Below, piece by piece: positions 1-64,000 of a DNA stretch of 64,000 bases (position 1 is the first letter of the stretch; every line of letters begins with the position of its first letter). A program made the translations under genes and the position numbers. A model generated the notes under the pieces. That model did no database searches, was not told where the DNA came from, and worked only from the letters and a program-made list of their open reading frames with translations. The stretch is from Alkalinema sp. FACHB-956 (GTDB lineage Bacteria; Cyanobacteriota; Cyanobacteriia; Leptolyngbyales; Leptolyngbyaceae): contig NZ_JACJRC010000011.1 of the NCBI RefSeq assembly GCF_014697025.1, positions 1 through 64,000 of the forward strand, given 5' to 3'.

Positions 1-45
1 GGATGTACGATCAAATATTATTTCATAATATTTGATCGTACATCC
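1..45. repeat. Perfect 20-bp inverted repeat (hairpin)
   Basis: Positions 1-20 and 26-45 are exact reverse complements, separated by a 5-nt spacer (tttca). A stem this long and perfect is unusual for a plain terminator and has no T-run on either side. It lies next to decayed insertion sequences, so it may be the end of a MITE or IS element. What lies left of position 1 is not visible. Confidence 0.8.
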
Positions 46-479
46 TAAAAACTCATTAGAAGATACAATAAAAATAATAAGAACGGATTGAGATGGCGCA
101 GTATTGAGGGCACGAGTAGTCTATTTACTGCTCGATCTCTAGACTTGAATAGCATTGAAAAGTGCTGGGCTTAGTTGATAAGTCAGATTTGTCGACAGTT
201 GGAGCAATATCCGACTTTGCACGAGGCCATAAAAGCTGTTCTCAATACAAGCTCCTTCCTACTCAACTTAGCTACACCTAGATATCAAGAATTACAGCTA
301 TTCTGTTTTTCAGTCTTTTCTTATTCAGCTTTTGAAATTAGAGATTCAGTACCTATCCTATCTAGCAGCAATTAAATGATAAGTTATCAACCTCCTGATT
401 TACCTGGATCTTGAAAATGGGCGCTGCTCAAAGCAGCTTATTCCCTACTATTCATCGGATCAACGAGTTGGTCAATTCG
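46..479. other. Non-coding stretch, no recognisable gene
   Basis: This AT-rich stretch between the hairpin and the IS remnants holds only a 66-codon open frame (175-375) with a TTG start, no ribosome binding site and no recognisable family. I see no RNA gene or clear promoter in it. It is probably decayed mobile-element or intergenic DNA. Confidence 0.5.
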
Positions 480-600
480 ATTGTCTCTACCTGCTACTGC
501 TGAATGTACCACCGCACCATTGCTTCATCTGGCCCCATCGTCGAAACATAATGCCCCCTTGCCTAAAGTGCTGCCTTATACAATTCCGTCGCGTTAAGTA
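480..600 (-). pseudogene. IS200/IS605-type TnpA remnant
   Basis: On the minus strand, one frame reads ELYKAAL, stop, ARGHYVSTMGPDEAMVRWY, IQQ, stop, QVE. The string G-x-Y-V-S-T-x-G-x-D-E followed by R-x-Y-I-x-x-Q is typical of the C-terminal part of the Y1 (HUH) transposase TnpA of the IS200/IS605 family. Both stops are TAG and can be explained by single changes from TGG (Trp) and CAG (Gln). The N-terminal catalytic half is not visible. It is a dead fragment. Confidence 0.6.
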
Positions 601-648
601 AGTGGCGGCAGAAAAGCCAAAGTATGTAAAGAGAACTAAAGTTAGGAG

Positions 649-1085
649 TCAGAATCGAAAGCGCTCAACTGTGTAATGCCCTTTCTGTGCTTGGTTTTCA
701 ATGCCATCCATGACGGCAGAAGCCAGGTCTAGCTCATCGTCAAACATGCGTCCTGCCAACTCGTGATCTTTAATTTGATCCCATTGGTTCTCAATTCGAT
801 TCATCTCAGAACAATAAGGCGGCAGCCAGAAGGGATAAATTCCTTGTTGTTGCCATCGCTCCCAATTCTCTTGCACAGATCCACTTGTGTATAGTGAACC
901 ATTGTCTTGCACAATTACCGTAATTTGACCTTTCTGTTGTAATCGCTGTTGGGCTTTCTCAGCTTGCCAGTCCATCAGGCGAATGTAGGCAGGAGCTTTG
1001 AAACTTCCCACTGCCAAACCGTACTCAAAACTCACGCACGGCTCCCATACCCCCAAAATATTCAACCGTCTGCCGCGCGGTGCTT
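649..1085 (-). pseudogene. IS630-family transposase, 3' fragment
   Basis: The minus strand encodes about 145 residues matching the C-terminal half of an IS630-type DDE transposase: APRGRRLN near 1085-1060, then V-I-V-Q-D-N-G (second catalytic Asp) and W-L-P-P-Y-C-S-E-M-N-R-I-E-N (third catalytic acid). The frame is closed upstream by a stop near 1086, so the N-terminal half with the first catalytic Asp is missing. The break lies about 40 bp from the left end of the IS982 element. That is consistent with a decayed element later hit by, or rearranged with, IS982. Confidence 0.8.
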
Positions 1086-1125
1086 TCTGCTATTGGCGTT
1101 TCTGCTCTCCGCGAAAATAGTAGCT

Positions 1126-2097
1126 ATAACGTCAGTTCGGGATAAGAAAAGGACGAGTTGATAAGCTAAAAGTGTTGTCATACATAGCTTGACTCGTCCT
1201 ATGTTGAGTTTAGAAGAATTGTTTTGCCACGTCGATGACTTTTGCCCAAGCTTTGAGCCCCAGTGGCACCAGCAACTGCTGAGCCATGGGCTGGGTTGCC
1301 GTCAACGTGATCGCAGCTTGGTGCTCAGCGAAATCATGACGATACTGATTGCCTTCCATCAGTCGAGCTACCGTAACTTTAAAGCCTACTACACCGATAA
1401 AGTTCAGGCGGATTGGGGCAAGGCCTTTCCTGGCCTAGTCAGTTATGGACGCTTTGTCGAATGGATGCCCTTGGCTTTGCTCCCCCTGTGTGCCTACCTG
1501 AAACACTGTTTTGGCACTTGCACAGGCATCAGCTTTGTCGATGCCACCGGCCTCAAAGTCTGCCACAATCGTCGGATTGGCCAGCATCGGGTCTTTGCCG
1601 ACTTGGCCGCTCGGGGTAAGACATCGGTGGATTGGTTCTTTGGCTTCAAACTGCATTTAGTGGTCAATGAATTGGGCGAGTTGCTCAATATTCAACTGAC
1701 CCCTGGCAATACGGATGACCGCAAACCTGTGCGGGCTTTGTTGCAAGGACTCTTTGGTAAAGTCTTTGCTGACCGGGGGTATGTCTCTCAGAAGCTGGCG
1801 GCAGACTGACTCGCGAGCTGTGGCATTGAATTCTTTGCCAAACCTCGCCGGAATATGAAAAATCGCTTGATGCGGCTCAATGACAAGTTATTGTCTCGCA
1901 AGCGATCAATCATCGAGACCATCATTGACCAACTCAAGAATATCTCTCAAATTGAGCATTCTCGCCATCGCAGTCCGGTCAATTGTTTCGTCAACGTGAT
2001 TTGTGGGTTGATCGCCTATTCTCACCAGCCCCAAAAGCCTGCTCTCCAGATTGACTGGGCTTTACAGCCTGCGGCTTTTAACCCGAACTGACGTTAT
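1126..2097 (+). mobile_element. IS982-family insertion sequence
   Basis: The element is bounded by terminal inverted repeats: ATAACGTCAGTTCGGG at 1126-1141 is matched exactly by the reverse complement of 2082-2097, and the match continues with TAA. Length is about 972 bp, right for IS982. I see no convincing target-site duplication next to either end. The single transposase gene is on the plus strand and is interrupted by one in-frame stop. Confidence 0.85.
1201..2091 (+). pseudogene. IS982 transposase, interrupted by TGA
   Basis: The frame from ATG 1201 (or TTG 1189) reads through D-D-F-C-P-x-F-E and [10 protein letters not shown], typical of IS982 DDE transposases (about 300 aa). Catalytic acids are visible in [11 protein letters not shown] and [12 protein letters not shown] at 1807-1809 splits the frame after ...QKLAAD; the same frame continues with [17 protein letters not shown] and [14 protein letters not shown] to the stop at 2089-2091. 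Only one stop separates the two parts, so the lesion is recent or a sequencing error. Without suppression the protein lacks its C-terminal catalytic Glu region and should be inactive. Confidence 0.85.
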
Positions 2098-2107
2098 TTG
2101 ACAATAA

Positions 2108-2389
2108 TGCTGGAGTGATTTAATACCCCTGCTCAGTTGGCAGTTGTGGTTAGCGCAAGCGGAAGTGCTAGATTCACCTCTGCCTTGGCAGAAACCGGCT
2201 CAAACCCTCTCCCCCGGTCGCGTTGCCAATGCCTTTGCTCAAGTTTTGGCGGTGATTGGGACACCGGCTCCACCCCCCAAACCTCGGGGAAAGTCTCCCG
2301 GTTGGACTCCAGGAATGCCTCGCTCTCCTCGCATTCGCTATCCAACTGTCAGAAAACGCTTTCGCAAACCCAAACCTGAACTCAATTAG
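2108..2389 (+). pseudogene. C-terminal remnant of a second transposase type
   Basis: About 93 codons are open directly after the IS982 right end. The product contains QLWLAQAEVL, PLPWQKP, LSPGRVANAFAQVL, and a basic proline-rich tail PKPRGKSPGW...RIRYPTVRKRFRKP. This tail matches, from memory, the C-terminus of a cyanobacterial transposase family annotated as NF041680-like. No start codon or catalytic domain is present. The family name is an inference; that it is a truncated C-terminus is clear. Confidence 0.55.
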
Positions 2390-2520
2390 ACTGCTTAATG
2401 GCTAATTGTTTTGGCAATTGCCCTGTCACTCAACTCCTGAATGGATTTGGGGGCTTCTCGCTGTCCCTTAGTCTAAACTCCAGTCAATAGCTTGCTGTGA
2501 ATCTATTGGGGCAGGATAGA

Positions 2521-2601
2521 TCTACCCAGATAGGCATCAAGACAAAGCGCAAAAAGGCTGGTTGGGACGATGCTTATCTCGTCAAAATCCTCGCTCAATG
2601 A
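2521..2601 (+). pseudogene. Short coding remnant (C-terminus only)
   Basis: The frame ending at TGA 2599-2601 reads TQIGIKTKRKKAG then WDDAYLVKILAQ. It looks like the last 26 residues of a protein, possibly a transposase or its passenger, with no upstream gene body. I cannot name a family. It marks further decay in this IS graveyard. Confidence 0.3.
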
Positions 2602-2655
2602 TTTTCATGCGTTTGCCCTAGACTTTTCCTTAGACTCCCGCAACTGTCAAACGTT

Positions 2656-2685
2656 GGGAGTCCCCCGATCTGCTGGGGGACTCCC
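2656..2685. terminator. 11-bp perfect hairpin upstream of rcaC
   Basis: GGGAGTCCCCC at 2656-2666 and GGGGGACTCCC at 2675-2685 form a perfect stem with an 8-nt loop. There is no T-tract, so it may be a bidirectional structure or a dispersed palindrome. It separates the IS remnants from the rca genes. Confidence 0.5.
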
Positions 2686-2780
2686 ACGGTACATACCAAG
2701 TCCTGTATTGCATACTTGGAACGTATAGGATAGCGGGATATCTAAAATGGAATACGAGAATGCAGTTTCCCAGAGATTTT

Positions 2781-4706
2781 ATGAGAATTCTACTAGTTGA
2801 AGATGACGAAATCACGGCTTTGTCTCTAGTCGAAACTCTGAGAGCTCATCAATATATCGTCAATTTAGCCAGGGATGGGGAAACAGGACTCACTGTTGCA
2901 CAAGCATCAGACTATAACTTAATTTTACTCGATGTAATGCTGCCGAAATTAGATGGCATCACCGTCTGTCAGCAGTTGCGTGAGCAGGGATATAACGGGT
3001 CAATTTTGCTTCTGACAGCCAAAGATGGAATGAACGATCGCGTGCTAGGGTTGGATGCAGGAGCCGATGACTACGTCGTTAAACCCTTTGACCTACCAGA
3101 ACTACTAGCACGCATCCGAGCTTTGTTAAGACGTAGTCAAGAATCAACTGCCTCGGTGATTACTTGGGAAAATCTGCGGTTTGACTCCACGACTAGCAAA
3201 GTCACCCACAACGGCAAGACATTACATTTGACACCGAAGGAATTTTGTGTCCTGGAATTATTTCTCTGTAATCCTAAACGGATTTTCAGCCGCAGTGCAA
3301 TCTTAGATCGCCTGTGGGATTTCGCTGAATCACCCGGAGAAGAAACCGTTAGCAGCCATATCTACAGCCTTCGGCAAAAGTTAAAAGCAGCAGGGTCGAT
3401 CGACCCAATTGAAACCGTCCATGGCCTTGGCTACCGCCTGCGAGCATTAGCCAGCGAACCTAGCGAACCCATCCAGGAAGCCTCTCCTCCACCTGCAATC
3501 TCTCCCCTTCCAGAACCAAAATCGCCCCGACAACAACAGGCCCAAGAACGACTAACCCGAAGCTGGGAAAAGTTTAAGCCCAAACTCGCTGATCAGATGA
3601 TGCAACTAGAAGCCCATTTGCAAGCGATATTAGCGGAAAACCAATCGACAGAAAACCAGAAAATCGCTGAACAAATAGCCCATAAGTTAGTTGGGGCCGT
3701 AGGGTTATTTGGGTGGCAGACTGGAGCAGACTTTTTACGCCAACTTGAAAACCAGTTACAGACAGATAACCTCCCCCCCAGCCAACTAGAAACGGCAATT
3801 CAGCAAATTCAGCAACTGCATCAAAAAATGCTCACGAGCCAAACCCTGGAACAATTGCAGCCATTCCAGGAACACTACCACCCACAGTCTCCCAACCCAT
3901 TGCCACTCTCCGTGCCGGACTTGCCAGCATACTCCCTCCAAGAGCCACCATTGATTTTGATTGTAGATGATGATTTGCTGTTGTCAGAGCAAATTCGCAT
4001 GGAGGCCACCATCTTAGGTTGGCGGGTAGAAGTTGCCATTGACCTGACAGTGGCACGAGCCATGATCCGTAAAAGCCCACCCAATGCGATCGTCTTAGAC
4101 CTAAATTTTCCAGCATCCCAAGAAGATGGATTAGCACTGCTGCGGGAGTTAACCATCAAACTTCCCCAAATCCCCGTTTTGGTCTTTACTGCCCGTGAAA
4201 GCTTACCCGATCGCATCGAAGTAGTCCGCTTGGGAGCCTGCGCCTTTTTACACAAACCTATTGCGATTCCCAAAATTCTGCAAACAATCGCCGACGTACT
4301 GAATCAGACCCATCGGTTACACCCCAATCGCGTGATGGCAGTCAATCATGATCGCAGTAGCTTATCCAATATGACTCAATGGTTACAATCACGCAATATA
4401 GAAGTCACCCCCCTCGAAACAACCCAACAATTTTGGGAAGTCTTGACAACAGTCAGCCCCGATTTATTGATCCTAGACTGGGATTTACCCACCTTCAGCG
4501 GTGTAGAACTCTGTCAAGTAGTACGCCATGATCCGCAATGGCAAACACTGCCTATTTTAGTCGTCACAGAACACACCGATCGAAATTCCATCCAGCAAGT
4601 GTTTGCAGCAGGAGCCAACGACTTTATCCCAAAACCCATGGTGGAAGCCGATCTAGTGACACGCATCATCAGCCGACTCGAAGGAATGCGTACCACCCGC
4701 TCATAA
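2781..4706 (+). CDS. rcaC: RcaC-like hybrid response regulator
   Basis: Predicted OmpR/PhoB-class transcription factor of 641 aa with the layout receiver, winged helix, HPt, receiver, receiver. The start is ATG 2781 (MRILLVEDDE), which places the first receiver at the N-terminus; an ATG 21 bp upstream is less likely. REC1 (1-118) carries the acidic pair and LLDVMLP; the winged helix (about 127-222) ends in HGLGYRLRA; the HPt motif AHKLVGAVGLFG holds His301; REC2 (about 386-505) is intact; REC3 (about 515-635) keeps LILDWDLP but has NHD where the acidic pair should be. Size and order match RcaC of Fremyella diplosiphon (651 aa), which controls phycoerythrin and phycocyanin genes by light colour. 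The next genes rcaE and rcaF support this. A paralogue lies at 53443-55341. Confidence 0.75.
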   Translation: MRILLVEDDEITALSLVETLRAHQYIVNLARDGETGLTVAQASDYNLILLDVMLPKLDGITVCQQLREQGYNGSILLLTAKDGMNDRVLGLDAGADDYVVKPFDLPELLARIRALLRRSQESTASVITWENLRFDSTTSKVTHNGKTLHLTPKEFCVLELFLCNPKRIFSRSAILDRLWDFAESPGEETVSSHIYSLRQKLKAAGSIDPIETVHGLGYRLRALASEPSEPIQEASPPPAISPLPEPKSPRQQQAQERLTRSWEKFKPKLADQMMQLEAHLQAILAENQSTENQKIAEQIAHKLVGAVGLFGWQTGADFLRQLENQLQTDNLPPSQLETAIQQIQQLHQKMLTSQTLEQLQPFQEHYHPQSPNPLPLSVPDLPAYSLQEPPLILIVDDDLLLSEQIRMEATILGWRVEVAIDLTVARAMIRKSPPNAIVLDLNFPASQEDGLALLRELTIKLPQIPVLVFTARESLPDRIEVVRLGACAFLHKPIAIPKILQTIADVLNQTHRLHPNRVMAVNHDRSSLSNMTQWLQSRNIEVTPLETTQQFWEVLTTVSPDLLILDWDLPTFSGVELCQVVRHDPQWQTLPILVVTEHTDRNSIQQVFAAGANDFIPKPMVEADLVTRIISRLEGMRTTRS

Positions 4707-4766
4707 CTTATTTATCTTATCTTATTTATTTTGATTACAACCTCTTGATAGCCATCCCCCCAACCC

Positions 4767-6908
4767 ATGCCATCCCCCCCCAATAGATCGAACACATCCC
4801 CAAGCTCCCCAACCCTCCCATCAGGAGCCACAGTACTGCTGAGACTCAAGCCAGCAGAGTTAAGGATTCAGCAAGTCAGTGGAACCGCGATCGAACTATT
4901 GGGGCAATCCGCCCAATCCCTGCGCAAACAACCCCTAGCAGATTTTTTACCCCCCGCTCAAATCAAGCAATTGCGCCAAGCACTACAAGCCACCCACCCA
5001 CCACAGCCCACCATCCTAGCCCTGCAATGGCGCAAAGGGAAAACCACCCCACCCCGGATACTCCAAGGCCGTTTACATCACCTTGGAAAATCCCGGATTT
5101 TGGAATTAAGCCCCATTCCCCAAACAGACAGTGGATTACGCCAACAGGTAGAACAGGAACGCATCTTGGCCGCGATCGCCCAAAATATCCGCGAGTCCTT
5201 AGACTTGCAAACCATCTTGGCCGCCGCAGTCACAGAAGTACAAGCACTCCTCCAAGCCGATCGCGTATTAGTGTATCGAGTTTGGGATAACGGCACAGGC
5301 AGCGCCATCGCCGAAGCCACCGCCCCCGGCTGGATCAAAGTCCTAGACTTAATCTTTCCCGAAGAAGTCTTCCCCGAAGAAGCCCGACTGAACTACCTGC
5401 AAGGCCGAATTTATACCCTCACCGATCGCGATCGCGAAGACGTCATTCCCTGTCTCGCAGAATTCCTAGTTCAGATCCAAGTCCGAGCCAAACTCGTCAT
5501 TCCCATCATTCAACAGGATGAACTGTGGGGACTCTTAATCGCCCACCAATGCAGCCAGCCGCGCCAGTGGCTAGAATGGGAAATTAATTTACTGCAACAA
5601 ATCGCCACCCAAATGGCGATCGCCATTCAGCAATCAGAACTATACCAACAACTGCAAGAAGAACTCAGCGAACGCAAACGCATTGAAAACGCCCTACGGC
5701 AAAGCGAAGCCCTATTTCGATCGCTCAGTGAATCCTCACCCATCGGCATCTTTCGCATGGATACCACAGGACAATGGATATACACCAACCCCCGCTGTCA
5801 GATGATTGGAGGCTTCAGCTTTGAAGCAGCCCTACAGGATGGCTGGAAGCGATTTATTCACAACGACGATCGCGACGAATTTTGGCAACAGTGGGAAATA
5901 GCCGCAGCCGAGAACCAAGAATTTTCAGCCGAGGTCCGCTTTGTGCGCAGAGATGGCATCATTCGCTTCTGCCGCATTCAAACAGCACCCGTCTTTTCAG
6001 CCCAAGACGAATTAACAGGGCACGTCGGCACCGTAGAAGACATCACCGAAAGCCGCGCGATCGCCCAGATGAAAAACGAATTTATCTCGATCGTCAGCCA
6101 CGAACTCCGAACCCCCCTGACCGCCATTCGCGGCTCCCTCGGACTCTTAGCCAACGGCGTCTACGACCAAAAACCCCAGCGAGGCAAACGAATGCTGCAA
6201 ATTGCCTCCACCCAAACCGATCGCCTCGTCCGCTTAGTCAACGACATTTTAGACCTAGGCCGCCTAGAATCAGGGCGCGTGACCCTCGCCAAACAGCCTT
6301 GCTCCGTCCTGACCTTAATGCTGCAATCCGTAGACGCCATGCGCGTAGAAGCCGAACAAAACGGCATCACACTCTCCTTCCTTCCCCTCAACATCGACGT
6401 ATGGGCCGACCCAGACTCCATTATTCAGACCCTCACCAATTTAATTAGCAATGCAATTAAATTTTCTAAACCCAGCAGCACAGTTTGGATTACCGCAGAA
6501 TTAATTGAAGACAAGCATCACCCTCAACAACGGAACACCCTAACCCCTCCCCGCGATCGCAATTCTCAGACAGCCCCAACCCAACCCAACCCCAACAAAG
6601 CCCTAAGAGCCACAGAAGCCCACCCTCTCACCAGCAGCACAGCCTTCCCCCCCCAACTCAAGCCCCCCTATGTCCTATTTCAGGTAAAAGACCAAGGACG
6701 AGGAATTCCGGCTGATAAGCTAGAAAGTATCTTTGGACAATTCCAACAAGTTGATGCATCCGATTCCCGCAAAAAAGGCGGCACCGGCTTAGGACTAGCC
6801 ATCTGCCGCAGTATTATCCAACAACACGGAGGCCGCATCTGGGCTGACAGTGTTTTAGGCAAAGGGAGCACATTCTATTTCACCCTCCTATTGCCCCCCC
6901 GCCCCTAA
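4767..6908 (+). CDS. rcaE: RcaE-like cyanobacteriochrome histidine kinase
   Basis: Predicted green/red light sensor kinase, 713 aa. Residues about 22-118 resemble a phytochrome-type PAS; a GAF domain (about 146-297) ends in LWGLLIAHQCS, typical of bilin-binding GAFs; Cys229 in IPCLAEF sits where RcaE/CcaS-type sensors attach phycocyanobilin, and Leu rather than His follows it, as in that green/red group. A PAS fold (about 316-432), HisKA with phospho-acceptor His445 (SHELRTPL) and a HATPase follow (N-box SNAIKF, G1 DQGRGIP, G2 GTGLGLAI). A Pro/Thr-rich insertion of about 50 residues (580-630) interrupts the HATPase. The gene starts 60 bp after rcaC with no clear ribosome binding site. By analogy it controls RcaF and RcaC. 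Confidence 0.78.
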   Translation: MPSPPNRSNTSPSSPTLPSGATVLLRLKPAELRIQQVSGTAIELLGQSAQSLRKQPLADFLPPAQIKQLRQALQATHPPQPTILALQWRKGKTTPPRILQGRLHHLGKSRILELSPIPQTDSGLRQQVEQERILAAIAQNIRESLDLQTILAAAVTEVQALLQADRVLVYRVWDNGTGSAIAEATAPGWIKVLDLIFPEEVFPEEARLNYLQGRIYTLTDRDREDVIPCLAEFLVQIQVRAKLVIPIIQQDELWGLLIAHQCSQPRQWLEWEINLLQQIATQMAIAIQQSELYQQLQEELSERKRIENALRQSEALFRSLSESSPIGIFRMDTTGQWIYTNPRCQMIGGFSFEAALQDGWKRFIHNDDRDEFWQQWEIAAAENQEFSAEVRFVRRDGIIRFCRIQTAPVFSAQDELTGHVGTVEDITESRAIAQMKNEFISIVSHELRTPLTAIRGSLGLLANGVYDQKPQRGKRMLQIASTQTDRLVRLVNDILDLGRLESGRVTLAKQPCSVLTLMLQSVDAMRVEAEQNGITLSFLPLNIDVWADPDSIIQTLTNLISNAIKFSKPSSTVWITAELIEDKHHPQQRNTLTPPRDRNSQTAPTQPNPNKALRATEAHPLTSSTAFPPQLKPPYVLFQVKDQGRGIPADKLESIFGQFQQVDASDSRKKGGTGLGLAICRSIIQQHGGRIWADSVLGKGSTFYFTLLLPPRP

Positions 6909-6998
6909 GCATCAACGCTCAAGCCAGCATCAACGCTCAAGCTCGATCCTCAGCGGACAGCAATCGTCTTTTAAAAATAAAAAATTTAGGATACGGCA

Positions 6999-7391
6999 AT
7001 GTCTAGCAAACGAGTCTTAGTAATCGACGACGAAGAAGTCGTTCAAGAAGTCATTCAAGGCTGCCTAGAAGACGTAGCAGGATGGGAAACCCTCTTGGCC
7101 AGTTCCGGACGCGAGGGCTTACAGAGTGCAGCCGCAGAACATCCCGATGTGATCTTATTAGACGTATCCATGCCAGATATGGACGGCGTAGAAACCTTCC
7201 ACCACTTAATGGACAACGCCACCACCTGCACAATACCCGTCATTTTATTAACCGCAAAAATTCAACCCGCCGATCAAGCTCGATTTGCAGAATTAGGCAT
7301 CGTTGGCGTCATAGCCAAACCCTTTGACCCAATGACCTTAGCAGAACAGATCGCTGAAACATTAGGGTGGGACCTAGAGACGATCGAGTAA
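6999..7391 (+). CDS. rcaF: RcaF-like single-domain response regulator
   Basis: A stand-alone CheY-like receiver of 130 aa: VIDDEE acidic pocket, phospho-acceptor Asp in ILLDVSMPDMDG, Thr in ILLTAK and Lys in IAKPFDP. It has no output domain. It lies 90 bp downstream of the RcaE-like kinase on the same strand. In F. diplosiphon RcaF (about 124 aa) is encoded next to RcaE and shuttles phosphate to RcaC. The gene assignment rests on this context, since isolated receivers look alike. Confidence 0.72.
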   Translation: MSSKRVLVIDDEEVVQEVIQGCLEDVAGWETLLASSGREGLQSAAAEHPDVILLDVSMPDMDGVETFHHLMDNATTCTIPVILLTAKIQPADQARFAELGIVGVIAKPFDPMTLAEQIAETLGWDLETIE

Positions 7392-7747
7392 CTAGGACGC
7401 AATCTGGGACGCGAACGCGGAATCACGCCACCGAGCAAAATCAATTCATTAATTTTTTGACCCGTCTTCAAATTTTCTTTAAAACTCTTTTCTAAAGTAT
7501 CTGTGTTTATGACTTCGTCCTAAGTTAGAGCATCAACTGCAACAAATGACTGATCGCCCCCAATGTTCTGGGGTATTTCGAAGTCTTAGGTTGCACGCCC
7601 AACGCCAGTCAATCAGTGCATTCTGATTCAGTGATTCAGTTCATATTGCATTTTGATCGGTCAATGTTTGACCGATCGGTGTTCGATTGACTGATTTGTT
7701 CCTGGCAATCTCGGACTTCTGTTGGTTGTAATAGGAGAACTTTGTTC
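7392..7747 (+). promoter_or_regulatory. cpeC upstream region and structured leader
   Basis: This 356-bp gap before cpeC holds a nested structure. CAGTCAATC (7606-7614) pairs with GATTGACTG (7685-7693), enclosing a perfect 10-bp hairpin, GATCGGTCAA at 7655-7664 and TTGACCGATC at 7668-7677, with a 3-nt loop. A good ribosome binding site (TAGGAGA) lies just before ATG 7748. In F. diplosiphon the Cgi light-colour pathway is reported to act through the cpeC leader by an attenuation-like mechanism, so a conserved hairpin here is meaningful. The promoter itself cannot be fixed by eye. Confidence 0.6.
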
Positions 7748-8608
7748 ATGGTATTTGGACCCGCTTCCCGTTTAGGCGTTGCCCTATTTGACAGTACTCC
7801 CCCGATCGAGTCCGCACCGGGCAGCTCTAACGAAGATAAAGAAACCACCATTCGCGCCATTTATCGGCAGATTCTGGGAAATGCCTACGTCATGGAGAGC
7901 GAACGCCTCACCGTCCCCGAATCACAATTTAAGCGGGGCGAACTGAGTGTACGTGAATTCATTCGGCAGGTGGCTAAGTCCGAACTCTATCGCTCCCGTT
8001 TTTTTAGCAATGTGCCCCGCTATCGATCGATCGAACTCAACTTCCGCCATCTCTTGGGGCGCACCCCCGCAGACCTGGAAGAAATGCGCACCCACAGCAC
8101 CATTCTGGACAGCGCAGGCTTTGAAGCTGAAATCGATTCCTACCTAGACAGCGACGAATATCAAACGACATTTGGCGAACACATCGTTCCCTATATTCGG
8201 GGTTACAAAACCGAAGCCACCCAAAACATGGTGCAATTTACCCACCTGTTTGAAATGGTACGGGGCGCATCCAGCAGCAGCCTCAAAGGCAATCTAGCCG
8301 GTAAGAGCCCCCGCTTAAATTCCCTCGTGATTCAGTCTACGCCGACGGCAGTTGTGTCTCCAGCCAGTTCTGGAGCCACCTTCCGCACTCCAGCCAATAC
8401 CGCCCGTACCTGCCAACGGTTCAACGGAGCAGATTCCGGCAAAATTTACCGGATCGAAGTCACCGGGTATCGCGCCAAAGCCGTGAAATCCGTTTCCCCC
8501 TACCGTCGCAGCAACCAAGTACTCTTTGTTCCGTTTGAGCAATTATCTTCGGCTTACCAGCGAATTCATCGGCAGGGTGGCGTCATTGCCAGCATTACCC
8601 CTGTCTAA
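7748..8608 (+). CDS. cpeC: Phycoerythrin-associated rod linker CpeC
   Basis: A 286-aa phycobilisome rod linker. An N-terminal PBS-linker domain (about 20-165) has ILGNAYVMESERL, VREFIRQVAKSELYRSRFF and ELNFRHLLGR; a Ser/Ala/Pro-rich stretch leads to a C-terminal CpcD-like domain (about 230-286, IYRIEVTGYR...GGVIASI). MVFGPASRLGVALF at the start is typical of CpeC. Start ATG 7748 follows TAGGAGA; TTG 7742 is less likely. It joins phycoerythrin hexamers in the distal rod. It is the first gene of the cpeCD unit, 43 bp before cpeD. Confidence 0.92.
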   Translation: MVFGPASRLGVALFDSTPPIESAPGSSNEDKETTIRAIYRQILGNAYVMESERLTVPESQFKRGELSVREFIRQVAKSELYRSRFFSNVPRYRSIELNFRHLLGRTPADLEEMRTHSTILDSAGFEAEIDSYLDSDEYQTTFGEHIVPYIRGYKTEATQNMVQFTHLFEMVRGASSSSLKGNLAGKSPRLNSLVIQSTPTAVVSPASSGATFRTPANTARTCQRFNGADSGKIYRIEVTGYRAKAVKSVSPYRRSNQVLFVPFEQLSSAYQRIHRQGGVIASITPV

Positions 8609-8651
8609 AGACCGATTCAAGCTTTTGTAATTCTCAAGTGACATCAATCCT

Positions 8652-9389
8652 ATGGAAACCCTTGAATTGCGATCGGTTCGATCGCCCGAAGAAGTACAAG
8701 CGGTCATTCGCGCAGTTTACAAACACGTCCTGGGCAATCCCCACGTCATGGACAGCGAGCGCTTAGTCACCGCCGAGTCCAAGTTAGCCGAAGGCAGCAT
8801 CACCGTACGGGAATTCGTGCGAGCCGTCGGCCAATCGGACTTCTACCGCTCTCGTTATTTTGAAACCTGCTCCCCCTATCGATTTGTAGAACTCAACTTC
8901 ATGCATTTCCTAGGTCGGGCTCCCCAATCCCAGGAAGAGCTATCAGAGCATGTTGTCCGTTGCGTCACCGAAGGCTATGCAGCGGAGATTGATTCCTACA
9001 TGGATAGTGAGGAATATCAAAATGCCTTTGGCGAGCACAACGTCCCCACCTATCGACGGGGTAGCGAAGCCGGACTCAAACAGGTGAGCTACAACCGGCT
9101 GTTTGCCATCGATCGAGGCCCCGCCCAAGTCAGCAGTGCCGTCAAAGCACCGCAATTGGTGTATGCCGTCGCCGCCAATGCCGCCAATGCCATCAAACCC
9201 GCCAAGGCAACGGTCATCGGATCAGGAACCGAGCGCCGCTTCAAAATTGTGGTGCAAGGTGCCAAATTCGATAGCCCCCGTCGGGTCAGCACCAGCGAAT
9301 ACATCGTTGCGGCCAGCAAAATGACACCGCAGATCCAACGGATTAACCGTTCCGGCGGCAAAATTGTCAGCATCACCGAAATTGCCTAA
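8652..9389 (+). CDS. cpeD: Phycoerythrin-associated rod linker CpeD
   Basis: A 245-aa rod linker with one PBS-linker domain (about 12-155: HVLGNPHVMDSERL, VREFVRAVGQSDFYRSRYF, ELNFMHFLGRAP) and a CpcD-like C-terminal domain (about 188-245, FKIVVQG...GGKIVSITEIA). The N-terminus starts directly with METLELRSVRS, without the SRLG motif of CpeC. It follows cpeC closely and is ended by a strong hairpin plus T-run. No cpeE is seen in the window, so rods may hold fewer PE hexamers than in F. diplosiphon or use a linker encoded elsewhere. Confidence 0.9.
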   Translation: METLELRSVRSPEEVQAVIRAVYKHVLGNPHVMDSERLVTAESKLAEGSITVREFVRAVGQSDFYRSRYFETCSPYRFVELNFMHFLGRAPQSQEELSEHVVRCVTEGYAAEIDSYMDSEEYQNAFGEHNVPTYRRGSEAGLKQVSYNRLFAIDRGPAQVSSAVKAPQLVYAVAANAANAIKPAKATVIGSGTERRFKIVVQGAKFDSPRRVSTSEYIVAASKMTPQIQRINRSGGKIVSITEIA

Positions 9390-9400
9390 TCGAGATCGAC

Positions 9401-9444
9401 TCATTGCAATTTCTCAGTCCTGGGAGATTGCAATGATTTTAACC
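9401..9444 (+). terminator. Terminator after cpeD
   Basis: TCATTGCAAT at 9401-9410 pairs exactly with ATTGCAATGA at 9427-9436; further wobble pairs shorten the loop, and TTTT follows. It is a good Rho-independent terminator or attenuator. cpeR lies 240 bp beyond, so cpeR would depend on read-through or its own promoter. Confidence 0.75.
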
Positions 9445-9686
9445 ATTCCATCGATCGTAGACCGCCATTTCAGACCCCTTTGAAGCAGCTTTGGAGGAGA
9501 CCTCTCCTCCTGCTTCTAGAGTCGTGCGACCTTGTTTGCATCACCCTTTTTCCACGCCCTCAACCATAGACTGCTATCGCATCCACGATTTCCCACCCCT
9601 TACCCTTGGGATTTTGACCATTTAGTTGTACCGCGATCGTAATGAAGGGATTACGCGATTGTCTTGAAACCGAGGTGGCCGTAACA

Positions 9687-9992
9687 ATGCTGCCGCCAGA
9701 AGCCGAAAAAAAGCTGAAATGTTGGATTCGTAGCCGTCACTTAATTTGCTCAGGTAACTTTTTTATCTTTCAAACCGTCGATTATGCCGCCCTCGATCGC
9801 TTCTCCACCTGTGTCACCACCCTCGGCGGCACCATTATTTCCGTAGACCCGATCGACAAAATTTGGATGGGCGATCACCGTCAAGTCGTTTTATATCAAG
9901 CCAAAGCCAGTTTGCACACCCCCTGCCATAGCTTAAAACAGTATTGGATCAAATACGGCAGCTTTCGAACCCGATTTGAATTACAAACTTAA
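9687..9992 (+). CDS. cpeR: CpeR-type phycoerythrin operon regulator
   Basis: A small protein of 101 aa from ATG 9687 (MLPPEAEKKLKCWIRSRHL); a longer frame starts at 9642, but the later ATG is preceded by GAGG and matches the usual start. The sequence NFFIFQTVDY, VDPIDKIWMGDHRQVVLYQAK and LKQYWIKYGSFRTRF fits CpeR of F. diplosiphon, encoded at the end of the cpeCDESTR operon and required to activate cpeBA. It is separated from cpeD by a terminator and faces the pebAB operon. Its molecular mechanism is not evident from the sequence. Confidence 0.85.
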   Translation: MLPPEAEKKLKCWIRSRHLICSGNFFIFQTVDYAALDRFSTCVTTLGGTIISVDPIDKIWMGDHRQVVLYQAKASLHTPCHSLKQYWIKYGSFRTRFELQT

Positions 9993-10021
9993 CCCCCATT
10001 CCAGATCACCCACCCAACAAA

Positions 10022-10047
10022 AAACGCCTCATAGACATGGGGCGTTT
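10022..10047. terminator. Bidirectional terminator between cpeR and pebB
   Basis: AAACGCCTCAT at 10022-10032 pairs with ATGGGGCGTTT at 10037-10047 with one mismatch and a 4-nt loop, flanked by A and T runs. It lies between convergent genes. Confidence 0.7.
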
Positions 10048-10137
10048 GGGAGGGGTTTCAAAAGCAATGTAGGAGAGAAACGAGACCATCCAGCAAAACC
10101 ATTCAACAAGACAGACTGATCGGCCCAGACTCATCAA

Positions 10138-10878
10138 CTAAGCGATCGCCAACTTACGTTCCAGATCAAACAAAAAACCATGGATATATTCTTCAGTCCA
10201 AGCTTCACCATAGAAGCGACGGAACATCCCGCGCGCGGGATCTTTTTCAGCACGGTAGCGTAAATAGCGCCGGTGGGATTGTTCGATCGCCTGTAATGCC
10301 TGCGGATCAGTCACCGGTTCCGCCCGATCCACAAAATCCAAATAGGCATTCAGATAATCTTGAAAGGCCTGAAATACCTGGTTTTCGACAACCTCAGTCA
10401 ATTGGGGGCGCGTCCAGAGAAAAACCGGGGAGAAAAACGGCTTTGCTTCATCGGGAAAATCGCCCCCCCAAGGCAGATGCTGCTGGTGTTGGCGGAAAAT
10501 CGGCAAAATCGGATCACTATAGCGCGATCGATAGCATTCATCATGGAACAAGGGTTGCATATCCAACGCAATTAAATGGCCACCCGGCAGCGTCACCAAA
10601 TCCGCCCCAAAAAACGGCAGATCATAATTTAATTGCGGGAAAATTACAAAATTTAAAACCTGTAGAGACTGGCCACCTTGCACATGAGCCGCTCGAATTT
10701 GCCGCAGTTTTGGCGTGTGAAAACCATAACTCGTCGTCAACACCTCATCTTGGTGTTTCCCCTTACCCACGATCGCCAACTTCGACTCAAACCCCGCAGG
10801 AATCGGATAATCCTCCAAATCCCAGCGGGATTTTAGACCATCGATCGCGTAATGGAGAAACGGTTCGTAAAGAGTCAT
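10138..10878 (-). CDS. pebB: Phycoerythrobilin:ferredoxin oxidoreductase PebB
   Basis: A 246-aa ferredoxin-dependent bilin reductase. It converts 15,16-dihydrobiliverdin to phycoerythrobilin, the chromophore of CpeA and CpeB. Family features are [13 protein letters not shown], the Tyr/Arg-rich SRYSDPIL region and the C-terminal [21 protein letters not shown]. The start codon overlaps the pebA stop in an ATGA (10875-10878), so the two are translationally coupled. As the second gene after pebA it is PebB rather than PcyA or HY2. Confidence 0.92.
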
Positions 10879-11612
10879 GCTGCTACAGCCAACGGAACGG
10901 CATCTTCAAACAAAAATTCGTACAAAAAGCGCTCAGACCATTCGTGGCCAAAATAGCTACTAAATAAACCAGAAGCCGGATCGCGATCGGCACTGTACTG
11001 ATCATAGTCCTTTTGCGCCTTCACCACCCGTTGCACCGATTCAAAATACACCGATGGAACCGCCTGATCCAATAGCTTCCAGTAGAGGCTTAAATAATCC
11101 TTAAAAGCCGCAAAGACTCGCGTTGCAACAGTTTCCGGATTCGTCTTAGCAAACAGCAGATACTTCGAGAAGTACTGATTTGCATCGTAGAACTTCATTT
11201 CCAAATCCTGTTCCAGATCCGGATAGCGATCGTGCAACAGTTGTAACGGACGGATGTAGCGATCGAGATAGACTTCATCCTGAAAGAGCGGCTGAAAATC
11301 CATCACAATCAGATTTTTCACCTGACCAAAAGAGAGAAAATCTACCCCAAGAAGCGGCAATTCGTAATGATGGCTAGGATAGATTACACAATTAAAAATC
11401 TGCGCACTCGCCCCAGCATCAATATAGGTATAGCGAATCTTCCGCAGTTCCGAGCATTCATAGCACCAGCTTTGAATCGTCGCTGGATTTTTGCCACGTT
11501 GACTCACGTTGAACTCTAAACCAGAAGGAATGGGGCGCTGCTTAAGATCAAACCGTTGAAAAAGCTCCTGTTCTAAATGCTCGACAAACGGCTTATACAT
11601 AGAACCCAGCAT
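10875..11612 (-). CDS. pebA: 15,16-dihydrobiliverdin:ferredoxin oxidoreductase PebA
   Basis: Ferredoxin-dependent bilin reductase of 245 aa that makes 15,16-dihydrobiliverdin from biliverdin IXa and passes it to PebB. Start ATG 11612 ([15 protein letters not shown]) has AGGGGAG eight bases upstream; an upstream TTG frame from 11678 adds a non-homologous leader. Recognisable features are [19 protein letters not shown] and [19 protein letters not shown]. The stop overlaps the pebB start by 4 bp. A CpeS-type lyase gene lies upstream on the same strand, with a structured 153-bp spacer between. Confidence 0.92.
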
Positions 11613-11640
11613 CTCATAAACTCCCCTGAGAATAGAGGAG

Positions 11641-11787
11641 TCCCTCTCGCAAAATCCTCGATATGCACAACAAAGCAATAATCTGTAACGATTACTTTAA
11701 TCAACACTATCTGTGCTATAGGCGATGATGCTATCACGGACAGTGTTTTTAGAGGACGACTATTACTATGGAGATGTGCGAGAGGGA
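11641..11787 (-). promoter_or_regulatory. Structured spacer between lyase gene and pebA
   Basis: TCCCTCTCGCA at 11641-11651 is the exact reverse complement of 11777-11787 (the last arm lies in the lyase coding end). Inside is an imperfect 19-bp stem (11703-11721 with 11729-11747). No T-run follows on the minus strand, so it is not a plain terminator. It may tune pebAB relative to the lyase gene. Confidence 0.4.
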
Positions 11788-12353
11788 TGCTGCGCAATGA
11801 GTTCCTGCAACTGGCCAGGAGCCACACAGCGCCGTTCCGAGCAATAGGCCATCAGGTTAATTCCACCCATCATCCGCACCGTACTGACCCGTACCCGAAA
11901 ATCATCCGTAATGAACCAGCACCGTTCTTGGCCCTGATTATTTTCGTACTCAGTTTCGATCGTCAACAGCCCATCCTGCCCAAACCAATATCGGCTAATT
12001 ACCGGAATTTTTTCCACATAGCCTTCATTGCGTAAAATTCGGCCCGATCGGCCCGTCGCATCGTCCGGAATATCGACCAAAATCGCAGCATAGTTGGGAT
12101 TCGGAGCCTCATCATCTAGATTTTGCTGCCATGCAAAACTAGCGCCCCCCATCGCAAAACTGGGATCAATCCCCTGAGCCAAACAAATTTTGTGAACCCG
12201 AGAATCACTCGCATCCAGCACCTGAATATGCAAATTCGATTCCCCCGATTCATCCGCCCCACGATCGAAGTGATGCACCGCACGATTCGTAAACCACATC
12301 CCTTCACTCTTTCGGAAAAACGCCATCAACGTCATCGGAGGTATAAAACTCAT
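11766..12353 (-). CDS. CpeS/CpcS-family bilin lyase (CpeU/CpcU-like)
   Basis: A 195-aa lipocalin-fold chromophore lyase of the S/U type. It shows FFRKSEGMWFTNRAVHHFD at the N-terminus, GIDPSFAMGGASFAW, DDATGRSGRILRNEGYVEKIPVISRY, LLTIETEYENNQGQERCWF and RVSTVRMMGG, all family signatures. It differs from the cpeS (14232) and CpcS-type (24442) genes in this window: it has TNRAVHHFD instead of SQR-S/T-HHL. It precedes pebAB, which points to a PEB-handling role; CpeU or CpcU are possible names, but I do not assign one. Start ATG 12353 has AAGGAT upstream. Confidence 0.75.
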   Translation of the reverse strand: MSFIPPMTLMAFFRKSEGMWFTNRAVHHFDRGADESGESNLHIQVLDASDSRVHKICLAQGIDPSFAMGGASFAWQQNLDDEAPNPNYAAILVDIPDDATGRSGRILRNEGYVEKIPVISRYWFGQDGLLTIETEYENNQGQERCWFITDDFRVRVSTVRMMGGINLMAYCSERRCVAPGQLQELIAQHPSRTSP

Positions 12354-12504
12354 CGATTAAACATCCTTGTCAAATTTCACGTATTTAGATTTTCTCATCC
12401 AGCTTATTCGAAACCCAATCGCACCGTAAAATAACAAAAAAGAATTCCGCCATCCACACAATCATCCCAACAATCATCCCCACAGCATCCCCACAATCAG
12501 CACC

Positions 12505-13302
12505 ATGGTTTTATTAACACCCTCTTCAGACATTTGGAAACAACTGCGATCGGGGGAATCCTGCGATCGCCAAGATTTTTCATACCTTGACCTAGCGGAA
12601 AAAGACTTTGCCAACCAGAACTGGAGCGGCATCCGCATGCTAGGTAGCAACCTAGGTCACACCCATTTACAAGCCGTTAATCTTCAAGGAGCCGACCTGC
12701 GCGGCAGCAACTTTTCAGCCGCCAACTTACAAAACGCCAACTTACAAAACGCCTGCCTCAGCCGAGCCGATCTCCGGGATACCGATCTACGAGAAGCCAA
12801 TCTAGCCGGAGCCAACTTAAAAGGAGCACGCTATAGTGCCCACACCCAATGGCCCGAAGGCTTTGCCTACAAAACCAGCGGCGCGATCGGCCCCCACGCC
12901 CAACTCAACGGAGCCTTTCTCAACACCGCCAACCTGCGCGGCCTCGATCTGAGCCACGTCAACTTCCTAGGCGCATACCTCAGCGGCACCGACTTCACCG
13001 GAGCCAACTTACACAACGCCCGCCTCAGTGGAGCCGACCTCCGCCGTGCCTTCTTGACCGGAGCCTACCTGCGCGGCGCACGACTCAATGGAGCCGACCT
13101 CCAAGACTGTGACTGTCGAGGAGCCGACCTCGGCGAAGTCGAACTCGAAAACCTGCAAAGCATCGCCGGAGCAGACTTTTCCCAAGTGCAAAACCTATCG
13201 GAGCAAGCCCGATCGCAATTACTCAGCCGCCCCAGTCGCGAACTGGATGTTTGGAACGCCTACACCCGCACCACCACCCGCAACAGCCTCGTTCTGCCCT
13301 AG
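12505..13302 (+). CDS. Pentapeptide-repeat protein
   Basis: A 265-aa protein made mostly of A(D/N)LxX pentapeptide repeats (residues about 26-110 and 132-225) that should fold as a right-handed quadrilateral beta-helix. A non-repeat insert around 110-130 contains YSAHTQWPEGF, common in cyanobacterial members. No signal peptide or membrane segment is visible. The function is unknown. It sits within the phycoerythrin island, divergent from the lyase gene and convergent with a HEAT protein, so a role in phycobilisome assembly is possible but not shown. Confidence 0.85.
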   Translation: MVLLTPSSDIWKQLRSGESCDRQDFSYLDLAEKDFANQNWSGIRMLGSNLGHTHLQAVNLQGADLRGSNFSAANLQNANLQNACLSRADLRDTDLREANLAGANLKGARYSAHTQWPEGFAYKTSGAIGPHAQLNGAFLNTANLRGLDLSHVNFLGAYLSGTDFTGANLHNARLSGADLRRAFLTGAYLRGARLNGADLQDCDCRGADLGEVELENLQSIAGADFSQVQNLSEQARSQLLSRPSRELDVWNAYTRTTTRNSLVLP

Positions 13303-13332
13303 GAACGATCGCTTCTGCCCTAGGAACGATCG
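13292..13332. repeat. 21-bp tandem duplication across convergent gene ends
   Basis: TTCTGCCCTAGGAACGATCG occurs at 13292-13311 and again at 13313-13332. The first copy contains the stop codon of the pentapeptide gene (TAG 13300-13302); the second ends at the base before the stop of the opposing HEAT gene. It is a recent slippage duplication. Confidence 0.85.
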
Positions 13333-14022
13333 TTAGTCCATCCCTTCCACCCCAGGCACAGACACGTCTAGCAACTCCTCCAGAGCCGCTGCCACCACCC
13401 GATAATCTGGATCTTGGCGTAACTCGATGAGAGCCCTTTTCGCTTGGCAGTCATCAAAGCGTTTCAACGCATAGGCCACCCGTTGCCTGGTGCGAACAGC
13501 CTGCGATCGACCCAGCCCCAGCAACTGCTCCAGAGCCTCAGAGCGCTTAGACGTTTGGGCTAACAGCCCCAAACCATCGATCGACGACTCATAGACCGTC
13601 GCATCCTGCCCCGCCAAGCCCTGGAGACACACCTCATAAAAATCCTCCGGACAATCCAACTCCGCGATCGCCGCCAAAATACTGCGACGAACCAACCAGT
13701 GATCATCCTGGACAAACGCCTGCACCAAATGGGACACCGCCACCCGGCCAAACAGCGATAACGAATTCGCCGCCTCCGCCCGCACACTCGGCGTATCATC
13801 CAGCTTCATCATTTGCAACAGCGCCGCAAACGATTCCGCCGTATTTTTTTGGCCCAGACCCATCGCCACAAACGTGCGCACCAGAAATTCTCGATCCTCC
13901 ACCGATCGCAGCAAAATCGGCACCGCCACCTCAGAGGCATAGGTTTTTAGGGCAGAAATTGCCTTGAGGCGATATTGAAAATCTTCTTGTTGCAAAGCAG
14001 TTTGAATTTCATCAATGTTCAT
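13333..14022 (-). CDS. HEAT-repeat protein of the phycobilisome lyase type
   Basis: A 229-aa protein built of HEAT repeats, with repeated V-R-x-x-A-A-x-x-L helices (DFQYRLKAISALKTY, PSVRAEAANSLSLFG, HWLVRRSILAAIAEL, YRVVAAALEELL). It resembles a conserved cyanobacterial HEAT family related to CpcE/F, CpeY/Z and NblB. It is shorter than CpeY and differs from CpeZ, CpeF, CpcE and CpcF, all present here, so it is an additional member. Lyase, chaperone or degradation functions are all possible. A 17-bp duplication overlaps its start. Confidence 0.75.
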   Translation of the reverse strand: MNIDEIQTALQQEDFQYRLKAISALKTYASEVAVPILLRSVEDREFLVRTFVAMGLGQKNTAESFAALLQMMKLDDTPSVRAEAANSLSLFGRVAVSHLVQAFVQDDHWLVRRSILAAIAELDCPEDFYEVCLQGLAGQDATVYESSIDGLGLLAQTSKRSEALEQLLGLGRSQAVRTRQRVAYALKRFDDCQAKRALIELRQDPDYRVVAAALEELLDVSVPGVEGMD

Positions 14023-14050
14023 AGAAAAACTCAGTTCATAGAAAAACTCA
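14017..14050 (-). repeat. 17-bp tandem duplication at the HEAT gene start
   Basis: GTTCATAGAAAAACTCA is present twice, at 14017-14033 and 14034-14050. The copy nearest the gene holds its ATG (14022); the other copy holds a second ATG (14039) followed by AAC TGA, which makes a two-codon upstream reading frame. Confidence 0.85.
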
Positions 14051-14231
14051 AAAATTTCAAATCTTAAATTTCAGTAAAATTCAGTTCTAAGATGTCGTTT
14101 TGTAAATCGCATCTCCACCACAAGCAATTTGGGGGCCGATCGTTTGGTATCTTAATTCCAGCTACATTATTCCAGCCCCATTGCCTCACATCTACAGAAT
14201 TTCTCAACTCTCTTTGCAAGAAACGATTTAA

Positions 14232-14768
14232 ATGGACATTATCCAGTTTGTCGAGCAATCCATTGGTCGTTGGAAATCCCAACGGAGCGCTCATCATTTG
14301 ATTTTTGCTCATTTTGAGGCAGTGCGATCGGAAATTTCGATTGAAAAATTAGCCGTTGATGATCCAGCAGTCATTGGCTTATGTAAAGCCTACAACGTTG
14401 ACCCAGCCCAGATCGCCCAACCCTTTCGCATGAGTTGGCAGGGCGAATCCGACTGGGATGAAGACGGAGATCCCCTCGAAGGCAGCACAGTCCTCGTGCC
14501 CGTACCAGACCCCGATCGCAGCAACCATGGGCAACTCCTGCGAGAACAGGGTTACGCAGAAACCATTCCCGCCGTAGGTCACTATCACCTGACCGAAGAC
14601 GGCACCTTTGTCTTGTTAACTGAATACGATCGCGCCGCCGCCGAAGAAAAAATTTGGTTTGCCAATCCTAACGTCCGTTGCCGCGTCTCTTTTATTAAAA
14701 CCAGTGATGGCTCCGGCATTGTCACCGCCTCCTTTTCCTCCGAAATTCGAGACCTATCAGCCCCTTAG
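14232..14768 (+). CDS. cpeS: Phycoerythrobilin lyase CpeS
   Basis: A 178-aa S-type lyase: MDIIQFVEQSIGRWKSQRSAHHL, FRMSWQGESDWDEDG, LVPVPDPDRSNHGQLLREQGYAETIPAVGHY, LTEYDRAAAEEKIWFANPNVR and a GSGIVTASFSSEIR end. It is followed three bases later by cpeT, the canonical cpeST pair. In F. diplosiphon CpeS attaches PEB to the central cysteine of beta-phycoerythrin (Cys80 in the CpeB here). First gene of the plus-strand unit cpeS-cpeT-76-aa protein-cpeF. Confidence 0.9.
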   Translation: MDIIQFVEQSIGRWKSQRSAHHLIFAHFEAVRSEISIEKLAVDDPAVIGLCKAYNVDPAQIAQPFRMSWQGESDWDEDGDPLEGSTVLVPVPDPDRSNHGQLLREQGYAETIPAVGHYHLTEDGTFVLLTEYDRAAAEEKIWFANPNVRCRVSFIKTSDGSGIVTASFSSEIRDLSAP

Positions 14769-14771
14769 TCT

Positions 14772-15362
14772 ATGCAGGATTTAATCACCCTATCGCAGTG
14801 GATGGCAGGAGATTTCAGCAACCAAAAACAGGCCGCAGAAAATCCAGTGCAATTTGCCCACATTCATATCTTTTTTCGGCCCCTCCCCTTCGACTTTTTT
14901 TCAGGCATTGGATTTTATTCCGAACAAGTTTACGACCACGACCTCTGGACCCCCTATCGTCAAGGCGTCCATCGAGTCATCCCCCAAGGCGATCAGATTT
15001 ACATTGAAAACTACGGCCTCAAGGATTCCATTCGCTATGCAGGGGCCGCCCGCGAATTATCCATCCTGCATACCATCACCCCCGACTGTTTAGAGCGGCG
15101 CTACCACTGTTCCATGGTCTTTCGGCGCGACGGCGATCGGTTTCTGGGGCAAGTCGAACCCGGCAACCGCTGCTTAATTGAACGCACCGGCTGTCAGACC
15201 TATCTGGTCAGCGAAGTCGAAGTCACCGCCACCACCTGGGCCAGCCTCGATCGGGGCTTAGATGTCAACACCCATCAACAGGTGTGGGGATCAGAATCCG
15301 GGCCACTCCGCTTTGAAAAAAAACAATGCTTTGCCCAGGAATTAGGGGACCTATTGTCTTAA
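14772..15362 (+). CDS. cpeT: Phycoerythrobilin lyase CpeT
   Basis: A 196-aa T-type lyase with the family signatures LSQWMAGDFSNQKQA, FFSGIGFYSEQVYDHDLWTPYRQGVHR and ERRYHCSMVFRRDGDRFLGQVEPGN. Proteins of this family form a beta-barrel dimer. In F. diplosiphon CpeT attaches PEB to Cys165 of beta-phycoerythrin. It starts three bases after cpeS, so the two are coupled. About 210 bp separate it from the next gene, including a 10-bp inverted repeat (15367-15376 with 15455-15464). Confidence 0.92.
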   Translation: MQDLITLSQWMAGDFSNQKQAAENPVQFAHIHIFFRPLPFDFFSGIGFYSEQVYDHDLWTPYRQGVHRVIPQGDQIYIENYGLKDSIRYAGAARELSILHTITPDCLERRYHCSMVFRRDGDRFLGQVEPGNRCLIERTGCQTYLVSEVEVTATTWASLDRGLDVNTHQQVWGSESGPLRFEKKQCFAQELGDLLS

Positions 15363-15572
15363 AGATTTCACCGCAGATTTCACCGCTTCGATCGCCGCAG
15401 GCTAGCCAAGGGACACCAGAATCTGAGAAGATCCAAACAGACAATCTCTTCAAGCTGCGGTGAATGACCCATTAGCCAAAGAAGACGCTTGGTAACCGCG
15501 ATCGAGCCCCCGTTTTGGAAGAGACCCCCTGTCTTTGAAAAATTTTAAAAACATTAACGGAAATCCTGGACA

Positions 15573-15803
15573 ATGACTCAAGCATCAGAAAACCCCACCC
15601 TACAAGCCACCGCCGAAGAACTTTCAGAAGTCATTACCGAATTAGAACAATATCGGGAACGGTTATTAAACGACACGATCGAAACCGCCAAACGAGCCAA
15701 ATTGATGAAAGCCGCCGTCATGGCCCAATTAGAGCCGGAATTGGCCCACATCGACGCCACCCTGGCCCAACTCCGCCAACAACAAGCCAACCTCACCGCC
15801 TAG
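15573..15803 (+). CDS. Small coiled-coil protein, unknown function
   Basis: A 76-aa soluble, Ala/Glu/Leu-rich protein predicted to be almost entirely helical, with a coiled-coil core (AEELSEVITELEQYRERLLN ... LMKAAVMAQLEPELAHIDATLAQLRQQQ). I do not recognise a named family. It is codirectional with cpeT and lies 46 bp before cpeF, so it probably belongs to the lyase operon. A helical adaptor or chaperone for phycoerythrin assembly is one possibility; this is inference from place only. Confidence 0.7.
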   Translation: MTQASENPTLQATAEELSEVITELEQYRERLLNDTIETAKRAKLMKAAVMAQLEPELAHIDATLAQLRQQQANLTA

Positions 15804-15849
15804 GGTGCACCGATCCTGACTCGCCCCAACCTATCGCCTTAGCTCAGCC

Positions 15850-16770
15850 ATGACCCAGACCATTCCCGTCATCGATCCAGCAGAAAGCGATGCACTGCTG
15901 CACGTCGTTCGGCAACAAATCACCCTCGAAACCTTCGATACCACCGATCGCGACATGTTAAAACGCATGGTGGAATGCCTGGGAGACACCAGGGGCGTCG
16001 TGCGGCTCGGGTTTGCAGAAAGTTTAGGCGAAATTGGCGAACCAGCCACTCCCTTTTTGATCGAAGCCCTGGCCCATCACAGCAACGTCGTCGTGCGCCG
16101 TGCCGCCGCCAAAACCCTAACGATTATTGCCGATCCCACTTCCATTCCCCCCTTGGTGCAGGCCCTCCTCCACGACGATGACACCGTCGTTAAAGGATCA
16201 TCCGTCGGAGCCTTAGCCCGCATGGGAGAAGCCGCCGTCCCGGTCTTGCTAGACATTCTGGCCTCCCCCGATCTGCCAGAAAGCACCAAAGGTCATGCGG
16301 CTTGGGCACTGGCTTTTATTGGCGCAGAGGCCAAGGAATTGCTGTATCGCCACATTGATTCAGAGTCTGTCGATATTCGTTATGCCATTGTCGGCGCGAT
16401 CGCCAAAGTCGCCCAGGAGCAGCCCCAGGAAGATAAAGCCTTTCAGGTCTTGCTGGCCGCGTTGGAGGACGAGTCAGAAATTGTGCGTTCCGAAGCCGCC
16501 TCCGCCCTCGGCAATCTCAGCTACCCACCCGCCATCCCGCCGATGGTTGACCTCCTGCACCATGCATCCTGGGAAAGCCGCAAATCCGCCGCTCTGGCCC
16601 TTATGAAAATTGGCATGGGGGTTCATACCACCGCCGATCGCCACCAGGCCCTAGAGCCCCTAGAAGCCGCCCTACCCGAGGAAACCGAAGCAGCCGTGCA
16701 GACCGTACTGAAACTTGCCATCTCGCAAATTGCCAACCGGATGCAGCAGCCGGAAGACGACTGGGATTGA
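15850..16770 (+). CDS. cpeF: CpeF-type bilin lyase (HEAT repeats)
   Basis: A 306-aa E/F-type lyase made of HEAT/PBS-lyase repeats, e.g. RGVVRLGFAESLGEIGEPAT, NVVVRRAAAKTLTIIADP, STKGHAAWALAFIGAEAKE, SEIVRSEAASALGNL. Length and sequence fit CpeF (also called MpeV-related), which attaches the doubly linked PEB to Cys48 and Cys59 of beta-phycoerythrin in F. diplosiphon. Both cysteines are present in CpeB here. Position after cpeST agrees. The alternative is another HEAT lyase of the same superfamily. Confidence 0.78.
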   Translation: MTQTIPVIDPAESDALLHVVRQQITLETFDTTDRDMLKRMVECLGDTRGVVRLGFAESLGEIGEPATPFLIEALAHHSNVVVRRAAAKTLTIIADPTSIPPLVQALLHDDDTVVKGSSVGALARMGEAAVPVLLDILASPDLPESTKGHAAWALAFIGAEAKELLYRHIDSESVDIRYAIVGAIAKVAQEQPQEDKAFQVLLAALEDESEIVRSEAASALGNLSYPPAIPPMVDLLHHASWESRKSAALALMKIGMGVHTTADRHQALEPLEAALPEETEAAVQTVLKLAISQIANRMQQPEDDWD

Positions 16771-16895
16771 GGTGTTTTGTGGGCAGCCGACGATTTCCCC
16801 CGCCCCACCTTAAAAAGACGTATGGCGCTAGCCAGCAAGCTGAGGATCGTGATATCAAATTGATTCGTGGATGCGATAGATTCGATCTCCCCTAG

Positions 16896-16955
16896 CCCCC
16901 CTTAATCAGGGGGGAATTCAGCCAAATTCTTTCAAAGTCCCCCTTATTAAGGGGG
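16896..16955. repeat. Paired G/C hairpins between convergent genes
   Basis: Two stems lie in tandem: CCCCCC (16896-16901) with GGGGGG (16909-16914), and CCCCCTTA (16939-16946) with TAAGGGGG (16948-16955). The surrounding CCCCTAGCCCCCCTTAATC sequence resembles a dispersed palindromic repeat common in cyanobacterial genomes. It could also end transcription of both cpeF and cpeZ. Confidence 0.7.
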
Positions 16956-16998
16956 ATTTAGGGATCTCTATGGGTTGCAATTACAAGTTGATGGGGTA

Positions 16999-17613
16999 TT
17001 AACCATCCGATCGCTTATATTTGCGAACTAAATCCAACCGCGCCAGAGAACTCGTCGCCGATTCCCGCACATAGGTATCCACCGCTTCATCCTGGGCAAA
17101 CTGCGTCAGAATGTCCTCCCCACGGGCATCATCGATCGACGCCAGCGCATTGACGATCGCCACCTGAACCGCAATATTGTCCGTCGTTTTCAGAGCATGC
17201 ACCAAAATATCAAACGCTGGCACCCCAATTTCACCCAACGCCATCACCGAAGCAATGTGAACCACCGGATTCGCATCCCCGATCGCGATTTTGAGGCCCT
17301 GCAAACCCCGTTCAGGGAACGGTTCATCCGGATAATTGACTGCGACCTGGGCCAACGCCTTCGCACAACTGCCCCGCACCGTCACATTCGGACTATTTAG
17401 CAACCCATCCACCAACAAGGGCACCGCATCCACCCCAATCACCCCCAGCGTCTTCACCGCCGCCCGACGATAGACCACATCCTCCTCATCCAAAACCGCC
17501 ATCAACTCCGCGATCGTCGTTTCATTGCGCGTCTCCGCAATTTCCACCATCGCCCGATTCCGCAAATGAGGATTCGGGTGCTTCAGTTGTTCAAATAACG
17601 CATTAGCAGCCAT
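16999..17613 (-). CDS. cpeZ: Phycoerythrin lyase/chaperone subunit CpeZ
   Basis: A 204-aa HEAT-repeat protein matching CpeZ: LFEQLKHPNPHLRNRAMVEI, VVYRRAAVKTLGVIGVDAVP, NVTVRGSCAKALAQVA, NPVVHIASVMALGEIG, YVRESATSSLARLDLV. In F. diplosiphon CpeZ acts as a chaperone-like partner that aids CpeY in attaching PEB to CpeA and stabilises phycoerythrin subunits. Fourth gene of the minus-strand cpeBAYZ operon, starting 61 bp after cpeY. GAGAGAA precedes the ATG. Confidence 0.88.
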   Translation of the reverse strand: MAANALFEQLKHPNPHLRNRAMVEIAETRNETTIAELMAVLDEEDVVYRRAAVKTLGVIGVDAVPLLVDGLLNSPNVTVRGSCAKALAQVAVNYPDEPFPERGLQGLKIAIGDANPVVHIASVMALGEIGVPAFDILVHALKTTDNIAVQVAIVNALASIDDARGEDILTQFAQDEAVDTYVRESATSSLARLDLVRKYKRSDG

Positions 17614-17674
17614 AACGTTCTCTCAAAGGATTATCAGGTTGGAAGCAGGATGATCAGGTTAGAGACTGAGATCG

Positions 17675-18985
17675 CTACACCAGCGCCACCGCCGCCGGTA
17701 CACAGGTCGCACGGGCACGCACCATCCAGTCCGCATCATTTGCGGCGAGGCCATGGGCACTGCGATCGCCCAATTGTTCCAGCGCCATCAGCACCGCATA
17801 TTTCAAATCCCAAATCGGTGTCTCTAAACACCCCTTCAGTTCAGGAATCGCACGGGCATCCCCCAATTCCGCCAACGCCAGCGCCGCCGCCGCCCGAGAC
17901 TTTTGGAACTGCGGTTCACGGTTATGCAACGCCTGAATTAAGCGGTCATAGACCGACGCATCCTTCAGCCAGCCCCACAGCTTGACCACATGGTAGTGGG
18001 CACCATAGTCCGTATAGGCCTCATCTTCATAGGTTTTCCGCAACGCCGCAGGTGCTTCCGCCGCATAATGCTCCAACAGCGTCTGCGTCGCTAAATAACA
18101 CCGTCCGAAATCCGTTTCATACAACTCCCGAATCGCAAAATCCAGCGTCGGCAAGCGATCGTAGACATGAACCAGTTCCAAATCCTGGGGACGATCCCAC
18201 AGGACTTGATCCAAATAGGGTTGAATCTCCGCAAAACTGAACGGTTGACTGGCCCCAGGTTGCGCACCCACCGCTTGGCATCCTGCTTCCGCCAGCAGCC
18301 GAATTCCCCGCAACCGAAATACCAACGACACCGGACAACGAGCGATCGCCGGAATCGCCCCATAGTGTCGTGCATCAATTAAATCTTGAATCGCCAACCG
18401 CCGCGTATAGACATTCCCACTTTGCAGAAACGCAACCACCGCAGCCATCGGCCCATAGTCCCCCGTAAAGCGGCAGACCGTCGCGATCGCAGCACTGGCA
18501 ACCGTTTCATCCGCCGCCGTCATGAAGGGACGAATCCGATCCAGTGCCGGAACATAGTTCAACTTCGCCAGCGTATGAATAATGACCCGGTAGAGTTGAT
18601 TCGGCTTAGCCAACAACTGCGCCATCGCTTCCAAAATCTCGCAGTCATCCGTCCCGATTTCACCGATCGACCAAACCGCATTTTCAACCGTGTAACAATC
18701 AGCAGCATCCAGACATTGACGAATGACCGGCAACGCTTGTTTTGCTTTCAGTTTGCCCAGAGTCTCAACCGACTTGCGACGGACAATACGATTCTCCAAC
18801 CGATCATCCGTAGTCTGAATCGCACGCATCAGCGCCGCAATCGATCGATCACTCGGAAAATTCACCAAATGGGACGCCGCAATATAGCGAGAATCCTCTT
18901 CACTCACCTGATCCGGCGGCGTATCCAACAACGCGATCGCAGCCTCTTCAGACAGATTAAATAAATTTAAAAAACGCTTATCCAT
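17675..18985 (-). CDS. cpeY: Phycoerythrobilin lyase CpeY
   Basis: A 436-aa E/F-type lyase with many HEAT repeats. Start ATG 18985 (MDKRFLNLFNLSEEAAIALL) is the family start; an upstream start would add nine unrelated residues. Signatures are YIAASHLVNFPSDRSI, NRIVRRKSVETLGKLKA, YTVENAVWSIGEIG and TRRLAIQDLIDARHY. CpeY attaches PEB to alpha-phycoerythrin Cys82. Third gene of cpeBAYZ, about 270 bp after cpeA, which allows lower expression than the structural genes. Confidence 0.9.
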   Translation of the reverse strand: MDKRFLNLFNLSEEAAIALLDTPPDQVSEEDSRYIAASHLVNFPSDRSIAALMRAIQTTDDRLENRIVRRKSVETLGKLKAKQALPVIRQCLDAADCYTVENAVWSIGEIGTDDCEILEAMAQLLAKPNQLYRVIIHTLAKLNYVPALDRIRPFMTAADETVASAAIATVCRFTGDYGPMAAVVAFLQSGNVYTRRLAIQDLIDARHYGAIPAIARCPVSLVFRLRGIRLLAEAGCQAVGAQPGASQPFSFAEIQPYLDQVLWDRPQDLELVHVYDRLPTLDFAIRELYETDFGRCYLATQTLLEHYAAEAPAALRKTYEDEAYTDYGAHYHVVKLWGWLKDASVYDRLIQALHNREPQFQKSRAAAALALAELGDARAIPELKGCLETPIWDLKYAVLMALEQLGDRSAHGLAANDADWMVRARATCVPAAVALV

Positions 18986-19254
18986 AGCAGGCAGAAACCG
19001 GAACGCCAGCAAACGATCGGATTAGAGTAACTCGTCCTTAATCTAGATTAATACAACAAACACCGCATTAATCCAACATTCCATTCATAAAAAATGAAAC
19101 GCAAAAGTCTTAGTAACTTCTAAGGGAACAGAAAAATCGATTGATTTCCCCATATCCTTAGAAATCACTAAGAGCTTTACAAAGACTTCGAATAATAAGT
19201 TAGAGCTGAATCACAAGTTTCCGCAAATTCTAATCAACTGCAACCCTGACCCAA

Positions 19255-19752
<498 letters not shown>

Positions 19753-19957
19753 TTACTATCTCCAGATTTGACTTGATTAGATGTAGATTTCAACAAACGA
19801 GGTGATTCCGCACATTGCAATCACTCAACTGCAAAGCCACACCCCCTCAATTGCAACACCTAACTTGTACCGTTCAGATCACAATGAATTGCAATTAAAT
19901 GGGACTCAGAACCCCTCTTTTTGGGAAAAATCGAAGAGATTGCGAATCCTTCAGCAA

Positions 19958-21037
<1,080 letters not shown>

Positions 21038-23542
21038 ATGGATACCGCCCTCCTTCACAAAGCCACCGCCCAAGCCAAAACCCAGTGGCTCGAACAAGCC
21101 CTCGCTGACCTGTTGCCCCAAATTTGGGATCTGACAACAGACCAACCCAACTGGCAAGACACCGCAACAGCATGGGCCGCACAAATTGATCACCTGTTAA
21201 AACACAAGCAACTCTGGACCCCCAACCAACAGAAAAATCGACGCACCGACATCGCCAATGCCCTCAGAATCATCGCCCCCAATCATCCCGTCATCCCCTT
21301 TGTATTACTGTCCTCCGAAATCTATACCCAGTTAAACAACGAACAAGCACACCGCCTCAACACCCGAACCAATAAATTCTTCTCCGCCCAACAAGCGGAC
21401 GAACTTGTCCAGCGATCGATCACACTCTTGGATCGTGAAAACCCCAACGAAATCGCCGCAGGACTCGCCGTCCTAGTCGGTCGGCGCATTAGCGAAATCC
21501 TCATCTCAGAATTCCAGCCCAAAACCTCCTACAGCTTGCTCTTTTCCCAGGCCGTCAAACGCCGTGGCAAAGTTGGCATGGAATTCGAAATCCCCACCCT
21601 AGCCCCCGCCCACCGAATACTCCACGCGATCGAACAGTTAAAAGACCGATGGAATATTGCCGACCTCCAGGCCCTGAACCTATCCGACAACCACCTCAAG
21701 CGACGCATTAATAACCGCTACGCTGGCGTCTCCCCAACCTGTCGTCAACACTTTGCAGACCTCATCCCCGGACGCGAAGCCGAAAATGATGACGGCGAAC
21801 GCCTCTACACCCATCTGTTTCGAGCCGTATATGCCGAAATTGCCACCTACTACTACAAACCAGCCTGGATCCCCGATCATCGCTTTAAAGCAGAAATTCA
21901 GGGACATTTCAAACTCACAGATACCGGAGAAAAAATCCCCAACTACTCCGCACGGCAAAACTACGATGACTACCTCATCCGCGATCGCGTCCCAGGACAA
22001 CCCGGTATCAAACTCGGAACCCCCGGCGTCGAAATCCTCGAAGTGTTTCAAGCAGACCCCAGCGTCAACGCCCCCGCAGTCAGCAAACGCAAACTCGAAA
22101 CCGGCACCCTCAACGCCCTAATTTATCGCACCGTCGATCGGCTGTTGTTCTCGAAAACCTGGGCCGAAGCAGCCACAGGACTGGTTTTGCTGACAGGTCG
22201 CAGCCTCCCCACCCTCCTGGAAGCCACCCTCCACCCCCAATCGGACTTCTCCCTCATCATCGCCGGACAAGCAGTTCCCACCCTCACCAGCGCACAACAA
22301 ATTCTCTCCGCTTGGACCCAGTGGCGAGCCTTAGACCCTTTACCCGCAGTTCAAATTGACCCAGCCATCCAGACCATCTGCCAGCTCAACTTTGGAGATT
22401 TAGTTCGCCTGCGATCGCTCCCAGATCTCCAAGCCATTTACACCGCCATCGCCCTCCACTGGTTCTGTCCACCCACCGTTGATGAAACCCGCTTCCTACA
22501 GACCATCGGAGCCAGGGATCCCGCAGGGTTTGAAACCATCAGGCGCGATCGCGGCGTGAAACTCAGGCAATCTCCCATGCCGGAACTGACAGCCTTGCTA
22601 CAAGAAACCGCTCAGACTCACCAGCCCCCCACGATCGCCGCCGACACCGAGCCCTCGCCGCCCCAACCCGCCGCCCCAACGACCATGTCCACATCCACCC
22701 AGTTATCCGTAGACTCCACTCTGCTCAAAACCGCTGCTGCTACCTACGGAATTCCCATTCGTAGCCCGGAAACAACCGATGGCCTTAGCGATGAGGCAGC
22801 CCTCACCCAAGTCCTAGAGCACGTCTGCCAATCGCCGCCGACCGCCGCACCCACTGCACCCACTCCACCCGCCCCCGATGCAGGGACTATCTCCGCTATC
22901 TCCGCCATCTCCGCCATTCAAGATCAAGCCAAAACCCTGGCTTGGCTGACCCGTCGTATAGAAGCCCTAGAGCAACAGGTGACGACACTTCAGCAAGAAC
23001 GGGATGCAGCCCTCGCGCAAGTCCAACAGGCCGGAAATCCCCCCCAATGGGAGCAACTCCAAGCCGAAAATCACAGACTCCAGCAAGAACGGGATGAAGC
23101 CCACCACAAACTCCAAGCCTTTAGGCAGCTCCTCTTGGGATCCGGGATAGACCAAGAAGCCACCCCGATCGCAGCGCACTCTCCCACGCTAGAACCGGCC
23201 TCGTCACCAGAGCCCCCAGAGAGCCCAGCCGCCTCGACTACTCGCAGGATCACCACAGACGATGCGCTAGAACAGATTAGACAAGCCGTGCAAGCGATCA
23301 TGGCGCTCAATAACCAGGAGGGGCGCACCTTTAACGACAAGTGGTATATCTCTTTTCCCGTCGTCCAAACCCTACTCCGAGCCCACGGGTTCCCAGCCAA
23401 CCAAAAAAATGTAGCAGCCGTATTCGCAGAACTACAAGACGAATTAGACCACCATCACCACCAGCATCGTATTGGCTCTAGGCACAACCGACGACACCCC
23501 AACCTAGGCACCATTGCAGACCTCGTCAACCTAGGCCCGTGA
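21038..23542 (+). CDS. Telomere-resolvase-like protein with duplicated core
   Basis: An 834-aa protein. Residues 137-315 resemble protelomerases/telomere resolvases (tyrosine-recombinase fold): VLVGRRISEIL with Arg149/150, a KRRGK segment, THLFR with His259 and Arg262 (H-x-x-R), His290, and candidate nucleophiles Tyr309/Tyr312 in ARQNYDDYL. Residues about 360-492 repeat the layout (GLVLLTGRSLPTLLEATL, then LQAIYTAIALHWFCPP) but lack H-x-x-R, so this copy looks inactive. A Pro/Ala-rich linker, a coiled coil (about 640-710) and a C-terminal domain with a His-rich stretch (DHHHHQHRIGSRHNRRHPN) follow. Protelomerases create hairpin telomeres on linear replicons; whether this protein does so is unknown. 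It is flanked by phycobilisome genes and IS605-like remains. Confidence 0.65.
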   Translation: MDTALLHKATAQAKTQWLEQALADLLPQIWDLTTDQPNWQDTATAWAAQIDHLLKHKQLWTPNQQKNRRTDIANALRIIAPNHPVIPFVLLSSEIYTQLNNEQAHRLNTRTNKFFSAQQADELVQRSITLLDRENPNEIAAGLAVLVGRRISEILISEFQPKTSYSLLFSQAVKRRGKVGMEFEIPTLAPAHRILHAIEQLKDRWNIADLQALNLSDNHLKRRINNRYAGVSPTCRQHFADLIPGREAENDDGERLYTHLFRAVYAEIATYYYKPAWIPDHRFKAEIQGHFKLTDTGEKIPNYSARQNYDDYLIRDRVPGQPGIKLGTPGVEILEVFQADPSVNAPAVSKRKLETGTLNALIYRTVDRLLFSKTWAEAATGLVLLTGRSLPTLLEATLHPQSDFSLIIAGQAVPTLTSAQQILSAWTQWRALDPLPAVQIDPAIQTICQLNFGDLVRLRSLPDLQAIYTAIALHWFCPPTVDETRFLQTIGARDPAGFETIRRDRGVKLRQSPMPELTALLQETAQTHQPPTIAADTEPSPPQPAAPTTMSTSTQLSVDSTLLKTAAATYGIPIRSPETTDGLSDEAALTQVLEHVCQSPPTAAPTAPTPPAPDAGTISAISAISAIQDQAKTLAWLTRRIEALEQQVTTLQQERDAALAQVQQAGNPPQWEQLQAENHRLQQERDEAHHKLQAFRQLLLGSGIDQEATPIAAHSPTLEPASSPEPPESPAASTTRRITTDDALEQIRQAVQAIMALNNQEGRTFNDKWYISFPVVQTLLRAHGFPANQKNVAAVFAELQDELDHHHHQHRIGSRHNRRHPNLGTIADLVNLGP

Positions 23543-23560
23543 CGATCGTGAACTGGTACA

Positions 23561-23628
23561 GGCAGCTTGACACTCTCCACCGCATGGCGGATGGGGTATT
23601 CCGCGAATTCGATAACTCCATACCCCAT
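23561..23628 (+). repeat. IS200/IS605-type right-end remnant and hairpin
   Basis: CTTGACACTCTCC (23566-23578) followed by a CCGC-ATG-GCGG hairpin (23580-23590) and a GGGGTATTCC stretch looks like the right end (and 3' guide-RNA end) of IS605-group TnpB elements, which read CTTGACACTCTCC, a short C/G hairpin, then GGGGATTC. A second inverted repeat, ATGGGGTAT (23591-23599) with ATACCCCAT (23620-23628), overlaps it. No tnpB gene is next to it. Confidence 0.45.
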
Positions 23629-23690
23629 GCCAACACCCAGAGGGTTCACCGATCGGAGAGAGGTTGCGCAATTTAGATGGTTTGCTTAAT

Positions 23691-23861
23691 TTAGATAGTT
23701 TGCTTAATTAAGTGGCGGATGACATTGTCCTTAATCATCAATTGCCGCATCACTTCTAATAACACTTCCTGGGCTTGCTCCTGGGAAAGCGCTTTCACCT
23801 GATCTTGATAGACCGTCAGGTTGAATTGTTGTTCAAGACTTAGATCGAGAGGCAGATCCAT
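23691..23861 (-). CDS. nblA: Phycobilisome degradation protein NblA
   Basis: A 56-aa protein, MDLPLDLSLEQQFNLTVYQ..., with the NblA signatures LSLEQQF and a second helix ending QLMIKDNVIRHLIKQ. NblA binds phycobiliproteins and recruits the Clp protease for phycobilisome breakdown under nutrient stress. Start ATG 23861 has GAGGAG eight bases upstream; a longer frame to 23882 adds seven unrelated residues. It faces the resolvase-like gene and lies amid PC/PE genes. Confidence 0.9.
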   Translation of the reverse strand: MDLPLDLSLEQQFNLTVYQDQVKALSQEQAQEVLLEVMRQLMIKDNVIRHLIKQTI

Positions 23862-24441
23862 CGCTATACTCCTCACACGCAACAGTTTGCTGGGGCAATA
23901 TACGGATTTTGATACTCAGAAACCAAGCCGTTGGGAAACCGGGCAGCCCCGAAAGCAGAACACAGGTTCCAGCAGCAGACTTGATCAGCAGGCTTTTATG
24001 GATTTCATTCAATCAGCGAATCGTTGATTTGTAAATTATGGTAACACCTGATTGACAAAATGTCCAGTCTATACATTTCCGTAGCTTTAGTTACCAAATC
24101 AGACGGAAATGGGGAACAGGCCATTATTGGGCAAAATTGGGCAAAAGCAGGCAACGGTGGGCGAAAGCAGGCAAAAGCAGTTAACAACGTGCGAAAAAGA
24201 CCTAAAATCTGAAGACAGATAACCCCGACAATGGACTCGATTCAGGCATGGCCCAGGGTCGGGAACACTGCATACCTCAGAAAACCCAAATTTGCCCTCC
24301 CCAGTAACACCCCAATCAGAAAGATAGGCGGGGTCGTTCGTCCTATGATTGACCTAGGGGAAACTCCCTGAAAAGATAGACAGGATTTTCAACCCTTCTT
24401 TTCAACCCTTCGATGTTTCTTAGACTTGTTTGAGGGCTTTG
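23862..24441. other. Intergenic region between nblA and lyase gene
   Basis: A divergent promoter region of 580 bp. It holds a 9-bp inverted repeat, CATTTCCGT (24074-24082) with ACGGAAATG (24103-24111), and a short imperfect run of GGGCAAAA/GCAGGCAA units (about 24127-24180). No gene is supported here. The nblA promoter should lie in the left part. Confidence 0.5.
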
Positions 24442-25032
24442 ATGAACGCACTAGAGTTTTTTCAGAAAAGTGCTGGCCTCTGGCGATCGCAGCGCACCAC
24501 CCATCATCTCGCCTTTAAACGGGCAGAACGGGGCGGCTCCCAAATCCGCGTGGACGCCCTAGACCCGACCCATCCCCGCATCATTGAAGTCTGCAAAATG
24601 CATGATATTGACCCAGCCCTCGCGATCGGTGGGGCCTACGTCAATTGGCAGGGCACGATGCAATGGGACCGCGAAGATGGCGAACAACACGAAGGGGAAA
24701 CCGTGTTCGCACTTGTGCCCGATGATGCCACAGGTCGCCAAGGCCGACTCCTCCGAGAACGCGGCTATGCCGAAATTGTGCCCGTTGTCGGTCGCTATGA
24801 AATGGATGCGGAAAATGGGTTAACGCTCCTCACAGAATATGAAACGATGAGCTCCTCCGAACGGTTCTGGTTCGCAGACGACAACACCCGTGTCCGCACT
24901 AGCACCGTCAAGCGCTTCGGTGGCTTTAGTACAGCCACCTTCTGTACCGAAACTCGGATGGCCGCAGGGGATCCTGATCCAACCCCCGAAGCCTTTAAGC
25001 CTGATGTGATTCCCTCCTGCTTCGGTTGGTAA
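24442..25032 (+). CDS. cpcS: CpcS-type bilin lyase
   Basis: A 196-aa S-type lyase: MNALEFFQKSAGLWRSQRTTHHLAF, DIDPALAIGGAYVNW, ALVPDDATGRQGRLLRERGYAEIVPVVGRYEM, LLTEYETMSSSERFWFADDN, RTSTVKRFGGFSTATFCTE. This is the general S-type form that serves Cys82/84 of phycocyanin beta and allophycocyanins. Start ATG 24442 has GAGGG upstream; TTG 24430 is less likely. It differs from cpeS (14232), so the genome has at least three S/U-type lyases. A GC-rich hairpin follows the stop. Confidence 0.82.
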   Translation: MNALEFFQKSAGLWRSQRTTHHLAFKRAERGGSQIRVDALDPTHPRIIEVCKMHDIDPALAIGGAYVNWQGTMQWDREDGEQHEGETVFALVPDDATGRQGRLLRERGYAEIVPVVGRYEMDAENGLTLLTEYETMSSSERFWFADDNTRVRTSTVKRFGGFSTATFCTETRMAAGDPDPTPEAFKPDVIPSCFGW

Positions 25033-25045
25033 AAGTCAACGCCCA

Positions 25046-25069
25046 GCCCCCCAGCGATCGCCGGGGGGC
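25046..25069 (+). terminator. GC-rich hairpin after cpcS
   Basis: GCCCCCC at 25046-25052 pairs with GGGGGGC at 25063-25069 around a GCGATCGC HIP1 octamer. No T-run follows, so termination strength is uncertain. Confidence 0.5.
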
Positions 25070-25251
25070 CTCTCACCCGTCCCTAAAAAACAACCTAAAA
25101 AACCATCAAAGCCATCCACACACAATATTGAGCTTATTCTTATCCAATTGCATCCCAACCCCACGATTGGATTCACCAACACACCTGGATTCCCCAACAC
25201 ACTGCTCAATCACCACTGGATTAGCCCACATACCGCTCAATAGCGACCCGC

Positions 25252-25782
25252 ATGGTCACGATTGATTATCTACAACAAATGCAAGGGTACGCTTTAGCCC
25301 CAGGCATGGTTAATTTATTCGAGCTAGATCCCGATCGACCCCTCATCTTCGATTGGATACAGCACCACATCCCCAAAATTAACCACTTACTACAGCAATA
25401 TCTCCAAGACTGTCACGCCTGCTTTCCACCCACCGAACAACCCCCCTTACAAATTTTTGCCGTCCCTTTAAGTCCCTACTTTGGGGTAGATGCGTTTTGC
25501 AATTTCTCGAGTCAACCCATGACGATTTTGATCGATGTCGGACGGGTGGAGCCTCACTATTGGCTCGGGTTGGTGGCCCATGAGTATGCCCATGCTCAAG
25601 TGGGGAAACCAGGTCACGATCGGGCCTTTGCGGAGGTCCTGAATCACCTCTGTCTCGGGTTAGGGTTACCCTGTCCCGGCAACACCGAGGCCCAACTCAA
25701 ATGCTATCCCGGTGGCCTCCCAGTCGTTGATGCCTTAGCCTTTTGGCGAGGAACCCCTGCATCTAGACTCCCAGGACAGTAA
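25252..25782 (+). CDS. Putative zinc metalloprotease (HExxH)
   Basis: A 176-aa protein with the gluzincin-like motif VAHEYAHAQV (His-Glu-x-x-His) and GHDRAFAEVL downstream, which could supply a third ligand. No signal peptide or membrane helix is visible, so it should be cytoplasmic. It has no recognised name. Its place between a lyase gene and cpcG raises the idea of a role in processing or turnover of phycobilisome proteins, which is inference only. Start ATG 25252 lacks a strong ribosome binding site. Confidence 0.7.
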   Translation: MVTIDYLQQMQGYALAPGMVNLFELDPDRPLIFDWIQHHIPKINHLLQQYLQDCHACFPPTEQPPLQIFAVPLSPYFGVDAFCNFSSQPMTILIDVGRVEPHYWLGLVAHEYAHAQVGKPGHDRAFAEVLNHLCLGLGLPCPGNTEAQLKCYPGGLPVVDALAFWRGTPASRLPGQ

Positions 25783-25790
25783 GGGCGATC

Positions 25791-25858
25791 GGACACACTC
25801 AGCCACACTCAGCCACACTCAGCCACACTCAGTCACACCCAGCCACACTCAGCCACAT
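25791..25858. repeat. 10-bp tandem repeat
   Basis: About seven units of CCACACTCAG or close variants, in exact 10-bp phase, lie between the metalloprotease gene and cpcG. It is a short tandemly repeated repetitive sequence, non-coding in all frames considered. Confidence 0.85.
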
Positions 25859-26112
25859 CTAGCGACCGGCTCCGGTGCCCTCGATCGTTGACACGATTGT
25901 TGACTAAAACGAAAGTTGATCAAAGTTGACGCCCTACACCGGAAATTCGAAAGTGCGCTGCTAGTCTCTTAAAGCAAGATTCCCTACAGACATTAACGAA
26001 CTCATTAAGTTTCATGAATTGTCTCAAAGAATCTGCGATCGCCGTTTCCCTGTTCCCGTAAGATGTACCTTAAAGCTTGATGAACTTTGATTAAGATCAC
26101 GGAGGCTCTAGC
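25859..26112 (+). promoter_or_regulatory. cpcG upstream region
   Basis: Contains several GTTGAC elements (for instance about 25885-25945) and ends with GGAGG (26101-26105), eight bases before the GTG start of cpcG. The promoter is not resolvable by eye. Confidence 0.4.
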
Positions 26113-26859
26113 GTGGCTCTTCCCCTGCTGTCCTACGCTCCTACCACTCAGAACCAGCGGGTCGCTGGCTATGAGGTCGGGAGTAGTGACCAACCCCGTC
26201 TGTTTTCCACTGACAATTTGCTCTCTTCCAGCGACATGGATACGCTGATTGAAGCGGCCTATCGTCAAATTTTCTTCCACGCCTTTGCCGTCGATCGGGA
26301 GCGTTTCTTAGAGTCCCAATTGCGCAATGGCCAAATTACTGTTCGTGAATTCATTCGGGGGCTCTGCTTAGCCAGTACCTTCACGAAAAGCTTCTACAAC
26401 CTCAACAGCAATTATCGCTTCGTTGAGCATTGCATTAACCGCGTTCTCGGTCGCGCTCCCTACAACGAACAGGAAAAGATCGCTTGGTCGATCGTGGTAG
26501 CAACGAAGGGTCGGGCGGGTTTCATTAATGCGTTGCTCGATAGCGAAGAGTACCTCACCAATTTTGGCGATAATACGGTGCCCTATCAGCGTCGTCGCAC
26601 CTTGCCCTCTGGTGCCGCTGAGGTTCCCTTCAATATCCAAAATCCTCGCTACGACGAGTACTATCGCGCCAAGTTGGGCTTCCCTCAAATTGTTTGGCAG
26701 TCTACTGTCAAGCGCTTTACGCCCCAAGAACAGCAGGCCAAGGCTGGCAATCCCGCCAATTTCTTGGATATGGCTCGCGGCTTGTCCACGCCCCCGATCG
26801 GTCAGCCGGTTGTCTCGGCCATGAATGTTGACTTTATTAATGGCGTTCCCCGCCGTTAA
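26113..26859 (+). CDS. cpcG: Phycobilisome rod-core linker CpcG
   Basis: A 248-aa rod-core linker. It starts with GTG as [23 protein letters not shown], the CpcG signature, with GGAGG eight bases upstream. The PBS-linker domain (about 40-185) has [49 protein letters not shown] and [12 protein letters not shown]. The C-terminal part (about 190-248) has no CpcL-type membrane helix, so it is the conventional CpcG that attaches rods to the allophycocyanin core. It is followed by a textbook terminator. Confidence 0.93.
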
Positions 26860-26926
26860 TCCCAAGACTTCGATTGGGTCACCGGATCTGTCCCAAGGAT
26901 TGGGCTGAATAACGAGTTTGATGACC

Positions 26927-26958
26927 ACGGTTGGCTGGATTCAGCCAACCGTTTTTGT
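26927..26958 (+). terminator. Rho-independent terminator of cpcG
   Basis: CGGTTGGCTG (26928-26937) and CAGCCAACCG (26942-26951) form a perfect 10-bp stem with a GATT loop, followed by TTTTTGTT. Confidence 0.92.
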
Positions 26959-27196
26959 TGCCTTGGCATCCGGCTGAGGCAATCCAGGGGACAGGGGTCG
27001 ATCGCCCATTGTGGACACTCCATCTATCATAAATGGGTGCTCAAAAGTCAGTTTCTAAAAAATTTGTTACTATAGAACCCAATTTTAGTCCGGTTTGGGG
27101 TAGAAGGATCTGGGGCGATGGCATGCCTTGCTTCGGTGTCTGGTTGACGACCACTGTTCTGACGACCACTGTTCAATTGTTGCGGAAAGGTCATCT

Positions 27197-27400
27197 ATGG
27201 AAAACCATCAAATTCCTGGGGAAATGATTTGGAGACTGCCGGGTTCCGATGAAATTGCGCTCCATTTGCGCACTAGTCCCTCTGAACCCTGGCGGCATTA
27301 CAAGGACTGTCCGGAATTTGCTCAGCCCGATTCTCCCAATTTCTCTGAGGGCTATCCCACGTTCGTTTCTTTATTGAAAAAAAATTGGAAGGCTCTATAG
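27197..27400 (+). CDS. Small hypothetical protein
   Basis: A 67-aa frame from ATG 27197 (MENHQIPGEMIWRLPGSDEIALHL...YPTFVSLLKKNWKAL) preceded by GGAAAGG. The composition is protein-like, with charged and aromatic residues and no low complexity. I do not recognise a family. A longer frame from 27128 adds a Cys/His-rich leader of doubtful reality. The gene may be real; it lies alone between cpcG and cpcB. Confidence 0.4.
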   Translation: MENHQIPGEMIWRLPGSDEIALHLRTSPSEPWRHYKDCPEFAQPDSPNFSEGYPTFVSLLKKNWKAL

Positions 27401-28167
27401 AGTCTGCTCAGGTCTGTCTACATGACAGGAACCCTGACAAATCATTGCGGGCTCTCTCTACGGCTTTTTCAGTCTGGTGCTTCCTTTGCGGGATGCGGGA
27501 TGAAGTGCGGGCTCTCTGGGCCTGGGAGGGCGTTTTTTGATGCCTTGAGGGTGGTTCTAGGGCCAATCCCTATGCAGGGGCAGAACAAGGGACAGAACAG
27601 ACTATCCGGGCGGAGGTGACTCCTGGGCGGAGGTGGCTCCTGGGCGGGGGGATGGGGGGAGTCGTTTTCAGGACGGGGGCTTCAACGGTTGGGGACTTAA
27701 CATTTTGTAGTTTTTTTGCGCTCCTCGGCACTCTACGATCTAGGGGGAGTCCTTTGGCTGACTATCTTCATCTCTAGGAGAATTTCCTTCCTAAGTTGAA
27801 CTTTTGTTAAGAAATGCCAAGTTCTGAGAACTTGTAACAAATGTGGCTCCAATGGCGGTGTATAAAGAGATCCTGAAGGGGATTTGCAGCAAGCATTTGT
27901 TGACTAGCTCATTCTTCCTTGACCGAAGATGCGCCTTTTCTCATTTCACTGCCATGCTTTCTCATTTTGAAGCGTTGTTGCGGTACCGATGAAGTTCTGG
28001 TTTTGCGTTGAGGTAAGGGGCTCTGGTTTGATGCTGGAGTCGGGCGTCACGGGCTAAGGCTGCTCGCCTTCCAGGCTGCTCGAGCAGGCTGACATTCAAT
28101 GGGCTCGCGCCTGTTGTTAAGCAAAAAAAACATTTACTCATCCAAGTAAATTTAGGAGATTTCAAAA
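27401..28167 (+). promoter_or_regulatory. Long cpcBA upstream region and leader
   Basis: A 767-bp gap with no supported gene. It includes a 17-bp tandem repeat (GGGCGGAGGTGACTCCT-like units, about 27609-27645), a pair of GAACTT...AAATG elements near 27799-27843, and at the end a 7-bp hairpin, ATTTACT (28134-28140) with AGTAAAT (28147-28153), directly before AGGAG (28156-28160) and the cpcB ATG. A long leader with a hairpin at the ribosome binding site fits strong, regulated expression of cpcBA. Confidence 0.5.
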
Positions 28168-28686
28168 ATGCTAGACGCATTTGCAAAGGTTGTTTCCCAA
28201 GCCGATGCGCGGGGCGAGTACCTGAGCGCTGCTCAGATCGATGCTCTTAGCGCGATGGTTGCTGATGGTAGCAAGCGCATGGATGTGGTTAACCGCATCA
28301 CCGGTAATGCCTCTTCCATCGTTGCGGATGCTGCTCGCTCTCTGTTTGCTGAACAGCCTCAATTGATCGCTCCTGGTGGCAATGCTTACACCAGCCGTCG
28401 CATGGCTGCTTGCTTGCGCGATATGGAAATCATTCTCCGCTATGTCACCTATGCAATCTTCGCAGGTGATGCTTCTGTCCTCGATGACCGTTGCCTCAAT
28501 GGTCTGCGCGAAACCTACCTGGCCCTCGGTACCCCCGGTGCTTCCGTGGCTGTTGGCGTTGGCAAAATGAAGGATGCTGCTCTCGCTATCGCTGGCGACC
28601 GCAATGGCATCACTCAAGGTGATTGCTCGGCACTCATGGCTGAAGTTGCTGCTTATTTTGATAAGGCTGCTGCTGCTGTTGCCTAG
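28168..28686 (+). CDS. cpcB: C-phycocyanin beta subunit CpcB
   Basis: A 172-aa phycobiliprotein beta chain with Cys82 (AACLRDMEI) and Cys153 (QGDCSALM), the two phycocyanobilin sites of C-PC beta, and Asn72 in PGGNAY for methylation. [20 protein letters not shown] is typical. It lacks the Cys48/59 pair of CpeB. First gene of cpcBA; codon use is T-richer than in neighbouring genes (GCT, GGT), as expected of a very highly expressed gene. Confidence 0.97.
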
Positions 28687-28794
28687 TTTTTTCTCGGAGG
28701 GTTCCCTCTTACCCTTCCCTTCTGGGCTGGATGGTTTTCCCTCTAATCTCTTTGTTTTTCAACCAATGGCTTTTGTAATTTCTGGGAGATACTA

Positions 28795-29283
28795 ATGAAG
28801 ACCCCTATCACTGAAGCAGTTGCAGCTGCTGATTCTCAAGGTCGTTTTCTGAGCAGCACTGAACTGCAAGTCGCCTTCGGTCGCTACCGTCAAGCTGCTT
28901 CTGGGCTCGCTGCCGCTAAGGCTCTGAGCGAAAAGGCATCCTCTCTCGCTGAAGGCGCTGCCAATGCTGTCTACCAGAAGTTCCCTTACACCACCACCAT
29001 GTCCGGCAACAACTTCGCTTCTACCGCTACCGGTAAGGCTAAGTGTGTCCGCGATATCGGTTACTACCTCCGCATGGTCACCTATTGCTTGGTCGTCGGT
29101 GGCACTGGCCCCATGGATGATTACCTCGTTGCTGGTATCGCTGAAATTAATAAGACCTTTGACCTCTCCCCTAGCTGGTACGTTGAAGCCCTGAAGTACA
29201 TTAAGGCGAATCATGGCCTCTCCGGTGACTCCGCTGTGGAAGCTAATTCCTACCTCGATTACGCTATCAATGCTCTCTCCTAA
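28795..29283 (+). CDS. cpcA: C-phycocyanin alpha subunit CpcA
   Basis: A 162-aa phycobiliprotein alpha chain with a single bilin cysteine, Cys83 in [14 protein letters not shown] (the alpha-84 site). [17 protein letters not shown] and the [20 protein letters not shown] start are typical. It lies 108 bp after cpcB. A strong terminator separates it from cpcE, so the lyase genes would be read at a lower level. Confidence 0.97.
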
Positions 29284-29303
29284 TTAATCTTTCTTGATTA
29301 TTT

Positions 29304-29336
29304 AAACCCGAAGGTACAAAACCTTCGGGTTTTGAT
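29304..29336 (+). terminator. Terminator/attenuator between cpcA and cpcE
   Basis: AAACCCGAAGG (29304-29314) pairs with CCTTCGGGTTT (29322-29332), giving an 11-bp perfect stem with T residues at the end. It would cap most cpcBA transcripts and let some read into cpcEF, matching lower need for lyase. Confidence 0.88.
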
Positions 29337-29354
29337 GTTCCTGCTCCTTAAGCT

Positions 29355-30167
29355 ATGCTAGACGACTCCGATTTTCAATTTGCTGAGCCCCTGACCCTAG
29401 ACCAGGCATTAGCCAATCTGAAGGGCGATGACCTAGGGTTACGCTTTTATGCCGCTTGGTGGTTTGGCAAGTTTCAGGTGAATCATCCCGAGGCGATCGA
29501 TCTCCTCATTCTCGCCCTAGAGGATACTGACGACCAGACCCCTGAAGGTGGGTTTCCCCTGCGACGGAATGCAGCGCGCGCCCTCGGAAAACTCGGAGAC
29601 CAGCGAGCCGTTCAGCCTTTAATTCGATCGTTGGATTGTTCTGATGGGTATGTCCGTGAAGCCGCAGCCAATTCCTTAGAGCTATTGGGTGATCCAGCCG
29701 CCATACCGCCGCTACTGACATTAGTGCAATCCGGGTTAGAGAATGGACAAGTCTCACCACTGATGGCCAATTCCCAGCCCTTTGATGCATTGATTGAGGC
29801 CCTTGGGACCCTTCGGGCCACCCATGCAGTCCCGTTCATTCTGCCGTTTTTAGAGCATCCGCTGGAACGTGTTCAGTATGCCGCCGCCCGCGCCCTCTAT
29901 CTCTTGACAGGAGAAGATCGGTTTGGCTTCCTACTCGTTGAAGCCCTCGAAGGTGACAACTTACAACTCCGACGCACTGCCCTCTCCGACCTCGGCGCGA
30001 TCGGATTTCTCCCAGCCGCTGAACCCATCACCCAGACTTTAGCCGAAAATAGTTTAAAGTTAGTCGCCCTAAAAGGCATCCTAGAAGCACAGATTGACCC
30101 CACTCATCTGGATTACCTTTCACCACAAGTGGGGCAGGTCTTAGAGTTAATGGATTCTTTGCTGTAG
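29355..30167 (+). CDS. cpcE: Phycocyanobilin lyase subunit CpcE
   Basis: A 270-aa E-type lyase subunit with HEAT repeats: EPLTLDQALANLKGDDLGLR, YAAWWFGKF, FPLRRNAARALGKLGDQRAV, YVREAAANSLELLG, VQYAAARALYLLTGEDRFG. CpcE with CpcF attaches phycocyanobilin to alpha-phycocyanin Cys84. It lies just after the cpcA terminator and directly before cpcF. PecE is the main alternative, but there is no phycoerythrocyanin gene here. Confidence 0.92.
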   Translation: MLDDSDFQFAEPLTLDQALANLKGDDLGLRFYAAWWFGKFQVNHPEAIDLLILALEDTDDQTPEGGFPLRRNAARALGKLGDQRAVQPLIRSLDCSDGYVREAAANSLELLGDPAAIPPLLTLVQSGLENGQVSPLMANSQPFDALIEALGTLRATHAVPFILPFLEHPLERVQYAAARALYLLTGEDRFGFLLVEALEGDNLQLRRTALSDLGAIGFLPAAEPITQTLAENSLKLVALKGILEAQIDPTHLDYLSPQVGQVLELMDSLL

Positions 30168-30182
30168 TTGGGATTGGGTCGC

Positions 30183-30806
30183 ATGTCTTCTGCAATTGCT
30201 TTAACGTTACTCCACAACATTGAACAGGCTGATTCTGCGTCCAAGTTAGCGGACGCCGTTCAGCTTCTAGCGGATGCGGCCATGCCGGAAACCGTGCCCC
30301 ACTTAATCAAAGCACTGGGGTACAATAATCCGGGAGCAGCCCTGGCAGCCATTGACGGGCTCGTCAAAATTGGACAACCCGCCGTTGAGCCCTTATTGAA
30401 CCTACTCGATGATTACAACTACGGTGCGCGCGCTTGGGCGATTCGCGCCCTCTCCCTCATTGGAGACCCACGCGCCCTCCCAGTCTTGCAGGAAGCAGCC
30501 CTAAATGACTTTGCCCTCAGTGTTCGTCGGGCCGCAGCTCGCGGCCTAGGATTCATTGATTGGCCCAGCCTATCCGCCTCACAGAACGATATTCAAGAGA
30601 CCATCCAAGTTCTTCTGCAAGTACTGCAAGACCCCGAATGGGTTGTTCGGTTTGCTGCAACCACTGCACTGCACAACCTCGCCACCCTTCAGCACAATCC
30701 TGGACTCCTCGAACAACTCCAGACCCTCGTTCATAACGACCCTTCACTCACCGTCCGAGCCAGAGCCCAATGGGCAATTCAATCAATCGCCGCCCTTGAA
30801 CCATAG
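30183..30806 (+). CDS. cpcF: Phycocyanobilin lyase subunit CpcF
   Basis: A 207-aa F-type lyase subunit, partner of CpcE. HEAT repeats include NNPGAALAAIDGLVKIGQPAV, YGARAWAIRALSLIGDPRAL, LSVRRAAARGLGFI and WVVRFAATTALHNLA. The ATG at 30183 (MSSAIALTLLHNIEQAD) is chosen over a TTG at 30168. It starts 15 bp after the cpcE stop, so they are cotranscribed. Confidence 0.9.
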   Translation: MSSAIALTLLHNIEQADSASKLADAVQLLADAAMPETVPHLIKALGYNNPGAALAAIDGLVKIGQPAVEPLLNLLDDYNYGARAWAIRALSLIGDPRALPVLQEAALNDFALSVRRAAARGLGFIDWPSLSASQNDIQETIQVLLQVLQDPEWVVRFAATTALHNLATLQHNPGLLEQLQTLVHNDPSLTVRARAQWAIQSIAALEP

Positions 30807-30869
30807 AACAGTCCGATCGTCCTTAACCATCCTCCCCCACCCAAATTTTCAAGTTAGAGGCACACTCAC

Positions 30870-31454
30870 ATGGCTGAAACCCTAAGCCCGATCGTCAAAG
30901 AACTGATCTTAAAAGCCAAAATTATGAACTTTCAGGCTTGGTTTCCAGCCCATCCCGCAGCCTCCATTGCCCTATTCCAGACAGCCGATCAAAACGATCG
31001 TTGGCTATCCGACGAAGAACTAGAATCCATTGCCACCGCCGCCCCTAAGAAAGCCCAATTCATTCCCGTTGCAAAAATATTTCGGGATCATGCAGCAGAC
31101 ATCGTCGATCAAGCCCGAGCCTCCGTCCTACAAAAGTTTCCAGGGATTACGGAACCCGGCGGCGGCTTATACCCAGAGATGCGGGCAGAAGCCTGTTGGC
31201 GAGATTTTCAGCACTTTCTGCGCTCCATTTCCTACGCGATCGCCGGCAATGTTCCCGACTACCTCAGCCAGCAGGGACTCCATTTTATGGAAGCCCTGTA
31301 TTTAGAACTGGCAGTGCCCTTAGATGCCATGACCGCTGGAATTGACGCCCTCGCGGAAGCGTCCCGTCCTTACCTAGAGCCTAGCGATTATAGTCAAATC
31401 AAACCCTTTTTCCAGCATCTCTCCAGTTACCTTTCCCATTTCGGTCAAGATTAA
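30870..31454 (+). CDS. Divergent phycobiliprotein-like protein
   Basis: A 194-aa member of the phycobilisome protein family that is neither CpcA/B, CpeA/B nor a standard allophycocyanin. The central helix reads MRAEACWRDFQHFLRSISYAIAG, aligned with [21 protein letters not shown] of CpcB, so the bilin-type cysteine and the Arg-Asp pair are kept. The rest is diverged: the N-terminus has an Asn/Phe-rich start and EPGGGLYPEMR replaces the PGGNAYxxRR loop. Genes of this type are widespread in cyanobacteria with unclear role. It follows cpcF by 63 bp, so it may be cotranscribed. Confidence 0.8.
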   Translation: MAETLSPIVKELILKAKIMNFQAWFPAHPAASIALFQTADQNDRWLSDEELESIATAAPKKAQFIPVAKIFRDHAADIVDQARASVLQKFPGITEPGGGLYPEMRAEACWRDFQHFLRSISYAIAGNVPDYLSQQGLHFMEALYLELAVPLDAMTAGIDALAEASRPYLEPSDYSQIKPFFQHLSSYLSHFGQD

Positions 31455-31484
31455 CTAATTTAGGTTCCAAGCATTGCTGCAAGT

Positions 31485-32843
31485 TTAGTCATAGCAATCA
31501 TCTAACTGAATTAGCGTGTTCAGAAGTACCATGGTGCCCTGAACACATTGCTGATCCGCCGTGTATTCATCTACAGAATGGCTAATCCCCGATCGACTAG
31601 GGACAAAAATCATTCCCATATCTGTGATTCGACCCATTTCCTGCGCATCATGTCCAGCCCGACTCGGCAACTCCAGCGTTGGGAGCTGTAATTGCTGAGC
31701 CACGGTTGCAATCACCGCCATAATTTGTGGTGCCGCTAACGTAGGCCGAATCTGGAGCGTTGGTTGGATCGTAATTTCCGTTCCGGTAGACCGAGCGATG
31801 TGCTCACAAGTCGATCGAATTTGCGCAACCAAACCATCTAAATGAGCCTGGGACAAATCCCGCAGATCAATGCGTAAATCCACCTGTCCCGCGATCGTAT
31901 TCGTCGCATTGGGAGAAACCGTCAGATAGCCCACCGTCGCCACCTGATCGCCGGGAGTAGCCGTCGCAAGCTGATTCACAGCGACTACTAACTGAGCCGC
32001 CGCCAGCAAAGCATCCTGGCGAGCATTCATCGGTGTGGTTCCCGCATGGTTGGCCCGTCCCATCACGGTGACCGCAAAGCGATACTGCCCCACGACACCT
32101 GTGACAACGCCAATTTCCACCCCAGCCGCTTCTAGAACACCGCCTTGCTCCACATGCAACTCCACAAACGCTGCAATGTCTGACCGTTTTGCCCCAGCGC
32201 CCGTCAGTTGAAATCGCTTTGCCGTGGCAATTTCAGCCCAATTCCCCCCGATTTTTTCCAAACAGCTTTCGATCGACGTCCCATCCAGCCTTGCATAGAG
32301 CGTCGGATCATCCACCAGTTCCCCCGCCATCGCCTTGGAGCCAATCACCGATCTCTCCTCATCCGTGAACACAATCACCTCGATCGGGTGGCGGAGGCGC
32401 AATTGGTTATCACACAACGTTTGCACCACTTCAAGGCCCGCCAGCACCCCTAGACAGCCATCGAACTTCCCCGCCACAGGCACCGTATCAATGTGGGACC
32501 CCGTCGCTAAAGCGGGTAACTCGTTCTGGGTGCCTGCATACCGTCCAATCAGGTTACCCGCTGCATCCACCCGCACAGTCATGCCCGCATCCACCATCCG
32601 TTGCCAAACCCATTGTCGGGCTTGAACGTCAGTATCACTAAAGGCAATGCGGCAGACACCGCCTGTCTCCAATTGACCGATCGTCGCCAGTTCATTTAAT
32701 CGTTGAATTAAGCGATCGGCATCGATGGTCAGAGAATCGATCGGCAAAGGTGGCAATTGAGTCACAGTCGTTTGCAGAAATTGGTCAGTTACACCAGCTC
32801 CAGCATACAGAGAATCACTGGAATCAGCAATGGAACCTCCCAA
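31485..32843 (-). CDS. M20-family amidohydrolase (carbamoylase/allantoate type)
   Basis: A 452-aa zinc-dependent hydrolase of the hydantoinase/carbamoylase branch of peptidase family M20. Metal and catalytic motifs are GSHIDTVPVAGKFDG, FTDEERS, ELHVEQGGVLE (metal-binding His, Glu), a dimerisation domain with GRANHAGTTPM, and ISHSVDEYT near the end. Such enzymes split N-carbamoyl amino acids, ureidoglycolate or allantoate; the substrate cannot be read off. The first 30 residues are weakly supported, so an internal start is possible. It ends close to the phycobiliprotein-like gene, convergent. Confidence 0.85.
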   Translation of the reverse strand: MGGSIADSSDSLYAGAGVTDQFLQTTVTQLPPLPIDSLTIDADRLIQRLNELATIGQLETGGVCRIAFSDTDVQARQWVWQRMVDAGMTVRVDAAGNLIGRYAGTQNELPALATGSHIDTVPVAGKFDGCLGVLAGLEVVQTLCDNQLRLRHPIEVIVFTDEERSVIGSKAMAGELVDDPTLYARLDGTSIESCLEKIGGNWAEIATAKRFQLTGAGAKRSDIAAFVELHVEQGGVLEAAGVEIGVVTGVVGQYRFAVTVMGRANHAGTTPMNARQDALLAAAQLVVAVNQLATATPGDQVATVGYLTVSPNATNTIAGQVDLRIDLRDLSQAHLDGLVAQIRSTCEHIARSTGTEITIQPTLQIRPTLAAPQIMAVIATVAQQLQLPTLELPSRAGHDAQEMGRITDMGMIFVPSRSGISHSVDEYTADQQCVQGTMVLLNTLIQLDDCYD

Positions 32844-32971
32844 TCAGCAATACAAAGTATGTCAGAGTTCACTCATTTCATCATTAAATCAACCATTAAA
32901 TAGAGTCACGCTCCAAGAGAACTGTAGTGATTGCAACAAAAAACCTAGACAGTCTGTGGATACAGCCTTGA

Positions 32972-34003
32972 TTATCCGATCGGCTCAGGGGAATGACGAT
33001 CGACTGACAGAGGTTCTAAATAAGCCCGATCGCCATCTTTTTCCAACACTTGATTCACCGTTGTTAAAACCGTTTGGGCCATCGTTGCAATGTCAGGATC
33101 ATCAAATCCATACTGGGCCGATCGCTGATGGAGCGTTCGATCGGGAACCGTGGCCCGTCCCGGTAACGTCCGATCGAGAATCAGCCCCTTTAACAACGCC
33201 AACAAACTCCCATAGCGAGGCAACTCACAACTGTCAAACGCCTTAAACTCAATCCGTCCCACCTCCGCCGGAATTTGAGCCAGCTTCGTCAGCGACGGAT
33301 CGGATAGAATCACATCCTGCGGAGTTGCCACAAACACCAACGCCGCTGGTCTCGCCCCCGTACGGTAGAACGTACGCACAGACTGCCCCGACCAGGGTTG
33401 GCCTTGGTAGATCGATCGACCATAGCTAAACGGCAAAATATAAGGACTGTAGTAGGTTAACTTCCGCCCCCAATCCACCAGATCCGCCATACTCGCACCC
33501 ACCACCGACAGATTCAAATCCGGCCCGTAGGTCACCATCGGTAAATGCTCCGTGCGATCCTCCGGTGAACTGTTCAAACGTTGTTGTTCATACTCATTCA
33601 GCGGCGGGTCAGGAATAAACTGCGTTTGGTTAGGATTAAAGCTCGTTAAAGTCGGCATAAAGCCAAACGTCTGAGCCACCCGTTGCAAATGCTGGAAACT
33701 CATCGTTAATTCCGCGATCGTATCCGCGATCGAAGCATGAATTGTTGTCCGAATTTCAATGCCCTTGGGTACACAGTTCACCAAATTGCCCAGCGGATCA
33801 AATCGTTCAATCCCCTCAATATACCAGCGCTTACGGCGAATCCCCGCATCTCCCATCCGCAACTGTTCAGCATCCGATTGATATTCCGGAAGCCGTTCAA
33901 TGATGGTTGCAAACTCACCATAGGTTGTATTGGTAAAGTCAGCAAACTCACCATTCGATCGAACGAAAGCAACTTCATGTTCAATTCCAAATTGAAACTG
34001 CAT
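32972..34003 (-). CDS. GCS2-like carboxylate-amine ligase
   Basis: A 343-aa protein starting MQFQFGIEHEVAFVRSNGEF. The N-terminal F-G-I-E-H-E motif and IEIRTTIH suggest the glutamate-cysteine ligase type 2 fold, which joins a carboxylate to an amine with ATP. It differs from the usual cyanobacterial GshA (about 380 aa, other N-terminus), so a non-glutathione substrate is possible. It lies 44 bp before the 3' end of the sucrase/ferredoxin-like gene and is codirectional. Confidence 0.6.
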   Translation of the reverse strand: MQFQFGIEHEVAFVRSNGEFADFTNTTYGEFATIIERLPEYQSDAEQLRMGDAGIRRKRWYIEGIERFDPLGNLVNCVPKGIEIRTTIHASIADTIAELTMSFQHLQRVAQTFGFMPTLTSFNPNQTQFIPDPPLNEYEQQRLNSSPEDRTEHLPMVTYGPDLNLSVVGASMADLVDWGRKLTYYSPYILPFSYGRSIYQGQPWSGQSVRTFYRTGARPAALVFVATPQDVILSDPSLTKLAQIPAEVGRIEFKAFDSCELPRYGSLLALLKGLILDRTLPGRATVPDRTLHQRSAQYGFDDPDIATMAQTVLTTVNQVLEKDGDRAYLEPLSVDRHSPEPIG

Positions 34004-34046
34004 AGATACACACCTGAATCAATAAAAAATGAGTCGAAAAAATGCA

Positions 34047-35141
34047 CTAAAGCCAATGGTTCACAACTTTGCTAACAGACACACAAGGATCAGACTGGAA
34101 ATGAAGTTTTTCCAATTTGTATTTGAGGAAGGAAGACACCTGAGCTCCATGACAGGACGGTTTGAGATCAAGACTACGATCGGGATCCACCACTAATTGA
34201 CCATAGCAATGGCGCAGGCTCCCCCCTTCCAGATAGTGCAGAACCGCCTTCAAACGTTGCTGCTCTGGTTGGCGCTCCAAAACCTGGTGGGCGATCGCAA
34301 CCCCAGCCCAACCCCAACCTAGCTGCATCCACAGACTCCGTTCCATCACCTGCAACTCCGGCGGCAAAATCCCCCACCCCCGATAGATCTGCGACAGCAG
34401 TTGAAGATTCCCCGATCGCGTCAAAACCGACTTCAGCGAAAAGGGATTAAGACGTGCATAGTAACGACCATCCGGAAAAGTAATCGCCGTCGGCGCAAAC
34501 CGATGCCCCCCAAAATGACTACTACGCCAAACTTGAATTGTCCGATCGGATTCAACCAGAGAACTGACGACTTTACACGCCTGGGCATAAAAAGGATTGC
34601 CATAGCGAGCACAGCATTGGTCATGGCTGCCATGGGTACAAATTAACAGATCCTGCCCCCGATCGCACATTCTGGCAGGCAATGGCGGTTGGGAAAAAAA
34701 CTGCCGGATCACCTGTGCCGCTTGCTCCAGCCCTTGAACTGAAAATTCATAACGATCGTAACCCTGACAAAACCCCTCAGTCTTTTGGCGATAGATTAAA
34801 ACCGTTTGGCATCCCGTTGCTTGAGTGGTATTGCGATGGATCAGTAAAAATCTAACCGATGCAAAATCGTGCTGTTGACCAAACCGTTGCTGGTTAAGTT
34901 GATGGTTAAATTTTCCAAAAGGCTGACTCTCCCATTGGGAAATCGATTGCCCCGTAGAATTCCGAGTTTGAATATCTTGCATCACCTGACGCAATCCTTC
35001 AGGTACCACCCGACTATCGATCGCATTGGCAGCCCAAGGTTGGGGACATTCTACTAAAACATAGGTCTGTACTGGCGATACCGTTCCGATCGGGTCTTCC
35101 TGGGCACAGCGCGAAGCCTCTGCGCAAAAGAATTTTTCCAT
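34047..35141 (-). CDS. Sucrase/ferredoxin-like family protein
   Basis: A 364-aa protein of the Suc_Fer-like family with a thioredoxin-like [2Fe-2S] ferredoxin domain. Conserved parts are FFCAEASR, DPIGT, VECPQPWAANAIDS, LICTHGSHDQCCARYGNPFY and the HFGGHRFAPTAI motif, followed by the FPDGRYYARL part. No transmembrane helices. The biochemical role in bacteria is unknown; redox use of the cluster is likely. It is upstream of the GCS2-like gene, probably cotranscribed. Confidence 0.82.
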   Translation of the reverse strand: MEKFFCAEASRCAQEDPIGTVSPVQTYVLVECPQPWAANAIDSRVVPEGLRQVMQDIQTRNSTGQSISQWESQPFGKFNHQLNQQRFGQQHDFASVRFLLIHRNTTQATGCQTVLIYRQKTEGFCQGYDRYEFSVQGLEQAAQVIRQFFSQPPLPARMCDRGQDLLICTHGSHDQCCARYGNPFYAQACKVVSSLVESDRTIQVWRSSHFGGHRFAPTAITFPDGRYYARLNPFSLKSVLTRSGNLQLLSQIYRGWGILPPELQVMERSLWMQLGWGWAGVAIAHQVLERQPEQQRLKAVLHYLEGGSLRHCYGQLVVDPDRSLDLKPSCHGAQVSSFLKYKLEKLHFQSDPCVSVSKVVNHWL

Positions 35142-35476
35142 GACTCAACTCCAAAGCCTTCCTCTTTTCCAAGGCATCGATTTCTATGTATGCGCTCCTT
35201 TCAATACAAGAAAAAGGGAAATCGGTCAGTCCAAAGACACCCTATTTCCCAAACGTCACTCCAAACAGGTCTCATACAGTCAATCTACAGAAAAATACAA
35301 AACAGAGCAGAAGATAGATTCTATCGATGAATTCTGAGGTCATACACGATCGAATGCTATCTCCCGCCCTGAACCTAGCTTTTCAGAAACTTTGCCTGCT
35401 CACAAGCAATGGTAATTAATCGAAATCTTCCCGCGATCGAACCCTAATATGGCTCCTATCAACTGACAGCAACCCC

Positions 35477-36502
35477 TTAACCTTCTACCGCACTGAGAGC
35501 CCGCTCCACCCGACGGAAGTCAAACCCCATCGCGCGCAATGCGTGCCACAGATGACCTTGCAGGAAGAAGAACGCCAAGAAGAAATGAGTATTCGCCAAC
35601 CAAGCCCGGGCAGTATGTTGACCCATCGGCAGCACGATCGAATCCGCAAAATAGGGAGCAACCCCAAATTTCACATTCAGGACTGGGCCATAAAATTCCA
35701 CCGGATAGGCCGTGGTATTGACTGCACAGAAATAAGCAGCGACAAATCCAGCCAGGGCAATCCCCCCTAGGGAATAGGACAAAATCGCCTCACCAGAAAA
35801 GAGCAGCACTTTTTTCGCCCAAGCCAGCGGTGGCACCAGAATATGCCAAATCCCGCCACCGACCAGCATCAAGCCCACAAAAATATGGCCACCGACGATA
35901 TCTTCCAAGTTATCCACCGTCGCAAAGTGGGTTTGATAGCCAAAAATAGTCAGGGGATCTAGCGTAGGAGCCGTCACAGCCCGCACCGTTTGGGTTGCAG
36001 CATCATACAGCCCCCCATTCATGGCATACCAGGCAAACAGCAACGCCCCAGCTCCCAGGAACAACAAATGGTGGCCCAAAATTAAGCCCAACTGTTTGGG
36101 ATCTTCCCAATCGAAGTGGAACTTTTTCGCACGCCCTTCCGCATCTTTCAAACTAGCCGGAGCTTTAAACGTGTGGAACAGCGCACCCGCACCCAGCACC
36201 GCCGAAGCAATTAAGTGAACCACCCCCACCACAAAGTAGGGATAGAGATCCACAATTTTTCCGCCATCGCCAACCCCCAAGCCCAAGCTAGCCAAGTGGG
36301 GCAGCAGAATGAATCCCTGTTCGCCAAGGGGAAGCTTGGGATCGAACCAAGACAGCTCATACAGAGTAAACGCCCCAGCCCACAGAGTCGTCAATGCAGC
36401 CTGCCCCACATGGGCCGCCACAAATAATCCCGATTTCTCCGCGAATCGTGCGTTACCTGCCCACCAGTCATACTTGACTGTGGCGTTTCCATAACTTTGC
36501 AT
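35477..36502 (-). CDS. isiA: IsiA/CP43'-type chlorophyll-binding protein
   Basis: A 341-aa six-helix membrane protein of the CP43'/IsiA/Pcb family. Start ATG 36502 ([25 protein letters not shown]) has AAGGAGG seven bases upstream; a longer frame adds 15 unlikely residues. Chlorophyll-ligand histidines are visible in [29 protein letters not shown] and [11 protein letters not shown]. IsiA forms rings around photosystem I under iron limitation. The short lumenal loops distinguish it from PsbC. An 8-bp palindrome precedes it. Confidence 0.9.
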
Positions 36503-36563
36503 CCAGCCCTCCTTCTTTGGGCGATCGAAATAATCATTCAAAAGCAAAATCTATCTATTGCAA

Positions 36564-36580
36564 GTCTTATTCAATAAGAC
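36564..36580. promoter_or_regulatory. 17-bp palindrome in the isiA upstream region
   Basis: GTCTTATT (36564-36571), one C, then AATAAGAC (36573-36580) form a perfect 8-1-8 palindrome 62 bp upstream of isiA. It could be an operator; it is not a close match to the Fur consensus GATAATGATAATCATTATC, so Fur is unproven. Confidence 0.4.
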
Positions 36581-36852
36581 CGTGATTCCTAAATTACAGT
36601 AATTCTCAAAAAGATCAAGTTAAGTTTCGTAAACGATCGAGAAAGATCCCCCAGCAAAACCCTTTAAAAGTGGCTTGAATAGGCAATTATCGGCACTTAG
36701 AAAGATAATCTATGCAACCCCAGACAAAGAACTGGGTAGCAACAACTTCTTTTTATTGATATTGACTCTCAATAAATTTTCAATTAAGCTCAACTACAGT
36801 CGAGAGTCGTTACTCAATCTTTAGAGAACGCTCTTCTCTCTAGATGGACGGG

Positions 36853-36896
36853 GTCTACGGCAAGTCGGCAGCTGTTCGCCGTAGACTTTCTTTCTT
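36853..36896 (+). terminator. Orphan Rho-independent terminator
   Basis: GTCTACGGC (36853-36861) pairs with GCCGTAGAC (36878-36886), a 9-bp perfect stem followed by TTTCTTTCTT. No coding gene on the plus strand ends here, so it may end a small RNA. Confidence 0.65.
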
Positions 36897-36944
36897 AGTA
36901 GATTTCTTTCTTAGTAGATTTCTTTCTTAGTAGATTTCTTTCTT
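36887..36944. repeat. 16-bp tandem repeat, about 3.6 copies
   Basis: TTTCTTTCTTAGTAGA is repeated in perfect phase from 36887, with a partial fourth copy. It begins inside the T-rich tail of the orphan terminator. Direct repeats without spacers; not CRISPR. Confidence 0.9.
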
Positions 36945-37028
36945 ACGTGATACGACCAGACTGATTCACCAGACTGATTCACCAGTTTTCCATTTTCCTA
37001 AATCATTCCGACTTTTTGAGTAAATACC

Positions 37029-37808
37029 ATGCTGATCAATCAGTGCATAACCGCTAACACAGTGATGTCTAAAGAGTATCCAGAAGTTCTTTGGGTAAAC
37101 GTTAGCCCTAGCTTAAAACGATTCGATCGACCACTCATTCAGCATTTAGCCCAGCATTCCAAAATTGCCTATTGGGAATATCAAGTGCAGTATGACGCAG
37201 CTTCTTCCATCGAGACTGCGATCGTCTTACTCCAGGATTATTTAAAACACTGTTCTAAACCGATTCACTTGATTGGCCATGGTTTAGGAGGTGTAGTTGC
37301 TTTGACCTATGCCCGTCAATTTCCCGATCGGGTGCGATCGCTGAGTCTCTTGGCCGTGGCTCCCCAACCCGCCATTACTTGGCACAGCCATTATTACGTC
37401 CAACGACACTTACTGCCCTGTAGCCAAGTTCAAGTTCTAGCGCAAGTTGCCCGCACTCTCTTCGGCCCTGCTGCGCCCTATCCCATCACACCCCTCATCC
37501 ACGCCCTCGCCAAAGATATAGACTGCGCGCCCTCGCCCCACTCCCTCTACAAAGTAACAACCTTACCCGAAGGCGGCGTAGACGTTCCTCTCATGATTTG
37601 CCATAGCCAAACCGATAGCGTCATTTCCCAGCCCCTCATGCAGCGCTGGCTTAAATGGTTTAAACCGGGAGATACGTTCTGGACTTGTCCAACCGGACAT
37701 CATTTTTTCCATTACAGTGCACCCGAATTAGTCAATCAGCAACTACACAAATTTTGGAACCAGGTACACCAGCGTGAAACACGTCATCACCATCTTGTCT
37801 GTGCCTAG
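37029..37808 (+). CDS. IsiC-like alpha/beta hydrolase, nucleophile missing
   Basis: A 259-aa alpha/beta-hydrolase-fold protein. The nucleophile elbow reads LIGHGLGGVV: Gly85 stands where Ser is expected (GHSxGG). An Asp (SQTDSVIS) and a His (TGHHFFH) that could complete the triad are kept. In several cyanobacteria isiC, encoding an alpha/beta hydrolase, lies with isiA in iron-stress operons; here the genes are adjacent but divergent. Loss of Ser suggests binding or a non-hydrolytic role. An in-frame ATG at 37065 is an alternative start. Confidence 0.72.
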   Translation: MLINQCITANTVMSKEYPEVLWVNVSPSLKRFDRPLIQHLAQHSKIAYWEYQVQYDAASSIETAIVLLQDYLKHCSKPIHLIGHGLGGVVALTYARQFPDRVRSLSLLAVAPQPAITWHSHYYVQRHLLPCSQVQVLAQVARTLFGPAAPYPITPLIHALAKDIDCAPSPHSLYKVTTLPEGGVDVPLMICHSQTDSVISQPLMQRWLKWFKPGDTFWTCPTGHHFFHYSAPELVNQQLHKFWNQVHQRETRHHHLVCA

Positions 37809-37904
37809 AAAATTGAAAAATCTCTGTTTGAGAACTCATTAATCTATTTTTTAAACATTAATCCATTTCATTCGCCGCTCATCCACATTAGCTAGGGTAT
37901 TACC

Positions 37905-38579
37905 ATGCGTGTTGCAACCCTGATTTTGCCACCCACCCTTCAATCCCAGCAATTCAGCGCCACAAACCGAGTTTCTGCATCCACGATCGTATCGGCCTAT
38001 CCATCCGTTTCCCCCCCTCCATCGCCCCCATCCGATCTGAGTTATGAATACTTTCAGCGGGGAAATATCCTTCCAGGACAGCTACAACTGTATTGGAAAA
38101 TCCATAGCGGGATCGTGCGAACCAATACCTGGGATTCCGAAGGCATCTTCAAAACCGTTGGCATTTGGGGAGCGGGTAACATTATTGGCCCAGGCTTAAG
38201 TGTCTTGGAACCCTATCAGATGGAATGTTTGTCCACCGTCAAGGTAGAACCCATCCGCCACTTGCATGATTTTGCAGAAGTTTTGATCCAGCAACAGCAA
38301 CAGACCGAAGCATTACTCAACATCATCCTCACGCGACAAATCCAGCAGCGTCTTGTCAAAGTCTTTTTGTGGCTAGCCGATCGCTTTGGACAGGACTGGA
38401 GCAATGGAGCCAGAATCATTAACCTTCGGCTGACCCATCAACATCTCGCCGATCTGGCAGGTACAACGCGAGTAACTGCGACCCGATTGATTAACCAGTT
38501 AGAGCAAACTCAGCAAATTCAACGCTTACCCCAATATCGCTTTGTCATTTATCCTGCAAGCAATCATCACCAGCCCTGA
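37905..38579 (+). CDS. Crp/Fnr-family transcription regulator
   Basis: A 224-aa Crp-type regulator with a degenerate cyclic-nucleotide-like beta-barrel (about 60-120, WKIHSGIVRTNTW...VGIWGAGNIIG), a dimer helix and a C-terminal helix-turn-helix (LTHQHLADLAGTTRVTATRLINQLEQ). The barrel lacks the cAMP-binding RExAxx pocket, so it does not look like a cAMP receptor. A frameshifted paralogue is at 40519-41180. Start ATG 37905 follows weak signals. Confidence 0.8.
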   Translation: MRVATLILPPTLQSQQFSATNRVSASTIVSAYPSVSPPPSPPSDLSYEYFQRGNILPGQLQLYWKIHSGIVRTNTWDSEGIFKTVGIWGAGNIIGPGLSVLEPYQMECLSTVKVEPIRHLHDFAEVLIQQQQQTEALLNIILTRQIQQRLVKVFLWLADRFGQDWSNGARIINLRLTHQHLADLAGTTRVTATRLINQLEQTQQIQRLPQYRFVIYPASNHHQP

Positions 38580-38756
38580 CTCGACTGTCCCTATCCTGAG
38601 CCTTCACAGCTTGATCGATCGTGATATCCAGGACAACCCAAACTCCAATCTTGGGGATCAATCCCTCACAAGTTCCTCATGGTGTTGGGTTATATCTAAA
38701 CCTATCCACTCGTAGACCCATCGCCGTAACCTAGGCTGAGAGAGGAGGCTCACAGT

Positions 38757-39320
38757 ATGTTTGAAAAGATATTAGTCGCGATCGATCGATCTCCATCCCA
38801 TCATTCCGTCTTTGAAGCTGCTCTAACGTTGGCAAAAGCGCTATCTGGGAAGCTGATTCTGCTAGCGGTTCCATCATCCGACGATCCAGCTTGTCCCCAT
38901 TTACCCACGTTAAATACCAATCTCTATCCCCTGGGCTTCGATCGAACGGTAACGGAAGTCTACGAAGAACTATGGGAAATTTATACCAAAAAAGGCGAAG
39001 AATTTTTAACCCAGTTAGTGGAAGAAGCAAAACACGCAGGCATTGAAGCAGAGTTTTTGCAAATTCCTGGTAATGCAGGGCGAACCATTTGTGCAACGGC
39101 CCAAGAACTCCAAGTGGACTTAATTGTCCTTGGGCGTCGAGGCTACTCTGGACTCAATGAACTCTTTTTAGGCAGTACGAGTAATTATGTGTTGCACCAT
39201 GCCCCTTGCTCCGTACTCACCATACAGCATTGTTTCACCCCAATTCCACCAGACGCCCCAGCCACCCAAGCAAAAACCAAATCTAGCCCTGCAACCACAA
39301 TCGCCACACCATCCACATAA
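38757..39320 (+). CDS. Universal stress protein (UspA family)
   Basis: A 187-aa UspA-domain protein: N-terminal KILVAIDRSP, and the ATP-binding motif LGRRGYSGLNELFLGSTSNYVLHHAPCSVL (G-2x-G-9x-G-S/T). The C-terminus has a Pro/Thr-rich tail. UspA proteins bind ATP or act in stress signalling; the partner is unknown. The start is ATG 38757. It stands alone after the Crp gene. Confidence 0.9.
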   Translation: MFEKILVAIDRSPSHHSVFEAALTLAKALSGKLILLAVPSSDDPACPHLPTLNTNLYPLGFDRTVTEVYEELWEIYTKKGEEFLTQLVEEAKHAGIEAEFLQIPGNAGRTICATAQELQVDLIVLGRRGYSGLNELFLGSTSNYVLHHAPCSVLTIQHCFTPIPPDAPATQAKTKSSPATTIATPST

Positions 39321-39460
39321 AATTGGTGCCGCCATGGGAGCCGTTGTTGGCGGGATTACAGGACTGGCCTTCATTTGGATGATGAATTCCCATCTGCGAT
39401 CGTAACGCATAAACCACCAGCATCCAAATCTCTCCCCTTTCCCCTTGCAAGCGTTGACCA

Positions 39461-40390
39461 TTACGGTAGATTATCGGGGTCAATGCCCTGCGATCGTAGA
39501 TAGGCTTCGAGGCGTGCTCGTGCTTGCTGTGCCTGCTCTTTGGCCAGTCGTTCCTGCTGTTCACGCAGTTCCGCTTGTTCCTTAGCGAGACGTTCCCGTT
39601 CCTTTGCAAATCGTTCCCGCTCTTTGGCTAAGCGTTCCCGTTCTTTGGCTAAGCGTTCCCGCTCTTTGGCCTGTCGTTCCACTTCGGTGTCCGTCAGCAA
39701 CCAGTTTCCCTCCGCATCACACCAGCGCAGCCAATGCTGGGGAATCCCGCGAAAAGTACCATTCCACAATCCTAGTGCCAGCTTGATTTCAGGAATCCAG
39801 ATCAATGGATGATTGGGCGCGATCGCTTGTTCTTCGTACTGTCCATCAACTAATCGGAAATACCGTAGGCGGCGATCGGCTTCATTAAACACCAAATAAT
39901 TGGGAATTTGCAGAATTTGTTCGTAGACGGTGAACTTATTGGGGGGCTTGCCGGGTGGAGAAGCCGGTAAAGGCTTGTTGGCAAAGGGCCCTAAATCTTC
40001 CGCTTCAGTCCCTGGAGACAGGAATTCAATCACCATCACAGGGTTCACTTTCTCATCCCAGGTGACGTAGCTCGATCGGGTGGTTTTGCCTCGATACAGA
40101 CGGGGGACACCGACAACTAAAAACCAATCGGGCCGCTTATACCAGCTTGTGTTGTTGGGATCGTAGTAGAGATTGAGGTCAAAGGCGCAGAAGATTTCGC
40201 TAGCCGCATAGTCCGTGAGACGCAATGTCTCAGCCAGTAATTGGGGTTGAATTCCATGAAATTCGTCGGGCAAACCGGGCTCCAGAGGGTCATCGCTAGG
40301 GAGGTCATGCATGGTCGGTAAAGCATCCATGCTGGGCAGCGGCGTGGTGGCGATGGTCTCCGACGGACCAGAGGTCATCGGTTGGTTCAT
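39461..40390 (-). CDS. Uma2-family endonuclease-like protein
   Basis: A 309-aa Uma2 (DUF820) protein with the restriction-endonuclease-like core: PDWFLVVGVPR, VMVIEFLSPGTEAED, YEQILQIPNYLVFNEADRRLRYF. These are abundant in cyanobacteria and often linked to mobile DNA; function is not established. The start ATG 40390 (MNQPMTSGPSETIA) follows TAGGAG. The C-terminus is a heptad-repeat coiled coil (units of AKERERL), encoded by 21-bp tandem repeats at about 39585-39680. Confidence 0.88.
   Translation of the reverse strand: MNQPMTSGPSETIATTPLPSMDALPTMHDLPSDDPLEPGLPDEFHGIQPQLLAETLRLTDYAASEIFCAFDLNLYYDPNNTSWYKRPDWFLVVGVPRLYRGKTTRSSYVTWDEKVNPVMVIEFLSPGTEAEDLGPFANKPLPASPPGKPPNKFTVYEQILQIPNYLVFNEADRRLRYFRLVDGQYEEQAIAPNHPLIWIPEIKLALGLWNGTFRGIPQHWLRWCDAEGNWLLTDTEVERQAKERERLAKERERLAKERERFAKERERLAKEQAELREQQERLAKEQAQQARARLEAYLRSQGIDPDNLP
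39585..39680 (-). repeat. 21-bp tandem repeat in Uma2 coding end
   Basis: About four units encode KERERLA-type heptads. Because the unit is seven codons, copy number changes keep the frame and only lengthen the coiled coil. Confidence 0.85.
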
Positions 40391-40518
40391 GGTTGAACGG
40401 CTCCTAGGCTGCAATGCCATTATTTTAGCATCGGTTCGAAGTGGGAACATTGCAGCTCGGATGCTAACCCATCCAATTCTACTAGCGATCGACAGAGTTT
40501 GACTGCAAGGGTTCCCAA

Positions 40519-41180
40519 TCAAATCTGATAGTACCAACAATCAATTTCTTTGAGAATAATTTTCCGAATCGAGGGTCGTTCGATCGTACCTTGTTTTTCC
40601 AACTGATTCAGTAATCGTGTAACCGTTACCCGAGTCGTTCCCAATAAATCTGCAATATCTTGATGAGTCAGGCGGAAATTAATCACCGCACCCAGAGAAG
40701 ATTCCTCTCCAAATCGATCACTCAACCAAACCAGTAACCGAACTAACCGTTCCTCCATCCGACGGTAACTCCGAATCATGGTTAATTCTTCCAACTGCTG
40801 AAGGTGATACCGCAGCAGATCAGCTTCCCCCTGCCAATCGGGCGATCGCAGCGCCGTAGCCTGTACAGGGGAATGCACTCTAACTCATAGGGCGTTCTGC
40901 AGGAAATAGGCTGTCCTACGCAATCTCCCGGCCCCCACAACCCCAAGACAACCAATGTACCATCTTCACCAAACGTCAGCGATCGCACGACCCCTTGATC
41001 AATTTGCCACAGCGTATTCGCATCTGTTGGCAGCGTCGATCGTAGGGAAAACTTCTGGGAAACCCGTCCAGAACGACCCAGCGATGAAATAGGCATGAGA
41101 GAAGAAACATTCAGCAATGGGGAGGGGTTCTGGGAACGCACGTTAGCTGAACGATCTAACCTACTGAGATAAGCTACCAT
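40519..41180 (-). pseudogene. Crp/Fnr-family regulator, frameshifted
   Basis: A Crp-type regulator split over two frames. The first (start ATG 41180, MVAYLSRLDRSANV) gives the barrel: LWQIDQGVVRSL, VVLGLWGPGDCVGQP, PYELEC; it shifts near 40880. The second frame continues with PVQATALRSPDWQGE, LVRLLVWLSDRFGEESSLGAVINF and the helix-turn-helix LTHQDIADLLGTTRVTVTRLLNQLEKQ to the stop at 40519. A one-base loss after GAGTGC would restore it. Mutation or a sequencing error are both possible. It overlaps the end of the NIL gene by 20 bp, so it is second in that unit. Confidence 0.8.
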
Positions 41181-41400
41181 TCCAAATCTCCACACCAACA
41201 CGATCGAGATATTCCAACGCCGAACGAATTTGGGACTGCTCCCCATCCAATGTCAAATCAAACCACCCACCCCCACTAGCTTTTTGATCTAAAATAGCCG
41301 CCTTAATATTCACCACCAAGTGATAGTCCGTAATGAGCTGGTAAATGATAGGCACCTGATGAAGTGCTTGGGGAATTTGCATCCGAATTCTGTGCTTCAT
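41161..41400 (-). CDS. NIL-domain (ACT-like) small protein
   Basis: A 79-aa protein MKHRIRMQIPQALHQVPIIYQLITDY..., resembling the NIL domain found at the ends of methionine-ABC ATPases and as stand-alone cyanobacterial proteins; it should be a ferredoxin-like regulatory fold binding a small ligand. Start ATG 41400 has GGAGG nine bases upstream. It lies upstream of and overlaps the Crp-type regulator gene, so the two probably form a sensor-regulator unit. Confidence 0.75.
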   Translation of the reverse strand: MKHRIRMQIPQALHQVPIIYQLITDYHLVVNIKAAILDQKASGGGWFDLTLDGEQSQIRSALEYLDRVGVEIWNGSLSQ

Positions 41401-41766
41401 AATTGTTGCCTCCAGAGAAGTCCTTAAGTCAGTTAACCGAATCATCTGCCCAAATCAAATACCTAAATCAAAAGCAGGGTTTGCCAGCCTTGCCGAGAGG
41501 AAGGATTTAATCTACAGTAAATCGATCGGAATACCGTACTTGATGTTTCCCATACTACGCGAGGCAATAGATGGCGTCAACTATTAAAATCCGATTTTCC
41601 GATCGATAAACCGGATTTTGTAGCGCGATCGCTGAAAAGTCCTGTGCTATAAGCGTTACAGCAACTTCACGATCGATCGACTGTGACCCAGTCCAGGGTT
41701 CAGCTCGCTAAGCGCTGCAAAGAGAATTTTCAATCCTCAGTGTGGCGAGTATCGTAGAAGAACGTT
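41401..41766. other. Intergenic region, NIL gene / UPF0182
   Basis: A divergent promoter region of 366 bp. It has several CGATCG/GCGATCGC words but I see no hairpin, repeat or RNA gene in it. Confidence 0.5.
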
Positions 41767-44700
41767 TTGCAGTATCTTGCTGTTGCAGTACGTGCTTCTA
41801 TGCCTCGCCCCCGCTCAACCATGATGAACTGGAAACCCCATCCCAAAGCAGTTCAGTCCTTCGGAGTGCTTCTACTGATCGGAGCCAGCCTTGAACTTTT
41901 GACCCGCATTGGCGGTGAATTTCTCTGGTTCCAAGAAGTGGGCTATTCCACCCTCTGGTTGCAGCGTACCCTGACCCAGGGCGGCATTGGCTTGATGGTC
42001 TTTGGTGTGACCGCTAGCTACCTTCTGGCCAACCTGCGCCTAGCCCGCCGCTGGAAATATCCAGCACCGACACCCACCCCGCCTCGCTTCTCAACGGCTG
42101 CTAATCTCCCACCGGCCACCCCCGATCGATCGCCCCGTCCCACCCCCCTAGGATGGCCGATCCTCTTTCCCCTCGCAGGAGGAGCCAGTTTAGGCACGAT
42201 TGCGCTCCTGTGGTATTACGGCAGTATTGCAGTCCAGAGTTTGCAACTGTCTGCCTCCCAACAATTTCTAGCTGTTCCTATTCGCTTTCAACCAGAAATT
42301 TTAGGAACCCTTCTGTCCCAGATGCTTGCCCACGACTGGGCTATTTGGCTCGGGCTTGTGAGTGTCTTGGCCGTGCTATGGAAACCTCAACGCATTCTAA
42401 ATGGATTGGCGATCGGGTTTTCCGCGATTGTTTCAGCCATCCTCTCCCAGCATTGGGATAAATTTCTGCAAGCTTTGTATGCGAATTCCTTTAACGTTAA
42501 AGATCCCGTTTTCCAATCTGATTTTTCATTTTATATTTTACAGTTGCCTATTGCGCAGTTATTTGAATTTTGGTTAACCGGCTTAGCTTTCTTTGGTTTT
42601 GTCTCCGTTGCTTTGGTTTATCTGCTCTCCGCCAATAGTTTGAGTGAAGGTAAATTTCCGGGGTTTTCCTGGTCACAAAAACGACATTTATACGGCCTCG
42701 GTAGCGTTCTCATGGGCGTTGTGGCCTTGGGCTATTGGCTCAGTCGCTATGAGTTGCTGTATTCCTCACGGGGCGTCACCTTTGGCGCGAGCTATACTGA
42801 CTTGACTGTCCAACTGCCTGCGGATACTTTGCTCAGTTTACTAGCAGGCGCGATCGGGCTTTATTTCCTCTGGCGCAACCGCTTCTGGCCCCAGGAACCT
42901 TCCAGTCGGCGACGGGTGGTGTACTTGGTGGGAATTTATCTCGCGTTAGCAGGCTTGTTAGGCGCGGGACTGCCGACTCTAGTACAATCGGCCATTGTGC
43001 AACCCAACGAGCTCGCGCGGGAACGTCCCTATATTGAACGAACGATCGCCCTGACGCGCAAAGCATTTAACTTAGACAACATTGATGTACAGCCCTTTAA
43101 TCCCCAAGGTAAGCTGACAGAAGCCGATCTACAAACCAATGATTTGACGATTCGCAATATTCGCCTGTGGGATGAGCGACCTTTATTAGAAACCAATCGC
43201 CAACTTCAGCAAATTCGATCGTACTACCGTTTTCCGGGTGCTGATATCGATCGCTACGTGCTCCCAGAAACCGGAACCCAACCTTCAGCCCAATCGCGCC
43301 AACCCACTCCAGCCCCCAGCAATGCTGCCAGCAGTCGCGAACAACGGCAAATTCTAATCGCAGCGCGGGAACTGGACTATGCAGGAGTCCCCAAACAGGC
43401 ACAAACTTGGGTCAATCGCCATTTAATTTACACCCATGGCTATGGATTCACCCTCAGCCCGGTTAATACCGTTGGGGTGGGTGGGCTGCCAGAATACTTC
43501 GTCAAAGATCTCGGCGTTGGCCCCGGTGGGTCCCTTTCCACATCCAGCGAAGCGATTCGGAACAGTATCCCGATCGGTCAACCCCGGATTTACTACGGTG
43601 AACTGACCAATAGCTATGTCATGACCGGAACACGGGTGCAGGAATTGGATTATCCCAGCGGTAGTGACAACGTTTACAACACCTACGATGGTCAAGGGGG
43701 CATTCAAATTGGCACCGGCTGGAAACGCTGGCTGTTTGCCAAATACCTGAATGATTGGCGGATGGCCATTACACCAGAGTTCTTACCCCAAACCCGATTA
43801 TTGATGCGCCGGAATATTTACGATCGCATCCAAGCGATCGCGCCCTTTCTGCGCTATGACCGCGATCCCTACCTAGTCGTTACTGATGTTAACGCTGGCA
43901 AGACCAATGCTATCAATCCAGGCGGGAAATCTGCACCATCACCGAACTATCTCTATTGGGTGATTGATGCCTATACGATTAGCGATCATGCACCTTACTC
44001 TGATCCCGGTGAAGATCAGATTAATTACATTCGCAATTCCGTTAAAGTTGTCATCGATGCCTATAACGGATCGGTTAATTTTTACATTGCTGATTCCACT
44101 GATCCAGTCATTCAAACCTGGGCCAAGATTTTTCCAACTTTACTGAAACCGCTAACTGCGATGCCTCAACCATTACAACAGCATCTCCGTTACCCGATCG
44201 ACTTCTTTAACATTCAATCTCAACGCTTAATGACCTATCACATGACCGATCCCCAGGTCTTTTACAATCGCGAGGATGAATGGCAAATTCCCACGGAAAT
44301 CTACGGCGATCAACTCCAGCCCGTCAAACCCTACTATCTAATTACCAGCTTGCCCACAGAGCCCTTTGAGGAATTTCTCCTACTGCGCCCTTTTACTCCC
44401 CGCCAACGAACCAATTTAGTGGCTTGGTTAGCCGCGCGATCGGATGGAACCCACTATGGTAAATTGCTGCTCTACATTTTCCCGAAGGAGCGACTCATCT
44501 ATGGCCCCGAACAAATTGAAGCACGGATTAACCAAGATCCCGTGATTTCTCAACAAATTTCCCTCTGGAACCGCCAAGGCTCCCGCGCCATTCAAGGGAA
44601 TTTGCTCGTGATTCCGATCGAGCAGTCCCTACTCTACGTCGAACCCTTATATTTAGAAGCAACCCAAAATAGTTTGCCGACCCTCGTGCGGGTCATTGTT

Positions 44701-44823
44701 GCCTACGAAAACCAGATTGTGATGGCTCCAACGCTGGATCAAGCCCTCGCAGCCCTGTTCCAAACCCAGAAGCCATCCCAACCCACGATCGTGCGTCCCG
44801 TCGAACCTCCCAGTCGCCCGTAA
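41767..44823 (+). CDS. UPF0182-family large membrane protein
   Basis: A 1018-aa protein with about seven transmembrane helices in the first 330 residues (for instance [45 protein letters not shown]) followed by a large soluble part. Signatures are [30 protein letters not shown]-like [25 protein letters not shown] and [16 protein letters not shown]. The family is conserved in cyanobacteria and actinobacteria with unknown function. ATGs at 41800 and 41821 are alternative starts. Confidence 0.88.
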
Positions 44824-44977
44824 AGCGTGATCCTTGATTCAGGCACCCAAATGGCCAGATCCCCAGCTTTACCAAGCCCCCAGCTTTACCAGATCCCCAG
44901 ATGACGACGAGCAAGGCGCAATTGGATGTTCCTTACTGCAATGTCTCCTACTGCAATGCCTCCTACTGCAATTTCTC

Positions 44978-45379
44978 CTACTGCAACGTTACCGCTGCAC
45001 ATTGGATAGGTAGGACTTCCTCCAGCGTCAAAGCCCGATCGGTCGTAATATGCCCGTCACAGCAAACCGTGCTAAAGAAAATGGGCTGGCCTAACTGATC
45101 AGAAAAATGCCGCTCTAAGAGTAGACGTGAAGTGATATCACCCAGTAACTCTGAAATATCCTTAGACAGAGGTGTTTTTTCATCTTGGTGGGTGACTCGG
45201 TAGGGAAAGGGTGTCTCGCCCACAATCTGCTTCACGGCTTGGTCAAAGTCATCGGGTCGGCGATCGAGAAATGCTTGAGCCTGCTGCGCCAGAAATTCAT
45301 AGGCCAATGGAAAACGCTGGCGAATGTTTTCAAGGTGACTCTGGGTTAAATACACCTGTCTGGCAGTTTGACAATCCAT
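44978..45379 (-). CDS. Hypothetical protein
   Basis: A 133-aa soluble protein (MDCQTARQVYLTQSHLENI...). I do not recognise a family. Conspicuous are Cys3, the sequence FFSTVCCDGHITTDRALTLEEVLP, and a C-terminal CAAV. It is divergent from the CobW gene, whose Zur-like palindrome lies in the shared 250-bp spacer, so it could be a further zinc-linked gene. This is inference only. Confidence 0.55.
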   Translation of the reverse strand: MDCQTARQVYLTQSHLENIRQRFPLAYEFLAQQAQAFLDRRPDDFDQAVKQIVGETPFPYRVTHQDEKTPLSKDISELLGDITSRLLLERHFSDQLGQPIFFSTVCCDGHITTDRALTLEEVLPIQCAAVTLQ

Positions 45380-45578
45380 ACGCTATACACCCCTTAAAAC
45401 AAGATTGGCAATTCAACTGATAACTTACTGGATAATCAGAAGCAATCAGAACGCAAATTCATAGAATGAATTCTTCGATCGTCCCTTGTTGCTTTTCTTA
45501 TCATTTGTTAATCCATCCCCCAAATCACTCAAAAATCGGCAAAATAGTGGCTGGAATGAAACCATCCTGATAATATGG

Positions 45579-45593
45579 GAATGATAATCATTC
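45579..45593. promoter_or_regulatory. Zur-like box upstream of cobW-type gene
   Basis: GAATGATAATCATTC is a perfect 7-1-7 palindrome 36 bp before the CobW gene start. The AATGATAATCATT core is typical of Fur/Zur operators; the downstream gene (zinc GTPase) and the similar box before znuA favour Zur. Confidence 0.78.
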
Positions 45594-45629
45594 TGCAACT
45601 CTTGACTCAAATTTTCCCGGTGGTGTCCT

Positions 45630-46622
45630 ATGGTATCTGGTACAACGGCCTTTGGCGCAACGCTCCCTTCGGTTCCAGTCACGGTTCTCACGGGCTATCT
45701 TGGAGCAGGTAAAACTACTTTGCTGAACCGCATTTTGACCCATGAGCACGGTAAAAAAGTGGCGGTGATTGTCAATGAATTTGGTGAAGTTGGAATTGAC
45801 AACCAACTGGTGATCGATGCTGACGAAGAAATTTTTGAAATGAACAACGGTTGCATCTGCTGCACGGTCCGGGGGGATCTGATTCGGATTATCGGCAATT
45901 TGATGAAGCGGCGGGATAAATTTGACCACTTGGTGATTGAAACAACAGGGTTAGCCGATCCCGGCCCCGTGATTCAAACCTTTTTTGTCGATGAAGATGT
46001 GCAGGCGCAAACCACTTTGGATGCAGTGGTGACGGTGGTGGACGCCAAGCACATTCACCAACATTGGGATGCCGACGAAGCCCAGGAACAAATCGCCTTT
46101 GCCGATGTGGTCTTGATTAATAAAACCGATTTGGTCTCACCGGAAGCATTGGCAGATTTAGAGCAGCGGATTAAGGCCATGAACGCGATCGCGAAAGTCT
46201 ATCGCACCCAGGATGCAGCTGTAGACATGGATGCCATTTTGGGGGTTGGAGCCTTTGATCTCGATCGAACCCTGGAAATTGAACCGGGATTTCTCACTGA
46301 GGAACATGAGCACGAACACGATGAATCCGTCGGTTCTGTAGCCTTAGTCGAACCGGGAGCCGTCGATGCAGAACGATTAAATACCTGGCTCGGTCACTTG
46401 CTGCAAACCCAAGGAACTGACATTTTCCGGATGAAAGGGATTTTGAACATTGCCGGAGCCGATCGGCGTTTTGTCTTTCAAGGCGTCCATATGTTATTTG
46501 ACGGCAGACCCGATCGGCCATGGAAGTCTAAAGAAGTGCGCAAAAATGAACTGGTATTTATCGGGCGCAACCTAGATGAGAAACAACTCCGTCAAAGCTT
46601 TCAAGCTTGCTTAGTGTTATAG
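45630..46622 (+). CDS. CobW/COG0523 zinc-chaperone GTPase
   Basis: A 330-aa G3E GTPase: P-loop GYLGAGKTTL, NEFGEVGIDNQL, metal-binding GCICC (CxCC), VIETTGLADPGP and NKTD. A His-rich TEEHEHEHDE stretch (about 222-232) and the CobW C-terminal domain (VLNIAG-like ILNIAGADRRFVFQGVHMLFDGRP) follow. Members of this group deliver zinc to client enzymes during zinc limitation. The Zur-like palindrome upstream supports zinc repression. It starts at ATG 45630. Confidence 0.88.
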   Translation: MVSGTTAFGATLPSVPVTVLTGYLGAGKTTLLNRILTHEHGKKVAVIVNEFGEVGIDNQLVIDADEEIFEMNNGCICCTVRGDLIRIIGNLMKRRDKFDHLVIETTGLADPGPVIQTFFVDEDVQAQTTLDAVVTVVDAKHIHQHWDADEAQEQIAFADVVLINKTDLVSPEALADLEQRIKAMNAIAKVYRTQDAAVDMDAILGVGAFDLDRTLEIEPGFLTEEHEHEHDESVGSVALVEPGAVDAERLNTWLGHLLQTQGTDIFRMKGILNIAGADRRFVFQGVHMLFDGRPDRPWKSKEVRKNELVFIGRNLDEKQLRQSFQACLVL

Positions 46623-46706
46623 CTTCGATCCTACCGACATATCCTACCTGCATGTCGTAATAGACAACGATTCAAGCAACACCATTGCAAGTGCAAGACG
46701 AATCCA

Positions 46707-47771
46707 ATGACTGAGTTTAACCTGCAATGGCAGACAACACTAACGGACTACATTACGGCGATCGCTTGGTCGCCCCTCCAGCCTAGCTTAGCAGCCGCTT
46801 CAGCCGCAGGAGACCTGGTATTTTGGCCGGATTGCCAAGATCCGACACCGATTGTACTATTATCCCCCCAAGGACGCTCGATCGAGGGGTTAGCCTTTTC
46901 CCCCGATGGGCAATACTTGGCCGCTGCTGGACAGGCAGGAACCGTCTATTTATGGCATCTCCCCAATGTAAGCCATATCACCCAACCCATCCTCACCCTA
47001 GACCACCCCGGCCAATGGATCGAGCACCTGGCTTGGAGTCCCACTGCAAATTTATTTGCCTTTAGTGTAGGGAAATCCGTTCAGGTTTGGGATAGCGATC
47101 GTGCAGTTTTAGCCGCAACCCTAGCCTTCGATCGCTCCTCCGTTCTAGATTTGCATTGGCATCCGACAGGGGATTATTTAGCCATTGCAGGCTATCGGGG
47201 AGCCAGAATTTGGTCAGCCCAAGATTGGCCGCAGGAGCCGCAAACGCTGGACATTCCATCCGCTACTCTCAGCGTCCGCTGGTCACCCGATGGCCAGTAC
47301 TTAGCCGCAGGCAACTTCGATCGCACAATTACGGTACTGCCCTGGGGAGAAAGCGATCCTTGGCTCATGCGGGGCTTTCCAGGAAAAATCCGTAAACTGG
47401 CTTGGTCAATGCCACCAATCACTGGAGAGTCACCCGTCCTCGCCTCCATTAGCGCAGAGGGTGTCGTGATTTGGGCGAAGGAAGAAGAGGAAGAAATGGG
47501 TTGGGCTGGGCAAGTGGTGAGCTTACATGACGGGACAGCGATCGATCTTGCTTTCCATCCCCATCAACCGATGCTGGCCTCGACAGGGCAGGATGGAACC
47601 GTACAGATTTGGCACCTCTTCAGTCCCGCGATCGAGCCCTTGACTGGCGCACCCCAAGGCTTTACCCAGCTTGCATGGCAACCCACTGGGGAACGATTAG
47701 CCGCAGGGGGACAGGCGGGTGAACTGTTGCTATGGACGCTGCTGAGCATGGACGCTGAGCATGGGCGCTGA
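46707..47771 (+). CDS. WD40-repeat protein
   Basis: A 354-aa beta-propeller of about seven WD40 repeats without other domains: GLAFSPDGQYLAAAGQAGTV, LSVRWSPDGQYLAAGNFDRT, DLAFHPHQPMLASTGQDGTV and LAWQPTGERLAAGGQAGEL. It should be a soluble scaffold. It begins 84 bp after the CobW gene on the same strand; cotranscription with the zinc GTPase is possible. Similar WD40 genes near zinc GTPases are known in cyanobacteria from my recollection, without proven function. Confidence 0.8.
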   Translation: MTEFNLQWQTTLTDYITAIAWSPLQPSLAAASAAGDLVFWPDCQDPTPIVLLSPQGRSIEGLAFSPDGQYLAAAGQAGTVYLWHLPNVSHITQPILTLDHPGQWIEHLAWSPTANLFAFSVGKSVQVWDSDRAVLAATLAFDRSSVLDLHWHPTGDYLAIAGYRGARIWSAQDWPQEPQTLDIPSATLSVRWSPDGQYLAAGNFDRTITVLPWGESDPWLMRGFPGKIRKLAWSMPPITGESPVLASISAEGVVIWAKEEEEEMGWAGQVVSLHDGTAIDLAFHPHQPMLASTGQDGTVQIWHLFSPAIEPLTGAPQGFTQLAWQPTGERLAAGGQAGELLLWTLLSMDAEHGR

Positions 47772-48127
47772 GCATGGCCCATGAGTGAGTGATTCCTTGG
47801 CTGAAATCCTCAGCACTGACGAGTAAATGCGGGGCAATGCACACCAATGCACACCCAAAATAGCAGCCCCCTACTTTTTATTTATCGCCCTTCGAGACAG
47901 ACGATATAATTCAAATACGTTGACTCCCCATTAATATACCAATATTCCAGATCTAGTACTCCAGATCTAGATTTACTCCAGATCTAAGTTCGATCAAATG
48001 TACTGAACCCTGTTGTAAGCAGGCATCTCATCCCATTTTTTAATCGGGTTAGGTTGCCTGCATCAGCGGGTAAAGGATTCTCATCTGACTGTGCTCTATT
48101 TGAAGAATTTTCAGGAATGCTTAAATC
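47772..48127. other. Intergenic region with short repeats
   Basis: A 356-bp gap. TCCAGATCT is repeated three times between 47947 and 47985, and GCAGGCA (48019-48025) can pair with TGCCTGC (48055-48061). No gene is supported. Confidence 0.5.
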
Positions 48128-48880
48128 ATGGCGATCGATTATTCTAAAGCTGTAAAATACGCGACTTGGAGCCAAGAAGTTTATCAAAACTTTAACGGTA
48201 TTCAGTTGAGCGGCACCGCAACGCATCCCTTTCTGATTAACCAATCGGATACCGATACCCAGTGCGCTCTACTGCTCGAGCAATCCAGTTTAACGATCGT
48301 GTTCCGGGGCAGTGAGTCGGATATAGATTGGGAAACCAACTTTGAGACCAAGCAAGAACGCATTGAGTTTGATCAAGTCGTGATTCGGGAACAAATTGCT
48401 GGGGAACGCAAACAAATCTATCCCTACGAAAGTGGAGGGGACTCTGGGGCATTGATGCACTGTGGATTTGCAGAAGCTTACCTGTCTGTGCGCGATCAAA
48501 TCCATGACTATCTCAAAACCCACGATGTAGACGCTGTCACAACAACAGGCCATAGCCTAGGTGGCGCATTGGCAACCCTCTGTGCAGTAGATTTGCAATA
48601 CAATTTCAAGTATTTGACGATCGAAACCTATACCTTTGGGGCTCCGAAGGTCGGGAATGATAAGTTTTGCGAATCCTTTAAGCGCCGCGTGCCCAACAGC
48701 TATCGGATCGTACATGGCATGGATATTGTGCCAGAAGTGCCCCGTTGGTGGCAGAACTATCGATCGGTCGATCAAGAAGTGAGAATTGGTCAACGATGGA
48801 GTTGGAAATTTATCAGCCAACGCTTTAAGGATCACGCGATCGGAGCCTACATTGAAATTCTCCAAACGCTAGCCCGGTAA
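48128..48880 (+). CDS. Class 3 lipase family protein
   Basis: A 250-aa alpha/beta hydrolase of the lipase class 3 family. Signatures are TIVFRGSESDIDWETNF, the nucleophile elbow TTGHSLGGALATLCA with catalytic Ser, and YTFGAPKVGN followed by YRIVHGMDIVPEVPR; the C-terminal His is in FKDHAIGAYI. No signal peptide, so it is probably intracellular. Substrate unknown. Start ATG 48128. Confidence 0.88.
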   Translation: MAIDYSKAVKYATWSQEVYQNFNGIQLSGTATHPFLINQSDTDTQCALLLEQSSLTIVFRGSESDIDWETNFETKQERIEFDQVVIREQIAGERKQIYPYESGGDSGALMHCGFAEAYLSVRDQIHDYLKTHDVDAVTTTGHSLGGALATLCAVDLQYNFKYLTIETYTFGAPKVGNDKFCESFKRRVPNSYRIVHGMDIVPEVPRWWQNYRSVDQEVRIGQRWSWKFISQRFKDHAIGAYIEILQTLAR

Positions 48881-48950
48881 CTTTTCAGCCCATTTCTGCA
48901 CATAGCCAGTTTTCCCAGCTTGCATTCCTCGCTGGCTTTTCAAAAACTGA

Positions 48951-49235
48951 CTAACGCTCCTGGAGTTCGGTTGCCATCTCCACTTCTACACTTTCTAAGA
49001 GGATCTCCTGGGCCAGGGGATCCTGAATGTTATCGAGGACAGTAATTTCTAGCTGTGCATTTTCTGCAACTGTGCCCTGGGCCGCTTGTTGAAAGTGCGA
49101 TCGGAAATGTTCCGGAGTCAAATGGGAAAGTGCACCGATCTGAACTGTGATGCGGGTGGCCCGAATGCCCTGTTGTTCCATAACAATGGTCTGAATGGTT
49201 TCAAGCAAATTTTTGAGCAAACTGGCTTCATGCAT
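48951..49235 (-). CDS. HypA-like protein lacking the zinc domain
   Basis: A 94-aa protein with the HypA N-terminus MHEASLLKNLLETI, including the nickel-binding His2 and Glu3, and ITVQIGALSHLTPEHFRSHFQ. True HypA (about 115 aa) has four zinc-binding cysteines between its halves; here this loop is replaced by TVLDNIQDPLAQ and no Cys remains. The C-terminal strand ESVEVEM is present. It overlaps the hydrogenase protease gene by 8 bp, so it probably serves the same hydrogenase; nickel delivery without the zinc site is uncertain. Confidence 0.8.
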   Translation of the reverse strand: MHEASLLKNLLETIQTIVMEQQGIRATRITVQIGALSHLTPEHFRSHFQQAAQGTVAENAQLEITVLDNIQDPLAQEILLESVEVEMATELQER

Positions 49236-49761
49236 GATTGGATGCCTGCTGGGATGGCTCGGGATGGCAAGGTTCTAAAGAGAACTGTTCTAATTCGATG
49301 AGCATGGCTTGGACGATCGTTTCAACCGCTTGTTCCACGTCCGGAGATAAGCCCAGGCCCATCGCAAAGTGTTTTCCTTCAACTCCCCAGAGAATCAGTT
49401 CCGGCGGGAGTTGCTGGAGCGATCGGGCCAGTTCCACCGCCTCCGCCACACTAAAGGCATGGGTGGAGTAATGGAAAAAGGCCGTGGGGACGGTTTCTTG
49501 ATGGGCTGCAATGCGATGGATGGTGCCTACGGTTGCCCCCGAAGCCACCGCATCAAACAGATAGACCCGATCGAACCCCTGCCAAGCCTCCAGCAGTGCA
49601 GCCCCTTCCCCAGAGGCTTCGATCATCGTGGTCATCGCTGCAATCTGAACCGGCAACCGTGATCGCAGCGATCGTACAATGGCCAATCCCACCCCATCAT
49701 CTTGCCGAAACTCATTCCCCACACCGATTAAAAGAACTGTATCCAGAAATTGCTCTAACAT
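49228..49761 (-). CDS. [NiFe]-hydrogenase maturation protease
   Basis: A 177-aa HycI/HoxW/HupD-type endopeptidase that removes the C-terminal peptide of the large subunit after nickel insertion. Conserved parts: IGVGNEFRQDDGVGLAI with nickel-recognising Glu/Asp, YLFDAVASGATVG with Asp, and STHAFSVAEAVELAR with His. It lies in the hydrogenase locus downstream of the large subunit gene and overlaps the HypA-like gene. The large subunit here still has the cleavable tail, so a protease is needed. Confidence 0.88.
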   Translation of the reverse strand: MLEQFLDTVLLIGVGNEFRQDDGVGLAIVRSLRSRLPVQIAAMTTMIEASGEGAALLEAWQGFDRVYLFDAVASGATVGTIHRIAAHQETVPTAFFHYSTHAFSVAEAVELARSLQQLPPELILWGVEGKHFAMGLGLSPDVEQAVETIVQAMLIELEQFSLEPCHPEPSQQASNHA

Positions 49762-49762
49762 C

Positions 49763-50467
49763 CTAGCTTGAAGAAGGTGAAGGTTGTGGAGTCGGTTTTG
49801 GTGCAGATGTAACAGGAGTTGCTTTATGGATCACAGTAGGGGTTGTAGAACTTGCAGGTGACATGTTGCTGAGCAGTTCCTGGATTTCAGAAATCTTGGG
49901 TGCCTGCTCATCAATCACACCCTTGGCCCAATGTCTAATCTCTAGATTACGTGCATTATCCCGAGCAAGATAAGCTAATTTAACTGAAACTTGCAAATTA
50001 TGACGCATTTGTAAGAGGTAAGCTCGATCGTCCGTAAAATTAGACTTACTCTCAGGCAATTGATCGATTAGGCCAAGACGTTCAGCTTTATATTCGATTT
50101 TATACCATTCACGATATTTCGCTTTGATGTTTTTGATGACCTCCTCTAAACTACCTTTTTTGTGAGGTGACAATTGAGGACTTTGATCCAGAATTTGAGT
50201 TGCTAAAGTTTGAACATCAGATTGTGTCGCATTATTTTTTGCTTGAGATGCAATCCGATATAACTGTTCTTCATAGGGCAAAATCATCTCGATAAATTGC
50301 TTGTCAGGTCTAGTACTTTCCTCAGTAGAAAGTTTGACTTCTGACCGATGCAACAGAGTTGAATCCAGTTGCCACATTCCGACCCCATAGGTAATTCCTA
50401 CTGCAGTTAAAACGGCTGCTCCTAAGGCACTCAGAACTGGTACCCACGGTAGCTTTCTAGCTTCCAT
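49763..50467 (-). CDS. Membrane-anchored, DUF305-like helical protein
   Basis: A 234-aa protein with one N-terminal membrane helix (about 8-30, LSALGAAVLTAVGITYGVG), an all-helical exported domain and a Pro/Ser-rich tail. The domain resembles DUF305: IEMILPYEEQLYRIASQAKN...LATQILDQSPQ and a second unit RAYLLQMRHNLQVSVKLAYLA...WAKGVIDEQAPKI. The metal-type His pair of DUF305 (MIPHH) is changed to LPYEE. It lies between the hydrogenase large subunit and its protease, so it may be an accessory factor; function unknown. Confidence 0.65.
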   Translation of the reverse strand: MEARKLPWVPVLSALGAAVLTAVGITYGVGMWQLDSTLLHRSEVKLSTEESTRPDKQFIEMILPYEEQLYRIASQAKNNATQSDVQTLATQILDQSPQLSPHKKGSLEEVIKNIKAKYREWYKIEYKAERLGLIDQLPESKSNFTDDRAYLLQMRHNLQVSVKLAYLARDNARNLEIRHWAKGVIDEQAPKISEIQELLSNMSPASSTTPTVIHKATPVTSAPKPTPQPSPSSS

Positions 50468-50609
50468 ACGTAGACTCTCCCTGACTTAACATACTGAATT
50501 ATTCAGTTCATTCTGTTTTTTAATTCCATCAAATTCTTCAATCAATCTAGTTTGTAATCTAATCAAAAAAGATGAGGATTATGTGAAGATTGATCCATCT
50601 GAGGATATT

Positions 50610-51917
50610 CTAATTTTCTCGATCGACCTCTAATTTCAAAAAGTGGGTTGAACAGGAAATGCAAGGATCGTAATTGCGAATAACCTGTTCGCACTGTAGC
50701 CGCAATTGATCATCAGGTAAATCTAAATAGCGATCGACAAACTGCCACAGATCCGCTTCAATCATAGACTGATTTTGGGAAGTGGGTGGCGTAATCCGCG
50801 CGTCTAAAATATCCCCTTGGGCATCAACACAATAGCGATGGTAACAAATGCCGCGCGGGGCTTCCGTACAGCCGTGCCCCGTCCCCGCCTGCACAGTGTA
50901 ATCCACCACAGGTTGCGCGATCGGCCCCTCGCCCTGCTGATCATAGGTTTCAATTAATCGTAGGGCTTCCTCCGCTGCAAAGAGAACCTCGATCGATCGG
51001 ACAATAATGCTTTTAAAGGGATTACGACAGGTTCCCGGTAATCCAGCAGCCTGAGCCGCCGCCTTGGCCCGTGGCGTCAGTTGCTCAAAATTCAGATTAA
51101 ACCGAGCCAGAGGCCCCACTAAATAATGCCCCCCTGCTTTAAGCACCGCCTGAAGGGCCGTGGAATGGGGCACCTGACGCTCTTCAAAATGATCCAAAAA
51201 GGCTGAAATTGGAATCTCTAAACCCCGATTGGACACCAGTTGTCCTTCAGTAATGGCATAGTCCGTTGGGTGGTGTAGGGCCACAAATTCATAGTCCTGC
51301 TCAAAATCCGGGAAAGGCAAGGTAGCTAACCATTGTACCGTTGCCTCCGCTGCCTCACAGGCCCAATTCAAGTCATCCACCAGCGATCGTAATTCCGATG
51401 CCGTGGGTAATTTATAAAATCCACCCACCCGCAAATTAATCGGATGAACTTCCCGCCCCCCAATCAATGACAGAATGTGATTACCAATTTTCTTCAACCG
51501 CAATCCCCGTTGCACCAATTCAGGATAGTCCTTAGCCATCGCGATCGCGCTATCATAGCCCAGAAAATCCGGCGCATGGAGCATAAAAATATGCAAACTA
51601 TGGCTCTCCATCCACTCCCCACAATAGATTAAGCGACGGAGCAGACGAATGCTGGACGGAACTTGCAGGCCAAAGGCATTTTCCATTGCCTGAATGGCCC
51701 CTAACATATAGGCGATCGGGCAAATGCCACAAATCCGAGCCGTAATATCCGGAGCTTCGCTATACTTGCGCCCCCGCAAAAAGGCTTCAAAAAAGCGGGG
51801 CGGTTCAAAGATTTTGAATTGAACTTCCTTAACCTTATTGTCCCGTACCTTGACGTAGAGTGCCCCCTCCCCTTCCACTCTGGCCAGATAATTCACTTTG
51901 ATGGTTTTACGGCTCAT
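50610..51917 (-). CDS. [NiFe]-hydrogenase large subunit, group 3-like
   Basis: A 435-aa catalytic subunit. Nickel ligands: Cys63 and Cys66 in [10 protein letters not shown] and Cys419, Cys422 in DPCISCSTH near the C-terminus. After His425 a 10-residue tail ([10 protein letters not shown]) would be cut off by the protease. Start ATG 51917 ([18 protein letters not shown]) overlaps the small subunit gene by 11 bp. The sequence resembles group 3b-type large subunits rather than HoxH or HupL, from memory. Unlike HoxEFUYH there are no diaphorase genes nearby. It should take up or evolve H2 with an unknown electron partner. Confidence 0.88.
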
Positions 51918-52698
51918 GGCGATCGCTCTCTTTGCGGAAGGCTTCAGCATAGGCATTGAAACTGCGGTAGGCTCGCACCAAATCCACAGCACTGACCCCC
52001 AATTTTTGCCATTCTTGGCTCAGGGATGGGGTATTGGGACTTTCCATGGGGCCATAGCAGCCGTAGCAGCCCCGGTGATAGGTGGGACACAGGGCTTGAC
52101 ATCCAGCCTGGGTGACCGGGCCAAGGCAAGGCGTTCCGTGGGCGACCATGACGCACAGATTCCCCCGCCGCTTACATTCCACGCACACGCTATAGGTGGG
52201 AATATTGGGTTTACGATCGTGGAGAAAGGCGTTAATCACTTCTAATAACTGGTATTTATTAATGGGACAACCCCGTAATTCAAAATCCACAAAAACGTGA
52301 TCGGCAATGGCAGTGGATTTACTCAGGGTATTAATGTACTCCGGTTGGGCATAGACGATCGAGGTAAATTCTTTCACATCTTTAAAATTGCGCAGCGCTT
52401 GGATGCCGCCGGATGTGGCACAGGCTCCGATCGTGACCAGGTGCTTTGATACCCGCCGTACTTGGTGAATGCGTTCCGCATCGTGGGACGTGGTAATCGA
52501 ACCTTCCACCAAGGACAAATCGTAGGGGCCTTTCATTTCTGCACTCGAGGCTTCTGGAAAATAGGCAACTTCCACCTCGTCGGTCAACGCCAGCAATTCA
52601 TCTTCGCAATCCAATAGGCTCAGTTGGCAGCCATCGCAGGAAGCAAACTTCCAGACAGCTAGTTTCGGTTTATGGTAAGGTTTGGGAGCCATAATCAA
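51907..52698 (-). CDS. [NiFe]-hydrogenase small subunit, group 3-like
   Basis: A 263-aa electron-transfer subunit with cysteines for three Fe-S clusters: [34 protein letters not shown], and [35 protein letters not shown]. It has no Tat signal, so it is cytoplasmic, as in group 3. HoxY is only about 180 aa, so this is a different type; the length fits the 3b (HyhS/HydD) form. An ATG two codons in is an alternative start. First of the pair with the large subunit. Confidence 0.87.
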
Positions 52699-52731
52699 GC
52701 GTTGGATTCCATGGCAATGGTTTCAAGCAGC

Positions 52732-53181
52732 CTAGGAGTGATGCAGGACGTCTCGGGCTTTCCGCAGTTTGCCCGCCGGAGACGATCGCAGCCATTGGTA
52801 GGCCACAAGATTTAATAAGAGTCCCACCAGAAAGAGCACAACCATGAGAAGAATCTGAGACCACACAATGGGCTGAACCATGAGATCTGCAACAACATGG
52901 AAAAAATTAAGGATGCTATAGAGCACAGTCACACCAAAATGAATCACACGATATCGATAGGATTCTGTAAAGGCAATTGCAACAATTGCAGCCATCGGAA
53001 TCAGAAAAAATACCAGCATGAGCCAGAATACGATCGAAACATCACTCTCGCTACCTGCATGGGAATGGGCAACATCCAGCCCATGGAAGAGTGGCATCAG
53101 AGCTAGTTGTGTATGAAACAGTAATCCCAACAGGAAAACGACCCAAAGAGCAGTAATTTTTTCACGGTAATTCACCATCAT
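52732..53181 (-). CDS. Small four-helix membrane protein
   Basis: A 149-aa integral membrane protein with four predicted helices (about 8-30, 49-70, 82-100, 105-130). Between helix 1 and 2 is HGLDVAHSHAGSES with three His, a possible metal or haem site, and HFGVTVLY and FFHVVADL in helix 3. No family recognised. It lies 34 bp before the small subunit gene and is codirectional, so it may anchor or connect the hydrogenase to the membrane. This is inference. Confidence 0.65.
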   Translation of the reverse strand: MMVNYREKITALWVVFLLGLLFHTQLALMPLFHGLDVAHSHAGSESDVSIVFWLMLVFFLIPMAAIVAIAFTESYRYRVIHFGVTVLYSILNFFHVVADLMVQPIVWSQILLMVVLFLVGLLLNLVAYQWLRSSPAGKLRKARDVLHHS

Positions 53182-53442
53182 AGAAGTCTCCGTGACTATC
53201 CTAGAAAGATGGGTGTAGGTGTAGGAAGTCTCGTTTTCCAGATTAGAGCGTAACTTTGAGAAACTTGTGAAGAGTCTAGCGGAGGCAAGCGATCAGCGGA
53301 GCACTCTCACCGAAAAGAATTCTGATTCTCTCAGCCTAAAAAATTGTGGATACTATGGCGGGGAGCGAACAGGTAACGCCTAGGGAACTTGTGGGGAACT
53401 TGTGGGGAACGAAGGGGGAACTCGTGTAGAACGAATGGGGAA
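53182..53442. other. Intergenic region upstream of hydrogenase locus
   Basis: A 261-bp spacer. GGGGAACTTGTGG-type words repeat near 53380-53430 (three copies of GGGAAC plus variants). The promoter of the membrane-protein/hydrogenase unit should lie near 53190-53290. Confidence 0.45.
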
Positions 53443-55341
53443 CTAATTTGGCGATCCTTTGGGATATCGTCGTTGCAGCAGTTTAATGCGTTCTAGGCGA
53501 TTGACCACCCGCGTGACTAACTCGGGGCCAATAATCGGTTTGCTGACAAAGTCATCTCCACCGGAACTATAGACCTGATTAATGGTCTCCGCATCTTTGT
53601 GAGCGGTCAAAAACAGGATCGGTAAATCGCTCCAATGGGGGTCATTGCGCACGGTTTGACACAATTCAATACCATTAACCCCCGGCATCATCACATCCAG
53701 AATCAGAATATCCGGCGTATCCGATTCCAGAATCTGCCAGAATTGTTGAGGATTTTGTAACGTAGTCACCCGAAATCCCCAGGGCTGCAACAAATTTTGC
53801 ACAACAGATAAAACACTGGGGTCATCATCCACCACCAGAACGTGAGACTTTAATTTTTCGACATGATTCAAGACCTGGGTGATGGCTTTCATCACATCCT
53901 GGGCCGAGGTTGGTTTGGGCAGAAAGGCCCGTGCCCCCGATCGCATCACTTCTAGCCGCTCCTGGAGATCATGGTGTGCAGCTAAGACGACAACGGGAAT
54001 GGAAGGGGCTTGTTCGTGTAATTCCGTTAAAAAGGTCAGACAGGTGGCATATTCCGCAGCATGCTCCAAATCTAGGACGATCGCCTGGGGCGCATGTTGG
54101 TAAAGGTGCTTGCGAGCCGTCTGTAACCGACCGGAGCGCTGGATTTTGATGCGGGAAGGTAAATGCGTAGCTTCCGCAGCCAGGGCCTCGGGTAACTGTG
54201 TATCCTGACTGATCACCAAAATCACCATGGATTCATCTTCCTCAAGTTTGTCCGCCGCATCTGGGCAGGCGGGCATTACCGTCGGGGAAGCAAGCGGGCG
54301 ATCGACCGGCCCCTGGAGAATCTGTTGCAAGGCTTTGAACAATGGACGCAGGGATTTCGCCAAAACCATGTGGGGATCGCTCTGGTATTGTTTCAACAAG
54401 CGTTCCAGTTGCTGGGCGAGGGTCGATCCCTGAGAAAAGCCAAACATTCCCAAGGATCCCGCCAAGGTGTGCGCATTCTGAATCGCTTGATTCAGAACTT
54501 CTTCAGTGAGTTTGTTTTTCTCTAGGGCCGCGATCGCCTGCTTAATCGTGGTCATTTGTTCCCGAATGCGGGGTTGCGATTGTTCCCAAATTTTCTGGAC
54601 TGCCGCTTGGGTTTGCAGCATCGAGGGAGACGGCGGGGTTGGCTCGGCACTCGTTAAATTGGTTGCTTCCCAGGGCTTGAGCCGATAGCCAATGCCATAG
54701 ACGGTTTCAATCACCTCGCTGGGAATTTGGCTCTTTTTCAGCTTTTGGCGCAGTCCTTTAATGTGGGTTCTCACCGCTTCTTCACCCGGTGCTTCTTCAT
54801 AGGACCACAGGTGATCCAGAATGGAGCTGCAACTAAAGACCCGTTTGGGATTGCGTAAAAATAATTCTAATAACGCATATTCCTTGGGCGTTACAGGAAT
54901 TAGCCGATCGGCATAGCGCACTTCACAACTACCCGGATCCAAATGTAAATCACCCCAACAGAGAATGGGTTGACTCGCCTCCCCCGATCGCCGCATCAAA
55001 GCCCGCACCCGCGCGACCAATTCTTCGTTATCAAAGGGCTTCACCATGTAGTCATCGGCCCCGGCATCGAGCCCCACGGCTTTGTCATGACTACTATCCC
55101 GCGCCGTCAAAAGCATGAGGGGGGTTTGAATGTTCTGCGATCGCAACTGGCGACATAGGGTAATGCCATCCATTTTGGGCAGCATAATGTCTAGCACAAT
55201 CAAGTCATAGGTGAATGCCGTTGCCAGTTCTAACCCCTGTCGGCCATCCTGGGCAACCTCCATGACATAGTTCTGTTGGCTAAGGATGGAAGTCAGTGTT
55301 TCGGATACTAGCGGATCGTCCTCAACAATGAGAATTTTCAT
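53443..55341 (-). CDS. RcaC-like hybrid response regulator (paralogue)
   Basis: A 632-aa protein with the same layout as the rcaC gene: REC1 (KILIVEDDPL, VLDIMLP), winged helix ending YGIGYRLKP, HPt (NAHTLAGSLGMFGF with His), a degenerate REC2 and an intact REC3 (VLVVDDDPSV, ILDVMMP, LTAHK, SKPI). In REC2 the acidic pair is replaced by VISQD, though VLDLEH remains. It is a distant paralogue, likely an independent OmpR-class regulator; the target is unknown. It stands alone, next to the hydrogenase genes. Confidence 0.82.
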   Translation of the reverse strand: MKILIVEDDPLVSETLTSILSQQNYVMEVAQDGRQGLELATAFTYDLIVLDIMLPKMDGITLCRQLRSQNIQTPLMLLTARDSSHDKAVGLDAGADDYMVKPFDNEELVARVRALMRRSGEASQPILCWGDLHLDPGSCEVRYADRLIPVTPKEYALLELFLRNPKRVFSCSSILDHLWSYEEAPGEEAVRTHIKGLRQKLKKSQIPSEVIETVYGIGYRLKPWEATNLTSAEPTPPSPSMLQTQAAVQKIWEQSQPRIREQMTTIKQAIAALEKNKLTEEVLNQAIQNAHTLAGSLGMFGFSQGSTLAQQLERLLKQYQSDPHMVLAKSLRPLFKALQQILQGPVDRPLASPTVMPACPDAADKLEEDESMVILVISQDTQLPEALAAEATHLPSRIKIQRSGRLQTARKHLYQHAPQAIVLDLEHAAEYATCLTFLTELHEQAPSIPVVVLAAHHDLQERLEVMRSGARAFLPKPTSAQDVMKAITQVLNHVEKLKSHVLVVDDDPSVLSVVQNLLQPWGFRVTTLQNPQQFWQILESDTPDILILDVMMPGVNGIELCQTVRNDPHWSDLPILFLTAHKDAETINQVYSSGGDDFVSKPIIGPELVTRVVNRLERIKLLQRRYPKGSPN

Positions 55342-55544
55342 GCTATTTACGTCCCCCAGTGATCCTTAGCTCTAATGTAATATTAAGTCTACTTTTAGAT
55401 TGATTTTTCAGCTTCATTCTAGCGAGCCGATCGTTTTTCACTCACAAGTTTCTCAAACTTTCCCATTATGCTATGGCTTAACAAGCCACAGGAAGAGCTG
55501 GCAAATCCCAAGAACCGTCAGCTGTCAGAGGGGAGAGGGAACAG

Positions 55545-56861
55545 ATGAATCGCTGTGTAACATTGGCATTTGTGGGGGATATTCGCCTCGGGGCAGGTAT
55601 TCAGCAAGATTTATGCTGGCGATCGAGTGTTTCGTTTTGGGACGGTGCATTACCCATTTTCCAACAAGCGCAAGCGGTCTTTGCCAACTTAGAAGGGGAG
55701 ATTGAGGCAACGGTGCCGACTGTCTCTGAAGTGACGTTGGCAACGGGAAACTCCTTTCCATCAGAGACCGATTTCAGCGCACCCGCTACCCAACTGTTAC
55801 AAGCAGCCAATATTCAATTCGTCAGTCTAGCGAATAATCACACACTCGATTGGACTCACCAGCGGCTTGGAAACACCATGCAGTCTTTGGATGCCGCCCA
55901 GATTGCCTATGCGGGAGCCGGAACAACAGCAACCCGCGCTGCGCTGCCCATCAGACTGAATATTGCCTCACTAGAAACGGGCATTTTGGCCTATAGTGGC
56001 CGGGAGACGCCTAGCTTGCAGCCACACTCCGGGGAGAAGCAACAGGAGAAGCAACAGGAGAAGCAAGATAAGAATCAGCATCCTGAAAGGTCTAATAAAA
56101 ATCACCTTCAAAACCATAGCTATGTCAATACGATCACATTACCTAAGATACGATCGAACATTCATCAAGAAACACTTAACCATACAAAAGAAAAACAGTT
56201 AGGAGAATGGGAATATACTTCCGCTAAGATGGATCAGAAGAATGGAAAAACTGCACAGTCTATTCACGGGAAAAATCAAGAACTGTTGAATCGTTCAACG
56301 GATCAGCCTTCCCTCAAAGAGCCCCCTGCCCCGACAGATTTCCCCCACTCCACGCTAAATCACATCGAACAAACCATCAAACGCTTACGCAATGAGGGAG
56401 TAGAGCTGATCATCTTATCCATCCATTGGGGACCCAGCCTCGAAATCTCTCCTTCTAAGGAATTCCGATCGCTTGCCCATCGCCTCATCGATCTCGGGGT
56501 CGATATTCTCCATGGCCATGGAACACATATTTTTCAAGCCGTGGAAGTCTACCATCGCAAACTGATTCTTTACAACACGGGTGATATTCTGAGCGATGCC
56601 CCGATCGATCCCCGCATTCGCAATGATTGGTCATTTATTTTCTTAGTCGATCTCGATCGGGAAGGCATTCAACGGCTCAGAATGGTTCCAGTGCATTTGC
56701 ACTATGCCAATATTGAATTAGCCAAGCATGAGGTCTTCGACGCCATCTGCCATCGGATGCAATCTCTCTGTGCTGAGTTTCAAACCGAAGCCATCCGAAC
56801 CCAAGAAGGTCTAGTTGTTGATGTTTGTCACCCTAGCAAACATTGTCTCTATGTTTCGTGA
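55545..56861 (+). CDS. CapA-like metallophosphatase family protein
   Basis: A 438-aa CapA/PgsA-type protein (poly-gamma-glutamate synthesis family, calcineurin-like fold): LAFVGDIRLG, FANLEGEI, SLANNHTLDW, IILSIHWGPSLEISP, GVDILHGHGTHIFQAVE and YNTGDI. A hydrophilic Gln/Asn/Lys-rich insertion of about 110 residues (155-265) breaks the fold and is unlike the rest. No signal peptide is seen, which is unusual for CapA. Start ATG 55545. Function may be polymer-related or a stand-alone phosphatase. Confidence 0.82.
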   Translation: MNRCVTLAFVGDIRLGAGIQQDLCWRSSVSFWDGALPIFQQAQAVFANLEGEIEATVPTVSEVTLATGNSFPSETDFSAPATQLLQAANIQFVSLANNHTLDWTHQRLGNTMQSLDAAQIAYAGAGTTATRAALPIRLNIASLETGILAYSGRETPSLQPHSGEKQQEKQQEKQDKNQHPERSNKNHLQNHSYVNTITLPKIRSNIHQETLNHTKEKQLGEWEYTSAKMDQKNGKTAQSIHGKNQELLNRSTDQPSLKEPPAPTDFPHSTLNHIEQTIKRLRNEGVELIILSIHWGPSLEISPSKEFRSLAHRLIDLGVDILHGHGTHIFQAVEVYHRKLILYNTGDILSDAPIDPRIRNDWSFIFLVDLDREGIQRLRMVPVHLHYANIELAKHEVFDAICHRMQSLCAEFQTEAIRTQEGLVVDVCHPSKHCLYVS

Positions 56862-56970
56862 CGCCCGATCTTGTGACCCCTGATTGCATGATTTCGTGAC
56901 CCCTGATTGCGTGACCCCTTTCAGGAGGAAATTTCAAACTGCGCTTGGAATCCCACCGGAGGCAACCCAG

Positions 56971-57663
56971 ATGTCCACCCTATTTCACGATCGTCAAGAG
57001 GCCGGACAGTTATTGGCCAAAAAGCTCAAAGGATACACTCACCGTGAGAATGTGGTGGTGGTGGGCTTGCCTCGGGGGGGCGTCCCTGTGGCCTACGAAA
57101 TCGCTAAAGTTCTACAAGTCCCCCTCGATGTTTGTATTGTCCGGAAGTTAGGGATACCCGGTCACAAAGAGTTGGCCATGGGCGCGATCGCCTCCAATGG
57201 AGTGCGTTGGCTCAATTATCCGTTAATCAGTGATTGGCAAATTTCCAGTCAGGCGATCGAGGAAGTCGCAGCCAAGGAATTGCGAGAACTCCAGCGGCGA
57301 GATCGGGTTTACCGGGGCGATCGAGACCCCTGGAATGTCCAGAACGACTGTGTCATTGTTGTAGATGATGGACTTGCAACGGGAGCATCCATGCGGGCGG
57401 CCATCCATGTGATTGAACAGCAGCATCCAGCGGAAATCATTGTGGCGATACCTGTCGCCCCCCGCGAGACCGTGCAGCAATTCGCCCAAGAGGTCACACA
57501 AGTGATTTGTCTGGAAACCCCGACCCCCTTTCATGCGATCGGGCTATGGTACAAAAACTTTGCCCAGACCACGGATGAAGAAGTGTGTCACTTGCTGCAC
57601 AATTCCGATCTTCCCCCTTGGCCCACGGCCCATTCAGCCATGAAATCTAACCCAAAAGATTGA
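56971..57663 (+). CDS. Phosphoribosyltransferase
   Basis: A 230-aa type I phosphoribosyltransferase: LPRGGVPVAYEIA near the N-terminus and the PRPP loop VIVVDDGLATGASMRAA. The base substrate is unclear; such proteins are common in cyanobacteria. Start ATG 56971 (MSTLFHDRQEAGQLL) has GGAGG nine bases upstream; upstream in-frame codons to 56884 look like spacer with a direct repeat (TGACCCCTGATTGC). It follows the CapA-like gene by 110 bp. Confidence 0.85.
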   Translation: MSTLFHDRQEAGQLLAKKLKGYTHRENVVVVGLPRGGVPVAYEIAKVLQVPLDVCIVRKLGIPGHKELAMGAIASNGVRWLNYPLISDWQISSQAIEEVAAKELRELQRRDRVYRGDRDPWNVQNDCVIVVDDGLATGASMRAAIHVIEQQHPAEIIVAIPVAPRETVQQFAQEVTQVICLETPTPFHAIGLWYKNFAQTTDEEVCHLLHNSDLPPWPTAHSAMKSNPKD

Positions 57664-57698
57664 CAGGACTGCCTCAGACTTCTACGATTAACACCTAG

Positions 57699-57717
57699 AA
57701 TGATAATGATTATCATT
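57699..57717. promoter_or_regulatory. Zur box upstream of znuA
   Basis: AATGATAATGATTATCATT is a perfect 9-1-9 palindrome 99 bp before znuA. It fits the Fur/Zur consensus and is very likely the Zur operator of the zinc uptake gene. Confidence 0.85.
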
Positions 57718-57815
57718 TCTTGCTAATGAACACCAACGACGGTGAATGCTGGTGAATACTGGTGATCCACTGAACCTAGTTGAGTTGAATTCAAGTTAAG
57801 TTGAATTAGAAGTCT

Positions 57816-59003
57816 ATGCATTATCCTCGCTTGCTACGGTCTCGAGTTGAGATCACCCCATCCTCCGATCGTTCCACAGGCTTCTCCACAGGACTTGCGT
57901 CTTTCCGCCAGGTCGGATCGGTATTGGCAATGGTTGCTGGGGCCACCACCCTCGGTTTGCTAACGGGTTGCACGGGCACTCAATCCCCCAACGCACCCAC
58001 CAATGCCCCTAACACCACCGTCAATGCCCCAGGCAATCCAGCAGGCAATCCAGCGTCTCTCAACGTTGTCGCGACGACCAGTGTGCTCTGCGACTTAACC
58101 CAACGGATTGCCCGATCTTCAGATAAACCCACAGTTAACCTCAATTGTTTAGTCAAAGCAGGACAGGATCCCCATACCTATCAGCCCAATCCCGCCGATC
58201 GAAAAGCCATTGAAGATGCAGACATTATTTTCTACGGGGGGTATGGCTTTGAACCCGACCTTGTGCAGTTGGTCAAAGCCGCACCCAATTCGATTACAAA
58301 ACTTGCCGTCCACGAACTAGCAGTCCCTAAACCCTTACAGGGAGGGCATCATCACCACGGCGATGGGCACGATAGCCATAGTGATCAACCAGAGAACGCC
58401 GCTGAGGGCAAATCCGCAGAAAAAGAAGAACCGGCGGGCGCAGAAGAAGCCGATCCCCATGTTTGGCACAATGCACAAAACGGCATTCAAATGGTGAAAG
58501 TCATTGAAACAGCCCTCGCCAAAGCTGATCCTAGCAATGCTGCCCTCTATGCCAAAAATGCGAAAACCATCGCCGATCGCTTAACCAAGGTCGATGGCTG
58601 GATCAAAACCTCGATCGCCACAATTCCCGCCAATGCCCGTAAATTGATTACGACTCACGATGCTTTGGGGTACTATTCCGCAGCCTATGGGATCCCAGTG
58701 GAAGGCGCGCTCCAAGGCATCAGCACCGATGAACAAGCCACTCCCACCCAAGTAAAAAGCTTAGTTGATGCAGTCAAAGCCGCCCAAGTTCCCAGCATTT
58801 TCGCAGAAAAAACCGTAAACCCAGCGCTGATCCAGACCGTAGCCCGCGACGCTGGAGTCAAAGTCGCCGATCGGGCACTCTTTGCCGATGGGGTAGGAGA
58901 GGCAGGGTCTGGTGCAGAAACCTATGAAGAGATGCTAATGGCCAATACTAAAACGATCGTAACAGGGCTAGGAGGAACCCTTACAGACCTGAAGCTTCCC
59001 TAA
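57816..59003 (+). CDS. znuA: Zinc ABC transporter substrate-binding lipoprotein ZnuA
   Basis: A 395-aa cluster A-I solute-binding protein. A long N-terminus leads to a hydrophobic segment and lipobox LLTGC (Cys52). Zinc ligands: QDPHTYQ, the His-rich loop GGHHHHGDGHDSHSDQ (about 176-192), DPHVWHNA, THDALGYYS, and the final glutamate/aspartate region. It binds Zn in the periplasm for ZnuBC, which are not in this window. A Zur box upstream and a terminator downstream frame the gene. Confidence 0.92.
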   Translation: MHYPRLLRSRVEITPSSDRSTGFSTGLASFRQVGSVLAMVAGATTLGLLTGCTGTQSPNAPTNAPNTTVNAPGNPAGNPASLNVVATTSVLCDLTQRIARSSDKPTVNLNCLVKAGQDPHTYQPNPADRKAIEDADIIFYGGYGFEPDLVQLVKAAPNSITKLAVHELAVPKPLQGGHHHHGDGHDSHSDQPENAAEGKSAEKEEPAGAEEADPHVWHNAQNGIQMVKVIETALAKADPSNAALYAKNAKTIADRLTKVDGWIKTSIATIPANARKLITTHDALGYYSAAYGIPVEGALQGISTDEQATPTQVKSLVDAVKAAQVPSIFAEKTVNPALIQTVARDAGVKVADRALFADGVGEAGSGAETYEEMLMANTKTIVTGLGGTLTDLKLP

Positions 59004-59039
59004 AAGAACGAGATCAACAAAGAACATGAGCCGGGCAGA

Positions 59040-59060
59040 GTCCCCTGACCTTCAGGGGAC
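59040..59060. terminator. Bidirectional terminator after znuA
   Basis: GTCCCCTGA (59040-59048) pairs with TCAGGGGAC (59052-59060), a 9-bp perfect stem with a 3-nt loop, followed by ATTCTC. It separates convergent znuA and the debranching enzyme gene. Confidence 0.7.
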
Positions 59061-59113
59061 ATTCTCATATGCATTCAATGACTAGATGCCCCACTGACGG
59101 AACCTGTGCAGTA

Positions 59114-61561
59114 TTAGGCCTCAATGACAACTCGCAAATTTCCCCGTTTGCGGGTAACTCGGCAGGCGGTGGCATTGCTGGGAAGATCGGCTTGTGCAGC
59201 ACCTTCGCGCACAAATTCCAAATCTAAGAGCGTCGAACCCACCCGTAAGTTTTTCAGGGAGAGAGATTGAATGGCGCTGGGTAATGCAGGATCAATAATC
59301 CGGACATGATTCCCCGGTGCATCGGGTACCAGATTAATCATCATATGCAGTAACTGGAAAACGGTTCCCGTTGCCCAAGCTTGGGGTGAGCAAGCCACTG
59401 GATATTGCACGGGGGCGCTGTCGCCGATGCGTTCATAGCCACAGAATAATTCCGGCGGACGCTGGTAGGGCTGATGCAGGGTCATATCCAGGATGCCCTG
59501 GGCGACTTCTAAAGCTTGATCGATTAAGCCGATCGATCTCAGCCCTAGGGTGATCAAACTATTATCATGGGGCCAGACAGAACCGACGTGATAGCCCATG
59601 GGATTGTAGGCGGGGGATTGACTACTGAGGGTGCGAATGCCCCAACCGTTGAACATATCCGGCGCTTGCAAACGTTCCGCAACGCTACGGGCCTTATCTG
59701 GAGTCAAGATCCCAAGATTCAAACAATGGCCAGGATTAGAGGTAATGCTATCAACGGGATTCCCCTCACCATCGAGGGCCAGGGCACAGTAATCGAGATC
59801 CGCCATCCAGAAATCACGATTAAAGCGTTCTTGCAGATCGCGCGCTTCCTCTTGCCAACGATCGGCCAGGTCAATCCGCTTTTTAATCCGTGCAATTTCA
59901 CTCAACCGAACCTTCGCAGCATAGACATAGGCTTGCACTTCGCAGAGGGCGATCGAGCCTTTTGCCATTTGACCTTGGCGATCGACAATACAATCCCCAG
60001 AATCTTTCCATCCCTGATTTTGCAATCCCCGTTTAGACCGACGATTGTAGGCCAAATAGCCTGTTTCGCGGCAATTACGATCGATCCAATCCATGGCCGC
60101 AAGGGCATTATCCCACAGCTGTTCTAGCGTTTCACAATCATGTGTCCAAGCGTAGTATTCTGCATAGAGCATCAACCACAAGGGCGTTGCATCGATCGTT
60201 CCATAGTAAGGCGTATGGGGAATTTCCTGACAACGAGCCATTTCTCCAAACCGCAATTCATGGAGAATTTTTCCAGATTCTTCATCGCGCCAATCATCAT
60301 CAATCTTGCCCTGGTAATGCGCCAAAATATTCAGCGTATCCCGAGCGATCGTTGGATCTAAAATCAAAGTTTGCGATGCAGCGATGATGGAATCGCGACC
60401 AAACAAGGTGGAAAACCAAGGCACCCCCGCAGAGAGAACCTTACGGGCATCAAACGTTTGCCGCAACAGATAAACATCCTGTTCCGCCCGTTCAATAATT
60501 TGGTTGATTGCTTTGTTGTCGGTACGAATTTGAGTAATCGCCGATCGCCATTCCTGTTCCTCCAACAATTCCGCTGCTTTGGCTTGCATTAATGTCATGG
60601 GCGTATGAACATTCGAAGCCGGTTGATGGTCAATCAGCATTTTCAGCCGATAGCCCAACTTTAATGTTTCATGGGATGCTAGTCGGACTGTCCAAAGCGC
60701 AGTATAGCCCTTTAGGGAATCTGGCAAACGATGCAGAAATTCAATTTGGGCTTCCATGACTGACCCATCCAGTCCTTGGTAAGCCATCGTCAATTCTGAG
60801 GGACCTTGGCTCAAGATATAAGATGCAGACTGAGGCGCAGACTGAGGCGCAGACTGAAGCGCAGACTGAAGCGCAGACTGGGCGCTGGGATCAGACTCCG
60901 CAGCAGGTTCCCGGAAAGAGTCTACGGAATGGTCTGAGGATGAGACCGCCGCAAGAACTTTGGAGGGAGACTGGGTTACAGGGATTTCGACTTCACGGAG
61001 GAGTTGTCCTCGGCACTGGCGATCGAAGCCCCGCACTTCAAAGAGATCCACAAAATCAGCATCAAAGCTGAGGCTGAGTTCAAATTGAATCGTCTGGGTA
61101 CTGTAGTTAGTCAGGGTGATTTCTTCGAATAATCCGCCATTTAAGACCATTTCCCGCTGAATACCTAGGGTTTCAGCCGGAATCGTCTGATTTTCTGCTT
61201 GGGCAGCAGGGGCGTCGGGAAAAGCGACACTACTTTCCAGTCGCGGATTGGTGCAAAGGACAAAGAGAGCAAACCCCTTCTGGGCATTACTACTCAGCAG
61301 AATCGGCGATCGACCATCGATTTGGAGTTCTAACCGACTCAGAAACCGGGTATCTCGGCAAAATAACCCTAAACTCGTAACCGCTTCATCGACATTGCAA
61401 CCGGAGATATTTCCCAGCGTATCGCTGATCAGAAATAGATCATCATCCTTAAGGGTGAGGGTCGGTTGCATGCGATCGGTCACCGCACAGGCCCATTCTG
61501 GAATGGGTAAGCGATCGGCAGGAATGAATGTCTTTCCGTTAAGTTCAACAAGATCTGACAT
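59114..61561 (-). CDS. Glycogen debranching-type amylo-alpha-1,6-glucosidase
   Basis: An 815-aa protein of the amylo-alpha-1,6-glucosidase type: an N-terminal GDE_N-like beta domain (about 15-350, ISDTLGNISG, FCRDTRFLSRLELQ) and a C-terminal (alpha/alpha)6 barrel (about 360-720: AGVPWFSTLFGRDSIIAA, YYGTIDATPLWLMLYAEY, GSVWPHDNSLI). Such proteins process glycogen or other glucans and sugars in cyanobacteria. Start ATG 61561 (MSDLVELNGKTF). A Ser/Ala/Gln-rich linker (about 225-250) is coded by 12-bp repeats at 60823-60880. Confidence 0.88.
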   Translation of the reverse strand: MSDLVELNGKTFIPADRLPIPEWACAVTDRMQPTLTLKDDDLFLISDTLGNISGCNVDEAVTSLGLFCRDTRFLSRLELQIDGRSPILLSSNAQKGFALFVLCTNPRLESSVAFPDAPAAQAENQTIPAETLGIQREMVLNGGLFEEITLTNYSTQTIQFELSLSFDADFVDLFEVRGFDRQCRGQLLREVEIPVTQSPSKVLAAVSSSDHSVDSFREPAAESDPSAQSALQSALQSAPQSAPQSASYILSQGPSELTMAYQGLDGSVMEAQIEFLHRLPDSLKGYTALWTVRLASHETLKLGYRLKMLIDHQPASNVHTPMTLMQAKAAELLEEQEWRSAITQIRTDNKAINQIIERAEQDVYLLRQTFDARKVLSAGVPWFSTLFGRDSIIAASQTLILDPTIARDTLNILAHYQGKIDDDWRDEESGKILHELRFGEMARCQEIPHTPYYGTIDATPLWLMLYAEYYAWTHDCETLEQLWDNALAAMDWIDRNCRETGYLAYNRRSKRGLQNQGWKDSGDCIVDRQGQMAKGSIALCEVQAYVYAAKVRLSEIARIKKRIDLADRWQEEARDLQERFNRDFWMADLDYCALALDGEGNPVDSITSNPGHCLNLGILTPDKARSVAERLQAPDMFNGWGIRTLSSQSPAYNPMGYHVGSVWPHDNSLITLGLRSIGLIDQALEVAQGILDMTLHQPYQRPPELFCGYERIGDSAPVQYPVACSPQAWATGTVFQLLHMMINLVPDAPGNHVRIIDPALPSAIQSLSLKNLRVGSTLLDLEFVREGAAQADLPSNATACRVTRKRGNLRVVIEA
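60823..60880 (-). repeat. 12-bp tandem repeat in debranching gene
   Basis: About five units of GACTGAGGCGCA or GACTGAAGCGCA encode a QSAL/QSAP linker. Unit length is four codons, so copy-number changes keep the frame. Confidence 0.85.
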
Positions 61562-61824
61562 GGGACACAGAACTTTTGGCAATGGATTGAGAGGGCTGAA
61601 GAAAGAAGATTTTATTCGTAAGAAATTATGTTCAGTGTTGTGAGGGTATTACAAGCACTAAACTGGATTACTGACCTACAGTTTACAACTCCAACCGTTT
61701 TTGCGAAGGAAGCAGAGGCAGAATTTAATTTTTTACTTATAGAATATTCCAAAAAAGAAGAACCTTAATTCCAGCAAAATTCCAGAGAAGCCGCTTCCTG
61801 TTGCACCTAGGATGTGATGGCACA

Positions 61825-61883
61825 GACACCCACTAGACACCCACTAGACACCCACTAGACGCCCACTAGACGCCCACTAGACA
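61825..61883. repeat. 11-bp tandem repeat
   Basis: Five consecutive 11-bp units ending in CCCACTAG, with A/G variation at one site. Non-coding. Confidence 0.85.
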
Positions 61884-62243
61884 CCAAAAAGAAGACAAGA
61901 ATACTCACGATTGTCTGATATCAAGTTTTTGCCAGTAGAAATTATCAGAGAATAATGTCAGAGAACAAAAATATTTCGAAACCAATTAGTTATCGAATGA
62001 AATCTTTTTATTTAAAAATTAATAGAGAGGTATTGGAAATCGTCGATGCGATCCCTTTACCTCTCACAGCAGCCCAAATCTACGTTGTGAATCAAACCGG
62101 GGTTAGAACATCAGGATTAGAGCACTAGGGTTAGAAGATCAGGGTTAAACATGTCAGCACATGGCACATAGATTCGGAGGAATCGACGATTTTCTAATGT
62201 TTTTTTAACAATGTAGTAACGGTGAATGAATATCTCCGCATCA

Positions 62244-62285
62244 GCTAACTCATCAGCTAGCTCGTAAGCTAACTAATGAGCTAAC
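62244..62285. repeat. Imperfect hairpin
   Basis: The arms GCTAACTCATCAGCTAGCTC (62244-62263) and the reverse complement of 62266-62285 differ at five positions, all C/T or A/G changes. It may be a terminator-like or dispersed element. Confidence 0.5.
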
Positions 62286-62355
62286 GAACGCAGTCACTAA
62301 CGAACTCACTCATGGTTTCCTAACATTTAGCGGATAAGCGATCCGACCCATGGCA

Positions 62356-63432
62356 CTATCGAGTTAAGCTTGTCGCTTGATGGAGATGACCATTCTGCGC
62401 GAAACGCTCTGCCAGGATTTGTTGGTAAACCGCTTCGTAGCGATCGGTCATGCATTGCACACTAAAATGCTGAATGACATGATTCCGACAGCCAGCCCGA
62501 TCGAGTTCCGCAGCCTTAGGAATCGCCGCAACACAGTCCTCCAAGGTATCGCAAAGGAAGCCGCTCGTACCATGGGCGATCACCTCTGGGGTAGACCCTA
62601 GGCGGAAGGCAATCACCGGGGTTCCCGCCGCCATCGATTCCACCATGACCAAACCAAAGGGTTCCCGCCAGGTAATGGGAAACAGGGTTGCCACTGCATT
62701 GCCCATCAATTCATTTTTCATGACATGATCAGCTTCACCCAAATATTCAATCTGTTTTCCATCAATCAGAGGCTTCACGTCCTGCTCAAAATACTGGACA
62801 TCTACCACATCCACCTTGCCCGCCAACTTCAGCTTCCAGCCAGCAGCTTTAGCAATCTGAATGGCTAGATGAGTCCCTTTTTCTGGAGAAATTCGACCTA
62901 AAAAGGCCAAATAAGGCTCTTCATCAGGCTTCGCATAAAAGCGATGGCTATCCACGTCAATGCCGTTATAAACCGTCGCAACGCAGTTCAATCCTAAGCG
63001 AGGTTCGCGTTGAGTGTTGGAAATGCTGACATAGGGCTGGTCTTTGGCGTAGGTGAACAGCTTTTCGTTATCGGGGGTGAAAATACCATGCAAAGTGTGA
63101 ACCGTAGGCGTTTTCACCAGCCCCGCATAGGGAAGCGCTGCACACCCCATATGGGAATGAATCACGTCAAATTCTCGGGCGCGTCCGTACACTTGACTCA
63201 GTTGCAGCATTTCATAAATGCCTGCTTCTCGCACATCAGGATCAAGGCGAAGGGCACGGGGATGAACGGAATCTAATTTGGCCAACGTGACGGAATCACC
63301 CGATGCAAACAGAGTGACTTCGTGTCCTCGTCGCACCAGTTCATCCGTCAGCAAACCCACAACTAGCTCGATTCCACCATAACCAGGGGGGGGAACCCTT
63401 TCCCACAGGGGAGCAATTTGAGCAATCCGCAT
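62356..63432 (-). CDS. Family 4 glycosyltransferase
   Basis: A 358-aa GT-B fold glycosyltransferase (GT4): N-terminal RIAQIAPLWERVPPPGYGGIE, FLGRISPEKGTHLAI at the domain border, and the EX7E motif EPFGLVMVESMAAGTPVIA (Glu ligands of the nucleotide sugar). Start ATG 63432 has TTAGGAGG upstream. The donor and acceptor cannot be named; roles in polysaccharide or glycolipid synthesis are typical. Confidence 0.88.
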   Translation of the reverse strand: MRIAQIAPLWERVPPPGYGGIELVVGLLTDELVRRGHEVTLFASGDSVTLAKLDSVHPRALRLDPDVREAGIYEMLQLSQVYGRAREFDVIHSHMGCAALPYAGLVKTPTVHTLHGIFTPDNEKLFTYAKDQPYVSISNTQREPRLGLNCVATVYNGIDVDSHRFYAKPDEEPYLAFLGRISPEKGTHLAIQIAKAAGWKLKLAGKVDVVDVQYFEQDVKPLIDGKQIEYLGEADHVMKNELMGNAVATLFPITWREPFGLVMVESMAAGTPVIAFRLGSTPEVIAHGTSGFLCDTLEDCVAAIPKAAELDRAGCRNHVIQHFSVQCMTDRYEAVYQQILAERFAQNGHLHQATSLTR

Positions 63433-63838
63433 AGCAAACCTCCTAAGATAAAACGCAAACAAGAAACTGAATGCTGCCTGTAACAGAGTTGTGTTTGAAT
63501 TAATTGGATTGAGAGCTAAGTTTGGGAATACTAAACGAAAATTTAGGTAAAAATACCGGGTTTCGTCAATTCGGGTATTGCGATCGACCTAGTACGGAAA
63601 TTTCGCCATCGTTCTTCCCATCAGTTCCCCCCTAGGGATGTTCCTAACCCAAGGGGGTGAAAGGCAGTTCTATCAAGGGGGATAGAGACTTTTAAAATCT
63701 CTATCTGGGTGCACAGATTGGATGGATATCATTAGATTAGGTAGTCGTTCCATAACGCTATGAACTGGGTTAAGGCAACCATTCAGGAAAGTCGTTAAGA
63801 ATACATTTGATTAAAAAATATCTATTCAAGCGACTACT
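63433..63838. other. Intergenic region
   Basis: A 406-bp gap upstream of the glycosyltransferase gene. It includes a GC-rich CCCCCCTAGGGA/AAGGGGGT pair near 63628-63660. No gene or RNA is recognised. Confidence 0.5.
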
Positions 63839-64000
63839 TTAAAGATCGTATTGACGGTCTCCTTTCACAATGTCTAGAAACAGTAACCCTAGCAAACCTA
63901 GACTGAATATGATGCCGCTCCCAACAATCAGCGGTAATGCCAAATAGCGCACAACTAAAGCAATTAAGGCCCAAATCACCACTAAGACATAGGCCCGATC
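63839..64000 (-). CDS. Small membrane protein, partial at window end
   Basis: The minus strand is open from the window edge to a TAA at 63839-63841 (53 residues seen). The peptide DRAYVLVVIWALIALVVRYL...GSGIIFSLGLLGLLFLDIVKGDRQYDL has two membrane helices. The start lies beyond 64000. I do not recognise a named family; it looks like a conserved cyanobacterial small membrane protein. Confidence 0.6.
   Translation of the reverse strand, partial: DRAYVLVVIWALIALVVRYLALPLIVGSGIIFSLGLLGLLFLDIVKGDRQYDL

Follow-up and report, generated by a model that had tools for sequence, protein, structure and literature searches.

In the 64-kb window of the Alkalinema sp. FACHB-956 genome (the whole stretch of 64,000 nucleotides analysed; the source assembly is a 59-contig draft), the original prediction had described a hydrogenase locus of six genes. 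All six open reading frames were confirmed on the minus strand with unchanged coordinates (Table 1). For the genes of the large (alpha) and small (delta) subunits we used ATG starts, in place of the GTG at 51992 and the TTG at 52698 that the automatic ORF list gives for alpha and delta, respectively. A gap of 39 bases separates the four-helix gene from the delta ATG, and a single base lies between the stop of the DUF305-like gene and the protease ATG. Promoter- and terminator-like sites were fewer than in shuffles, and a repeat search yielded nothing useful.

Table 1. Genes of the hydrogenase locus in the 64-kb window.
Gene	Position	Strand	Match or remark
HypA-like protein, 94 aa	48951-49235	-	Pfam HypA, E=2.7e-13
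Maturation protease, HycI/HupD-type	49228-49761	-	Pfam HycI, E=3.8e-13
Anchored helical protein, DUF305-like	49763-50467	-	DUF305 match; between alpha and protease
Large subunit (alpha), 435 aa	50610-51917 (from ATG)	-	Pfam NiFeSe_Hases, E=1.2e-25
Small subunit (delta), 261 aa	51907-52692 (from ATG)	-	Pfam Oxidored_q6, E=1.1e-23
Four-helix membrane protein	52732-53181	-	No Pfam family match

Judged from their sequences, delta and alpha are the core of a [NiFe]-hydrogenase of group 3b, the NAD(P)-coupled type. Alpha contains the nickel-ligand motifs RICGIC and DPCISCSTH, and its alignment with Pyrococcus furiosus sulfhydrogenase I (SHI) revealed four nickel-site cysteines common to both proteins. 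In delta, 12 cysteines (counted by eye) align with those of P. furiosus delta and provide the three cluster-binding sets that group 3b requires, and inspection by eye revealed no export signal in this subunit. P. furiosus SHI is also the best solved relative of both proteins (alpha: 9NEZ, E=1.4e-69; delta: 9E15, E=2.1e-41, and 9NEZ, E=4.3e-41). The PDB bit scores of alpha descend from 238.5 for SHI alpha to 193.1 for Mvh, 155.2 for 7T2R, 137.1 for the HoxH-type 5XF9 and at most 130.7 for F420-reducing enzymes, while group 1 and NiFeSe chains reach at most 103 bits. In a phylogenetic tree in which HoxH, HupV and the window alpha are each present twice, alpha groups with cyanobacterial sequences in a clade of four species, and both HoxH and HupV branch at a great distance from it. 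Scores and tree together place the large subunit nearest to 3b alpha, with the tree holding neither rows known as 3a or 3c nor cyanobacterial HoxH or HupL. The predicted assignment to a cytoplasmic group 3 type other than HoxYH was borne out by the PDB scores and by the tree, on which we rejected a HoxYH identity; the HoxH row in this tree, from pHG1 and not from a cyanobacterium, lies far outside. As to HupSL (2a), a plasmid row annotated beside a HupU protein lies far outside in the same tree, which is without cyanobacterial HupL.

The original prediction had further noted that no gene for an electron-acceptor subunit adjoins the core, and indeed neither a beta nor a gamma gene was found beside delta-alpha at the locus. 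However, the enzyme is not the orphan that it was taken for: the subunits of group 3b that it would need, beta (two 4Fe-4S) and gamma (FAD/NAD), are both encoded on the same contig (C11, 136778-139313), about 84 kb from delta-alpha. That is, the 64-kb window, outside which these genes lie, invites the orphan reading, and the wider contig corrects it. The beta-gamma cluster is located downstream of pflA, contains a cNMP-binding gene in its usual place between beta and gamma, and is followed by a convergent ORF about 95 bases past gamma. Beta carries two 4Fe-4S motifs and gamma NAD_binding_1 and DHODB_Fe-S domains, and both have their best solved relatives in the P. furiosus SHI structure 9NEZ (gamma, E=4.7e-48; beta, E=3.1e-39). 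The best NCBIfam matches are ShyA/HydA for alpha, HydD/ShyD for delta and HydB/ShyB for beta; for gamma, the ShyC/HydG match ranks behind the hydrogenase gamma model PRK08345 and AsrB. The SHI/SHII equivalog cut-offs are not reached by alpha (293.5 versus 700 and 252.6 versus 880) or delta (165.8 versus 500 and 163.6 versus 460), nor are the equivalog cut-offs for beta (153.4 versus 750) and gamma (176.4 versus 600), and the cofactor preference is therefore not transferable from P. furiosus.

Sequence of at least 5.5 kb before alpha is available for 57 of the related loci; beta and gamma are upstream of alpha in 54 of these, and in 50 they form one unbroken run to alpha under a strict rule. 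These counts and the homologues on the contig supply a candidate for the electron acceptor that had been left open. In a genome of the same family (G411, locus L094), the group 3b operon is intact and forms one run, beta-CRP-gamma-delta-alpha-protease-HypA-HypF-C-D-E, whereas the Alkalinema genes are split and accompanied by two extra genes. Identities to this operon amount to 72% for beta, 72% for the CRP-like protein, 79% for gamma, 85% for delta and 73% for alpha, as compared to 62% for the protease and 46% for the short HypA. At codon positions 1, 2 and 3, the differences are 0.15, 0.08 and 0.57 for delta, 0.16, 0.09 and 0.57 for gamma, 0.24, 0.16 and 0.58 for beta and 0.19, 0.12 and 0.56 for alpha; this third-position excess in all four subunits is the pattern expected under purifying selection on both halves. 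Group 3b is rare in the class, being present in two of 388 genomes, that of Alkalinema included. A 2016 report describes group 3b enzymes with four subunits in three cyanobacteria; the sections available from it give no gene order. All four subunits of P. furiosus SHI are homologous to the Alkalinema proteins, whose genes differ by lying in two places, by the cNMP-binding gene that separates beta from gamma and by the short HypA gene that follows the protease. HoxEFUYH (3d) likewise embodies the idea of a cytoplasmic, NAD(P)-coupled enzyme, but the Alkalinema alpha is far from pHG1 HoxH and the gamma domains resemble AsrB/DHOD-B partners.

The two membrane-associated proteins had been proposed to tie the hydrogenase to the membrane, a proposal that we rejected for lack of co-occurrence: a survey of 80 related hydrogenase loci turned up no homologue of either. 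Within the taxonomic family, seven of the 42 genomes, that of Alkalinema included, carry a member of the four-helix protein family. Five inspected homologues have neighbourhoods without hydrogenase genes, and in G411 the homologue lies at 1.84 Mb and the hydrogenase operon at 5.33 Mb of the contig; a search of the genomes carrying the other homologues found no group 3b subunits. The DUF305-like protein has weak homologues only, in three of the 41 other family genomes, and was rejected as a part of the hydrogenase; its gene has a GC content of 0.416 as compared to 0.503 for the window, and a PHROGs search returned a single weak match, to this protein. Both genes look like local additions, and neither the four-helix nor the DUF305-like protein is probably part of the enzyme.

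We therefore favour, with a probability of roughly 80%, an ordinary soluble alpha-beta-gamma-delta enzyme of group 3b whose genes lie in two places. The usual operon beta-CRP-gamma-delta-alpha-protease, which G411 retains, would have been cut between gamma and delta in the Alkalinema lineage, and unrelated membrane-protein genes would have been placed ahead of delta and in the gap from alpha to the protease. Genes, class and intact motifs are read from the sequence, and from these we infer assembly, cofactor and direction of reaction: the four subunits would join in one complex, with electrons passing between NAD(P)H at gamma and H+/H2 at the alpha NiFe site by way of the clusters of beta and delta.

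Alternatively, delta and alpha might form a stand-alone core, held at the membrane by the four-helix protein, the DUF305-like protein or both, and deliver electrons to a membrane acceptor. The shared strand and the gaps of 39 bases and one base make co-transcription likely, but the existence of beta and gamma homologues and the distribution of both membrane proteins render such an arrangement very improbable. We also consider it very improbable that the split lets the cell produce the H2-activating delta-alpha core independently of the NAD(P)H module, with the core also acting alone or with another partner, possibly at the membrane via the newly acquired four-helix protein. If so, Richelia sp. 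SL_2_1, in whose assembly no beta and only weak gamma-like matches were found, would represent the extreme case. The broken operon, the inserted genes, the more diverged protease and HypA, and the rarity in the class could also speak for a decaying relic that is no longer produced; however, all four subunit frames are open and retain their motifs, changes are biased to third positions and HypA to HypF genes are present, which makes decay unlikely. Finally, the halves could truly be adjacent and misjoined in the draft assembly. Both broken sides are flanked by close, unrelated genes (at 39 and about 95 bases), which a single misjoin would not easily explain, and this reading is very improbable.

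The group 3b type is already known, and the Alkalinema enzyme is best read as an ordinary, if seldom encountered, member of it and not as a new membrane-tied one. This rare complete set represents the only [NiFe] hydrogenase found in the genome: a Pfam genome search detected no second large subunit, the single one appearing as two pieces of one frame. The soluble enzyme perhaps serves as an outlet for fermentative reductant, venting electrons as H2, as pflA lies beside beta, hypCDE beside adhE, and the genome contains pflB together with a gene resembling those of ADP-forming acyl-CoA ligases; PflA, PflB and AdhE pass their NCBIfam cut-offs. This gene neighbourhood, seen in one genome, suggests a link to PFL/AdhE fermentation. 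Homologues of AdhE, PflA, PflB and OsmC were found neither in the 80 related loci, with flanks of at most 8 kb and often shorter, nor in seven further ones. Enzymes of group 3b attract interest because they can produce H2 driven by NADPH, and an intact gene set in a photosynthetic organism can be put to the test.

The HypA-F genes are located elsewhere in the genome, and HypE passes its NCBIfam cut-off. Full-length HypA and a HypB-like protein adjoin an arginase-family ureohydrolase. According to the parts of PMC11399263 considered here, HypA/HypB are required for activating recombinant metformin hydrolase, and nickel-chaperone activation is also stated for the guanidine hydrolase GdmH. In view of this precedent and the ureohydrolase neighbour, we rejected the idea that HypAB serves the hydrogenase alone; by analogy, the pair may additionally serve the ureohydrolase. 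The short HypA-like protein has no Zn-finger cysteines, its 94 aa containing 0 Cys. Its gene also comes after that of the protease in related operons, and this recurrent accessory protein of group 3b operons deserves study.

An ORF listing of the window returned all six ORFs of the original prediction as described, and Pfam searches assigned a family to each of them except the 149-aa four-helix protein (see table). For the large subunit alpha, the top NCBIfam models were the sulfhydrogenase ShyA (293.5 bits) and HydA (252.6), and for the small subunit delta HydD (165.8) and ShyD (163.6), all of them under the equivalog cut-offs. When compared with solved structures, alpha scored 238.5 bits against alpha of Pyrococcus furiosus sulfhydrogenase I (SHI), 193.1 against Mvh, 155.2 against 7T2R and 137.1 against the NAD-reducing hydrogenase 5XF9, with F420-reducing and group 1 enzymes scoring lower still; the best match of delta was SHI delta (145.5 bits). 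Inspection of the structure-search alignments by eye revealed four nickel-ligand Cys common to both alpha subunits and 12 Cys common to both delta subunits. The window alpha grouped with those of Richelia sp. SL_2_1, Calothrix rhizosoleniae and the same-family genome G411 (SH-aLRT 98) in a rapidly built maximum-likelihood tree, whose 95 rows include three sequences twice. pHG1 HoxH was placed far outside this clade, and so was a HupV-type row. The window alpha is the only [NiFe] large subunit found by Pfam search in its genome; the control for this search was positive in 5 of 14 genomes, including Synechococcus elongatus. The hydrogenase belongs to the known group 3b, and it is the split of its genes that is unusual.

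The original prediction regarded the locus as an orphan hydrogenase. This claim fails because homologues of the missing beta and gamma subunits lie about 84 kb from delta-alpha on the same contig C11 (172,152 bases, of which the window covers 1-64000; the genome comprises 6.16 Mb in 59 contigs). Searching the genome with gamma and beta of G411 as queries yielded strong matches, with 79% and about 71-72% identity, respectively, within a stretch that carries pflA, an OsmC-like gene, beta, a cNMP-binding protein gene and gamma on one strand. A Cmr2/Cas10-like protein (PF12469, PF22335) is also encoded near gamma.

Features of the window and of the remaining genome, with positions and assignments
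Feature	Position	Assignment or remark
HypA-like (short HypA)	48951-49235, minus	Pfam HypA, profile positions 1-66 of 112
Protease	49228-49761, minus	Pfam HycI
Anchored protein	49763-50467, minus	Pfam DUF305
Large subunit (alpha)	50610-51917, minus	Pfam NiFeSe_Hases
Small subunit (delta)	51907-52692, minus	Pfam Oxidored_q6
Four-helix protein	52732-53181, minus	
UPF0182 protein	41767-44823	
Gamma homologue	C11:136781-137599	
Beta homologue	C11:138144-139250	
Cmr2/Cas10-like protein	L116:4103-5959	own contig
HypD	C18:7928-9010	HypC before, HypE after
HypF	C18:80405-82939	three pieces, one open frame
Full-length HypA and adjoining HypB-like protein	C27 (L095:7967-10527)	
PflB	C48	
Short HypA of G411	L094:11668-11949	
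Phycobilisome linker proteins	7742-8608; 26113-26859	PF00427
IsiA/Pcb-like protein (by eye)	35477-36547	Pfam Photosystem II protein PF00421

The comparison covered 80 related loci kept out of 130 relatives in genome_contigs; 57 of these loci include at least 5.5 kb before alpha. Beta and gamma lie upstream of alpha in 54 of these 57, the exceptions being Richelia L003 and the Bryobacteraceae loci L066 and L075; under a strict rule, 50 of 57 show a single uninterrupted beta-gamma-delta-alpha run. Usually, beta is followed by the cNMP-binding protein, gamma, delta, alpha and the protease. Delta and alpha are separated by about 3 kb or more in L006, L048 and L063, so that operon breaks also occur in other loci than that of the window; L065 misses the strict rule owing to an over-long frame. 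The closest intact operon is that of G411, which further carries a short HypA, HypF, HypC, HypD and HypE. In C. rhizosoleniae, beta-CRP-gamma-delta runs to a contig end inside delta and alpha-protease starts another contig, and the two pieces probably join into one operon. The Richelia assembly gave no beta match and weak gamma matches (best 3.3e-10); this MAG may be incomplete. It has a 2-oxoacid dehydrogenase acyltransferase-like ORF between delta and alpha (L003:6248-9290). Alpha was detected at E 1e-60 in 8/386 phylum genomes and 2/58 relatives, and delta at E 1e-40 in 2/388 class genomes, own genome included in each of these overlapping sets. Puggioni et al. (2016) reported 3b homologues from three cyanobacteria (PMC5186783). 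Among the titles listed by searches of an open-access library for cyanobacterial or Leptolyngbya 3b enzymes, none concerned a split operon.

According to HydDB, group 3b enzymes reversibly couple NADPH oxidation to H2 evolution (PMC5037454). NAD(P)H from fermentation could be vented as H2, or H2 be taken up in the reverse direction. On C18, HypE is followed by adhE and by a gene for an ADP-forming protein of the acyl-CoA ligase-like type. Relatives of the latter (62-66% identity) adjoin 3b alpha in five of the 80 loci, each from Acidobacteriota (L048, L063, L064, L066, L075; in one case truncated at a contig end), which hints at a fermentation role; a sixth match, in L011, shows 28% identity. 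However, AdhE, PflA, PflB and OsmC had no match at 1e-10 in the 80 loci and seven further ones including G411, which speaks against such a role. Two of these five loci, L066 and L075, encode another [NiFe] large subunit (PF00374) ahead of 3b alpha.

The window's short HypA lacks Cys altogether; two full-length controls have five apiece. This form without Zn finger was detected in 17/80 loci (0-2 Cys each), as well as in G411, whose protein shares the MHE start, in genomes G004 and G018 and in B. savannae. The G018 frame is over-long (134 aa, 4 Cys) and ends like the rest. The gene follows that of the protease, overlapping it or lying within 200 bases of it in 16 of the 17 loci (870 bases in L006). 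Possibly, the short HypA is a dedicated nickel chaperone form of group 3b operons. The full-length HypA/HypB-like pair on C27 adjoins an arginase-family ureohydrolase gene, resembling the gene arrangement reported for nickel-dependent ureohydrolases (PMC11399263).

At E 1e-3, searches of the 80 loci gave no homologue of either the four-helix or the DUF305-like protein. The DUF305-like gene stands between alpha and protease, which adjoin in 59/80 loci (further apart in 3, protease undetected in 15, contig edge in 3). Its GC content is 0.416 and that of the gap before it 0.303, as compared to 0.503 for the window; weak relatives occur in 3/41 other family genomes. Four-helix relatives are present in 7/42 family genomes including the own, the G060 copy being a fragment with stops. 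A group 3b hydrogenase is present in two of these seven carriers, the own genome and G411. Genome searches gave no alpha match in G400, G395 and G060 and no delta match in G577 and G581, the latter judged by handle numbers in a listing that names not every genome. Five homologues viewed in context had no hydrogenase genes nearby. An FAD-oxidoreductase-like gene adjoins the homologue in L139 (confirmed) and L142, and a relative of the UPF0182 protein of the window adjoins it in L143 and lies within about 7 kb in L139; therefore, the four-helix and UPF0182 proteins may belong together. Elsewhere in the window, the two phycobilisome linker genes belong to a stretch that looks by eye like a phycobilisome gene cluster and extends to about 31.5 kb.
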